DNA from: Branchiostoma floridae
Lineage: Eukaryota; Chordata; Leptocardii; Amphioxiformes; Branchiostomatidae
Direction: 5' to 3'
Length of the DNA: 64,000 nt
NCBI RefSeq assembly: GCF_000003815.2
Contig: NC_049996.1
Location: forward strand, 8,953,310 to 9,017,309
Shown: positions 1-64,000 of the stretch, one piece after another
Numbering within the stretch: position 1 is the stretch's first letter
Layout: each line of letters opens with the position of its first letter
Made by a program: the position numbers and the translations under genes
The notes under the pieces: model-generated
Databases searched by the model: none
Told to the model about the DNA's origin: nothing
The model's input: only the letters and a program-made list of their open reading frames with translations

Positions 1-37
1 TATGTTGTGATGAAGTCGAACGCAGCGTAGAAAGAAA

Positions 38-145
38 AAAATCACTCAAATCTTTAATACCACCCGCTACCGCAATGACTGATGGGATAGCTTGTGTTCC
101 ATTTTGTTCCTTTGTTTTCAGTCACATGCTGAAGATTTTTGTTCA
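38..145 (+). repeat. Left arm of a ~108-bp inverted repeat pair
   Basis: This stretch reappears in reverse complement at 4811-4920 with only a few differences. The shared part includes the block CACCCGCTACCGCAATGACT and the palindromic CAGTCACATGCTGAAG. The arms enclose about 4.7 kb that contains a split SINE and a 2.6-kb transposon. They may be two copies of one MITE family in opposite orientation or the ends of a composite element; no flanking target-site duplication was found. Sequence 155-310 just inside this arm resembles the degenerate array at 27800-27980. Confidence 0.8.
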
Positions 146-299
146 GCATGTGACATGGGGTGCACTGGAAGAGTAAATTCTTGCACTGGGAATTTCGGGC
201 TAAAGTGTCATTAGTAGAAGTGACTTTTAAAGAAAAGTGTTCCATTTTTGCACATGGGTGATTTTGGAATAGTCTATTGTTGCATGGGGAGGGAGATGG

Positions 300-440
300 C
301 TGAAATATGCTGTACTGTAAATGCAGAAACGTTCTCGGTGGATTAAATGAACTTCGCGGTTTTCACGGCGGCCACTTCACTGCGAATTTAAAACCGCCGC
401 GAACATTTTTCCATAACAGTAAGAGACTATAGTGCATGTT
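300..440. repeat. Interspersed repeat (CGCGGTTTTC...CCGCGAACATTTTTCC family)
   Basis: An imperfect palindrome with the pair GCGGTTTTCACGGCGGCCAC and AAAACCGCCGCGAACA. Relatives occur at 53690-53880, and as two separated halves at 8530-8590 and 14500-14590. No coding capacity. The rest of 440-948 is AT-rich with short ORFs that look like nothing known. Confidence 0.65.
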
Positions 441-1159
441 GCTACAGTGAAATAAAAAACACCGCAAAAAGTCCATGTTATCTGTTGATATGTTAAATTT
501 TTCAGGCCATTCTTGAGCAGCATGTTGAATAAAGTCTTTATTTGGCTCCTTATTATCAACAAAATTGTTTAAAGTTTTGAAATGAGTCAAACATTCTTCT
601 GGGTTAATGGCATTATCATCCTTCTGTTGAACATTATCTTCCTGTTACAGTGATTTGATTTCCCTCCAAGATTATATTTTTGTGGATTTTCCTTACTAAG
701 TTTTCTGAGATTGTTTAATTGTATTTCTTTGAAGAGTCTTTTCTCTGTCTTGATTTTCTTCTTGTACAATTTCGGATTGCAGAAGTATACGTGGCGAACA
801 TCAAGTTTCCACAAGCACTGAAAACGGAGTGGCAAATTGTTTTATTTTGTGTTTAAGAGATGCACATGAATGGTTGAACCATGGTTTACTTTTCTTCTTT
901 CTTTTCTTGTTATTGTTGTGGGTAATTTTACGCAGACATTTATCAGCTACATGTGTGATTTAAAAGTTAAAGTTAAAGTTGCCCGTACATCAGTAACAGA
1001 TGCGTAGGGGTGGCGCCCATCTCCATTTCTGTAGCCCTTGGGCCACACATGTGAAAGCCACTACAGCAGGGGGCTGGTCTGCTGGTAGTGATGTGTGTTT
1101 AACTTCCATACTCTTCCTCATTCCTCAAGCAGAGAAGAGCTATGTCCAGTATCAGGGTG

Positions 1160-1805
1160 AAGTGCACGAAGTTAGGGTGTAAGAAGTTGTACGAAGTTGT
1201 ACTAAGTTACAACCGTTTCCCACTGGCTTTGATGCTATATCGGGAGTCACAGATGACGTCAAAACATTTATTGGATGACGTAATCTAACTTCGTACAGTA
1301 GGCAGGGTAGGGTGTCAAGTGTACGAACTTGTCCGAAGTTGTGCAAAGTTACGTGACGTCATCTAACTTCGTACAGTAGGCAGGGTAGGGCGGCATGTGT
1401 GCGAATTTGTCCTAAGTTGTACAAAGTTACGTGACGTCATCTAACTTCGGACAGTGGGCAGGGTAGGTCAACAAGTGTGCGAAGTTGTCCTAAGTTGTGC
1501 AAAGTTACGTGACGTCATCTAACTTTGGACAGTGGGCAGGGTAGGTCAACAAGTGTGCGAAGTTGTCCTAAGTTGTGCAAAGTTACGTGACGTCATCTAA
1601 CTTTGGACAGTGGGCAGGGTAGGTCAACAAGTGTGCGAAGTTGTCCTAAGTTGTGCAAAGTTACGTGACGTCATCTAACTTTGGACAGTGGGCAGGGTAG
1701 GTCAACAAGTGTGCGAAGTTGTCCTAAGTTGTGCAAAGTTACGTGACGTCATCTAACTCTGGACAGTGGGCAGGGTAGGGCGGCATGTGTACGAATTTGT
1801 CCAAA
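1160..1805. repeat. Subterminal tandem array, ~78-bp unit
   Basis: Six or so copies of a unit of about 78 bp. Each contains GTGACGTCATCTAACTT and GTCCTAAGTTGTGCAAAGTT. Each unit carries the palindrome TGACGTCA (CRE/ATF core). The same motifs recur in reverse orientation at the other end of the element. Confidence 0.9.
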
Positions 1806-2167
1806 GTTAATTAATACATAGTAAAAACTTATATATGTGTAAATAAGATACACACCACTCACGCATATAAACAAATAAAATATAGATGCACATTAATTAG
1901 CACAAAATCAATGTTCATGCATTGTAAAAAATTTCATTTATTTCACTTTTTTTTGTCTTTTATTTCTGCTCTTAACGTTTGTTTTAACAATGCACACAAA
2001 ATAATTTAAGCTCACTCTTAATATTATATTTCCCTTTTTTTACGTCACTTCTAAATACAAGTACCTGAAAACATCTCCCCTATCTATTTATAAACTACAT
2101 GTATTGCAGTCATCTTTCACTACTTTGTATCATAAGAAGTAGTAGTTGTTATGTTATTCCTTGTAAT

Positions 2168-3054
2168 TTAACAATTAATTGAAGTACTTCCACCATTTAG
2201 TACATAAGTAAACCCAGCAGACGGACTACCACTGTCCGTATGGTCTTTCCGCAACTTCGTGTAAACATCAGTCACAAGTTCTTGAATCCATTTACAGATA
2301 GTAGATTTCCCAGCGCCTGCCAAGACAACAGGTAAATGTCATTTTGATCCCCGCTAATAGATGTTTAAAAAGAATAGAACAAATGAAATAAAAGCAGCCG
2401 TGGCGCAATACAGAGATTGAAAAACGACACCATTCTACGAACGCATTCCAGGTTCGAATTAAAAAAAAAACACCTGAGCAAATGACGTAAATGTCTGTTG
2501 GTGACGTTAAGCAAAAGAATGTTCGACAAGGTATGGTTCTAGAAATGACGGTTGTAAATTTTGAACATATAACGTTATATCTACATTGAATCAAACGTTT
2601 GATTTGAAACAATAAAAAAGGTGTTTAGAAGTAAATCTACCTGTTGGCAGACAGATGGCTGTCCACAGAAGAACATTTTCCCTCCATTTGGTGTCAGGTG
2701 GAGAGACTTGTGCATGGCTTACAGCAAAAGCCGCGACCGTGATAAGGCTATATAAAACAGCCACCGTTGGCACGCACAAAACAGATGCAACAGCACAACA
2801 TCCCTGTGAAGAATAAGACAAATCTTAATAAAGATAAGTAATCTGCATTCTGATAAAAAATATGTTGTTTTGTTAGATGTAACTTCTAAAGAATAGAAGA
2901 TTTATGAATCAAAAGTCAGAACTCAAAACATATCAAGGTGCGATTAATACGACTAACCCACCTGAACAAGTTCTTCCGGAAAATCCTTCCAGTCAAACTC
3001 GACTTTCCAGGACGAATGGAGATCTGTAGCCTTCAAAGATTTACTGCACGACAT
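2168..3054 (-). CDS. Spliced P-loop protein (DUF3987-like N-terminus) carried by the TIR element
   Basis: Three minus-strand exons join in frame with GT-AG introns: 3054-2962 (31 codons from ATG), 2803-2641, and 2316-2168 ending in TAA. They encode 134 aa. The first exon ends around the motif DWKDFPEEL. The second has a hydrophobic helix (VPTVAVLYSLITVAAF), then WRENVLLWTAICLPT. The intron splits the Walker A motif, which reads LPTGAGKST after splicing. This order (DW..FP, helix, tryptophan-rich strand, P-loop) resembles the start of DUF3987 primase/helicase-like proteins as I know the family; that is recollection, not a search. The product lacks Walker B and the rest of an ATPase fold, so it is truncated or has further exons I cannot see. 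All three exons lie inside the transposon. Possible roles are a captured host domain or an element-encoded replication helper. Confidence 0.62.
2397..2590. repeat. Direct repeat copy A (intron 2 of the P-loop gene)
   Basis: About 190 bp shared with 3118-3320 in the same orientation. Markers are AAAAACGACACC, GAACGCATTCC, ACACCTGAG and GGTTCTAGAAATGAC. Copy B lies just upstream of the minus-strand ATG at 3054, so the presumed promoter-side sequence of the gene is duplicated inside its last intron. Confidence 0.8.
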
Positions 3055-3117
3055 GATATGATATAATATTGTCCGTAAATCCCCCGTTAAAAAAGTCTAT
3101 TTCGTCAAAGACACGGA

Positions 3118-3320
3118 CTAAAAAGTAGCCGTGGCGACTTCATCGCCACACGGTTTCAAACTGTTAGACTGAAAAACGACACCGTTCGAAGAACGCATTC
3201 CGGTTTCGAATTACGAAAACACCTGAGTTAGTGACGTAAACGTCAGATTGTGACGTCTAAGAAGATGAGAACATTAGAAGAAAGGTTCTAGAAATGACAG
3301 TTGAGACATTTGAACGTAAC
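3118..3320. repeat. Direct repeat copy B (5' flank of the P-loop gene)
   Basis: Partner of 2397-2590. It lies 64 bp or more upstream of the minus-strand start codon. It could hold the promoter, but no core motif is convincing. Confidence 0.75.
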
Positions 3321-3409
3321 ACAGAAAACTTGTAGACGCGTAGTGGAGTATATATATCGCCAAAGTCAAGCTAGGCGACATCTTCCTAGGAATACGCGAC
3401 CTGATCAGT

Positions 3410-3660
3410 ACACCCGGCTGACTGTCCAAAGTTTAGATGACGTCATGGTTAGCGTGACGTCATAACTTCGGACAAGTTCGTACAACTCCGTACACCACCC
3501 GGCTGACTGTCCAAAGTTTAGATGACGTCATGGTTAGCGTGACGTCATAACTTCGGACAAGTTCGTACAACTCCGTACACCACCCGGCTGACTGTCCAAA
3601 GTTTAGATGACGTCATAACTTCGGACAAGTTCGTACAACTTTGGACAACTTCAGACATCT
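3410..3660. repeat. Right subterminal tandem array, ~84-bp unit
   Basis: Three copies of a unit containing GGCTGACTGTCCAAAGTTTA, GATGACGTCATGG and ACTTCGGACAAGTTCGTACA. The third copy is shortened. The motifs are reverse complements of those in the left array, so the two arrays make the element's ends complex inverted repeats. Confidence 0.88.
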
Positions 3661-3850
3661 AACTTAACTTAGGACAACTTCGTGCATTTCACCCTGATAC
3701 TGGACATGGGTGGCAGAGAAATCAGCATGTACCATTTTTAAAGTCTTTGGTATGACTCGGCCGGGGATCGAACTCACGACCTACCGAATGCAAGGCGAAC
3801 ACTCTAACCACTAGGCCATTGCACCGGTTGATTATATCACATGTGTGATT

Positions 3851-5075
3851 ATATCAGAAAATTCTTTTACTGCATTGTCTACGTCACAAAATGACATAGC
3901 AGTAAAGTTTTGTAAGATTTTTTTTATATCGAAGGATCCTGTAATGCCTCTGTAAATTTGAGTTTGGAGTTATCATCCCAAATGTACTTAGTTGGTAATG
4001 GGTTTGTTGGGGCTTTAGCTTGTTTTACATAAGGTGAATAGTTAGTTGAGATAGAGCATCAATTAAACAGTAGTCTGTTGGTTTAGTATTGTTTGTGATT
4101 GATTGAAAAACAAAGGAGCATTGGTCAAAACAAGTCATATTCCCTTACCACCCAAGCCACAAAGCACAACATTGGGAAGCAGTGAAATTTTCTTGCATAC
4201 AGTCTGTTGGTTTAGTATTGTTTGTGACTGATTGAAAAACAAGCTTGGCCTTTTCTGGCTGGGAAAGTTCGTCTTGTCATTGAAGGGAAACTTGAGAATT
4301 CTCACCTACCTGTCTAGGCCTAATTTCTGACAAGAAAGACTTCAGACAGTGTAACGATCTCAATCGTTGAATTATTGTGAGAGTTTATTTTAGCAATAGA
4401 AGGGAGAGTTGAATCCAATGAGCTTTTATAAAACTTTAAAAGCTTTAATATAAAAGCTCCTTGCTAGAAAAACCTCACGGCCCACTGAATAATATCAACA
4501 TACGTGTGGCTTCTTTGCTGCGTGGGACACTGTAGTGATCAGGAGACCCCGGGACTAAATGGGCAGCCATAAGCATATCGTTAGTTTATTTACGCATTTT
4601 GATCGCAAGGTATACTAGTGCCCAAAATTTTAATAGCATATAACGACAAGAATGGCGTCGCTATATCTTTTCGATGATAAAACTCCTTAGTCTACCATCG
4701 ATATTTCAAAACAGGGCTATAATCTGCTACACATATTGAATTCCTAATTTACCATATTGTTCGCTACTTTTGAGTTACATATGTCTGCATATTAAGAGGG
4801 AATTTCGTTTGTGAACAAAAATCTTCAGCATGTGACTGAAAACAAAGGAACAAAATGGCACCCAAGCTATCCCATCAGTCATTGCGGTAGCGGGTGGTAT
4901 TAAAGATTTGAATGATTTTTATATATGTGTATGTAAGTTTTAAATTTTAGAAATGATTCCGGCCATGCAATTCATCAAGCCTCTGTTAAATCCATCCCTG
5001 TGGAGAGGCTAAAAATTAAAAAAAATTGATGACATAGAGATCATTAACCTAGCTAAGTAGTAAAATCCAAGACTG
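3851..5075. other. Intergenic, repeats only
   Basis: Holds a short direct duplication (CAGTCTGTTGGTTTAGTATT at about 4071 and 4200) and the right arm of the large inverted repeat (4811-4920). The rest is AT-rich sequence in which I see no gene. Confidence 0.6.
4811..4920 (-). repeat. Right arm of the inverted repeat pair
   Basis: Reverse complement of 38-145, with a few substitutions. Confidence 0.8.
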
Positions 5076-5076
5076 T

Positions 5077-5660
5077 ATCGATGAATCCCACGGCCGATCG
5101 CCAGTATATTAGGGACGGAAGTTGCGTTGGTTTCATCAGTAGATCGATGAATCTCACGGCCGATCGCCAGTATAAGGGACGGAAGTTGCGTTGGTTTCAT
5201 CAGTAGATCGATGAATCTCACGGCCGATCGCCAGTATTAGGGCCGGAAGTGGCGTTGGAGTCATCAGTAGATCGATGAATCTCACGGCCGATCGCCAGTA
5301 TAAGGGACGGAAGTGGCGTTGGGTTCATCAGTAGATCGATGAATCCCACGGCCGATCGCCAGTATAAGGGACGGAAGTGGCGTTGGATTCATCCGTAGAT
5401 CGATGAATCCCACGGCCGATCGCCAGTATTAGGGATGGAAGTGGCGTTGGATTCATCCGTAGATCGATGAATCTCACGGCCGATCGCCAGTATTAGGGAC
5501 GGAAGTGGCGTTGGATTCATCAGTAGATCGATGAATCTCACGGCCGATCGCCAGTATTAGGGCCGGAAGTGGCGTTGGACTCATCAGTAGATCGATGAAT
5601 CTCACGGCCGATCGCCAGTATTAGGGCCGGAAGTGGCGTTGGATTCATCAGTAGATCGAT
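5077..5660. repeat. 64-bp minisatellite, ~9 copies
   Basis: Head-to-tail units starting AGATCGATGAATCTCACGGC, with junctions at 5141, 5205, 5269 and so on. Copies differ at a few sites (ataagggac/attagggcc, ttgcg/tggcg). The unit contains CGGCCGATCG, and units join through GATC. It ends in three copies of the perfect palindrome GAATTCCACAGCTGTGGAAT within 5680-5780. The short ORFs across it are products of the repeat, not genes. Confidence 0.95.
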
Positions 5661-5929
5661 GAATCTCACAGCACTATTTATGAATTCCACAGCTGTGGAA
5701 TTCATCATCTGATGAATATCACAGCTGTGGAATTCATCATCTAAGTGATGAATATCACAGCTGTGGAATTCATCAATCCACGGTCTTCAGATATAGCGAA
5801 TTACATTCTCTTCTAATATCTGCTGAAATGTTTCTGAAATGCAACTGTTAGTAACTGTTTAGTTACTTCCAGTCGTAGTCCAGTACTGATATTTTGCTAG
5901 GGGAATGTTAGATGCCTTCTTTATGTACA

Positions 5930-6235
5930 CTCTGGCTCAAGGTTCTAGCCAGCATCCATTGTTCTGTCCTTTGACGGAATTTTGCTGCTGGGGACGGAAA
6001 AACATTTTGCCCATCCCGTCCTCTATGACAGACAAAAAAATCAGCATGAAAAGATATTGATTGAACCAAGCCAAGTCTACCAGCAAAATTTGCCTCTCAA
6101 TATCATAAAAATAAGTGTTTCAATGGGTCTAGATTTGAACATTTTCTCGGGGATCATGCTCCCAGATCCCCTAGGATCATCACGCCTTTGACAGGATTCC
6201 ATTTAAAATCCAGGGGGCAGAAAAAAAGTTCAAGC
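5930..6235. repeat. Interspersed repeat shared with 20680-20890
   Basis: TCTACCAGCAAAATTTGCC, then TAGATTT, CCCAGATCCCCTAGG and CCTTTGACAGGAT are found in the same order in both places. The ends AAGGTTCTAGCCAGC and AAGCTGGCTAGAACGTTAAC are inverted, so this looks like a hairpin MITE. The interval 6240-6588 holds a second A/T-rich palindromic stretch (GCAAAATTGCAAGTTGGCAA) and the presumed NUB1 5' UTR. Confidence 0.65.
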
Positions 6236-6588
6236 TGGCTAGAACGTTAACTTTGCTTGGTCTATTGAAATGTTCTGTAGCAGGGATCGAAATACTTTTT
6301 TGTTGCTACATGCAAAATTGCAAGTTGGCAATTTGAAAAATTTACATGCAAAATACAACTAGGCAACAATCGCGACAAGGATCGCAAGCTTGAATCGGCA
6401 AAGTTTGATTACATGTAGTGAAGCTACCAGGGAAAGTTACCGGCAAAAACAAGAAAAAGAAAAAGACAGACGTCCATATGTCATTCTGTCTAAGAGTAGG
6501 GTGTCTAATTCCTCAGTATTTTTACTATAGGACAGGTATTTCCAACATGCAATATTGCAAGTTCAGAATATTTTTACGTAGTGAGAAG

Positions 6589-9500
6589 ATGAGCAGCATC
6601 CACACAGAAGAGGTGCAGAGACAGCTGCGGGAGGTGCTGAACAGGGATAAAGTCAAACTATGGGAGTCTCCCTACAGCAGAGAGGATGGGACAGCTGACC
6701 AGATACCTGAGGTATGTGTGTGAGACAGAGACTTAAGTCTGCTTCTTTAACCACCTCTCTCCAGACTTGTTATTTTTCACCTTGAGGCTTCAATGTTACC
6801 CTGTTTGCTGTTTTTAAACTTTCTCCCTGCTGACTTTTATTATTATGTTCTTGCAAATACAACTTTGGAGACATTGCAAATGCAGTATGAGACTTTTAGA
6901 TTCTTGCAACATGTTTTTAGAACGAGTTCCTTTTCTGGCCTGGAGTCCAGCTTTGTTTATTCCCCTTTCACTATTTGAAGCGGAATAATACTAACAAGGC
7001 TTGACTCCAGGCTACATGAATTTGCAGTCAAACTGGGAGAGGTACAAATTTCTTCTCTTACTCTTAAGCAATGAATGTTCAAATGAATCATAATAAGCTC
7101 TTAACTGTTGTTAAATCTGATGTTTTTCTTCAAACACATTAAACATGAAAACAAATTGAGCATTTCTGAAAATTAATATGAACACAAACCTCAGGACTTA
7201 TGACTATATGACTGACAGTAACTGTTCACTTGTCCAGAATCTGATACTGAAGTATTCAGATGAGTTGAGGCTGTCCAAAGATGTGGTTGCATCCAACATG
7301 GAGGAGCTACGACTTCACGCCGTGCGGAAGCTGGCTTCCCGGCGCAAATTCCAGACCTCGGGCGTCGCAACCCTTAAGGTCAAACTGGCTGGAAAGGTAC
7401 AGCAACAAGAAAAATTCAAGTTCTTTCATTTTCTCTCATGGTAAAATATATCAGCTTACATTGGTTCTGATCGTATTAAGAGGTGGGAATTTGAATTACT
7501 ATCAATTTGTTCTTTTACAGGCTCCCATCAAAAGGTATAAGCTCATGTATAATCATTTTTTGCATTTAGAGATTCAGTACTCAGAGTTATAGAAATTGTA
7601 CCCATATTTCTAGTAAGCATTTATGGCAGGAAAAAAAAACTAAGTGGCATAGAAGCATATTGTTCTTCTACATAAAGCATAGTCATTCATTCTAGTGACG
7701 CTGAAGAACAGTGATGGATGTCACTCAAAACGTCCAGAAGTAAATCTCCATTTTTGTCCAGTTGTAGAGATTGAATTGTCTTTAAATATTGTTAACCTAG
7801 ATGTCTAGCCTTCATAAACATGTCATACTATGCAATATGTATCAGATATGGAGATAATGGCATCATATGTCTTATTTTCAGGGGAACCTCAAATCCAGCA
7901 GTTTTGAGGTGGAGACTACTTTGCAGATGTTGGGGAAAGACTTCAAGAAATTGTAAGTTATGAAAGATTTCTTTTCTCAAGTTAGCTCCAATACAGATCA
8001 CTTCTAGTCTAACCTTCATGATTTTTTCTAGTCAAATGGTGTTTAGGCCTATTTTGGTAAACATTCAGGTTGTCCTAAATTTTCATCAACCAATCAGGAG
8101 TACCGGTAACTTTGTTTCAGACTGTCAGAGAAGTGCGGCCTCGCAGCTGACCATCTGAAACCCATTGCAGTAGGCAGAGTTATTAAGGATGGTGAGCATG
8201 TCTTACACTGTTGGGGGATGGGGTAACAAGTATCTATAGTATGGTATGCCAAAAAACTGAAGCAACTGGGTATGATTTTGGAAATGGTCAGACATTTCAG
8301 ACAGCATCCACTGTCAGGGACACTGAGGAAGGCTGGTTGAAGAGCAGGTTTTATATCCTATCTTCATTTCCTTTGCATATCAATTCATAGGTAAGGTATG
8401 GCCCCTTTTATCATGCAAATTATTTCTCATTTTTTCTCATGAAAGTTTCTGTATTGAAGTACATGTTTGATTTTTCTAAAAAGTGGATCAAGGATACCTA
8501 CTGTCTGTATAAAGCTACTGTCAGTTAAATGCAGAAACTTTCGGGGCAGTTTAATGTTCGCAGTTTTTGCGGTGGCCACTTCACTTAATTTTGATAATGA
8601 TCCACAATGATATTTGACAAAAATGGCCAGGTAAAAGAAACTCAAAAAAAAAATAAACACATAAAACATGCATAATAGTCCCATTTGACAAGACAGGTGG
8701 TGGCATATCACAAAAGGCAAGACTGGCTTCCTACGTCATGTGTCATTTGCAGTAACATTAGCGTCAGATTCAAGTACCACTGTACGATGCGAATGTCGCC
8801 CACGCACCATTAACGATATAACGTTAGAACTACAAAGAAAACAAAAGTAGTCTTGCTAGTACTCTTGGTATTAATCTGGCTTTGGTCAGTTTCTCTTGCT
8901 AAATGCTCTTCGCTGATAGTTTTCTTCTGTTACAGAAGTTTTATGCTTTGCAAGTAAAGGTTTTATAGTTTTGTAGCTTCGCAAAGAAGGCCATGCTTTG
9001 TTAGTAGCGAATGTAACGTTACGTATATATATGAATGACATCCGTACGAGCAGCAATTTTTATCCTAAAAAAACGTTATTGACTGTGTTATACATTAAAT
9101 ATTTTGATCTACAATTTGAGCAGATGTATATGCCATATATTTAACCTTGAATGGGGGGGATACAAACTTAACCACGTTTGGGATAGCGCCACCTACCTAC
9201 ATAGACTACATATACCGACATTAATCAGAACTCCAGTCAGAAGCTCTGAGGAAGGTGTCTGAGAGACTCCATAACTTAAGCACTGTAAGCACATCCTGGT
9301 TGTGTACAAGAATTCTCCTAAGTTTGTTGGGACCCAAGCATTAAGAACCTTGCCAGGTTTGACTGTATGCTAGCTATCCAACTGATAATTGCGTAATGTT
9401 AGCCGCACATTGGCAACATCACATTCGGAGCACGTCGTTCGTATAGACGGTTAGAGATCAGAAATAGCTTTAAGGAGGAACTTGTGGTGACAGCGTGCGT

Positions 9501-12500
9501 AGGTCCAAGCAATTAGTCTTGACAACATGTTTGTGGAAACTTTTGAGTCTCAATGTTGTCCTGAAAGCTCGGTCCTTCACTTTGAACTTCGCGAGGGTCT
9601 GTATGGGGATTCTTGGGTGGATTGAATTTATATTCCACGTGGTTAGACCTTAGTAAGACGCCGAATAATTGGATTTGTGCCCTCTAGCTGCTAGTTATAT
9701 TACTGTACCGGAACGTTTTTTCGGAACATCATCCATTTCTTTTTTATCTGAAGATGGTACGGTCTTCAATTTAAAGTATTAAATAGGTCTTTGGTTGACA
9801 AAGAAGTGACAGAGCTTTTGGGCCTCCTAGCACCTTTTATGGAAGTGCAGGGGCCTTTTGTTGCTTGCTTTTTAACATTCCCTTACGATCACACTGACGT
9901 GCGACACACGGGTAAAATTCGTGACCTCTACATACAAAATGGCCGCGGCCAAAATGTCAAACCCTCGTTTTTGGCCCCAAATTACATGCTCAAAGTTAGA
10001 TACAAGATACTTCAATGGGAATCACAATTTCGCCATTGAATTAAAGACGAATTCAATTCACAATTATCAAAATTCATACTAAAGAAATGATCGCAACTAG
10101 TTTGCGCCCATTTGGTATATTTTACTAATTGCGATTTTTTTTAAAATTTTCACAACATTTTCGCAAATGTCAGCGAATGTCTATCGCATATATAGATTTA
10201 TCCTCAGGTAACCCCAATAAGAGCAAGATACCAGCCTATACGCTTCACGAATAATCTACTTGCAACGCTCCACGTTGAAATGTACAGAGATACAGTGTCA
10301 CAGAGTTCCGACTTCGATTAGCAACGAATTTGAATGGTTCGCTACGCATCACAAAAAATAAGGCACGCGCAACCTCCCTCGTTATTGCTGTAAGGCTACA
10401 GCAAGTAGATTTTGTGGTTGATATCATGCAGAATCCAAAAAATAATGAGATAGCGCGAAAAAAAATGTGTAAAAAAACAAGATGGCTAAATTTTCAAAAT
10501 AGACACCATAAATGTCGTAACAAGATTTGAAGTGACAAACGTGGCGTCACTAACAAAGTATTCTTTCCTGTATTAAAGAAGTGAGCTAGTGTAGTATAGG
10601 TGATATTACTGTGGTACACTGGTACCACTAAGATTACAGTCATGGCTTATATATTGGTTGCACTTTTACAACTATTCAAGTTTCACTTCTGCAACAATAG
10701 CCATGTCTACCTCTCTAGCGTCACTTTTACAACTATGATAATTAGTACAGCACAACATGTTGCATATATTGGTCTATCTGACCATCCCCGAAGAGGGAAA
10801 AATTCTTGATTTTTTTCTGAAATCAGACGATAATTAATGATCGCTCGGATGTCATCCATAAATTTTACTTGCTGTGGCCTAAAAGAGGCATACAAATCCT
10901 CCCTCGTGATTGGTCTAACAAAAAATCAATACCATTCTTTCTGGTTGGCTGGTTTTGTGAGAACATGTGTAAGACTAATTGGACAGCTTTATTGGGGAGG
11001 TCTGATATGTGAGGGCGGAAATGGGGGTGTAGGGGAAGTTCTCATTAAAAGCATGTCGGTGCCCACATCAATAAGCACATGACAGTTATACGGGCTGTAG
11101 TTTTTAGATAGAAAAGGCGTTGGCGTCGTTTTGGTGTAACGATTAGGGTGTTTGGCCTAGGACCTAGAGGTCCCAAAGGTACCGATGAATGAACGAAGAC
11201 CTTTGTTGCACATTTTTGCCACACCGGGCTAAGTACAGGTCACAACAAGACATGTTGAAGAGATACATTTAACAGATACAAGATAAAACTAACGTTAGAT
11301 AGGTTCAACTTCTTCTCGCTTTTCAGTTATGTTGGATATAGAAGAACAGAATATGTTTTATAATCGATGGTTTGTCTAGTTTCATTAGAAATATGAATTT
11401 TTCTACAGAACCTACATGTAAGTGTATGAAATAGGGGAATAGATTTTGTATAAGCATGTACAGGTCATTTCACTCTTCCCTATACAAACTACAATATACT
11501 AACAAGTACCCTCGGGAAAGGAACCTTACAGTTACACGGCTTTTCTCACTCCACCCAGGTGTAAAAATGGGTACCTGACTTAAGTTGGGGAGGTAAAAGG
11601 CAATGGAAGGAGAGGGATGGGCTCCACCTTCTAATACCATAACATACTGCACCTATGGCCTCAAAAAGCACATGGGACTACCTTTAACTTTACCTTTTCA
11701 ACATGCAAAAACACAATATAGCCCCTGGGCAAAGATATTTGGTCGAAAGCAATTGTAACGTTAAAGGAGTTCCATTTTGCCATGGAATGCTTTTATATTC
11801 TCGGCACATTTCTCTCTATAACTTAAGTAAAAGAAATGTCAAGAGACTCGTTGCCGCAGGCAAATTTGAATACATCTTTAGATTTTACAAATTACAGCTT
11901 TCATGATATAGAAATAGAAATACCTTTTGATTGCTTCGTTATTGGAAAGATAAAGTACTAGTAAAAGCCCACAAATCGCCCTGACCAATTGTAACCAGAG
12001 TTTCTAGCTGCAAGATTTGTTTTTTATTTGTGTTTTGAAGCTTCTAGTTCCTACAAAAGCCAAGAAAACTTGTGGTGGTTTCAAGTTCAAAATACTTCGT
12101 AGCTAACGTCCTTAAGGATTGGCAAATGCCAAGGTTCCCTTGTAATTGTCTTCCAGGAATTTTGCTTTATATATTAATTAAGCTGTTTTATAACTGACTT
12201 AATTGACGTTTGTACTTAAGGTGAGGTACTTAAGATCCATTAGTACATCCTAAATATGCTAGAATGCATTTGACAAGACAGGTGGTGGCATATCACAAAA
12301 GGCAAGACTGGCTTCCTACGTCATGTGTCATTTGCAGTAACATTAGCGTCAGATTCAAGTACCACTGTACGATGCGAATGTCGCCCACGCACCATTAACG
12401 ATATAACGTTAGAAGTACAAAGAAAACAAAAGTAGTCTTGCTAGTACTCTTGGTATTAATCTGGCTTTGGTCAATTTTTCTTGCTAAATGCTCTTCGCTG

Positions 12501-15500
12501 ATAGTTTTCTTCTGTTACAGAAGTTTTATGCTTTGCAAGTAAAGGTTTTATAGTTTTTGTAGCTTCGCAAAGAAGGCCATGCTTTGTTAGTAGCGAATGT
12601 AACGTTACGTATATATATGAATGATATCCGTACGAGCAGCAATTTTTATCCTAAAAAAACGTTATTGACTGTGTTATACATTAAATATTTTCATCTACAA
12701 TTTGAGCAGATGTAACATCCATTGGCATAATACCGGTCGGTTTACTGCAATTTCTCAAGCAATGCTAATTTGGCAAATGATCAACGCATCATTTTCTCCA
12801 GTTACATGTTGCTGTTACAGCTTACCTTTGCCACTTTTTCTGTGTAAATTATTTTGTCTCTCTGGTCCTGCTAAAAACATAATATCGTAATTGGAACACA
12901 CCGCGGAATTGCACGGAGAACGGGCGCGTGGTTGGAAGGGGGTGCACTATACCGGCCGAACGAAACACGGCACAATTAACTGCCGCTATGTACCTTTATA
13001 CATCCTCTGTAACACAGTTGTTCCTTTCTTTCCTGTTAGTAGTTGCACAAAACAAAAATCTGCATGAGCATACAAAAAGTCATGAGAAAATGGGCGTATA
13101 CTGACAAGAATTTTCATTTAATTTTGGTCCGTCACAACCGCTATGACGTAAAACTTTACTGCTGGCCGTAGCATTAAAAATGGCGGGAAATGGCGGCGTA
13201 CGTTCAATTTGACCCATTCAGCCGTAGATCCGGGCGATAATGCAACGGTTCCTCACACTTTTACACGAGTTGTAGGTCACCAAAAGAAATTCAAGATTGC
13301 TGTTGAATCATGCTCGTCTTGTGCCGTGAGCACATGTGATTATTATCTACAAATGTGGCGATGAACGTGACAGTGTGTTTGTCCCACGACGAGCTCGCCT
13401 GCCCCGAAAATGACCTGAAAACTTTTGGCCTTGTTGTCTTCGAATGCATTGTTATCGATGCTTTGTAAATTATGTATTGGACACCTAGATGTCTGAAGTG
13501 TGCATACCTCAGAAATAACTATTGTTGCATGTGTAGATCTCTTTAAGTTCCACTATTTTTAATCGACCGGTATAAGGCTTATGACCGGTATTATGCCAAT
13601 GCATGTTATATGCCATATATTTAACCTTGAATGGGGGGGATACAAACTTAACCACGTTTGGGATAGCGCCACCTACCTACATAGACTACATATACGGTTG
13701 AACATTAATCAGAACTCCAGTCAGAAGCTCTGAGGAAGGTGTCTGAGAGACTCCATAACTTAAGCACTGTAAGCACATCCTGGTTGTGTACAAGAATTCT
13801 CCTAAGTTTGTTGGGACCCAAGCATTAAGAACCTTGCCAGGTTTGACTGTATGCTAGCTATCCAACTGATAATTGCGTAATGTTAGCCGCACATTGGCAA
13901 CATCACATTCGGAGCACGTCGTTCGTATAGACGGTTAGAGATCAGAAATAGCTTTAAGGAGGAACTTGTGGTGACAGCGTGCGTAGGTCCAAGCAATTAG
14001 TCTTGACAACATGTTTGTGGAAACTTTTGAGTCTCAATGTTGTCCTGAAAGCTTGGTCCTTCACTTTGAACTTGAACGCGAGGGTCTGTATGGGGATTCT
14101 TGGGTGGATTGTATTTATATTCCACATGGTTAGACCTTAGTAAGACGCTGTGGAGGGCCCGCTCCAGGTGTTTATTTTTTTGGCTAAAATGTAAACAGAT
14201 AAACAAACACTGATAAACATTGTAATGGATTTTTATCTGTTTTTAGTTTTGACATTATACAATATCTACACACTATCTCCGCACTCAAACTAAATGCGCT
14301 AATCAACAAGCTTTCTGTCAATCATCTGATCCTTCTCAAGTTGATGGGACGGTGGCCGATACCGACCGCCAATCACCTTTGACCCACTGCTGACGTCACG
14401 CTTTCGTTCAGGTCACGTGACATACAGTTTGGGGAAAATCAACTTTATAAGGTTCAGAGGACAGATGAAAGCTTGTTGGTAAGAAAGATTTACTTTTTTA
14501 CCCACGGAAATTCCGCAAACTTAAAACCACTGCGAACATTTTTCCATGGCAATAAGAGACTACAGTGCATGGTGCTACCGCGAACTTAAAGCCATGTATT
14601 TGCCATAGATGTGCCACTGTCATCTCAGCACATCGGTAACAATGCTCAGGTCCTGGTCATCTGTCTGTCTGAAAGTGAGGCCGAGGCCCAACGAAAGGAG
14701 GAGCAGATGTCAAAGGTCAGGCGAGCGCGGGAAGGTGCGGAGCTGTTGGCCAACACGTTCTCTGCAGGTACTGTAGTAATTGTCTTGTTCTAGACAAGGT
14801 TTACAACTAGCCTGGGTACCATCCTGGGTACTAGTAGTTTGCTTCTGCTACCAATCTGAAGACCTGCACATTCAAACTGTTTGGTTCTAACGTCAGTTAA
14901 TGAGCGAATTAAGGAATGGGTTCTAGAGCACTTGTTTGATGAAATTTTGTTTGATGAAAGTGAATTTGAGAAAACTTGTTAAACCCTGCTTTCCACAGGA
15001 TATACGGAAATTCTTGTACACAACCAGGCTGTACTTGTGACCTGGAGTGCTGCTTCTCGCTGCTATATGTAGCTGATTTAGGTGGTGGCAAGAAGCAGAA
15101 CTCCAGGTCAGAAGCTCTGAGGAAGGTGTCTGATAGACACCAAAACGTAAGCAAAGTAAGTACATCCTGCTTGTGTACAAGAATTCCCCTATATTCTATA
15201 TTCTACCAATCTAATGAAACTATTTTGGGGCCTTCTTTCCACAGACGATGACATGGAGCATGACGGTAACCAGTATGGTCTACAGATAGCGGACCAGACC
15301 GGGCGTGCCCTGCAGATCCCGCGGGAGGAGAAGCGGGCACTGACCGTTGCCATGGCGCTGAACGAGAGAGGCAAGGCAGCGCTGAAGAGGAAACAACATG
15401 GCGAGGCCTTGCTGCTCCTACTAGAGGCTGATCGAGAATTCCAGTGAGACTATTTCCATTTTGTTATTGTTATTGGGTGGACTGACTACTCTTTGCAGCC

Positions 15501-18500
15501 AGGGGCTGTATTGCGAGGAAATAACAATAGGCGGGGCTAAATTGTAAGTGTCTGGAGCAAGCTGCCATTTGGTGCCACTCAGGTGACCTCAGTATGGCAG
15601 TAATTGCCCCAGCTGTGGCCATGGGATTGTAGGTTTTGAACCACTCACGCCAGGGAAGAACCCCTACTTTTTTAGATAAAGTGTGGTGGATCTTTAACAT
15701 GTTGGAGGTGTATGTGGCTCACCTCCAACACGGTATCGTCATTTAATGTCCTATCCGTGGGACGACCCTAACCGAAGCTAGGTACTCATTTTCGCCTGAG
15801 GAAAGTGTGAAAAGTCATGCCTTTCCCAAAGGTACAACATTGCCATATTTGCCACAATTCATATTTCACTAAGTTACATCTACCACTGAAAATATTGGCA
15901 CGTAAACGGCACCCTCAATCTGCATTTCTTTACAATCATTTGACATTTTTGTATCAAATTTGGTAATCAAATTTCCATCCATACAGGCAGTGTAGATCAG
16001 AGATCCTGCAGGCAGTAGATAACTATGCCATCCTTTGTCTGGACATCGTGTGGTGCTACCTGTGCCTGAAGAATGTGACGGCCCTCCCCGACGCTGAGAC
16101 CAGGCTGCAGAAATGTGAAGAGCTGTTCCACAAGAGTTACGGCAGCAATCTGGAAAGACTGACAACTGTGAAGGTACGTTTAAGCCACAATGTCACAATT
16201 CAAGAGAACGCCAGCTGAATTTGAAGATTGGCCGAAGCTTGCCAAATTTCATAATCACTTGAGCGTTGACCATATTCGCTGCATTTTTGCTGAAGCCCAC
16301 ATAATTGGCAGGATTTCTAGTGACGCTCAAGAAGAGTGATGGATGTCACTCTGATTGTCCAAAAGAAATGTAGTTGTGGAGATTGTACAGTCTCTAGAAA
16401 CTTTGAAGGTAAGTTCAACCTAGCTCAGAAATTTCCTTGGAAACTTCATATAGAGCTTCTATGGCAATCCGAGTTTGTTCCCAGTGTTGGATACATAGTT
16501 TAAATGTTGTACAGTGTTTCATGTTGTCTTGGTTTGTTTGTTGTTGTTGTTTACCTGCAGGGAAGCAGCGGCCAGGAGAAGGCTCTGTTTGTCCGCTTGC
16601 ACCTTCTGCAAGGTGTGGTGTTCTTTCACCAGGGCCGGAGAAATCAAGCTGTGGCAGAGCTGGCCAAGGTAGCAAAATGGTTATTGCATGTTCAGTTCAG
16701 TTTATTAATAACAACAGTCTTGCAAGTAGCCAATAAAGCTACTGGAAATTACAATAAACAAGGCATTACTATCATATACATTTAGCAGCATACATTCTGT
16801 TGTTCTAAAAACGTGTAAAAACATTTACCTAATCTAAAATGACAATCTGAATACATCTTTTTGTAACGCCCTACGAGATACGTGCAATATTGTTAGATCT
16901 GATTATTTCAACTTGTGTAAATTAGAAGTAATTCAGTGCAAGACACTGCAATTTTCCAATAAACGCCCTCTTGAATCTTGGATCTTACCCCTTGCTGTAC
17001 AGGCAGATGCTTTTCTACGACAGCTTCAAGTTGACGAGTCCAAGGTGACGGAGCTGCTGACCATGGGGTTCAGTGGTGCTGAGACCAGGCTCTACAAGTG
17101 TCTGAACAAACGAACAAACTAACTTGTTTGTCACTTATCCCATGCTGTACAGGCAGATGCGTTTCTACGACAGCTGCAAGTGGACGAGTCCAAGCTGACA
17201 GAGCTGATGACCATGGGGTTCAGTGGTGCAGAGCCAAGGCTCTACAAGGGTCTGAACAAATGAACACACTAACTTGTTACTTATCCCATGCTATACAGGC
17301 AGATGCGTTTTTACGACAGCTGCAAGTTGACGAGTCCAAGCTAACGGAGCTAATGACCATGGGGTTCAGCGGTGCAGAGGCCAGGCTGGGACTGCGGGCC
17401 TGCAGCAACAATGTTCAGGCTGCAGTCACTCACATCATGCAGAAACAGGAGGTCAGGAGATGTTAGCTTGTACCACATCACTAACGCTATAGCTAGTTAA
17501 TTTAATTTATAGGGTATCCTATATCTGTTGCATTTAAAACCAGGGTATTTAGGGATATCAAGCCAACAGATTCAAACTGCAGTATTCTGATCAAAGTGCA
17601 GTATTTTAAAACTACTGCAATTGTAAACCACCATCTGTTGGCTTGATACTGTTTTTAGATACAATGGATATAGGTTATCCACAGATAAAGGTGAGCTAGA
17701 GTTACTCCTTGTGTATGTGTGGGAGAGTGTGGTCAGGGGATGTTGGCTTTTGCTGCATGGTTAAAGCTAAGATGTAGGAGAATTCCTTTACACAACCAGT
17801 TTATACTCACATAGCTTACGCTGGCAACATATAGTGGCGAGGAGCAGAACTCCAGTTAGAAGCTCTGAGAAAGGTGTCTGAGAGACATCAAAACGTATTA
17901 ACTGGTTGTGTGAAAGAATTCTCCTATATCCTTAGACTATATTCTACCAACCTGGTGAAATCATCTTCGGGAAATGGTTAGTACAGCTAGTTCATTTAAA
18001 TGACAGGGTGACCTATATTCTGTTGTATTTAAAATCCGGGGTATTTATGGGATATGATTATGAAGCAAACAGATGGTGGATTCAAATTGCAGTATGTGTG
18101 NNNNNNNNNNNNNNNNNNNNNNNNNNNNNNNNNNNNNNNNNNNNNNNNNNNNNNNNNNNNNNNNNNNNNNNNNNNNNNNNNNNNNNNNNNNNNNNNNNNN
18201 NNNNNNNNNNNNNNNNNNNNNNNNNNNNNNNNNNNNNNNNNNNNNNNNNNNNNNNNNNNNNNNNNNNNNNNNNNNNNNNNNNNNNNNNNNNNNNNNNNNN
18301 NNNNNNNNNNNNNNNNNNNNNNNNNNNNNNNNNNNNNNNNNNNNNNNNNNNNNNNNNNNNNNNNNNNNNNNNNNNNNNNNNNNNNNNNNNNNNNNNNNNN
18401 NNNNNNNNNNNNNNNNNNNNNNNNNNNNNNNNNNNNNNNNNNNNNNNNNNNNNNNNNNNNNNNNNNNNNNNNNNNNNNNNNNNNNNNNNNNNNNNNNNNN

Positions 18501-18744
18501 NNNNNNNNNNNNNNNNNNNNNNNNNNNNNNNNNNNNNNNNNNNNNNNNNNNNNNNNNNNNNNNNNNNNNNNNNNNNNNNNNNNNNNNNNNNNNNNNNNNN
18601 NNNNNNNNNNNNNNNNNNNNNNNNNNNNNNNNNNNNNNNNNNNNNNNNNNNNNNNNNNNNNNNNNNNNNNNNNNNNNNNNNNNNNNNNNNNNNNNNNNNN
18701 NNNNNNNNNNNNNNNNNNNNNNNNNNNNNNNNNNNNNNNNNTTA

Positions 18745-18810
<66 letters not shown>

Positions 18811-21334
18811 CTTAGTGTGTTTGTGTGTGTCCCGAACTGTGTGTGTTTGTAATGTATGTGTTTGCATCTATGTGTGTGTGCCTATGTTCGTGTGCATGTA
18901 CATATCATTAAATGTATTTTATTTCCTCTTTCCGGTTCTAGGAAAGAAGAGAAATCAAGAAAAAAGAGCAGGAGGAGAGAAGACAAAAGAAATTAGCGAA
19001 GAAGCTCGGGAAGACGGCCAATGGGGACGTTTTATAGCCATGTAGCTGCTGTAGTCGGAGATGTAGTCATGAAGAGAGACATGTAAATGTCACAATATGT
19101 ATAATTATTATCATTTTTCAATAAAGCTTTAACAAAAAAAACACAGGTGAGTTGATGAAGGTTAGACATCCAGGTAATAAGATACACCAAAAAGCAGTTG
19201 CTCAATATATTCAACTGGATATGATTTTAGAAATGGTCAGAAGTTTCAGACAACCATCCGGTTGATATGCAAAAGAGATCTAGTTGATCAATTCACAACT
19301 AGGATATAAAAACTCCTAAAAACTACAATACAGGTGCTGAGCACTGGGCTGATACAGACTACCATTCAGGACCTTTCCATCTTGCCCGAGACCATTGGCT
19401 CAATTCTTTCACTTGCTCATCACACACAATGAACATGTTTAATTTAAGTAAGAATAAGCAGAGCAGTAGTTTCTTACGCTAGAACATTGTGAAGGTTTAC
19501 CATTTTATTTTTGGTTGCAAATGTTACCTTTATTTAGTTTCTGGTTGCATATTTGTGATGTTTTACAAATGATGCAACAAAAACTCATGTCTCCTTCTCC
19601 AAAGGTTCTACAGGATCGCCCCGAGCTCCTGACCTTGCCTGACCCTGACCCCGGCCCTGTGTCTATCACTGATGAAATGTTGGCTCAGGTAATTAAACAG
19701 CGCAACTTTTTCATCAGAGTTAAACTGTAACTTTTAAAGGAAGGTTTTAAAGTTTAACACGTTACTTGCCACACGCAATATATATAGCACTCACCAACAA
19801 GCTTTCAGTCAGTCCTCTGATCCTTTTCGATTCAATCCATTGCTGACATCACACATTACAGGGTCGGCAGAGTATCAACGGATTAGTTCTAGGCCAAACG
19901 CCCTGCCTTTAGTTGCTGCCTTTTATATCTCGGAAGTGAAGCAACACAAAGTCCGGACAGTTCTTGAATGGGAGACTACCCAAGGATGACCGGCTGTAGC
20001 CGGACCAAAAAAGTCCACAAAATTGTCTTTCAGGAGCGACATAAAATGGGGGTCCCATGCTCAAGGACTTAGGAGGAGCCTAGACCATGTTAATCAGCCT
20101 CATTACTCAACATATTGGGTACCTACTGGCTGCAAATACTCCCGATATTTTTAGTATTATTATTGTTATCTAGGTAGGTCGTGAGTTCGATCCCCGGCCG
20201 AGTCACACCAAAGACTTAAAAAATGGTACATGCTGCTTTCTCTGCTTAGCACTCAGCATTCGGGAAAGAGTATGGAAGTTGAACACAGTCACCACTACCA
20301 GTGGACTAGCCCCCTGCTGTAGTGATTGCGTTGTGTGGCCCAGGGCTAAGGAAACAGAGATAGGCACCTCCCTATGCGCCTTTAGGTGCGGTAAGGGTTT
20401 AACTTTAACGTAACTTTAATTGTTATCTTTATCTCCTCAGTTGGTGTCGCTTGGGTTTGACCCTGAGATGTCCAGACGGGCGCTGCAGTCTTGCCAGGGG
20501 ATGGCACAGAGGGCCATCGACATGCTGCTGCAGAGCGGAGGCATTCTGCCAGAGGGCTCTCCTGCAAATGGCAGTGCCTCAACATCATCCAGCTCTTCCA
20601 CATCCTCCTCTTCTGCCACTCCATCTTCATCATCATCATCATCAGGTACTGCATTGTTGTTAGGCCAAACTAACTTCATGTTGAACCAAGCTGAGTCTAC
20701 CAGCAAAATTTGCCCCTCATAATAAAGGAAATAGCATTTTCAGAGAGTCTAGATTTCACAATTTTCCCAGGGAACATATCCCCATCCCATGCCCCCCCCC
20801 CCCCTCTACCTAGGTCGCACCTTTGACAGGATTTCCATTCAAAATCTAGGTGACGGAAAAAAATTCAGGCTGGTTAGAACACTGATATGGGTTGGGGTAG
20901 GTCGGGAGAAGTTTGAGAGTGTTCAGAAAATTCAAACGTGGCTGACCCAAAAAGCGACAGTGAAGCACCCTGACTTCGTGGCGTCCTCGTAACACTGCGG
21001 CATCAAATTTTTACTCCTTGAATGTTGGTAGTTGCTTCATCTTATTATGTAGAAAAGTGCCCACAAATTTGACTTTGATAATTGAAGTTCTACAACCCTG
21101 AATCAGGCTAATGTTTCTCAGATTGTCATCAACATTTCTTATGTCCTCCACCTTACTCCAGATGCCTCCCCAGCTAAATCTCCGGAGGAGCTCCGAAGGG
21201 AGAGGGAAGCGTACGAGGAACTTGCCTCAGATCTGGCAGACCACGAGGAAGACTACTTGGACTTGACCTTGGAAGAGGAGTCGACCTTCCTTCAAGAGTA
21301 TAGGGCGCTCCTTGAGTCAACACTGTCGTTCTGA
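6589..21334 (+). CDS. NUB1: NUB1-like NEDD8 ultimate buster, UBL and UBA domains
   Basis: NUB1 delivers NEDD8 and FAT10 conjugates to the proteasome. Exons: 6589-6711, 7238-7396, 7882-7952, 8121-8191, 14609-14767, 15245-15443, 15987-16173, 16561-16668, 17299-17451, 18942-(19034), 19605-19688, 20441-20645, 21162-21334; phases agree throughout except around 18942-19605. The protein opens MSSIHTEEVQRQL, like the NUB1 N-terminus. A ubiquitin-like domain follows in exons 3-5, then the conserved IADQTGRALQIP and LDIVWCYLCL helices. Next come UBA1 (MGFSGAEARLGLRAC), a basic coiled linker (ERREIKKKEQEERRQ), UBA3 (LVSLGFDPEMSRRAL), a poly-Ser stretch and the acidic tail DHEEDYLDLTLEEE. About 590 aa are accounted for; human NUB1 has 615. 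Most of UBA2 is missing: exon 19605 starts with what looks like its last helix (VLQDRPELL). An assembly fault near the N gap or true loss could explain this. Confidence 0.9.
8530..8590. repeat. First half of a split repeat (second half 14500-14590)
   Basis: Matches the first half of the 300-440 repeat up to GTGGCCACTTCACT. The second half resumes at about 14505 (CCGCAAACTTAAAACCAC and ACATTTTTCCATGGCAATAA). About 5.9 kb of intron 4 therefore appears to have been inserted into this repeat. Confidence 0.6.
8682..9661 (+). repeat. ~980-bp direct repeat, copy 1 (uninterrupted)
   Basis: Nearly identical to 12267-14147 once the 892-bp insertion in that copy is removed. It begins CATTTGACAAGACAGGTGG and ends TTAGACCTTAGTAAGACGC. 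At 9122-9140 it reads GCAGATGTATATGCCATAT, the empty site of that insertion. No long ORF; not TG..CA bounded, so not an obvious LTR. The part around 9235 (TCCAGTCAGAAGCTCTGAGG) belongs to a repeat also seen at 15090-15190 and 17825-17925. Confidence 0.92.
9662..12266. other. Intron 4 sequence between the two direct repeats
   Basis: No gene is supported. Fragments of a SINE are visible: a head-like piece at 11120-11185 (TTAGGGTGTTTGGCCTAGGA) and a tail at 11545-11700 (GATGGGCTCCACCTTCTAAT) matching the SINE at 63757-63978. The rest is AT-rich. Confidence 0.5.
12267..14147 (+). repeat. ~980-bp direct repeat, copy 2 (interrupted)
   Basis: Second copy of 8682-9661, lying 3.6 kb downstream in the same intron. 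It contains an 892-bp insertion at 12715-13606. Outside that insertion only scattered substitutions and small indels separate the copies, so the duplication is recent. Confidence 0.92.
12715..13606. mobile_element. 892-bp non-autonomous DNA transposon, TA target site
   Basis: Terminal inverted repeats of 24 bp with one mismatch, sharing CATTGGCATAATACCGGTC, lie at both ends. TA is present on each side (12713-12714 and 13607-13608), and the paralogous empty site at about 9130 has a single TA. A second internal ACCGGTATAAGG-type motif at 13566 makes the right end partly repeated. There is no transposase ORF. TA duplication suggests mobilisation by a Tc1/mariner-like or related transposase. Confidence 0.93.
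14304..14479. mobile_element. MITE with CAACAAGCTTTC inverted ends
   Basis: Left end CAACAAGCTTTCTGTCAATC and right end CAGATGAAAGCTTGTTG are inverted. The centre has TGCTGACGTCACGCTTTCG and GGTCACGTGACATA. Relatives are at 19795-19865 (partial), 58995-59135 in a TIE intron, and, more weakly, 36500-36580. Confidence 0.75.
15055..15195. repeat. Interspersed repeat (AGAAGCTCTGAGGAAGGTGT family)
   Basis: The segment around CAGAAGCTCTGAGGAAGGTG followed by GTGTACAAGAATTC recurs at 9230-9320, 13700-13800 and 17825-17930. All of these lie in NUB1 introns. Confidence 0.7.
15460..15860 (+). repeat. SINE-body fragment
   Basis: Contains TGGTGGATCTTTAACATG, CATTTAATGTCCTATCCGTG and GCCTTTCCCAAAGGTACAAC, all also present in the SINE at 23147-23665. 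A reverse-complement relative occupies 39480-39720. It lies within NUB1 intron 6. Confidence 0.65.
17003..17105 (+). pseudogene. Truncated copy A of the NUB1 UBA1 exon
   Basis: Preceded by an acceptor (CTGTACAG), it encodes ADAFLRQLQVDESKVTELLT and continues to ETRLYK. It then diverges from the true exon (GLRACS...) and runs into a stop at 17120-17122. It is one of three tandem units spaced 150 and 146 bp apart. It could be spliced in only with loss of the second half of UBA1. Confidence 0.85.
17153..17255 (+). pseudogene. Truncated copy B of the NUB1 UBA1 exon
   Basis: Same structure as copy A: acceptor, ADAFLRQLQVDESKLTELMT, then EPRLYK and an intron-like tail repeating TCTGAACAAA...CTTATCCCATGCT. 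The complete exon follows at 17299-17451 behind a similar acceptor (CTATACAG). The repeated unit thus covers part of the intron, the acceptor and two thirds of the exon. Confidence 0.85.
17487..17702. repeat. Palindromic element beside the assembly gap
   Basis: Arms TATCAAGCCAACAGATTCAA and ACCATCTGTTGGCTTGATA are inverted. The outer part has GGTATCCTATATC against GGATATAGGTTATCC, and it ends in ATAAAGGTGAGCTAGAG. A related start occurs at 17996-18100, running into the N gap, and a relative lies at 28482-28693. Confidence 0.75.
18101..18741. other. Assembly gap (641 N)
   Basis: Unknown bases. It lies in the NUB1 intron between the UBA1 exon and the linker exon, flanked by a palindromic repeat and a (TG)n tract (18749-18803) that probably caused the break. 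Long ORFs reported across it are artefacts. Confidence 1.
18942..19037 (+). other. NUB1 linker exon, open into a stop: possible alternative 3' end
   Basis: After the acceptor TTCTAG this reads ERREIKKKEQEERRQ...KTANGDVL and then TAG at 19035-19037. AATAAA is at 19120-19125, and an A-rich run follows. Charge and position match the linker after UBA1 in NUB1. No good donor is seen before the stop, apart from a weak GT at 19029. Either a short isoform ends here, lacking UBA3, or the donor is non-canonical. Confidence 0.6.
19925..20170 (+). mobile_element. 5S rRNA-derived SINE fragment
   Basis: Contains TATCTCGGAAGTGAAGCAA and TTCTTGAATGGGAGACTACC. These follow the box A and box C parts of the 5S rRNA internal promoter in correct order and spacing. 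The 5S-like part is degraded and continues into a body with ATAAAATGGGGGTCCCATGC; a similar body is at 45650-45845. This is the layout of SINE3-type elements. It is not a functional 5S gene. Confidence 0.72.
20172..20410 (+). mobile_element. tRNA-derived SINE, 5' truncated
   Basis: Same family as the split SINE at 961-3838. It runs from GTCGTGAGTTCGATCCCCGG through ATGGTACATGCTGCTTTCTC to a TTTAACTTTAACG tail. It is useful as the uninterrupted reference for that insertion. It lies in the NUB1 intron before the UBA3 exon. Confidence 0.85.
20680..20890. repeat. Interspersed repeat, copy of 5930-6235
   Basis: Shares CTACCAGCAAAATTTGCC and CACCTTTGACAGGAT. It includes a C13 run at about 20791. 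It lies in the last NUB1 intron. Confidence 0.65.
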
Positions 21335-22440
21335 ATACTACCAAAAATCTTAGCATGAAAGTTCATCTGTGTTGGTAAATGACATGATGACATGACTTAC
21401 AATACTTCCAGAGTAGCCAAGACAACTTAAGTCAGCAACAGAGGTGGTAACCTTGTAAGCAAAAGCATACATAAAACAACTGCCTCAAAAAATCCAGAAT
21501 AGAATTATTAAAACAGGGAGGCTGTTGTTATGTCCTTCAATGCTTGGTATAGTCAACACTGTTCACTATGCAAAGATTGTAGACTAGATACATTACGGTG
21601 TCTTTGGTTTTAAGAGCTTAAGTCTTGAAATGATAATAAATATGAATTTTATCTCATAAGTTCAGCAGTTATTATTTGTATTTTCTGCAATTTAAAGGTA
21701 GTTTGATCCAGGACGTGGTGGTTTGTGAAAACGATCTATGTGATTTTGAAACAGGAGATGATTCGATATAAATCGTACTCAAAAGGCACTTCTATGCTTA
21801 TTGTTTATTGATAAAACTCAATTTAAATTGTCAATAGTTATGTAAACAAAGTAGCTGAAACCCAGTGCAACAGTTTCTAGCTTGCAAGGTGATTTTGAAA
21901 GCATGTCTATATATACGGTCCATTAGGAGTTCGGAAATGTCACCACCTGATCCAAGGGCAAGATTAAGAGCTTAATGTAAAGTAGAATGTGAAAGACATT
22001 ATGATCAATAAGGAGTTCGAATTCTACTACATGTTAAAATGTCGCCACCTGAGCCAAGGGCTAGACGAAAAGCTTAGTGTCAATATAGAATGTGAAAATT
22101 AAGACTAAATTTATTTGTTCAAAGTACAAGTCTTTGTTAACTACACCAAATAGCAAGTAGTCTTGCCAGACTTGTTAATAGACAATCCTTGTCACATAAA
22201 ATACTGGTACTCGACCCCGACGGACATCTTTTTATCAAAGTAGAAGTAGAAGTACTCATACTATGCCGTACTGTGCGTATGCCCTAAACTGACATAAAAC
22301 GATTGAGATGCGTATGAGGTGCGTATTGTGGGGGTATAATGAACATGTCAATACGGACTGCATATAGATGTAACGTTACTTGTACAGTCACGCTCTTGTA
22401 TCTGCACCTTAAAATGCAAAGTCTGTCAAACTCCTTGGTA
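21335..22440. other. 3' flank of NUB1; short tandem duplication
   Basis: AATAAA-like signals follow the stop codon (GATAATAAATATG at about 21630), so the 3' UTR probably ends there. 21915-22100 holds two diverged ~110-bp units with GGAGTTCGxA..TGTC(A/G)CCACCTGA. The rest is without recognisable features. Confidence 0.5.
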
Positions 22441-22464
22441 GAGCACATATAGATAGATAGATAT

Positions 22465-22610
22465 CAGTCCTTTAGCGTCACGGTGGTTAACGAATGGAAC
22501 TCCCTGCCACAGGAGGTTGTAGACGCCAAGTCTGTGAATGAGTTTAAAACCAAGCTTGATAAACTGGGAGAGCGAGAAGTACACCCTGCAAGTGTGAAGA
22601 TCAGGAGCTA
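22465..22610 (+). pseudogene. Non-LTR retrotransposon RT C-terminus fragment
   Basis: Encodes VVNEWNSLPQEVVDAKSVNE followed by FKTKLDKL. This is the hallmark end of CR1/Jockey-clade reverse transcriptase ORFs, which end in 'WNSLP..VV.A.SVN.FK..LD'. The upstream RT is absent, so this is a 5'-truncated LINE copy. A following GATA-type microsatellite and a palindromic GCGTATGAGGTGCGTATTGT motif (relative at 55895-56031) flank it. Confidence 0.8.
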
Positions 22611-23146
22611 CAGGCGTCGCCTTCTTCCCGAGGATGGTATCAAATGTATCAAAGATATAGATGAAAAAATATATAGGTATACATACATAAAACTATGTAG
22701 TTACACGTACACACAACTATGTCTGCAATGAGCCTGACATTTGGTTCCTTGTGCGTACGACCACGTGAAGTCTGTCCATGTATGTGCGCTACACTGGCTA
22801 ATCATATAAGTGCGTCTGCGTTACGAAAGTTGTTCAATGAGTTAAGCCGCCGAGGAATGCTGAACCCCATGTACCAGGGCATTTTAAATTGTATCTAAGG
22901 TTATGTGTTGGATTTCCAGAACATTCTGTTTCCTTTGAACTAACTACATGTATATTTCTTTGTTCTAATGTCCTAAGTTCGAATCCGGATGTTTATCTAT
23001 GTTGCAACATTGGCCTAAGTAAAGACACTATCATTCTCCAATTTCCTACGACTCAACTGTGTACCTAGGGACGCCTTCTCAGATGGGACATTTGTATGAT
23101 ACCAGAGGTATCGACTGAATTGTTTCAGGTCCGGTTTTTCTGGACC

Positions 23147-23665
23147 GGTTTATTTATTTATTTATTTATTTATTTATTTGTTCAGCTGTTTACAAACAGC
23201 CAGGGCTGCCCAACTAGCCGTAGGCTATTGTCAAGGGCTAACCCTGAACATGTTCGCACATGTTTGCACACGACGGGTTATACCGCCCCTTACGGGTGAC
23301 ACACCCGTCCGGGTGAATGATGTAGATCACCATGTGGCTGATACGAGACAGAGGTTCGCCAGGCCTCCATCCGGGTGATTTGAAGTGAATCACCAACTCC
23401 CGACAGAAGGATTTGCACCAACGCACACCGCACCATCGCACGTGTGGGGGATCTTTAACGTGCATGGGGTATGGCTCTCCCCATACACGGGTCCTCCATT
23501 TAACGTCCTATCCGAGGGACGACTCATTTTTCACTTGAGTAAAGTGAGGAAAGTCGTGTAAAGTGCCTTTCCCAAGGGCACAAGACCGGCAACACGGCAG
23601 GCGGATTCGAACCGGCGACCTCTCGGTCACGGGCCGAATACACTACCACTGTGCTACGCGGCCCC
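23147..23665 (-). mobile_element. ~520-bp tRNA-derived SINE
   Basis: On the minus strand the head reads GCGTAGCACAGTGGTAGTGT and then GAGGTCGCCGGTTCGAATCC (Pol III boxes A and B). The tail is (TAAA)n at 23147-23180. TGGACCGGT is present on both sides (about 23140 and 23671) and is a likely target-site duplication. The SINE sits inside an ACCGGT-rich palindromic element related to 42665-42770. Confidence 0.88.
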
Positions 23666-23897
23666 ACTGTGGACCGGTCCAACCAAAAAAAAAACGGTTT
23701 TGTACCTAAATAAAATTCCAGAACAGTTTTCAAACGAGTTTTCCTAATTTACAACATCGTGCTGCAGTGTTGCTAGCCTCCACATTTTTCAAAGTGTTTT
23801 TTAACCTACTTTGAAATTCATGCATTTTTGTAAGTATTATGATGTAAGTAACGTTAGTATAAGTATATTTACAATTGAAGGGCATTTTCCCATGGTA

Positions 23898-24173
23898 TTA
23901 CAAATACAACATTGTAACTGGGAAGTTAACTTGTTGGCTAATCCAGCATTCAGTATCTTTACAGAATTTTGCTAGCTCAGAACAATCTCCAAAAAGATGA
24001 GTACTAGTCTCACTATTACAGTATAAGCATAGTTTGTTATCAAGTATTTTCCAAGCAAATACTCCTTTTTTGGGTAAGGAAGTTGTGTAAAAGTTTGAAT
24101 TGGAAAGTCCTAGCGTATAAATCGGTGGTTGTTTTATAAATGAATAAATCTGAATTTTTTTGTTACTTTTCAT
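23898..24173 (-). pseudogene. LINE 3' end with zf-RVT-like zinc motif
   Basis: Encodes TTSLPKKGVFAWKILDNKLC, then LYCNSETSTHLFGDC. This C-x2-C-x-H-C-like motif after the RT matches the C-terminal region of L1-type ORF2 ('C..C...E...HLF..C'). The remainder of ORF2 is missing. It is directly followed by another LINE fragment at 24271-24575, with which it shares the block AACTTTCCAATTCAAACTTT. Confidence 0.65.
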
Positions 24174-24270
24174 GCCATATCTAACATTTCGTTATCTGTT
24201 AAAAATGGATTAAAAAACAACTTTCCAATTCAAACTTTTACACAGCTTCCTTGCCCTTAAACAAGTCCTT

Positions 24271-24575
24271 TTAAAAAGCTAGTATAACCGGTGATAACAA
24301 ATTCCACTCTACGATAGTTCTGGAAAAGTACAAATTTTTGAACACATCAATCCTAGGTTGGTAACTCTGGTATTTGAAGGCATGACTGTTTCTTGTTCTT
24401 TTGTGAGCTGGTATTAGATACTTATCAGTTGGTACGTCCACCAGTTTATTGGTCATTTTGTACATCATGGAAAGTCTGGACATTTTCCTTCTGTCTTCAA
24501 GTGGCATCCACTGCAAATCTGTTTTCATTTTGGTAACACTAGCTAGCATCCCTGTGTAGTTGTAGCATCCCTGTT
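24271..24575 (-). pseudogene. CR1/Jockey-like LINE RT C-terminus
   Basis: Encodes LQWMPLEDRRKMSRLSMMYK, then LIPAHKRTRNSHAFKYQ and FSRTIVEWNLL. This is the conserved tail of CR1/Jockey-like reverse transcriptases (L.W..LE.RR...RL.M.YK). It belongs to a different clade from the zinc-motif fragment next to it. 5'-truncated. Confidence 0.82.
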
Positions 24576-27279
24576 GTAGTTGTTAGATACAGACAGACAA
24601 GTTCTAGGCACCTTGTTGTGCAAGTTGGGCATCATTCAATTTCAAAGCGAGGCAGAACTACTTTCGTCACCCGGCCCCCGCCACGCAGCTTGACCGTTCC
24701 AAGTGACTTGGCGACCCCGTGAGGAACAGATCGCTCCTATCAGTCGTACTCCCGTGGAGTGGAGTGCGCGTCGACTCGAAAACGCGTGTGTAAACCCAGC
24801 TAGTAACTTCTTCTTATGAACAAGGAGGTTAAAGGAGGTGATTTTTAACCTCCTTGTTATGAACAATCCAATTATTGACCTCACGTTGGGGATTGTGTTG
24901 CGATGCATGACGACGCAGTTATTACATGCTTGAAAAAAGCATGTCTTGTTTTTGGTAGGGATCTTTGTGATTCCGGACCGATATCTTTAGAACCTCTGGA
25001 TGGATTGCGGTCGCGTTTGCTATGGGGGTAGATATTGTGAGCCATTGTGCTATAGCGTGCATTAGAAGTTTGCTGCAGTTTTGTGGTTCGTTTAAAAAAA
25101 ATATTTACACCCCTTTTTTTGGCAGGAGTAAAGTGGTCCTATGGTTGACCTGGAAAATGAGGTCAGTTTGTTTAGGCTGGATGCAGCACACCCGCACCAG
25201 CTGAGTGTAATTAGTGTTTAGTTTCAGTGTCCTGCAGTCATTATGGTACCTTCTACACCTCCTAGCATCTTCTTCAAAAGTGTTACATTCATCAGGTTGT
25301 ATGCAATGTACATCTGCAAAAGTGAATGTTACCTCCATGAAAAATGGAGGTCCTGTTTTTGGTTTTTGATGTTTTGGGGTATACATGTATATCAGTTTGT
25401 TGCAGTTTTGTGGTTGTTTGAAAAATATATTAGAGCAACTGTGACCATCCCTGTCACCTCTGTATGGAATGAACCATTATATACACATAGGGATATGTGC
25501 CAGGTGCAGGTGTAACAATAGGAAATAAAAATGAAATGGTGAGGTCACTAAGAAGGTGTAGTTTTAGATCTCACCGTTTACCATAGGTACATTATATAAG
25601 AACAATGATGGAATAATTTTGCCAAACGTCAAACCATATCACCCCACGACACACCATACGCACCATCACAAAACAAAATATTTCAAGCAGGTTTGAGTTT
25701 TCAGACTCTTGTTTAATATTGTAGCCATCTTTACCACCAGTCATATGTATGTTCGTCCAAATGTCTCACGTCACTTTGCTCGGCTCCTGGACATGATAGC
25801 GACTCTTCCTCCTACGATTTGAGGCCTGTCCTTCCTGAGCTCAACTCTCCAGCTGGATACCAAAAGGTACATGTTTGTTATTTGTTTTCTTATCTGGCGC
25901 ACCTGTTAATCTCTTTCTCGGCGCCTAACCGACAATTGAAGATTGCAAACATAAGGAGGACACGATTATTTACCGTTAACGTTTCTTCCAGTTTCCCTTT
26001 AAAAAAAAAGAAGCACTAGTAGGAACAATTCAATTATGTGATTGGAAACCAATTTGGCTTTCGCCTTGCAACAAAGTCGGCCTTTTCTCCTTTATCTGCA
26101 AACGATGCATCAGTACATGATGTAGCACTTGACTGAATTTTCCGAAACATGGCGACTGCATGCATGACACTGGTAGGAAATACATTCAATGTAACTTTGC
26201 GCTAAGTGGAAAACTTGATATGAAATAACACCTTTTGACAATTAAGAGATAAATGTGAGAGAATACATATTCATGTCTTGAATGAGTCTGTATGTCGATC
26301 CTAAAGATGGCAGTCTTGTCTGAAATGTAGCTACGCGTATTTTCTTGTTTAAGTAAAAGGTTTCTGTTACATATTTTTGAGTGCAGCCACGAATGGAGAC
26401 CCGAAAAGGGGATGTGCGTCTTTTAACATATACCTCGTCGAACAAATGTACCCAAAAACTATTCATGTACATGCTTATGGTATTTAAGAATGGTCTGTGA
26501 TTTTTATTGAATCTAAAGGAGTCCTATACTCCACAAGAGGGTACTATTATATTTCAGCCATCGAATATATTGTATTCGTGATTATATTTCAACCATACCA
26601 TCTACGTGTGGTGAAATGTATTGTATTCGTAGAGTTTCTTCTTTCTTTCTGCGGTCAAATCTTCAAATCAAATCACCTCCGTCGTTCCTGGACCGAATGA
26701 CTTAAATTTGGCTCAAGGGTAGAGTGGGCCTTTTTTTTTCATATCTGTCTCTAAAATGATTTGGTAAGTTTTTTGTCATTTCTAGAAAAACAGTGTACCC
26801 TGGTATTACAACCGAATTAGCTGAAATTTGACACAGATGTGCTTTGATAATCCCCCCATATGAATTCAATAACACTTTTGATGTGCAGTACAACAAAATG
26901 CTTATTTTTGCGATATTGTGTCCATTCTTTGACGAAAAACGAACACTTTTGGCTCCTGTACCCTGGTTTTAAAACCAAATCACCTAAATTTTGGTAAAAG
27001 GGTGCACTAGATATTTATTCAAATGACACATGTATGATTTTTGGCATAAACCACTAAATGATATATATTTAGGGATTTTGTGTACTTCTCCAACGACCAT
27101 GGGGATCAATGACCTCGCGGTCGTTGACCCCCAAACCTGCAGACTACAACTGCAGACTACACCTGCAGGCCTGTATCTCTATTCAACCTAATTAGATAGG
27201 TAACCAATCACTTAGCTTAAATCAATATCCATAAAGGGGGATTTGGCAGCCAATCAGCGGGCATTTCTTTTAAATTCAT
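24576..27279. other. Intergenic, no gene seen
   Basis: Contains a perfect stem at about 24823-24865 (AACAAGGAGGTTAAAGGAGG against TAACCTCCTTGTT). Two diverged copies of a unit beginning TGTACCCTGG(T/T)(A/T)TT lie at about 26795 and 26955. The short ORFs across here have no recognisable motif. Confidence 0.5.
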
Positions 27280-27980
27280 CTTTGGACTAGTGATTATGTG
27301 AAGTCTTTCAGTGGCTGTATTTTTGGACTGGTCTATTTTGAAATTTCACGGAGGGTATGCTGAAAGAGTCCATTCTTGCACGGAGGGGGATTTTTTAAAA
27401 TTCATTTTTGAACTTTGGTGACTACTAGTTTGTTTAAGGCTTTCAGTAGGGTTATTTTTGGACTGGTCTAATGTGCAATTTTACATGGGTGTGCTAGAAG
27501 AATCTATTCTTGCACAGAGGGGGCTTTTTTAATCCATTTTTTTGGACTGGTGATTATGTCAAAGTCCTATTTTAGCTATTTTTGGACTGCTCCACTTTAC
27601 ATGGAAGAGTCCATTTTTGCACACGGAAGGGGGATTTTTTTTCGAATTCAGTTTTGTAAGTGTGATGATTCAAAATTCCATTTTTAGTGGAAGTGTTTTT
27701 AGACTGGTCTATTACACCTTTTCAGCCACAGGGACCCTTTTTTGCTAAATTCAATTTTGGATTCGGTTTCTTATCCAAAAGGCCATGTCTTCAGTGGGAG
27801 TATTTCTGGACTGGTCTATTGTGCAAATTCACATAGGGTGCACTGGAGTCCAGTCTTGCATAATAGAATATTGTAAGATTCAGTTTTGGGTTAAATCGTC
27901 ATTAGTAAAAGTGATTTTTAAATGGGCGATTTTGGAACGATCTATTGGTGCGTGGGGAGGAAGCTGACTGAAATATGATG
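27280..27980. repeat. Degenerate tandem array (TTTTTGGACTGGTCTA units)
   Basis: Six or so units of about 100-120 bp. Each has TTTTTGGACTGGTCTATTxTG, a 'cacatgggtgcactgga' part and 'tcttgcacagagggggattt'. Unit lengths drift. The last unit is the best match to 155-310 near the window start. Confidence 0.75.
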
Positions 27981-28481
27981 TATTTGCTCTCAAGCAAATG
28001 TCAGCCTTTCTAGTTTAATATTTATTTTTGGCATTCGCATAACCAGAATGTAGGCGCAGGGCTCACTTCAGACACATTAAGCCACAAACCACGGCGTTCG
28101 ACATACGTGAGTACTGGTAATTGGTAGCTGATAATGAATGGCCCATGGCGTCAGCGGAGATTCCTTTCAAGATTTTTGAATGACTTGTCTGATTACATTA
28201 CAGAGACCGTACCCTCTAGCCATAGGTGCACCAAATCTGATACAAGTGTGTGAAAACAATGGCTTTTGAAAAAAAAACTGACATTTTCGGCTCGATGAAA
28301 AGGATGGTTTACTGGTGGTTATTTGAGTACATCATAATGAGATGTGATGTATGTTTGATTGACCGTTTATAGGGAGAAAATTAAAAAAAAAGATAAGGCA
28401 CTTCTAAAGGCAGAAAATGGTATAAAAGTATGTTTAAATGGTGCAACGGCTGAGCTGTGTACTTAAACCCAGTACCTGTAA

Positions 28482-28693
28482 CGCTAGGTCACCTTTATCC
28501 GAGGGGTAATCTTTATTCGATGTCTTTAAAAACAGCACATTTCGGAGTATCAAATCTGCGGACTGTGGTTTCAAATTTGCACTATTTTCAAAATGTTCCG
28601 ATTTAAAACCACCTCTCGTCAACTTCATATCCCTAAATACGCTTTTTTATAAACAGCGGATATAGGCTACCCTCGAATAAAGGTGAACCAGCG
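28482..28693. mobile_element. Hairpin MITE
   Basis: Inverted ends GCTAGGTCACCTTTATCCGA and TCGAATAAAGGTGAACCAGC. Inner parts GGTTTCAAATTTGCA and TTTAAAACCACC are partly inverted. Related to the palindromes flanking the gap at 17487-18100. Confidence 0.7.
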
Positions 28694-29159
28694 TTTTTCC
28701 AGTGTACAGATAAGTAATTCTTGCGTCAAAGATGACAATCATGATTAACCTGCCATTTGAAGATTGAAAAAGCGTAGAAAAAGACTTGTTTTTTTTTTCT
28801 TTTGAGACCAAAGTATGTGAAGCATGTTCTGTTTCAACCTATTTCACTTTAACGTTGTGGATGTGTATACAGAACAAAACATCCCAAAGTTTCAGAACCC
28901 CCTTATTAATAAATACTGAGGGCACAAACTTGGGGTTCTGTATGATTGCTAAAAAGCGATCAGACAGTTTAACTTCAACATAAATACTGTAATCGTAAAT
29001 TAATAAAAATGTTAAAACATAACTTCCTGACATAAAGAATACTCAATAGCAACGTAATGTTCACTCCTACAAATGTTGTCACCGACTTACAATTTTCCCC
29101 AACATAACTTACAGTTAAAACGTGAATGTCGCGAATCTGTCAGTGTTTTCTGGTGCAAA

Positions 29160-29670
29160 TGTAACGGTGGTGTTTAAGTACCGCCTACCGTCCTTGCCCA
29201 AGGGCTCTAGAGCTTTTGGTGTTGTGGTTTGCACGTTGGATTTGTAATCCGCCGACCGGGGTTCGATCCGGCGGGTGTCGGCGTGTTTGTTTCTGCTTCT
29301 TTTCTTACTCGCCCCTCTAATTTCTACATTGGTTCCCACACCGGCCCTGTGAGTAACAGGCTAGAAATGTGCCACACAGTGACTTAGTAAGTAACAGGCT
29401 AGCGGATGTGCCACACTGTGAGTAACAGGCTAAGATGTGCCACACAGGGATATCGATCTCGGAGATTCGAGGACGAATCTTGAAAAAGAAAAGGGGAGTA
29501 GTGTAACAGTGGTGTTTAAGTACCGCCTACCGTCCTTGCCCAAGGGCTCTAGAGCTTTTGTGGCGACAGCAATAGCGGTCATGAATTTGTAATCCGACGA
29601 CCCCGGTTCGATCCCGGGCGTCGGCATGTTTGTTTCTTTCTGATCTTACTCGTCCCTCTATATTTCTACA
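29160..29670 (+). mobile_element. 511-bp TRIM element with tRNA-like sequence in both LTRs
   Basis: Two 169-bp direct repeats (29160-29328 and 29502-29670) each begin TGTAAC and end TTTCTACA. CAAA flanks both sides (29156-29159 and 29671-29674), a 4-bp target-site duplication. The internal part is only 173 bp. It starts TTGGTTCCCACACCGG, in primer-binding-site position, and ends GAAAAGGGGAGTAG, in polypurine-tract position. It holds three copies of GTAACAGGCTA..TGTGCCACAC. Each LTR includes a tRNA-like stretch with GGTTCGATCC (box B) and an anticodon-loop-like GGATTTGTAATCC. This is a non-coding terminal-repeat retrotransposon in miniature. Confidence 0.85.
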
Positions 29671-30202
29671 CAAACGCTCTTCCTAATAGTCGTAGTTTGA
29701 TTTACCTACATGTAGTAGTAGTAGTAGTACACTGTTTGTTCCTTCGTTTATGAGTAAGTACTTTGTGTAAAATTGACGACATTTCTCCTTTACACCCTGT
29801 GTTGCTATAGCTATCCCATGCGGCCCTTGGTGATTAGCCGTCGGCCGTGCCAACCCCAACAACAACACGTGGAGTCATACTCAGCCGTTTGAATCATCAA
29901 GGCACCGAACATCATGACATTACAATGGCCTTCCTGGATCACTTTTCTATTAGGCACGTCTTCAGTTGTGCCGATTTTCAATAAGTTTCGTATTAATAGC
30001 ACTGACAGAAACTTCTAAACAACCCTTAAAAACTGAATCAGCAGTACGATAGGAAGAACATCAAGCACCAGTGCAGAAGAGGACTACGTCGTTAGAGGAA
30101 TCAAGGAGACCGTCCACAAGTAGGACACACCAGCCTTCAGCAACAGACACGGCGGGCGCTACGGACTTCCCGCCTATTGCTGAAGTCACGTATCCGTGAT
30201 TG
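29671..30202. other. 5' flank of the GPCR gene
   Basis: No gene seen. A short (TAG)n tract lies at 29712-29728. Confidence 0.5.
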
Positions 30203-30277
30203 TGACGTCACGAGACCGTAACAGCGACGTCACAAGTCCATATTTGTGACGCCACGAATCCGTGATTGCCGACGTCA
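30203..30277 (+). promoter_or_regulatory. Cluster of CRE-like sites upstream of the GPCR
   Basis: A perfect palindrome TGACGTCA (30203-30210) and three variants (GCGACGTCAC, GTGACGCCAC, CCGACGTCAA) occur within 75 bp. They are embedded in a degenerate repeat with CCGTGATTG on both sides. The cluster ends 140 bp before the ATG, so it could be a cAMP/ATF response module; that is inference. Confidence 0.5.
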
Positions 30278-30416
30278 AAGTCCAAAAGCTACATGACCAA
30301 TTAACTTGTCACTTAATTGCGGGAAGACAGTTGAAGATACTAAACTTTATACGTATTTACACGAACGCTTAGATGTCAACTCTATCGTTAACTCTGTGTT
30401 AGAAGATTTTACAAAA

Positions 30417-33203
30417 ATGGCACCCACTGATATCACAGCTTATGCCACAGACAGCGTAACCAATATGGATGACTTTGTTAGCTTCAACTCTACGGACTAC
30501 TTTGACTTTGTTGACATTGAAAACAGCACGTCAAGTATTCCTTTACATACCGAGGACAGTTATCAACCTCTGGGGGTGGGGCAAACGGCTTTCATAGGTA
30601 TGGTGTCTGTATGTGCTTTGATAAGTAACATATTGGTAATCATAGGAACTGTTAGGAGACAAAATACTTGGCCGAGAAACATGCGCCACTTGGCATGTTC
30701 TATGGCTGTGGCTGACTTCCTCACAGCCCTATCTTTAACGCCATCTGTGTATGCTTCAATGCTCGGTTACTGGCCATACAGCAGTGCACTGTGCACGGCA
30801 CAGGCCAAAGTGCAAGACATCGGTCGGCTTGTTGTATTCATAACCCTGGCTCACATTAGCGTGGACAGGTATGAGGCCTTAGTTCGACCACATGGCGTGG
30901 TGCAGAGCCGGCGTTTCTGTGCCGGCGCCATCTTTATCACCTGGGCAGTCTCTGTGATCTGGTCCCTTGTCTCCTTGACGAACACAGAGGTACGGTACAC
31001 AACACACAGTGCATTGTGCTTAACCGTAGGTAAGGCGAACATGATTGGTCAGGGGGCAGTTTCACTTGTGTCCATTGTGGTGACGTGGATATACCTGGTT
31101 ATGTCTTGTTGGACAACCGCAGCGGTCCAGCCCGCAGTCGCCCAACCTCCCGCCAATCAGGCCCCGCCTCGCTACTCGAGATCGGCGTTCCGCGCTCTGC
31201 TGATTCTAACTGCGACACAGCACCTTCTGTGGGCCTCTCAGGTGATCTTAGCCATCAATTATGCGCTGGAGTTCGATAATGTCTCCCCGACAACGAAATT
31301 CTGGATAATGTGGCTTATGCAATGCAACACATTCGTGGACTTCATCTACAGTGCAATGCAAAAGTCGTTCAGAAAGGCGCTGAAGAGCTTGTGCCGGGAC
31401 TTACTCAACTTCCTGTGGAGGCATTTGGCAGGGCGTGATCTCTTCGGGACGCCAGTCGTGCAGTTTCAGGGGCAAGACACCGTATCGCAGAACGCAACGT
31501 TCGGTCAGTCCAGTGACATGTCTGGTGAAGGCTTCCAGCTGCAGCCGCTGTCGAACCCCCAACCTGAGGGTCAGCCTGCTCTAACGGCACCTGGATCCAC
31601 TACAACTGCAACTGTAGCCGGGAGCCGTGCAATCGCCTGGAGTGCAACTGTAGCCGAGACACACTTTACTAGGGTTGCACCTGTATTCCCCTCAAGAGCA
31701 ACTGCAGCTGAGAGGCTTGAAACCGCCTCAAGAGCAACTATGCCTGAGAGACTTGAAACCGCCTCAACAACAACTGTAGCTGAGAGACCTGAAACCACAT
31801 CAACAACAACTGTAGCTGAGAGACTTGAAACCGCCTCAACAACAACTGTGGCTGGGAAACCTGAACCCGACTCATGGACATACTTTACTAGGGCTGCACC
31901 TGCATTCCCCTCAAGAGTACCCGTCTCAACACCAACTGTGTCTGAGAGACTTGAAACCACATCAAGAGCAACTATAGCTGAGAGACTTGAAACCGCCTCA
32001 ACAACAAATGTAGCTGAGAGACTTGAAACCGCCTCAACAACAAATGTAGCTGAGAGACTTGAAACCGCCTCAACAACAAATGTAGCTGAGAGACTTGAAA
32101 CCGCCTCAACAACAACTGTGGCTAAGAGACTTGAAACCGCCTCAACAACAACTGTGGCTGAGAGACTTGAAACCGCCTCAACAACAAATGTAGATGAGAG
32201 ACTTGAAACCGCCTCAACAACAAATGTAGCTGAGAGACTTGAAACCGCCTCAACAACAAATGTAGCTGAGAGACTTGAAACCGCCTCAACAACAACTGTG
32301 GCTAAGAGACTTGAAACCGCCTCAACAACAACTGTAGCTGAGAGACTTGAAACCGCCTCAACAACAAACGTAGCTGAGAGACTTGAAACCGCCTCAACAA
32401 CAACTGTAGCTGAGAGACTTGAAACCGTCTCAACAACAACTCTGACTGAGAGACTTGAAACGGCCTCAAAAGCAACTGTGGCTGAGAGACTTGAAACCGA
32501 CTCAACAACTCTAGCTGAGAGACTTAAAACCGCCTCAAGAGCAACTCTAGCTGAGAGACCCGAATCCGCCTCAATGAGACCTGAACCCGGTTCAGTGGCA
32601 ACTGTAGCTGGGACACGTCTCATCATGGTTGAACCTGCACCCGCCCATAGGACAATGGTAACACCCGACTCAGTGGCAACTGTAGCGGGGATAAGTCACA
32701 TTATGGTTGAACCTGCACCCGCCCATAGGACATTGGCAATACGCGGCTCAGTGGCAACTGTAGGTGGGATACGTCACATCATGGTTGAACCTGCACCCGC
32801 CCATAGGACAATGGTAACACCCGACACAGTGGCAACTGTAGCGGGGACACGTCTCATCATGGTTCAACCTGCACCCGCCCATAGGACAATAGGACTCGCT
32901 CCAAGGACAACAGTAGCTGAGACACACTGCACTAGATCTAGAGATACAGGTGCATCCGCTCCAAGGGCAACTGTAGCTAAGACACACTGCTCTAGATCTA
33001 GACGTGTGCCACCACTCGTTCCTAATGCAGCTGTCGGCTTTACTTTTAGACACGACATCCCAGGAGGGCAAAGGTGTGATTCACGTTTCTCGACGCCCAG
33101 AGATCTCACAGATACCGAGCGACCTCCGAGTGAGGTCGATGACATATCTATGGACCTTACTCCCTCGCATGAGGCAGTATTCAGAGATGGAGATGAAGAT
33201 TAG
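30417..33203 (+). CDS. Orphan class A GPCR with giant repetitive tail, intronless
   Basis: A 928-aa protein from ATG at 30417, the first in-frame ATG; the frame stays open upstream without another. The N-terminus is acidic with NST glycosylation sites. Seven hydrophobic segments follow: TM1 ISNILVI (about 56-79), TM2 with MAVADFL, TM3 from Cys126 to VDRY (149-152), TM4 with ITWAVSVIWSL, TM5, TM6 and TM7 with FVDFIYSAM in place of NPxxY. Cys201 in extracellular loop 2 can pair with Cys126. The loop between TM5 and TM6 is short and rich in Pro/Ala. About 590 residues follow TM7, mostly repeats (separate entries). Rhodopsin family is clear; ligand unknown. A single exon is common for this class in amphioxus. 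CRE-like sites lie upstream. Confidence 0.93.
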   Translation: MAPTDITAYATDSVTNMDDFVSFNSTDYFDFVDIENSTSSIPLHTEDSYQPLGVGQTAFIGMVSVCALISNILVIIGTVRRQNTWPRNMRHLACSMAVADFLTALSLTPSVYASMLGYWPYSSALCTAQAKVQDIGRLVVFITLAHISVDRYEALVRPHGVVQSRRFCAGAIFITWAVSVIWSLVSLTNTEVRYTTHSALCLTVGKANMIGQGAVSLVSIVVTWIYLVMSCWTTAAVQPAVAQPPANQAPPRYSRSAFRALLILTATQHLLWASQVILAINYALEFDNVSPTTKFWIMWLMQCNTFVDFIYSAMQKSFRKALKSLCRDLLNFLWRHLAGRDLFGTPVVQFQGQDTVSQNATFGQSSDMSGEGFQLQPLSNPQPEGQPALTAPGSTTTATVAGSRAIAWSATVAETHFTRVAPVFPSRATAAERLETASRATMPERLETASTTTVAERPETTSTTTVAERLETASTTTVAGKPEPDSWTYFTRAAPAFPSRVPVSTPTVSERLETTSRATIAERLETASTTNVAERLETASTTNVAERLETASTTNVAERLETASTTTVAKRLETASTTTVAERLETASTTNVDERLETASTTNVAERLETASTTNVAERLETASTTTVAKRLETASTTTVAERLETASTTNVAERLETASTTTVAERLETVSTTTLTERLETASKATVAERLETDSTTLAERLKTASRATLAERPESASMRPEPGSVATVAGTRLIMVEPAPAHRTMVTPDSVATVAGISHIMVEPAPAHRTLAIRGSVATVGGIRHIMVEPAPAHRTMVTPDTVATVAGTRLIMVQPAPAHRTIGLAPRTTVAETHCTRSRDTGASAPRATVAKTHCSRSRRVPPLVPNAAVGFTFRHDIPGGQRCDSRFSTPRDLTDTERPPSEVDDISMDLTPSHEAVFRDGDED
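31693..32575 (+). repeat. Coding minisatellite, 36 bp x ~23
   Basis: In-frame 12-residue units (consensus TVAERLETASTT) in the GPCR tail. The first five are separated from the other eighteen by a non-repeat insert with YFTRAAPAFPSR. A five-unit block (three NVAERLETASTT-like, then TVAKRLETASTT and TVAERLETASTT) occurs twice in a row at about 32003-32362, a higher-order repeat. Thr/Ser-rich, so possibly O-glycosylated if exported, or phosphorylated in the cytosol. Confidence 0.95.
32592..32905 (+). repeat. Second coding repeat, 78 bp x 4
   Basis: Four 26-residue units, each with SVATVAG, then HIMVEPAPAHRT or a close variant. Lengths are multiples of three, so the frame is kept. Two further diverged units (TVAETHCTRSRD and TVAKTHCSRSRR) follow up to 33003. 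Confidence 0.92.
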
Positions 33204-33835
33204 ATTGAGTTAGGAGAAGACATGGTCATCCCACTTCCCAATCCCCTAGTTTGATCTACGGGCTTAAAATGGTATTAATCTATATAGCTAGGTCCGCGAC
33301 TCGTCATATGGATCAAATTCCGTGCATCTAATACGACTTGTAACAAGACCACAGCATGTCCAGGTGAAAAGATACAAAAAATGGAAATTCTGTTGCAGTA
33401 CCAAGGTCACATACTAGGGGACCCAAAGTCGACCTTGACATTTGCCTTCCCAACACCTACCCACAAATCAAACATCATCATGCTACATCAAGAGATTCTT
33501 AAGTTATGCTGACTTCAAAATCTGGAAACACAAACAGCCACGCAGACACACAGAAACGCAGAAACACAGACACACATATCTCCATTTTCTTGGAGATAAT
33601 AACTGTAGGGCACGATGTATGCAATGGCACGGGGCCTGGGTCCTTTCGGATGGGGGCGTAAGCCACAGATGCCAAATCTCTGTACGGGGCACTCTCTTGG
33701 CGCTCTCATGGCGATCATTGTTCTATTGTGATGATGACGAACCGTGTATGAACTCTACTCTAGCTTGCACGAATTAGACCAATGGAATGTGTTAATTTTG
33801 ATATATATTCATTGTTTCGGACATGCTCTCGCAGC
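33204..33835. other. 3' flank of the GPCR gene
   Basis: No gene seen. A stretch with ACACAGAAACGCAGAAACAC is a short degenerate repeat. 33690-33720 (GGCGCTCTCATGGCGATCAT) matches a repeat at 37735-37960. Confidence 0.5.
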
Positions 33836-34420
33836 GTTTATTCATTCATTTATTGAGATTTACCACATTTGTGGAAGAACTGACAAAACAGGCGACTATC
33901 ACATTTTCAAGATGTCAATCCGGACATCAGACTTTAACTTTAGGACTGCGAATCACTAAATGGTATGCCAGTGTATAGTATTTATTTATTTATTGAGATT
34001 TACCACATTTGCGGAAGGATTTACAAAACAAGCGACAATCACATTTTCAAGATGTCAATCCGGACATCAGACTTTAAGTTTAGGACCGCGAATCAATAAA
34101 TGGTCTGTCAGTGTATAGTATTTTTTATTTATCTATTTATTGAGATTTACCACATTTGTGGAAGGACTGACAAAACAGGTGACTATCACATTTTCAAGAT
34201 GTCAATCAGGACATCAGACTTTAAGATTTAGGACTGCGAATCAATAAATGGTATGCCATTATATAGTGTTTATTTATATATCTATTTATTCAGATTTACC
34301 ACATTTGTGGAAGAATTGGCATATAACAGGCGACTAGCAACTTTTCAAGATGTCAACCTGGAGATCAGTCTTTAATGTTCTATTGTTTAGGACTGCGAGT
34401 CAATAAATGGTATGCCAGTG
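33836..34420 (+). repeat. Tandem array, ~145-bp unit x 4
   Basis: Units share GAGATTTACCACATTTG(T/C)GGAAG, CACATTTTCAAGATGTCAAT and AATAAATGGTATGCCAGTGT. Each is joined by a TTTATTTAT tract. The last unit is the most diverged. Confidence 0.92.
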
Positions 34421-34495
34421 AATTGTGCTTCCCGTGTGGTATTTATGTTCTTAGAGCGAAGTTTAGATTCTCCGTTAGACAAAACAATCTTTCAG

Positions 34496-34664
34496 TACTC
34501 TCCAAGCAGAGGTTGAGTCGCTCAGATATAGTAGTAGTCGGGAAATTTACTTCTCGTAAGAGGAGCGGACCAGTAAATCTCCCGACTACTACCATATCTG
34601 AGCGGACCAGTACATTTCCCGACTACAACCATATCTTCGCGACTCAACCTCTGCTTGGAGAGTA
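34496..34664. mobile_element. Hairpin MITE, TA-flanked (CTCTCCAAGCAGAGGTTGA ends)
   Basis: Perfect inverted ends CTCTCCAAGCAGAGGTTGAG and CTCAACCTCTGCTTGGAGAG, with TA on both sides. The inner part is also inverted (ATATAGTAGTAGTCGGGAAA against CCCGACTACTACCATAT). A second member of the family is at 38584-38803; a lone end is near 53070. Confidence 0.88.
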
Positions 34665-34741
34665 TCTTGCACTTCCACACAGCAAAGCTGACGTCCAAAT
34701 CCCACCGCCAGTTCTTAATCGTTACACTAAGGATGGACCCT

Positions 34742-34975
34742 CCTTGGGTACATTAGTGGCGTCACGTGACGTGATGGTAGGTTGTTTGGCCCAGAAACAA
34801 GAGCTCATGGGTTCGAATCCTTGATATGCCCTTTGTGCCCTTGGGAAAGGCATTTTACCAGAATTTGGTCACTTCATTCATTCCAAAATAAGCTGCAATT
34901 AAAGCCGTCGCTCAGATAGGACGTTAAATGGATGTCCTGTATTTGAGGAAAGCCACACCTCGAGCACGTAAAAGA
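34742..34975 (+). mobile_element. SINE (GGGTTCGAATCC head), interrupted
   Basis: tRNA-like box B GGGTTCGAATCC, then TGTGCCCTTGGGAAAGGCA and AGATAGGACGTTAAATGGA. The body is cut by the inverted-repeat element at 34976-35205. Confidence 0.65.
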
Positions 34976-35205
34976 TCTCACTGCACTTGGGGCACCGGTG
35001 CGGCAATGCGGAGTTCGTTTCACTGCGGCACTGTTTTTTATTTTTATTTTCGCGACTTTTGATAGTTTATATATTGCGTTATACGTAAAAGTATGGCTAA
35101 GAGACAACAAAATACACAAAACGGAAGGAAATTCGTTATCTCTGAAATTCGTTGAGTCATCTACGAACCCAGCAGTGCCGCACCGGTGCCCAAAGTGTAG
35201 TGAGA
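34976..35205. mobile_element. 230-bp MITE with GGCACCGGTGCGGCA ends
   Basis: Ends TCTCACTGCACTTGGGGCAC and TGCCCAAAGTGTAGTGAGA are inverted over about 30 bp, including GCACCGGTGCGGCA. It lies directly after the SINE body. Confidence 0.8.
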
Positions 35206-35610
35206 GTCCACCTTTATTGAAAAGACGCCTTACTGGTGTGAGTGCGAAGAGAGGATAGTGGGCCCCCTCGAAAACATGTGATTTATGACATTCTATGGTA
35301 GAGGCTACATTTTCCCATTCAAACCGGTCTCATGCGCCCTCATTGTAAGACAATTACGCTCACGCGCTTGTCACATGTCCGTCATGTGAGCCCGTGGGGT
35401 ATACCTCTCCTTTCAGTCAAAACAAACTGTCAAACAGTTCTCACAAGCTTAGCGTTCCCGGCCCATTGTCTATTTTGCTCCTTGAATCAGCTCACGCTGT
35501 CCTGTGACAGAGCTTTGGTAAAATTTGCTTCTAGCCACTCTGTGCGCACCAAATGCGGTCAGAAGAACCACCAAAGCGGGAAAATATTTGGTATTTACAG
35601 TGGAATCATT

Positions 35611-40721
<5,111 letters not shown>

Positions 40722-42004
40722 GTGGGTTTGTTTATTTGTTTGTTTGTTTGTTTGTATGTTTGTTTGTTTGCATTCACCACAAAGTGAAACAGGCAAAACG
40801 GGCCCAGAGTGACCATCACAAGTTGCCCTCCCTCACATAAAAAGCAAGAGTTCGTAGACCTCAGGCCTGCATGAAATGTATTGGGTGTCTGTAGACCTAT
40901 TGTTTATTTTTTTTCCTTTTCGTCCGTGGTTGCGTGGTTGGAAAAGTGAGATTTTTACCTTGTTGGTTTGACTGCACCATGCCAAAGTCTGAAATTCCAT
41001 TTTGGGAATGTGTAAGCTTGGGCATGGATGAACATTACTTATTTGGATTTCTTAAGCAGGTAACCAACCACAGTACCTTGAAGTTGTTGAGACGACTTTT
41101 CCTACCTTTTTTTGTCTCAGATGGCCCATGTAGTTATTCTGTCACATATGACTTGGCACTGGAAGGTTATTTGCATAATTTGACCAATTATATTTTTACA
41201 GTAGTTCCATAGACAATATGAATAGTGGTAGCCCCCATCCAGCAGCAACAGTTAGTCCCTAGGGTGGTATGATATTTTTATTCAATCCGTCCAACTAAAA
41301 CCTAAATCTCTTGAAGTACCTAAGCCAAATTTAACAGCAGAATTTACTATTCAAAATGTCCTTTTCAATAGATGGCAAGCTGCTGCTGCTTTAAAAAGTT
41401 CAGAAAGCTGTTGTAGTCAGAGTGAACACCCAGCAAACATCCCACAAAATCAATGAGCAGTTGCTTAGAGGGGGAAAACAATTTCATCATATTTTTGCAG
41501 TGACAAAATGCAACAAACGATACTAAATTTAAAACAGAACAAAGCCTCTACCACTTAACCCTGCCCAAAAGTCAAGCGAATATGACTAGCCCCAAACTAC
41601 AAATTACCTGCATACAATACGGAAATGGCAACCCCAAAGAAACAGCAAGAAGGAAAAATCATACACATACCTTTCTCTAACACTCAAGCTCTATACATTT
41701 CTTCTCCACTTTAGAAAGTTGTATCTTCTGCTGATTGCCACACAGGGTAAAGGAACTTGTACCAGAACTTTAAACTCAGTACTACACAGCTCTCAAAACA
41801 CCACAAAGCCGGACTAAGAAGCAAACTCAAATTGTACCTAACAAATACAGCAACAGATACTAGACTAGGTATGTCATTTGGCAGGTCAGACACTGTTGAT
41901 ACAAAGTAACCTGATACATTGAAGGTGGCAGAAGCCAGTGCAAAAACAGATGACGATTCTACACCTAAGTTTAAAGACCTATCAATCAACCCAAACCCAA
42001 CCAA

Positions 42005-42104
42005 NNNNNNNNNNNNNNNNNNNNNNNNNNNNNNNNNNNNNNNNNNNNNNNNNNNNNNNNNNNNNNNNNNNNNNNNNNNNNNNNNNNNNNNNNNNNNNNN
42101 NNNN
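42005..42104. other. Assembly gap (100 N, probably unsized)
   Basis: Exactly 100 N is the usual placeholder for a gap of unknown length. It lies where the remaining tyrosinase exons would be expected. Confidence 0.95.
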
Positions 42105-42559
42105 AGGAACTGATGCATTTACCCGAGTTGCTTAGGAGATGGTACTTTATCAGTGTTTGTTGAGCATATAGGAACAGCTATATCAACTTGCGCGTAGATA
42201 GTGTTTATAATGAGAAACTATTATTCAGGTGTGTATTCGTAAGTGCTTTGGAAATGTGTCCAGCAGAGAGAAAGAAAACACTGTGACAAATGGAAAACAT
42301 ATAGCTGACGTATTCCGTACCATAAACAGTGTTGATTTATACGTTCGCAGTAGCACTGTTTTTATGACACCTCAGCTGCAAAAATTGTCTTTTTCATTTC
42401 AATGTCATGTTTGCACCGAACAATATAGTATCGACTTTCGAGGTATGACATCTTACGGTACGGTGATAATGTGCCATATAGGTACCAGGTAACACACCAT
42501 ATACGTTACTCCCCAGGTGCAGTATAGTACCAGGTAGCGCACCTGTAATATGTAGTAGC

Positions 42560-42665
42560 CAGCTGCTCTAGGGGGGGGGGGGGCGAAAACGCTAAAGGGG
42601 GGCGAAAACGCTAGTGATCTCGCCCCCCGGGGGGGCGAGATCGCCGGGGGGGGCGAGATCGCTGT
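42560..42665. repeat. G-rich hairpin cluster
   Basis: A G13 run, then GGGGGGCGAAAACGCTA twice, then TCGCCCCCCGGGGGGGCGAG, which is a perfect stem, then GGGGGGGCGAGATCGC. It can form both hairpins and G-quadruplex-type structures; that is inference. Confidence 0.85.
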
Positions 42666-45405
42666 CACACCGGTACAAAACCGGTTTTTCTTATTGGACC
42701 GGTCCAGAAAAACCGGACCTGAAAAAATTAGGTGGACCGGATGTTGGACCGATTAGAAAATTAACATATCATTTTATCAGGCATTCACACGTTTTGGCGC
42801 TTGCAGTTGGAAGAAAATGACAAGACTGAAGTAGAGTAGAGTTTATAGTAATTTCTACCAAGGTTTACAGTCAATCGTACAGGTGCAGTTAGCGTTGTAG
42901 TATTTTAAAACGCCAGCGTAAGTCTAATACTCCACCAAACAGATTTCTTTGTAGTGAAATGGACCATTGGTATGAGTCATACTGAATCAGGTCCAGGTTT
43001 AGGTCCGGACCTGGACCTGATCCTCTGGACCTGAACCGGACCTGGACCTGAATTTTCTGTACCGGTACCCAGCCCTACTAGTATGTTCAGGTTCAACTTC
43101 TTCTCGCTTCTTAAGACAGTTGTAAATGTAACTATGATTGATGCCATGATGTAACCATGGTTCGCTCTGGACAGCGCTACCGTGTGCTGTTGTTACTTTT
43201 CCCTTTAAGAAAATGAAAAAAAAGGAACGCGGTCAAAACAATCGGTCATTCCGAGTGTGTGCTGAGTGTTTACAGACCTCAGGGCAGCCATCATTCAAGA
43301 TGGCGATCGAACGGACTAGCGGCCATCTTGAAGTGCCCTGTCAACACTAGTCCTTGTAATTATCGTGACATGTGGCCCCAGAGCTAACCTTCTGGCCGTC
43401 TGAGTGTTTGTTTTCGGCACACCTCTTCTCGACAGGTGTCAAGCACGTCCACTCATGCGTTCTTGTTATCAACGTCTGTCTTGCGATAAAATGTTACTTT
43501 TCTGTTGTTGAGGCCATGTTGATTTGATTATATGGATCATATTTTATCTATATGTAATATTAGAATCATGTATATAGATAGCTGTATAGAATAGACACTT
43601 GTTACTTTTTTACTGTCTGTACCCTTGCAATTAGCCTGCGGGCATGGATTTGCAAATAAATAGATAAAAAAAGATTTAAGAAAATATATGTAATATTGTC
43701 ATATCCCACTACTTTAAAGACCCCGTGGACTTTCTAGTTTGCTGTTGCATTTGATCACATTTAACAGACGATTCCAAATTACCACATGTATTCCGAGTAT
43801 GCAAACTATTTCCATTGCCATTCACGAGAAGTATCCATATCTAGCTATAGAATACTGCTGACATTGTTCCTTTCTGTTTTGTTACATGATAACGTTTTAT
43901 GCTGTGCGACGTATATTCCACGTTACTTTGGGGCAACATAGCAAGGACACACAATCCAGTGTAAGCCACAAATATCATCGATATATACCAGTAACATGTT
44001 CTGGGAGGGGCAAAGAACCCAAATAAATATGGTTGTTTTAAATACAGGAATACACCGGAACACACCGACATGCGTACATGACTGATGAATTATTAAGAAG
44101 GGAAGACATGTCACTGAATGAGTGTAGGCAAGTACAGAGAGGGTTATGTATGGCTGTAGAGTTTGACTGGGGCCACCTGGTGGTCCATTCATCGTGACAA
44201 ACATGAGCCGCTGGGGTCGCCCTCTTTCACACACTTCTGTAGCCACTCGACTTCCGCGCTAATCAGGGTTAAGTGCCGGAAAAATAGCGCCTGAGCAGAG
44301 AGGTTAGGCAGGCTGGTTACATAGCAGGGGAGGATTGTCCCAAACGTGGGGTCGTTGTAGTCTCTACCAGACTCCGGCCTGGCCGAATAGTAATAGGGGA
44401 CTTTTGCCAAGTTAGGAATGAAAGCCTACTAGAAGTTAATTGGCCTAGGGGTACACTGACTGGCCGGTGAATAGACTACAAAAGACTGACTGCAATCCAA
44501 CGCCGTAAGATTTAACGGGTATGCAATACAAAAACGTGCACAAAACTGGACGGTAGGGATCTACGTTGTGAAAATTAAATGAATTCGAATGAAAGAAGAG
44601 AAAAGAAGAAAGCGTGATCAATTTAGCTTAGGGTCAGTAAGCACCACCTTTTCCTATCAGAATCATGCCAACTCATCTCCACCATTTTCTTGACTCCTCG
44701 GTTTTTCAGAGCGTTAACAGGTTTGGAATGATCTGGAACATCCTTGCCGCATCAAACAACCAGAAACAAGTAACCACATTGAAGTCGCCCCACATGCGGC
44801 GCTGTTGTTGTTGAACAGAGCTCTTGACTAGCCAGAAATCCGTTTGACTTTCTGGTTGTTGGTTCGGATTTTCCTCAACGCCTGTAATCTGGTACATTCC
44901 TAGCAACGTTTGTGTCAAATTTATTACGTGTGCCCAGTTTTTCAGTCATCGAAGCGTGTGGCCGTAAGTACATGCGTCACTGAAACGTCATCAAAATCGG
45001 GGTGGAGACTCTGTTGCTGATCTCACGGATGTATACAGTCATCACTGAAGGACCTGCGCGCAAAGTTAGCATTACCTACCGTGTAATGCAAAGTACTGGC
45101 GAGGAGAAGCTGTGTTATCACTTGCCATATCAAGGCGCAGTCGCAAACGTCGTACAGTCTATGATTTTTCGCCCTAGGACTTTCAGTCAGGTTATGCCAG
45201 AGCAGAGGCCCAACACGGATCTACAACAACTTTTTCCTTCATAAGATAGCTGAACTTTGTACGACACATGGACGACTTTCCAAAGATCGTCCTCATTTAC
45301 AGTTGGAAAGCTGTCGTATAACGGATGTGGAGAGTTCTCGGAACGTTTTCTGCTTCAGACATTCTTACTTTTGTTGTGCCCAACTTGTCAAGAGAACGAC
45401 GCATC

Positions 45406-48400
45406 ATGAAGGTGTTCACCTTTTACCTCGTCGTAATGCTGGCAATGAGATTCACATGTTCAGGTGAGCAAAAATTTCGTTTATCCGTCTTTCTCACTCC
45501 TTCCTTCCTTTCTTTCTTCAATGTTTCAGTGCCCGTTCCACATCATCACGTTTTAACTTGATACTTAAGTATGCACAGTTTATAGGGAGAATATTGACTT
45601 GTAAATGTGCAATATGGATGTCCTCATAGCCAAGGACATTGTATGTTCCTTGCTGTAGGCCAACTAGTGGCATCCTCAGCTATAAGAGGTCCTGGGTAAG
45701 AAATCTCGGTTGGGGCTGCACCCGTCTTTCGGAAAGGACGTAGAATAGGGCTTAGGGGTGTTCGATCAAGGAGGTGCCTTAAGCTGAAGGGGAAGGGCTA
45801 GCAACCCCTCCCGATAGAAATATATCCTGCTATAGAATTGAAACAGCAAGGAAACTTCCTGCCCTATGTGCCACTAGACACTACATGGGTCTAAACGAAC
45901 TAACGGTCACGGTGTTTCCTATAATGGCATATATGTAGTGGTTCACATTTGTATCATAAAAGAAAGGTCCCACTTTCAAAAAGTATCCATTTTAGGAGCA
46001 TAGTGGGTTCAGTGGCTTGAATTCTATAACACGTCCTTCTTCATAAGGAGACACAACCCTTCTTTACAACTCAAACGTTAAATAGCTGTTAAAGAAATAC
46101 GTGTCATCCGAAACCTTAGAATAAAAAGTTCGGTTACATTTTGGCCAAAGAAATTTGGAAAAAAAAAAAAACTAAAAAGAATATTGCAATGATGTATGTA
46201 TGGTTCGGTTGCCCTATTCTGGAAGCACGTGTACATGGCACTTTTGCAGCCCGCAACAATGCCATTATTTGATGACAACGGACTTGATTGATTTGCAGTT
46301 CTCTAGGACTTGGAAATACATGTACTGAAGTTTTACAAAATGATATTTTGCTGTTAAGTGTGCCTAAGCTTTGGTTTCAATCATCTTTCTTTAGGCTTCA
46401 AGTAAAACAAGTACGACAAGAAAAATGTTGAAAAGGCAAAACGAGTAGTTGTGTATCCAATACGAAGGTGATTCGATCGAAAATATGCTGTTAAACCTTT
46501 ATACAGTAGCAAGTTGTGATAAACGTAACCATAACAATAACTGCAAATAAATACGGAAAATATAAAGAGAGTAGCACTTTAAACATCGATCATATACAAT
46601 TTGACATTCTGTGACATCTCCAATTTCTCAACATGATTTAGAAAATGAAATTCTATATCTAAAGGTGTACTTATCAGTGTCTAATGATGTTCTAGTCATA
46701 TTGTGCTGTGTTTGAAGTGTTAATGTTTCTCTCAGCACGTCCATCCCCTGCTGTTGGCGGGTGATACTATAGTCAAGGGTAACGGGAAATCCGGGTTGTG
46801 TTTGGTGTCACGAGGTTCTTGACAGGGAGGCCGCCGGGCCCACTCCAGGCTTTGTGTGCTGTTTGCCAGCTTGTTAAGGGGTTAATCTGCCTCGAGTGCC
46901 GCTGGTTCGACCCGTGCACGCTCGGCACTGGAGGACGTCAAAATGTTGCCAACGATTTGAAATTGAATTATCGATATTCTTCTGAAGTGGTGTTTTAAAC
47001 CTCCTTCCGGAATCGCGGATACAATACCTTATGTAGCAATTAAACCGCTCTCCAACTAAAAACTTCGATTCGCTGGAATTTTCCACTGAAATTCCCCCGT
47101 AGCCAATCGCTCTGGATCCGTGACTGTATGCACGTGTGACGTCAGAAATGGGTCAAATGTTGTTGCAAGCCATACCAGAAGGTTGGTGCCACTCACAAAG
47201 TTGATGTGTTTGGTATCCAGAAATTTAACAATTAAAAAATCTTATTAAGACTACAAGGTTATCTTTTCCCGATTTATGATTAAGGTGCAGTGACGTCAGC
47301 ACCGGGTCAATGGTTTTTGGTAGTCAATATCGCCTCCCGTCCCGGCTGAGACAGTTGGTGTGCCGTGATGCAGACGGCCTCGGTTGCTCCACTCACAAAG
47401 TAGTTGTGTTCTGTATCCAGAATTTTAACAACCAAAAAAATCTTGACAACAACACGGTTATCAACTGCCCGAAAGTTCAAATTTCCAGAAATTTCTGGGC
47501 CCCGACACACCCGTGAATCTTGAGATGTCCGGTCCGTGTACACGGATTTCCCCGTCCGGTGTGTCCGATCCTGTATTTTCCCGTATGTTGCTGGACATGC
47601 CAAGCTTCATCGGTGTCCAGAAATCTCCGTAAGTTTGAATTTTTGTGCAGTGATCTTTTCTCCATTTCTGATTAAGGTGCAGTCCCGGATGTTACACTGG
47701 TGAACGAGTTCCCGTGGGTCCCTCCCCAGTCCCAGTTCCAGTTCACCTACCTGAAGTGCGTGACGTCACTTCCGCTGGAGTCCTTCCCGTTCGGCATCGC
47801 GGAGAACACGGGACGTGGCCTCACATTCACCATGTGGCGATTCGCGGGCACCATTCGCCAGCCAGCGGCGTGGCCTGGAAAAGAGGTTTGGAACCCAGCT
47901 TTATATAGTGATTTTGATCTTGATGTGACGGAGTCACTGTAATAGCTTTAGACATCCCGGAGGCTGACAGGAGACTCGGGGTTAGCAGTGTGAAGCTGTA
48001 CTCTGTGTAGAATTAGAGTTTTGATGCATGTAGGTTAAAAAAAACGGTTTTGGAACAACATCTTCGGTCTATCTTCTAAAACTTGATCAATACATCATAA
48101 ACAAGAAAGCTTTTAAAAAAAGCTGGCCGGGGCGCATTTGGAAGGACTACCTCAAAATTTCATGTTGTGTTCCAGTAAAATGTGCATCATTATTAAACTA
48201 GAAGTTTATATCTAAAATCTATGGGAAGTTGGCTGGAAACCTTTGTTCGCTTTATATGATGCTCTTTGCTGTGCTGCTTTTTGCTCACAGGTCTCATTTG
48301 CTTTCTTTGCTTTGTATGATGTTCTTTGTTCTGCAAGACTCTCTGTCTTCTGTTGATAGGTTTGTTTTTCTTGTTTGTCCTTGCATATTGCGCTTTGGAT

Positions 48401-51400
48401 TGCAAGACCTTGCACTTTTTTATCATTTAAATTTGATGCTGCATTTGGTGACATTACTAATTGATTCAAGAGGCCTTCATTCCTGTTCTCTGGCATAGCA
48501 CTTGGATGTTTGCTTGTGGTGCATGGCACAATGTTTTTCCCAGTACTTTGGTTACAATGTGGTGCAAATGGAAATGCTGTGTTTGGTTGTTGTAGGTTCT
48601 CTTTCGTAGATACAAACTCTGGTTTAACCAAGGTGTATGTGTGTTGTTGTTGAACTTGAAAGCAGTTTTCTGACTCAATCATAGAAGAAACATTGCTAGT
48701 CAGATTGATAATGTGTATACCAGTAGGTTCAACTGATAAGAAAACATTTTCTGCTTGTACTGGGACAACCTCAAAATTGCATGTTGTGTTCCAGTTAAGT
48801 TGTTGCAAGAATGAAACTAGATTGCTGTTTGAACTGTGCATGCTTAAAGTAGAAGTGCCATGGCTATCTGGCAATGCTGTTATGGGACTTCTGGCATGTG
48901 AGTCATAAACAAAATACTTGTTATCAGCGTGCAACAATGCTACTGTTGAACCAGTTATTCCATGTGCTGTTATGAAAAGACAAGTGTTGGATTCAGCAAA
49001 TGCTGCTTCTAGGGCTTTCTTTAAGGTGTAATAAGGATAGACTGCTTCTGTGGCAAATATGTCTCCAGTGTAAGACTCTTTTATTGATACACGTACAGTA
49101 TTGTTGTAAAGTTGCAAATAGTCTGGAATATCATCAACGGAGAGGAACTCCACACCAGATCTTAGTGATGGTTTTATGTAGGTGTATAGTGCATCTCCTT
49201 GAAAAAGTACACCATCAAGGTCTGTACTTGTCCAGGTAATTGCTTGTCTGCAAGTACTGTGGTTAACAACTGCCATTAAAGCATTTGCAGTGCATTGTTT
49301 GCCTCTATTATCTCCACTGAAAATGATGTCACCTTGGTGGTATTTTCCCGATAAAATAGATTCACACATTGTTCACAATATATGTGTTCTTTGCTTGACT
49401 TTATTTGCACAATGCACAGTGCTCAGTGGCACGATTGAGTCTGGTGTGTGCAAAATGCACAGTGCTCAATGGCACGATTGGTCTGGTGTGTGCAAAATGC
49501 ACAGTGCTCAATGGCACGATTGGTCTGGTGTGTGCAAAATGCACAGTGCTCAATGGCACGATAGGTCTGGTGTGTGCAAAATGCACAGTGCTCAATGGCA
49601 CGATAGGTCTGGTGTGTGCAAAATGCACAGTGCTCAGTGGCACAATTGGTCTGGTGTGTGCAAAATGCAGTGCTCAGTGGCACGATTGAGTCTGGTATGT
49701 GCAAAATGCACAGTGATCAATGATCTGTTAATAGGTCTCAAGGTCTAATTTGGTTGGATCAAGGACTCTCTTTCAAACCTCTTTGGTTGGATGCAAAATG
49801 TAATGCGTAGATTTCAGCAGAAGAAGTATAAATGTGTACTGTGTAAAATCTTATTGAGTACAGACTTTTGCTAGCTGTAAGTTTCTGTATATTACTGTGT
49901 CACTTGTATATATAGCAGAGAACAGTCTAAGGCGTCACTGAAACAGAAAGAAAATATTGTCTTGATCACATAACATCTTACTAGTACCAACAAAAAGCAA
50001 AAATCTACAAAAGTTCAGGTGTGACATCTTGCCAACTGCTTTGCTGATTGTTTAACAGTTAGCTACAATCCGTTGTTTTCTACTATTCTTTGGAAATGTA
50101 TGTTTTAATGTATTAGAATCCGATCCATCTTTTCAACTTGTACGATATTTTTACAATCAAAAATGCCCTGCATAATGCCTCGCATCGGCTCAAGCACAGT
50201 GCACCATTAAACTATCTAAATTCTCGTCAATCCCCACACACTGGTTTTACTAAAAAAACTATATACCGTTCCTGGAAATATGTTTCAATGTGTCCGAATT
50301 CATGATCACTATCTTTTCAAATTGTACGTTACTCTTACGATCGAAAATGTCCTGCAGGACCTCCTGCAGCTGCATATATAGACGCACGCCCCCCTCCCAC
50401 CCGCACGTAAACTGTTCCAATCGTTGCACAATAAACTTGACTGTATACCCTCCACAAAATCTTTCGTCAAATGTCGTGCTCATTTTACTCACATGACACT
50501 ACGCCTTAGAATGTAATGTTATATTTTAATACATCCGAATTCCAGAAAGATAACTTTACAAACTGTACCAATTTCTGTACGATAAAAATCTCACCTCCTC
50601 CGCACCGTCAACGCCCGTGAGGGTATTTACCGGAATAACCCGAAATGACCCGGAATAACCCGGAATAACCGTAATATTTCTTGTTCCCATGGCCATATAT
50701 ACATTATTTTATGCCAAAATATTGCATTCTGCGATCTTAACTTATCAAAGCACACTGTATTTCGGTAGCTTTCATCCTTTATTAAGGTTATTCCGGGTTA
50801 TTCCGGGTTATTCCGGGTTATTCCGCTAAATACCCGGACCCGTCAACGCTATCGCAAAATGAACCGTGCGATTTAACGACAACTCCTCAAATGTTACATG
50901 ACCAGTGTTTTACTGCAAATCAAGAAACATTTTCCTTTCCTAGACTTTGCTAATGAGCGCTGCAATGTTTTCTGTACGAGTAGAGGTCATGGATAAACAG
51001 TATTCTTACAACGTTTATTTGAAGGGCTAAGAAGGGCTGAGAATTGTCGTAAAAACGCACGGTACATTGCGTTTATTTGAAGGGCTGAGAAGGGCTGAGA
51101 ATTGTCGTAAAAACGCACGGTACATTTTGCGACCATAGCAGACCCATCCAAGGACGAACCATTAAACCGGGGACAAAGCCGGGCGCCTTCGGCGCCCCGG
51201 CAAAAATGCAAGTGTTATAGAACCAGATTAGTTCACTGAAGAACTGTTCTTCCACAGGTTGTGACAGAGAAGATAGACGCTATGTACAGTATTTACAGTT
51301 TCATTGAAATTCCTCTAGCCCTTGTCGACAAGGACAATGAACAGTTGACCACGGCTTAACGTCCCATCATAAGGACTGCAACCCTTTCCGGTAGCGTGCA

Positions 51401-54400
51401 TGTCGGGTGACCGCCGGAATCGAACTCATGGCCTCTAGTTCCAGAGGCAGGGCCGCTAACCACTGGACGACACAGGCTACCTGAAAGAATAGTGTAGTAT
51501 TTGACGTATTTGAAGTACTGACTCATCTAAGTATTTTTCTCTGAAGGTGAACTTGCTGCCCAACGCCAACTTTGACCGAATAGGGGCGTTTTACTGCACG
51601 GTGCAGAGCGGTATTAAGACGTACCAGGTCACTACAATAAAGATGTCTACCACAGGTAATTATATTTTACCTTCAATTCAACTTCGGAAACTTGACATTG
51701 TTGTTATGGTATTCTGTATTCATCCATACGTTTTATGACAGGTGAAATGGGGGCCTAATTTGCATAATCAATTCGAAAGTGCCATAATCACTATATGTGG
51801 TAAATGATAGAAACTATTCCATACTTGTATCATGTGTGAGTTGGTGAAAGGGTAATATAACAATGCACAGGTTATGTAGAAGTGGAAATCATTTGCATAA
51901 TTGCAACCTATGGAGGCATGAGTTCTCCAAACTCATGTTGCTAAAAGTAAAATCGCTGGCCTAGAATAAAATATGAAAAGAAAGTATAGAGAAAGTCAAT
52001 AATTTTTTTTTACTTGCCTTTCTGTCCATCTCTAGCAAGTATCAAGCCCGTGGTATTTACCAAAACAGTAAACGCCGGAGACACGGTCACTTTAGAAATG
52101 CAGTCTGTAGTCAGCATGATGGCACCAGTAAGATGGCGACACAACAACGTCATCATCGCCATGGCAACGGGCCTCAGCCTGCCAATCAGCGGCATCAGCA
52201 CGTTAGACGAGGGTATTTACGAGTGCTACTACGAGGGAACCCGAACTACAACGACGGCAGACCAGGGGGTCATGAGATTGATAGTCAGAAGTAAGTGCTG
52301 TACCTTCATACAGTCTACTGACACATTGGTAGATTATTCACGTAACATGCATTAACTTAAGATGTTAATTATAAAGGTAGTCCCATAGCCTCTTTGAAGG
52401 TCTCATTGATGTATTACTCCGAGTGGGTGCTAAAAGAGATCCGAGCCAAAAAATAAACGGCTGCATGAACGCATGTTTTTAGCGGTGAGAAATTCCCTTT
52501 CATCCAGCGGAACTGATCTCAACAGTTGGATTGGTGAAAGCTTGTTTGTAACTGAAGAAATTAGCAGGTAAAGTTTTGCAGCCGCGCTGGTATGATTACA
52601 ACAATTGCATGAATAACTTAAAATCACCAGAAAGGCGCCAGTGCCACTGGTTTCCAACATACATTAGATTGACGCTTGTTGTCGTATACTTATACTATGA
52701 CTTATTTCTATATTACTAATAAAGGCTGCCCTGCCGACCTGTGGGGTCCGAGCTGTCAGGACGAATGTCCCGGATGTTACAATGGCGGCGTATGTGACCC
52801 TGACTCCGGCGAGTGCGTCTGTCCTCCAGGATTCACAGGGGCAAACTGTGACGAGGGTAGGGCCAAATGTGACATTATCATTAAAAATTAATGCCTTTAA
52901 CAACATATGAGTACATTCAGAATGTTCAGGTTCAACTTCCTACAGTTCATGTTACCATCACCGTCTTTTCACTACCAAGGACAGGTATCCAAGGAAAGAA
53001 ACGTTGTTTCATCTGACAGCTTAGATAACCGGCTGTGAGAAAGTGTGCAAACCAACTCTCCCTTCGGACTTTGCTTGGAGAGTAATGATGGTTTATTCCA
53101 ATACTAGACGTATTCCCTAGGTTATCATGGAAGCTCATCTGTGTAGGTAGTAATCATAGTACAATGCTAAACTTTCTTCCAACACAAAGGTGTACACGGA
53201 TCAAATTTTCAACGGCCACTGTCGCCTTCATCAGGATCAATACTGAAGAAGGCGACAGTGGTCGTTGGAAATTTCGTCCGCGTATACCTTTGTGTTGGAA
53301 GAAAGCTTAGCATTGTACTTTTATTCTCAAGATGCTATCATGTTAAAAATTACAATGTTTTACAGCCTGTCCTATCGGCGCGTTCGGGCAGGAGTGTAAC
53401 AGGGAGTGCGCTGAACCGAACTGCGCAGGCCGCCTGCTGTGTCTACCCGACCCTTACGGATGCTCCTGTATAGCCGGGTATCAAGGTCCTGACTGCGACC
53501 AAGGTAAACAATCACTTACAAGCAGAACCGTTAGCCCGAAAGACGCAACTTCGCTAGCTGCATGTATTATATGCCCAATGGGCTGTAGAAACGGAGATGG
53601 GCGCCGCCCTATAACCCAATATTGTGTTGGAAGGACGTAAACCTTTCAAGTATTCGGATATCTGCGTAACATTAACTTAGTGTGAATGCAGAAATGGTAG
53701 CGGTAGTTTTATATTCGCGGTTTTCGAGAGGCAGCTTTACCGCGAACTTAAAACGACCGCGAACATTTTCCATTACAGTATGTGACTACAGTGTATAGCT
53801 CTCGTGACCGCGGATTCAAAACCAACACCAACGCTACATTTTCCCATTATATCGCGAAATTAGATTTCCGCGAACCTAAATGCTTTTAGGGTACGTAAAG
53901 CATGTAAAGGGGGGTTCCCACGTGTGTATATATTCAAGTCCGTACGAGGTCCGTATGGCAGTCTTAGCCTCTACCGGGTTCCACAGTCCGCGAGAAAAAT
54001 AATAGAAATGGAGAAATAAAGACACATTACATTCCAGAGGAGTTAGCTGTCCGAGGGGTATAGTTTGCAACCAGTTAACTCTGCTGGCATGTACTCTGGC
54101 TATATTTGTCAAATTTCTACTATTTCTCCGACGACATGTGAAGCTTGGTAGAGGCTAAGACTTCCATACGGACCTCATACGGAATACATACGCACGTTGA
54201 AACCAAACATATAACGTGTGCTGTGTTTCTGTTGCCACAGAGTGCGTGCTGGGTACGTTCGGTGCGGGGTGTACGCAGCAGTGTAACTGCCGCGATGACG
54301 TACCCTGTGACAGAACTTCCGGGTTCTGTGTCGTCGGCTGTCCGCCCGGCTGGGAGGGAAACTCCTGTCAACGAGGTAAGGCTTTTTAAACTTGGAAATA

Positions 54401-57400
54401 CCGCTAATTACCATCCTTCTACGCAGGGACATCCAACAGCCAAACTGCCTGTCTGGATGCCCTGCTCTTTCAAATGTCACCCTTAGTTCCTGACCGAGGT
54501 TACCCCGAGACAGCTTTTGAAAACGGAAAGCCTATTCTCTGGGCGTCAACAGGAACTAAGAGTGGCGGTTGAAAGAGCAGGGCACGTCCAGACAGGCAGT
54601 TTGGCTGTTGGATGTCCCTGCGTAGGATGATGCAAATCACATGACAAAGATATTCAATTTGATACGTTGACGAAGGTTAGACAACCAGCCTACGGTACTA
54701 GCTCAACTGCCTTGTCCTACATTGTATGATAATGAAATTCTATTATAATTATCGCTTAATCAAATTATTGTTGTCTTTGATTGCCAATATGGTCAATACA
54801 AAACTGGGACTTTTGAAGGTCTTCAATTACCTATGTCACACGTGGGTATATATGAAAGTCCGTATGAGTGCATGCTTTTTATGGACATGCAGTCGCAGTC
54901 GCCCTCTTATTGTAATCGTATGGAAGTCTTAGCCTCTACGAGGTTCCACAGGTCATTGGAAAAATTGTAGAAGGGGTGTCGGAGGAGTATGGTTTGAGAC
55001 CAGGTAACTTCTCTGGCTATATTATCTGTTCATATCATTATCATCTGGTTATATTTGTCCAATTTCTACCATTTTTCCAGCGACTTGTGTAGCCTCGCAG
55101 AGGCCAAGACTTTCATACAAACCTCACAAGGATTTGTATATATACGCACATGTGAACCCACCTTTTGAAGTTTTCTGTTCTGCCTTACAGCGTGCGATGA
55201 CGGCAGGTACGGGGACAGGTGTGAGTCACAGTGCCATTGTGTCGAACCGTGTGACAAAGTGACGGGCACCTGCGGCTCAGCCTGCTTACCTGGATGGAGA
55301 GGGGTCACCTGTGGGGAGCGTGAGTCTCGTCTTTAATAAACTAGAACATTTCCTTTCTCCTTTATAAACCAATATATTTGTGCTAAATATCAAGTTTAGG
55401 GAGTAAGAACCAGTAACCTAAAAGACTCCCCCTGACGATGTATTACACAATCAATTCAGCATATGGCCATGGGCTACTATGTTGTACAAATAAATGATTA
55501 ATTTATTGAGAAATTGTCAATGACTTAGCAACCCACTGCTTCTGTAACATCATTCTATGGATATAGAACAGGTATATGCATAAATTGGCAAACAGGTATA
55601 ATAACTCGCATTAAGGGTATGATCCCCCGTCTCTTTCAAATTAATACTATGGCCCTATGTGTTGAATTGTATTATTTTTCCCTACTAGTATTTGATACAA
55701 CGTGTTCTCTCTTTCTTCCAGCTTGTCCCCCTGGCAGATTTGGAGCGAACTGCATGTCGTTCTGCCGCTGCTTGGATGGGGAAGTTTGCGATGCCGTGAA
55801 CGGGACATGTCCAAACGGATGTAGGGCTGGATGGAAAGGAGACGGGTGTCAAGACGGTAGGGAACTGTGTTGACATTTCTATACGCAGTTGTAAGCACAA
55901 TATGCACCTCATAGACGTATCGATTTGTGATGGTTGATGGTACGCAGACACACGTACAGTACGGCCCAGTATACAAGCGTGCCCAAAACTGGCACAAAAT
56001 GACTGAGATGCGTATAAGGTGTGTATTGTGCGTACGCCTACGTATGAAACAATGTCCACACTTTTACGTGTAGCTTTCATAATTGTTCTCTCTGACGCTT
56101 GGGAACTTTGCAATTGCAACTATGACTATGTGATGGCTGACTTTGGTTCCGGCAGGATTTTCACTGAAAACCTCCGGAATTTGCCGTCACAATAAAACAG
56201 AGAAGATGGTCTAAGTGACAGTTTTAACCGTTTTAATTTGTTGTTGTTGTTTACAATAGCCTGCGAGACAGGCGAGTGGGGCTCCGACTGCGAGGGCAGA
56301 TGTTTCTGTCAGGATAACGTCAATCACTGTAACCTAGCAACAGGACCAACGCCCGACTGCCAGTGCGACGACTTTCACTTTGGGGAAGACTGTATGGAAG
56401 AAAGTAAGAAGAATTTGTATCCGCATGATCTGCTTCGGTTAGTTGTTAAAGCTCCCATCTACATAACGTAAAAGCGTCAAAGGTGCGCGACATTCATATG
56501 TACGAAGGATTACAAGGATTGGCAAACCCATATTTTCACATACGCATGGTTAAGTTGCCGCTGTGGTCCTTCGTACATGTAACCAAATGACTCGTTACGT
56601 TTAAGCCTTGCATATTCGTCGGTGGCAATAAAGCAATGGTTGCGTAAAAAGATTTTCTGTATTCACGCCGTAGAAATGTCTTTGGATATGACACAAATTA
56701 AGAAACAAAGTCAACATAGACGAAGCTACACAGTTATTGTCTGTCTATCCTTTTCCAACAGGAGTAGCACCTTTCATAACCGACATCACGAACGTGGCGG
56801 TGAACCCGGGAGAGGCGACGTTCCTGAGCTGCTCGGCGGCGGGAAGCCCGCTCCCTACTGGTGACGACATCGTCTTACGAGACCAAAACGGACAGGTAGC
56901 TACCACTTAACAGTAGACACCGGCTAATTGCACGACGGCCAATCAAATTAGGCTTAAGTCCCAGTAGGAAAAAGGGGCCCTGCCTGGCAGTTCACGGGCT
57001 TTTTTTTTACTTTCGGGCGTGACCCCTACGTCCTTGCATCTCCTGGGATATTTTCGGGCCCGGCCGGGCACCGGGTTGAATTTAAGTCAGATTCAAAACG
57101 AACACGGGGCCCGGTAACAAATAAGGAATCTGCATAGAATTCTAAAAACCCCAACCATTGCCCATTCACTCCATTATAAACGGAATGGCACAATTGCGCA
57201 AGCCAGTATGGCATAGATTTGACAATTGCATGAAACTACGTCACTTTACATCGCATACTGACATAAAAAGGTATCAAAAACATCGGAAATGAGCTGACAA
57301 GGGTCTGTGCAATGGCGCCAAATTTTTCAAAAGTGTTTTAACGATATACCAAATTAATCAAACACACATTTAATATTTCGTTTGTACGAGATGGATTAAG

Positions 57401-60400
57401 TGTTCATTTCTTATGGTACAGACTGGCAAATGACCTCTCTTTATCCAGGTGTATCCTCGCTTCGCCAGTTTTCCCCGAGGAAACTACACCACCAATTCTT
57501 TCCGGATTCCTTCAACGGATCAAGACACGGAATACTACTGTGCAGCAACCACAACATCCGGTTCGACCTTCCAGAGGGTGGAGTTTACCTTCTACGGTAG
57601 GTTTGTAGCATAAATAATAACAGTTAGTTGGCATAGTACACTTCCTGATGGTACACCTTGAAAAACATACGAGTTTTATTTCCAACCTATCTTCCTCGTA
57701 AACTAGAGCACAGACTCTTGTTTTTACTCTTGTTTAACTCCCAGAACTGCCCAGTTTCAGCGGTCCGCCTGTGATCCAACCAATCAACATTCACCCTACC
57801 CTCGTCATCGTCGACTGGACAGCGTGGAATGAGACCATAGACGTTGGCGAAGGACCAATCAGATCGTACCAACTTCATTTCAAAAAGTCTGAAGATGTTG
57901 ATTGGCTGCCATACGGTGACGAGATTTTAGCGGACCAATCAAGAGCATCCTACAGCCGAATGGTGATGCGACTAGACTTCTCCACGGAGTACGATTTTAG
58001 CGTGCAGACGTTCCGTGAAGGAAATAATGGCGGTGGCCCTTTGGGTCCAGTCCTTACCATCGAGACCAAGTGCATGGGTAGGCATTCTAATCTCACTCAG
58101 TGGAATAAGAACAAGCATAAAATGTAATATTTGTAGCACAATTCTATCTAAATGTCTAAGATGTTAAGATTATTCTGCAATACTGATGATGAATTGCGGT
58201 AAAATGATTTTTCTCTATGCCCACTCCTGTAGCGCCGACAGAGCCTCCACAAGGCATACAGTTCAGCAATACTGAAGCACGACAAACTACTGTATCGTGG
58301 CAGGTAGGCAAAAGTGCTTCAAACATAACAGCAAAACTCAGCGTTAAATCATGTGTATCCTTGGGGCAAATCCTTATCTTTACAATATCTTATCACAAAG
58401 AATTTCTATGAAGCTAAGAAACGGAGAATGAGTTGTCGGTCATGGAGTATTCAAACATAACAGCAAAACTGCGTCCAGCACTTACTTATCTCTTACATAT
58501 CTTTGCAATATCTCTGAACAATTATCTTTTAAGCTAGAAAACGTAGAAAAAGGTGCTAATCACTGAGGTCTATACGTATTCTGATTCCACTTTCAGCTGC
58601 CACCATCCAGCACCATCCGCTGTAAGGACGTTATAAGCTTCCAGCTCCTGTACAGAATGTCGGAAGAAAACGCGTTTACCACAACAGATGTGAACGGTAC
58701 ACAGAGAGAGAACGTTCTGATTGGTCTACAGCCCTACACAAGCTATGACGTCAAGATGTCCCTTGCCAACTCAGTTGGCACCAGCCCTTTTAGTGAAGTG
58801 TTGACGGTGAGGACGCAAGAAGATGGTAAGTTTCTGAAAGGACTTAAGTAGCAAATACAAGTTTAGACTTAGAACAAGCCGCTTGTGGTAGAAATGCCTG
58901 CCTTATCTAATTGTCAGTACAACCGCGTTAAACACAAGCGACACAGCAATATGAAAATATATGAAGTCGTATCAAGGTTCATCGTCAATCGATATAGTAA
59001 AAAGACGGAGCTGATACCGACTATCGGACAACCGGTTGCTGACGTCACACTTTTGTTCTGGTCACGTGACATAGGCTTTCAACTCGACACAGGTCAGAGG
59101 ACTGGCCAACAGCTTTTGGGTAAACGCTTTACATTGTGTACGGAAATTACGTATAAAATCTTTACTAAATCATAAGGCTGAATGTTGCTGTTTTATTCCA
59201 CAGTCCCCGGTCCAGTATCCAATCTCACCACAGAGCCAATCTCGTCAGACTCCGTACAGATCACGTGGTCTGCACCCGTGAACAAGAACGGGAGAATCCT
59301 CGCACACCTGATGACCTATCGCCTGCTGTCCGACAGCCAGTGTCCGGGTACTGAGGAGGTCACGGCAAACTCTAAGGTAAACTGACAGAAAAGCCTGGAA
59401 CTTTTTGGCTAAAAGGATACATTACAGACATATACAGTGCCAAGACAGACTGTGTTCAGTTCAGTAGTCTCTACCAGACTTACTATGCTATCTACAGGAA
59501 TTCGAAAATGATACCATTACCATGGACTGGCCCTCCTGGTCAATAATTCAACCATTTTTTAAAGTTCTTCTATTCAAAACCTCTAAGAAGGCCTGATGGA
59601 AGCTATCACTTCAGCACCAAGGACAGATAAAATCTAACTTTTTAACATCTGACAAGTTATTTGTGTTGGAGGAACTGCTGAGGAATGTAGAAATTCATGT
59701 TCTTGCTATTTTGGGTGAACAGTGCCTTAGAAACATCAAAGGCAAAACTATCAGTCTGTCTTATTGTTTGTTTGTTTGTTTGTTTGTATGTAACGTTACA
59801 ACATCGATTTTTTTCCAGACATTGCCCTCCCGAACAACGCATGCGCTAAGTGGGCTGCAGCCATACTCAACATACGAGATCTCGCTGAGAGCACGAACCC
59901 TTGTAGGCCCGGGCCCTGAGGTGTTCGCGACTGTTACTACGCTAACAGCAAGTACGTAACGTTAGCATTTTTTCTATAGCATGAGTTCCGTCTGTTACAT
60001 TATCCCTGATTAAGTTTAGGTCCACATTTCCACACCGGGGCCCGGCCCGGGGCTATTTGTGAAAACGAAATGTAGAAAACCATACACAAATAATGCCCAC
60101 GACTATTCTCTTTACATTACGTGTAGTTCGGTGTCTTTTTATATAATATTTTTCGTTCCCGAAAGCTACCCGACCGGGCCCCGGTTTGGAAATGTGACCT
60201 AAGCATTAGCCATTGTGTATCTTGACATGATGACCTAAATATATACCCTGAATGTTATGAAACATGCATGTCCTTGAAACTAAATTCTCTTCGTCTTAGC
60301 TCCAAGCGGTCCTCCAATCAACGTTACGATCGAAGAGGTCCTCATCACCAGTATACTGGTTTCCTGGTTACCCCCAGCTTGTCCTCAGTCTAACGGCGTC

Positions 60401-63400
60401 ATCATCCAATATGGCGTCTCGGTGGTACCGTTAGACGCTGGGAACGAGAACGAATTCCCGGATGTGATGACGAGAAACACGCGGATGAGCATCTCGGGCC
60501 TGAGGCCGAGTGCGTGGTGCGGTGTCAGGGTCAGGGCGTACACAGACATTGGCCCTGGCCCGTACAGCCCAAAAGTTAACGTCACCACTCTAACAATGAG
60601 TAAGCATTCTCTGTGTCTCATATTAAAAATTTACAATTCGCCGTCCATCCATGTACACTAACAGATATCAATGATATATAAAATTACACCTACTATCTCC
60701 TCGATGCGGGTAGACACCCAAGTAACAAGGCACGCCAATATCTATTTCTCAAGCAACTGGAAATGATTTGGGAAACAGTCAGGCTTCCTCAGTATTACTG
60801 ATGAAGGGTAGCGTATGCTACATCAAACATCTGACTGTTTCTAAAATCAGATTTCTTGAATATTTGCTGTTAGCATATACCAATCATTTTGTACAAATCT
60901 TAACTTTTCAACCAAAACAATAAGTAACCCATCTCTTTTCTTTCAAGACTGTAGCAAGGGAACCTTCGGTGTTTTCTGTGAGTTGACCTGCCACTGCCTT
61001 GGCGGGGAGGCATGTGACCGTTTCAATGGCTCCTGCTTAGTAGGATGCGCCGCTGGATGGACCGGGACGGACTGCCAAGAAGGTATCGGTTTTTTATTAA
61101 ATATTTACAGGTGGAAAACAGCTTTTTTTCCAGCCACACGTAAGCCATTTGTCGGAAAGGAGAGACTATTACATGTTACTTTTTACAATGAACCCAGTTA
61201 AATTTTGCTTTGAGAGTCTCTCACTCAACTAGGATCTCAGTTAAAATTCTTATCCCTGTCAGACAATTTCCGCGAATCGTAAGCCAGATCATAAATAGTT
61301 GATACGTTACGTACTTTTATAGTGTAAGTTTGTACTCACCGTAGTTTATACAATATTTCAAACATGTTTTCTGTCAAAGAAACGAATGAAAAATAAACTA
61401 AATCATTTTTAAAACTATTTCTGTTCACCGAAATCTTCAGAATGCAGTGTCGGATGGTATGGACCGGACTGTAGCGAGCAGTGTCACTGTTTGGACAACT
61501 CTGCCCACTGTAACAGGTTTACTGGACCCACCTCCGAGTGCGAGTGTAACGACCAGTACTTTGGCAACAGATGTCTTCAGCTGAGTGAGTTGAGGCCCCT
61601 GGATTTCTTCTTTATCTGTTTCTGCTCTATTGCAAATTGCAAAAATGTAACGGTTTAATGTTTTACTTAATATTGCAACATTTATTTTATTGATGTCGCA
61701 TGATCACAGGAGGGTAATTTCGAAGTTATATTATTTTCTTTAGAGGTACCACCAAACATCACCGCCCTCACAAACTCGAAAGTCAACCCAGGCCAACCAA
61801 CAACCGTCTTCTGCGCTGCGACCGGAAACCCGACTCCAACCGGAACGGAAATGACGTTACAACTGATGAATGGGACATTACTCCAGCCAACAGGTATTGT
61901 AAAGGCTTTGGACTTTATATTGATATTGCGATTTCTGGTTCATTGTCTATGTCGACGGAAAAGCCTATTGTGGAATTTGGAAAGCCCATAATGATGTGTC
62001 CTGAATACATCAAATACTTGATCTCTGTAATATGTACCAAAGCTCTTAATTCATAACCAAGGCGTTATATAAGAGCCAACATTTCAGTTCATTTCGTTTG
62101 TCACCTTCTTCATGGTAAAACTAGTACTACCGGCTTTATTCCGCATAGTACCTAAGATGTGTTGCTGCTAACGATGTGGTTTCAAAAGTATTGTCGTATG
62201 TACAAAGATGGATATTGTCAGACATAAATAAGGAAATTAAATTTTTCTAAACATGTCACCATGACATCTTAAGAGTGCTCATGGAATGGATAGGAACACC
62301 TAGCTGCACTGTGAAATAAAACCAGTAGTATTACCCCGAAGAAGGAGACAGACGGTCACTGAAATGCTAACGTTATCACTAATGGAGCTCCAAATAAAAC
62401 AAACTGTGACCCTATCATTTTTTCGTGTCCTTTCCACAGCGTCCTTTACACAAGGAAGAGGTCGCTCGGCCCGATTCAGTGTGACTTCGATCCGACAAGA
62501 AGATATTTTGACATGCATCGTGAACACTATTGCTGGCTCTGACGAGAAAACAGTTGACCCCCTTGTTTATGGTACTTGTAAAAACCTTTTTACTCTTTTT
62601 GTTAGCGAGAGGCACATAACGATTCTACAATTCTACATGTAATGTATATGAACATTAGACAAGTTATGGGAATTTGTTTTGCGTTTTATTAGGTGCATCT
62701 TGTCTTTTCAATCATCTGTTGCGAATGGAATTTAAAACTCCTCAATTATATCCAAGTGCTTCAACGGCTGAAACAAGAATAGGGCGTTGAGAAATTTTGC
62801 CTTTTATCATTTTTTTCAGAACTACCACAGCTTGTGAAACCGCCAACCGTTCTTAAACGTGACATTGAAGCTACACGACTCACTGTTTCATTTGACGGAT
62901 GGACACCCAACATCGACCTAGGAGAGGGCCCTGTTGTATCTTACATTGTGAAGTATAGAAAAGACAGAGACGGCAATTGGAACTCATTCCCTTCGATCGA
63001 AGAGGATGGTTCAATAGAGGTTCACTACCAAACCATCGCTGGACTAACGCCTTACACAACATATGATATTTCTGTGCAGACTTTCCGGATAGGGGAAGGG
63101 GGAGGGGGGCCTACAGGCCCTGGAATCACAGCCACAACAAAATGCCTTGGTATGTTGCTCTTTTATTGCTTATGTGAATATGCCGTAACTATGTATACAT
63201 GTGATTCATGAATCTCAAAGTAGCGTTTTAAGTATGTGTTAACTATAAGGAACTTGTAACGTTCTACAGGGTGTTTGAGCTTTTTGCCAACTATTGAATT
63301 TCAGCACATCTGTTTTGTTTCAGAGCCTACAGAAGCTCCGGTGAATCTTCGCCTGGGCAGTGTGGGTGCACGGGACGCTGCCGTGCTGTGGGACGCACCT

Positions 63401-63434
63401 GACCTCGGGACCGTCCGCTGCAGAGAAATTACAG
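45406..63434 (+). CDS. TIE-like receptor tyrosine kinase, ectodomain (24 exons, continues past window)
   Basis: Exons: 45406-45463, 47683-47885, 51547-51655, 52036-52290, 52725-52856, 53366-53503, 54241-54375, 55191-55319, 55722-55856, 56260-56403, 56762-56895, 57449-57596, 57745-58077, 58233-58303, 58597-58825, 59204-59376, 59819-59951, 60300-60599, 60948-61082, 61441-61584, 61744-61893, 62440-62571, 62820-63149, 63324-63434. All phases agree, giving 1320 residues so far. Order: signal peptide (MKVFTFYLVVMLAM), Ig1 (exons 2-3, IGAFYCTVQSG), Ig2 (exon 4), six EGF-like modules (exons 5-10), Ig3 (11-12), four FN3 (13-18). Then a second set: two EGF (19-20), Ig (21-22), FN3 (23) and the start of another FN3 (24). 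Ig-Ig-EGF-Ig-FN3 is the TIE layout, and GECVCPPGFTGANC parallels TIE2 EGF1. Kinase expected downstream. Domain exons are mostly phase 1-1. Confidence 0.9.
45650..45845 (+). repeat. SINE body (GTCTTTCGGAAAGGACGTA)
   Basis: Matches the body of the 5S-derived SINE at 19925-20170. The head is not recognisable. It lies in TIE intron 1. Confidence 0.6.
45846..47682. other. TIE intron 1, remainder
   Basis: 46800-46990 has a tRNA-like GCCGCTGGTTCGACCCGTGC and may be a SINE. 47190-47300 and 47400-47690 share CAAAGT(T/A)G(A)TTGTGTT, GTATCCAGAA and ATTAAGGTGCAG, so the sequence around the exon 2 acceptor is partly duplicated upstream. Confidence 0.5.
48212..49369 (-). CDS. Papain-like cysteine protease of mobile-element type, in a TIE intron
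   Basis: An intact 385-aa ORF opposite to the host gene. It starts with GDIIFSGDNRGKQCTANALM, in which Cys26 fits a nucleophile in a Q-C-x2-NA context. Further on, YFVYDSHARSPITALPDSHG provides conserved Asp and His near the end of the catalytic domain. The pattern (G..QC..NAL ... W...DLD.VL..GD.LY ... YFV.DSH.R) is that of OTU/C76-like papain-fold proteins often carried by animal transposons; recognised by motif, not by search. The C-terminal ~70 residues are basic, repeat-like and Gln/Lys-rich (AEQRTSYKAKKANETCEQKA), resembling spacer repeats of such proteins. A 30-bp echo of its coding sequence (CTCAAAATTTCATGTTGTGT) lies beyond its stop at 48150-48180, so part of the gene was duplicated. 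A 42-bp minisatellite abuts the start. Confidence 0.7.
   Translation of the reverse strand: MCESILSGKYHQGDIIFSGDNRGKQCTANALMAVVNHSTCRQAITWTSTDLDGVLFQGDALYTYIKPSLRSGVEFLSVDDIPDYLQLYNNTVRVSIKESYTGDIFATEAVYPYYTLKKALEAAFAESNTCLFITAHGITGSTVALLHADNKYFVYDSHARSPITALPDSHGTSTLSMHSSNSNLVSFLQQLNWNTTCNFEVVPVQAENVFLSVEPTGIHIINLTSNVSSMIESENCFQVQQQHTYTLVKPEFVSTKENLQQPNTAFPFAPHCNQSTGKNIVPCTTSKHPSAMPENRNEGLLNQLVMSPNAASNLNDKKVQGLAIQSAICKDKQEKQTYQQKTESLAEQRTSYKAKKANETCEQKAAQQRASYKANKGFQPTSHRF
49408..49720. repeat. 42-bp minisatellite, ~7 copies
   Basis: Units GCAAAATGCACAGTGCTCAA followed by TGGCACGATTGGTCTGGTGTGT, with junctions at 49450, 49492, 49534 and so on. Since 42 is a multiple of three, five frames stay open, which makes false ORFs on both strands. 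It begins about 40 bp upstream of the minus-strand protease ATG. Confidence 0.95.
49721..50604. other. TIE intron 2, no feature seen
   Basis: AT-rich. Two diverged copies of a segment with GGAAATGT..GTTT(C/T)AATGT.T..GAATTC lie at about 50090 and 50270. Confidence 0.45.
50615..50839. mobile_element. 225-bp MITE with CGGAATAACCCGG repeats, ~10-bp TSD
   Basis: CCGTCAACGC is present directly on both sides (50605-50614 and 50840-50849). The arms GGGTATTTACCGGAATAACC and GGTTATTCCGCTAAATACCC are inverted; each also has two to three tandem CCGGAATAAC units. A duplication of 9-10 bp suggests a Mutator-type transposase. Confidence 0.82.
51010..51126 (+). repeat. Two-copy tandem repeat, ~57 bp
   Basis: CGTTTATTTGAAGGGCT(A/G)AG then AATTGTCGTAAAAACGCACG occurs twice in a row. 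Confidence 0.9.
51335..51485 (-). mobile_element. tRNA-derived SINE fragment
   Basis: Minus strand reads GTCGTCCAGTGGTTAGCGGC, then CATGAGTTCGATTCCGGCGG. This is a well-preserved tRNA-like cloverleaf with a CCTCT/AGAGG anticodon stem. It ends just upstream of TIE exon 3. Confidence 0.78.
53158..53319. mobile_element. Hairpin MITE in TIE intron 5
   Basis: Nearly perfect inverted repeat: GTACAATGCTAAACTTTCTT, then CCAACACAAAGG, against the same in reverse up to TTAGCATTGTAC. The loop is about 20 bp around ATCAGGATCAATACTGAAG. Related motifs (GAAGAAGGAGACAG, AATGCTAACG) are at 62335-62375. Confidence 0.9.
53913..54204. mobile_element. Hairpin MITE in TIE intron 6
   Basis: Inverted arms contain GGTCCGTATGGCAGTCTTAG against AAGACTTCCATACGGACCTC. 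Inner parts also pair (GAAATGGAGAAATAA / TTTCTACTATTTCTCC). The right arm ends 37 bp before exon 7. A second copy is at 54836-55160 in the next intron. Confidence 0.85.
54412..54630. mobile_element. Hairpin MITE in TIE intron 7
   Basis: Arms of about 75 bp are inverted: CCTTCTACGCAGGGACATCC and CAAACTGCCTGTCTGGA on the left pair with TCCAGACAGGCAGTTTG and GGATGTCCCTGCGTAGGA on the right. The loop has CTTAGTTCCTGA / CAGGAACTAAG. Confidence 0.92.
54836..55160. mobile_element. Second copy of the intron 6 hairpin MITE
   Basis: Shares TATGGAAGTCTTAGCCTCTA, GAGGTTCCACAG and TTCTACCATTTTTCCAGCGA with 53913-54204. The right arm ends 30 bp before exon 8, the same placement as in the previous intron. 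Confidence 0.82.
55895..56031. mobile_element. Palindromic MITE
   Basis: Ends CACAATATGCACCTCATA and GCGTATAAGGTGTGTATTGTG are inverted. A relative is at 22260-22345. Confidence 0.72.
56940..57240. repeat. GGGCCCGG-rich repeat in TIE intron 11
   Basis: Contains TTCGGGCCCGGCCGGGCACC and ACGGGGCCCGGTAAC. Related to the ends of 60018-60200. Confidence 0.5.
60018..60200. mobile_element. MITE with AGGTCCACATTTCC ends
   Basis: Left end AGGTCCACATTTCCACACCG and right end CGGTTTGGAAATGTGACCT are inverted, as are the inner GGGGCCCGGCCCGG and CCGACCGGGCCCC. It lies in TIE intron 17. Confidence 0.82.
60685..60865. repeat. Interspersed repeat shared with NUB1 introns
   Basis: CACGCCAATA..CAAGCAACTGGAAATGATTT, then GTCAGGCTTC and TGACTGTTTCTAAAATCAGA. 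Relatives lie at 8240-8345 (GTATGATTTTGGAAATGGTC) and 19145-19275. Confidence 0.6.
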
Positions 63435-64000
63435 GTCTGAAATGTGCATTGTCATAAGGAGATAAAGACAAGTGCTAACTCAGCGTGCGCTGAAGACTTT
63501 CGCGCGTGTATTTTCTTATAATCGGGTGACTATATACTCCAGCAAACAAAGACAATTTTTCTAAGACAGTCCAGTTTGTTTTCTTTTTCATCAACAACAC
63601 GCAGTTCCGTCAGCGAATCTCCAATGGGGCTCTGAAGCACATCATTATAAACACAGAGTGTAATACAGACCCCCCCCCCCGATATGGTTAGCTTCACTTC
63701 CTATGGCGATGCCCTTGGTGCTGAAACTTGGGTGTTCTAAACACTAACCTGTGGGGCTTTCAGGCGTAACTGCGGGGTGTTTGGCTCAGAACCCAAAGGT
63801 TCTGAGTTCAAATCCTGCCATGCTACCAATCTTGTGCTCTTTGGATAGACACTTAGGCAGGAAAAAAGGCGATAAGAGGATAGGGCTGGGCTCCGCCTTC
63901 CAATATCGGGCTCAGCCGTCCAATACCGTGCCCCAGGTGTACGCCTTAAAAGGGCTATGGGACTACCTTTACTTTTACATCTGGGGACAGGTTGAACGCA
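63435..64000 (+). mobile_element. 3' end of window: intron sequence with a SINE at 63757-63978
   Basis: 63435-63756 is TIE intron sequence with a C-run at 63671. The SINE has a tRNA-like head (GGTTCTGAGTTCAAATCCTG), a body with GGCTGGGCTCCGCCTTCCAA and a tail GGGACTACCTTTACTTTTAC. The same tail is at 11680-11698 and the same head type is at 34742 and 39373. Confidence 0.75.

Follow-up and report, generated by a model that had tools for sequence, protein, structure and literature searches.

An amplified internal-deletion derivative of an amphioxus TIR transposon family with a DUF3987-type gene

Positions 1137-3712 of the window, by which we mean the whole stretch of 64,000 nucleotides of Branchiostoma floridae DNA analysed here, are a DNA transposon with terminal inverted repeats (TIRs) and an 8-bp target-site duplication. 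This copy is an amplified, non-autonomous internal-deletion derivative that lost the second half of its parent gene at a 3-bp microhomology. We are fairly confident that it is a defective and recently amplified member of a cut-and-paste-type family, the autonomous form of which probably encodes a CxC5-type protein together with a DUF3987 ATPase. Tentatively, and with somewhat less than even weight, we propose that the family represents an undescribed animal lineage in which a CxC5-type zinc-cluster/chromo-like protein, being either the transposase or its partner, would be combined with a DUF3987 ATPase from plasmid-type replication machinery, transposition then being helicase-assisted.

Termini, target site and genomic copies

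A previous sequence-only reading had described a TIR element inserted into a SINE and flanked by an 8-bp duplication, and these points hold. The octamer GCAGAGAA occupies positions 1129-1136 on the left and 3713-3720 on the right, and in a second SINE copy of the same window (around 20150-20430) the sequence continues across the joined site, where GCAGAGAA stands once. The duplication is therefore real, since this empty site has those bases once. The left TIR (1142-1173, plus strand) and the right TIR (3676-3707, minus strand) are 32 nt long and 97% complementary. The outermost 5 bp are unlike at the two ends, namely GAGCT on the left (1137-1141, plus strand) and CACCC, in inward reading, on the right (3708-3712, minus strand); each is constant in the fetched pairs, with one exception apiece, these being the two inner ends of an adjacent pair in L013. 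The family termini can be written as GAGCTATGTCCAG / CACCCATGTCCAG.

Chance TIRs are ruled out by the genome search, in which a 20-base TIR core with at most 2 mismatches gave 172 matches versus 3 for a reversed-pattern control. The other and longer copies with the same ends that had been foreseen do exist: besides these 172 matches, further copies of the window element are present at 96-98% identity, and one copy extends to 6,235 bp. A greedy count, assembled by hand, gives 62 end pairs in the genome, the window copy included; left ends with 2 mismatches were excluded, and one left end (C6:22109667) and two right ends (C5:27628540 and C7:3985119) were added to the list. Perfect 8-bp duplications, differing between loci, flank 20 of the 25 fetched end pairs other than that of the window. 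The element thus combines the features of a TIR DNA transposon, i.e. multiple copies, TIRs, target duplications of fixed length and an empty site. Two pairs of 6,975 bp and 3,974 bp at C11:13.08-13.09 Mb are probably mis-joined, because two adjacent elements are seen there. Other loci have particular interiors: that of L034 reads as a LINE, that of L035 is N in the assembly and L036 includes a nested piggyBac-like MITE. No convincing TIRs were found at L043 and L044, two diverged loci; one L043 site reached 29 versus a shuffle maximum of 22.

Furthermore, the element is rich in repeats. The left subterminal array (1276-1808, plus strand) consists of 6.8 units of 78 bp, with TGACGTCA recurring at 78-bp intervals between 1354 and 1744, and repeat analysis places 2.4 units of 85 bp in the right array (3411-3616, plus strand). 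There are 12 occurrences of the motif TGACGTCA in the element, versus 8 in the remaining 61.4 kb of the window. An internal direct repeat has one copy in intron 2 (2390-2569) and another upstream of exon 1 (3121-3318), both on the plus strand and about 77% alike. An Rfam search of window positions 900-4000, which covers these internal repeats, gave no RNA family match.

The DUF3987 gene, its longer parent copy and the deletion

The gene predicted in the window copy lies on the minus strand and has three exons: exon 1 (2962-3054, with ATG at 3054), exon 2 (2641-2803) and exon 3 (2168-2316), which starts within the Walker A motif (GAGKST) and is shortened by the internal deletion. The sequence-only reading had recognised a DUF3987-like P-loop gene with an intron splitting Walker A, and the P-loop match whose absence would have told against it was obtained with Pfam. 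Both introns are GT..AG and their phases, 0 and 1, agree, giving the junction LPT|GAGKST under predicted splicing. The spliced product of 134 aa matches DUF3987 (PF13148) over profile positions 7-72 of 364 with an E-value of 4e-6 and 26.7 bits, just under the cut-off of 27. The match needs the splice, because neither exons 1-2 alone nor exon 3 alone gave a DUF3987 match in Pfam. Against PHROGs and PDB sequences, the best E-values of the product were 0.08 and 1.3, neither being significant. Judged by its splice sites and domain match, this is a genuine three-exon gene, although a truncated one. Its DUF3987 part stands as originally read, and its last 12 residues (YVLNGGSTSINC) do not, since they come from beyond the internal deletion and are absent from the parent protein.

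The parent form is represented by L033, a 6,235-bp copy on C5 that has the same two ends, is flanked by the duplication AAAACCTC and is the largest reliably paired element. Its DUF3987 gene has all eight exons, exon 4 being damaged by a lesion. All seven introns are GT..AG with agreeing phases, donor 4 being placed one base later than printed. Read through with X over the lesion, the gene matches DUF3987 with an E-value of 1.8e-20 and 73.9 bits, over the cut-off of 27, the best of two stretches spanning profile positions 134-357 of 364. Hence, the earlier idea of a self-replicating transposon with a full-length form elsewhere is upheld for the longer form and not for self-replication.

Compared with this copy, the window element has an internal deletion of about 3.2 kb, the junction of which (2208-2210) is a GTA microhomology at which the remainder of the parent gene was lost, and lacks about 0.54 kb at a second site (3403-3427). 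The deletion junction is common to 11 distinct fetched copies, the window included (L001-L008, L016, L025 and L027). The open frame is kept in six of the eight copies read in one piece (window and L002-L008), the other two, L003 and L004, having a stop, and L008 alters a glycine of Walker A. In the same eight copies, 23 of 405 codon sites (7/6/10 by codon position) and 26 of 482 intron sites are variable; rows L016, L025, L026, L027 and L033, which are partial or stitched, were left out of both counts. Selection on the 134-aa stump is rejected, as its codon sites vary as often as intron sites. With Walker A kept and the remainder of the ATPase missing, the stump would most likely be a relic of no use.

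Each of the long copies, on C5, C6 and C12, has lesions. Exon 7 of L033 and L048 gives a dN of 0.13 and a dS of 0.73 over only 40 codons, which suggests some past constraint on the DUF3987 gene. Intron 7 of these two copies is 84.6% identical and thus no more diverged than exon 7 (80%), and codon positions differ little among the long copies.

CxC5-type exons and the search for a transposase

As the sequence-only reading had stated, no transposase was found in the window element, and the frames scanned from the family gave no catalytic transposase domain. In L033, four of the five open frames of at least 80 aa outside the DUF3987 gene were scanned without a transposase match, and selected open frames from L029, L030 and L040 gave no match to KDZ, the catalytic domain of which is PF18758.

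A long copy on C6 contains CxC5-type exons with element sequence on both sides. Its frame, on which alone Pfam was run, matches CxC5 (PF18718) with an E-value of 5.6e-5 and 23.7 bits, below the cut-off of 26.9; the frames downstream of the match gave no significant Pfam family. According to Pfam, CxC-type cysteine clusters are associated with KDZ transposases. CxC5 exon C lies at most 8 kb from DUF3987 exons at three of its four known loci (C6, C12:14.17 Mb and C18:5.16 Mb), a count that is partly biased, C6 being the source of the query and C12 having been fetched for its DUF3987 exons; at the fourth locus, on C13, DUF3987 is not near. The genome search by itself thus contributed one more exon-C locus near DUF3987 (C18) and one without it (C13). 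The strand order of the two genes at C6 is unlike that at C12 and C18. In the 20 kb fetched, the C6 copy showed no right end even when 3 mismatches were allowed, and its CxC5 exons could therefore be there by rearrangement. Both genes probably belong to the autonomous form, since CxC5 exons are present within a long copy and, at two more loci, close to DUF3987 relatives.

Proposed mechanism, alternatives and known systems

Excision followed by gap repair that was interrupted may have produced the internal deletion. A transposase provided in trans, either the CxC5-type protein or a partner joined to it, would bind the subterminal arrays and the TIRs, make 8-bp staggered cuts and mobilise the short copies. 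The role of the DUF3987 ATPase, by analogy with the helicase-like part of plasmid primases, would be to unwind or remodel the DNA of the element, either while it transposes or afterwards. A single transposase gene usually defines a eukaryotic cut-and-paste transposon. Among the papers searched, those containing the word DUF3987 all concern bacteria, archaea or phages, judged by title and abstract opening, and no title or abstract opening listed for transposons, amphioxus, helicases or primases describes such an element. If the proposal is true, an intron-bearing ATPase gene of plasmid-replication type would link prokaryotic mobile-element replication to animal transposons and provide a concrete system for the role of an ATPase in transposition. 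The CxC5 linkage would also open a way into the orphan repeated genes of CxC5/CxC6 type in fungi. Moreover, the family has apparently young copies whose duplications are clean, and activity can thus be tested directly.

The DUF3987 gene could instead be cargo, taken as in Pack-TYPE transposons from a host or horizontally gained gene and without role in transposition, which we consider rather improbable. The same TIR family does bear foreign pieces: sister elements with the same ends contain what is, by its domains, a captured host-like ankyrin/SOCS-box fragment, found as 17 matches at 14 loci, of which seven are inside TIR pairs, four beside one recognised end, two without recognised end and one free. 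This fragment is the second gene of the sister elements, which rules that gene out as a transposase. The free copy, on C1, is an open frame of 319 aa in which Ank and SOCS_box domains are recognised. As it is 69-75% identical at the DNA level, it may be related to the donor instead of being the donor itself. A donor-type copy of this kind is thus seen for the sister elements and not for the P-loop gene, for which all 19 genome matches of exon 3 listed, placed by eye against the greedy pair list, sit within TIR pairs (with 14 matches stopping at residue 38) and none is a host copy outside them; the earlier suggestion of a captured host gene is not borne out. A PF13148 profile search of the genome, which misses exon-split genes, including one of the L033 type, found no gene. 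The whole eight-exon set is present, not a fragment, and the diverged DUF3987 relatives with some constraint, together with the CxC5 linkage, also argue against cargo. Recent transfer from bacteria or viruses is unsupported: the DUF3987 element protein has no match in phages, a sole weak one in plasmids (Calothrix 'Primase 2', 189 aa aligned at 29%) and none by peptide patterns, sensitive to close relatives only, in viral contigs and prokaryote genomes.

It is unlikely, in our view, that an unrelated hAT- or P-type transposase mobilises the family in trans with the DUF3987 and CxC5 genes as passengers. P elements also make 8-bp target duplications, and the elements read have yielded no transposase, yet no element with these ends beyond about 6.2 kb is reliably paired. 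We find it very improbable that the 6.2-kb element is complete, DUF3987 being the sole element protein needed and host nucleases making the cuts. L033, with no second gene and no transposase match in the frames scanned, would fit, but CxC5 exons are present within a long copy, DDE transposases typically make 8-bp duplications and DUF3987 is not known to have nuclease activity. Hardly any credence can be given to the 134-aa product being a repressor, as is the product of KP for P elements: the deletion type was amplified with its frame open in most copies read whole, but codon sites are as variable as intron sites, and L003, L004 and L008 carry the stops and the Walker A change described above. 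In favour of the hAT-type alternative, hAT and Zisupton elements likewise give 8-bp duplications (PMC12730594).

The preferred reading, a CxC5-type protein with a DUF3987 ATPase, can be compared with several systems. Zisupton/KDZ elements share with the family the TIRs and, for Zisupton, the 8-bp duplications (PMC12730594); the CxC-type clusters that Pfam associates with KDZ transposases may be a further common trait, the CxC5 match of the element being the sub-threshold one given above. Unlike them, the family has a DUF3987 gene, and the KDZ catalytic domain is unseen in the selected frames scanned. In Pleurotus ostreatus, small repeat units and an open frame of CxC5/CxC6 type are found in a repeated insert of 6,792 bp, and each genome has from 44 to nearly 60 CxC5/CxC6 regions (PMC7641404). 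These genes do not neighbour KDZ transposases, and the authors connect them with Copia retrotransposons, which counts against the CxC5-transposase explanation; the inserts also differ in being fungal, and the excerpted text of the paper mentions neither a DUF3987 gene nor inverted-repeat ends (PMC7641404). DUF3987 was predicted to form a family of helicases acting in the replication of mobile elements, and the same Pfam domain is found in the PrimQH and All3500 primase families of bacterial and archaeal mobile elements (PMC5862659). In contrast to these, the element protein is without the N-terminal primase half, is encoded by eight exons and lies in a eukaryotic TIR element. Pack-TYPE transposons (Pack-MULE, Pack-CACTA), described from plants (PMC8903248), resemble the sister elements in their host-like gene fragment and differ from the present case by the animal host and by the P-loop gene, which is without host copy among the matches listed.

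The gene lost here is that of a DUF3987 ATPase and not, as in the internally deleted P element KP, the P transposase, and the stump is without sign of selection. Like KP, the window element is an amplified internal-deletion copy that kept its ends and first exons.

The window element and its family

The element at window 1137-3712 is a DNA transposon, young and defective; the autonomous form of its family probably carries two genes, one of CxC5 type and one for a DUF3987 ATPase. Its inverted repeats (1142-1173 and 3676-3707) are 32 nt long and 97% complementary, and the duplication GCAGAGAA flanks it on both sides. The element interrupts a SINE. Another copy of this SINE, at about 20150-20430 of the window, has the joined site uninterrupted, with the GCAGAGAA bases present once. 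The outermost pentamers are unequal (GAGCT at the left, CACCC at the right) and both are conserved throughout the fetched copies apart from the inner ends of an adjacent pair in locus L013. Inside the ends there are subterminal arrays, with repeat units of 78 bp and 85 bp. Furthermore, the element contains 12 palindromes TGACGTCA, against 8 in the other 61.4 kb of the window.

Both the SINE and the element are surrounded by 109-nt inverted repeats (window 37-145 and 4812-4920, 97% complementary, spacing 4,666 nt) that probably mark a nested TIR element of larger size. For this pair, a clear target duplication was not seen. Further on, a 64-bp unit is repeated in tandem at window 5077-5669 (9.2 copies, 95% matches).

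One assembly of 513 Mb was searched. The whole element gave three full-length matches at 97-100% (self included) and many partial ones. The 20-base core of the TIR, with at most 2 mismatches, occurs 172 times versus 3 for the control. Greedy joining of left and right ends, listed separately, yielded 62 pairs, whose sizes range from 51 bp to 7 kb; two of the pairs, on C11, are probably mis-joined. The commonest sizes are 1.0-1.5 kb (17) and 2.5-3.0 kb (18). Among the unpaired ends (17 left and 11 right), the DNA was inspected for seven left ends (C6:22037566, C6:22109667, C7:7428541, C9:548021, C9:2102516, C11:13090448 and C12:14323482) and two right ends (C9:2105060 and C163:2475). Perfect 8-bp duplications, all different, flank 20 of the 25 fetched pairs, the window copy being left out; the others are the two adjacent elements in L013, plus L014, L018 and L039. 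Duplications of 8 bp fit P elements. Those of this family are also compatible with Zisupton and hAT, as described in part of PMC12730594. Several elements are near-empty, with ends 51, 257 and 288 bp apart (C7:3985091-3985141, C10:11575657-11575913 and C17:16998271-16998558, respectively).

Truncated gene and parent copy

The DUF3987-like gene of the window element lies on the minus strand. It encodes a 134-aa product in three exons (3054-2962, 2803-2641 and 2316-2168), the introns being of phases 0 and 1 and intron 2 interrupting the Walker A motif (LPT|GAGKST). The spliced product matches the DUF3987 profile (E 4e-6, 26.7 bits, just under the cut-off of 27). Neither exons 1-2 alone nor exon 3 alone match this profile, a result that independently supports the splice.

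The parent copy on C5 (L033) is 6,235 bp long, with the duplication AAAACCTC and ends identical in kind to those of the window element. Its gene has eight exons; all seven introns are GT..AG and their phases agree, the fourth donor lying one base past the printed boundary. The read-through of this copy gives a DUF3987 match with E 1.8e-20 and 73.9 bits, the better of two stretches covering profile positions 134-357 of 364. Exon 4 of L033 has a frame lesion that is absent from the C6 and C12 copies, which have other lesions and are without exons 1-3. Intron 4 (query 2365-2449) holds a small dispersed repeat, a 60-80-bp piece that recurs genome-wide at 87-98% in 27 places among the matches listed.

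Relative to L033, the window copy is short by about 3.2 kb, with a 3-bp microhomology (GTA) at the deletion junction. Since 11 distinct fetched copies, window included, have this junction in common, a single deletion derivative was amplified. The 134-aa product ends in 12 residues that are encoded past the deletion. Among eight copies of 2.6-2.7 kb, variable sites amount to 23/405 in codons and 26/482 in introns, two copies have an in-frame stop and one has a changed Walker A glycine. Hence, there is no sign of selection keeping the truncated product.

Gene origin and gene capture

The DUF3987 gene is probably not a host gene. With 22 candidates scored, the P-loop exon lies inside TIR pairs in 19 of 19 genome matches listed, and the whole exon occurs, among the matches listed, in the C5 copy only. 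The PF13148 profile found nothing in the genome in six frames, as expected for a gene of small exons. The TIR family does capture genes: sister elements L036, L041 and L047 carry an ankyrin/SOCS-box fragment, which is a case of gene capture by an animal DNA transposon. This fragment has 17 matches at 14 loci, of which 7 are within TIR pairs, 4 are beside one recognised end and 2 are without a recognised end. Another, on C1, is a free 319-aa frame (L046:945-1901) that has both ankyrin repeats and a SOCS box. Since the captured pieces are 69-75% identical to it in DNA and differ from it mostly in the third position of codons (in L036, for example, 28, 21 and 52 differences at the three positions), this frame may be a relative of the donor.

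Concerning other sources, DUF3987 is predicted, in part of PMC5862659, to be a helicase family within mobile-element primase proteins. A search of 50,697 phage records gave no match to the gene, and peptide patterns of exons 1-3, which detect close relatives only, found none in viral contigs and prokaryote genomes. The plasmid search (72,556) gave a single match, a Calothrix 'Primase 2' (29% over 189 aa). Diverged relatives occur in the same genome at C18:5160317 (73% in DNA), C12:14.17 Mb (71%) and C12:17320217 (47% in amino acids). Over 40 codons of exon 7, L033 differs from the C18 relative at 6 first, 3 second and 15 third positions (dN 0.13, dS 0.73). This contrast is tempered since intron 7 (84.6% identity over 311 columns) is no more diverged than exon 7 (80%). 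When long copies are compared mutually, the exon/intron contrast is weak.

A CxC5-type candidate partner gene

Between element sequence that ends at 4070 and element sequence that resumes at 4699-5016, the C6 copy (L029) contains an open frame, oriented opposite to its DUF3987 gene. The frame matches Pfam CxC5 (PF18718), labelled 'cysteine cluster associated with KDZ transposases', with E 5.6e-5 and 23.7 bits, under the cut-off of 26.9. Frames downstream of it contain, in our own reading, a Cys cluster with LDGNAKNHR and a chromo-like piece, and have no significant Pfam match. A direct repeat of about 180 bp, found in the window element at 2390-2569 and 3121-3318, is also present between the CxC5-gene frames of L029 (4699-4945); it looks tRNA-like by eye, and Rfam gave no match in the window stretch.

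Exon C, one piece of the CxC5-type gene, matches the genome at C6 itself, C13:4895536 and C18:5167835. Moreover, exon C and a second piece, exon D, are found in L043 on C12. DUF3987 exons lie at most 8 kb from exon C at C6, C12 and C18, i.e. at three of the four known loci, a count that includes C6, the source of the query, and C12, fetched because of its DUF3987 exons. The two genes are on the same strand at C12 and C18 and on opposite strands at C6. No DUF3987 exons were found at the C13 locus, where exon C is preceded by a CxC5 relic at a distance of about 1.5 kb.

No transposase catalytic domain was found in the open frames scanned, and those selected from L029, L030 and L040 gave no KDZ match. 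In Pleurotus, according to PMC7641404, CxC5/CxC6 genes lie in repeated inserts that do not adjoin KDZ transposases and that its authors link to Copia retrotransposons. Therefore, CxC5 alone is no proof of KDZ. Two further CxC5 matches on C12 are 25 and 32 kb away from DUF3987 loci, and four loci of CxC5 or DUF3987 kind are clustered within about 210 kb at C12:14.14-14.35 Mb.
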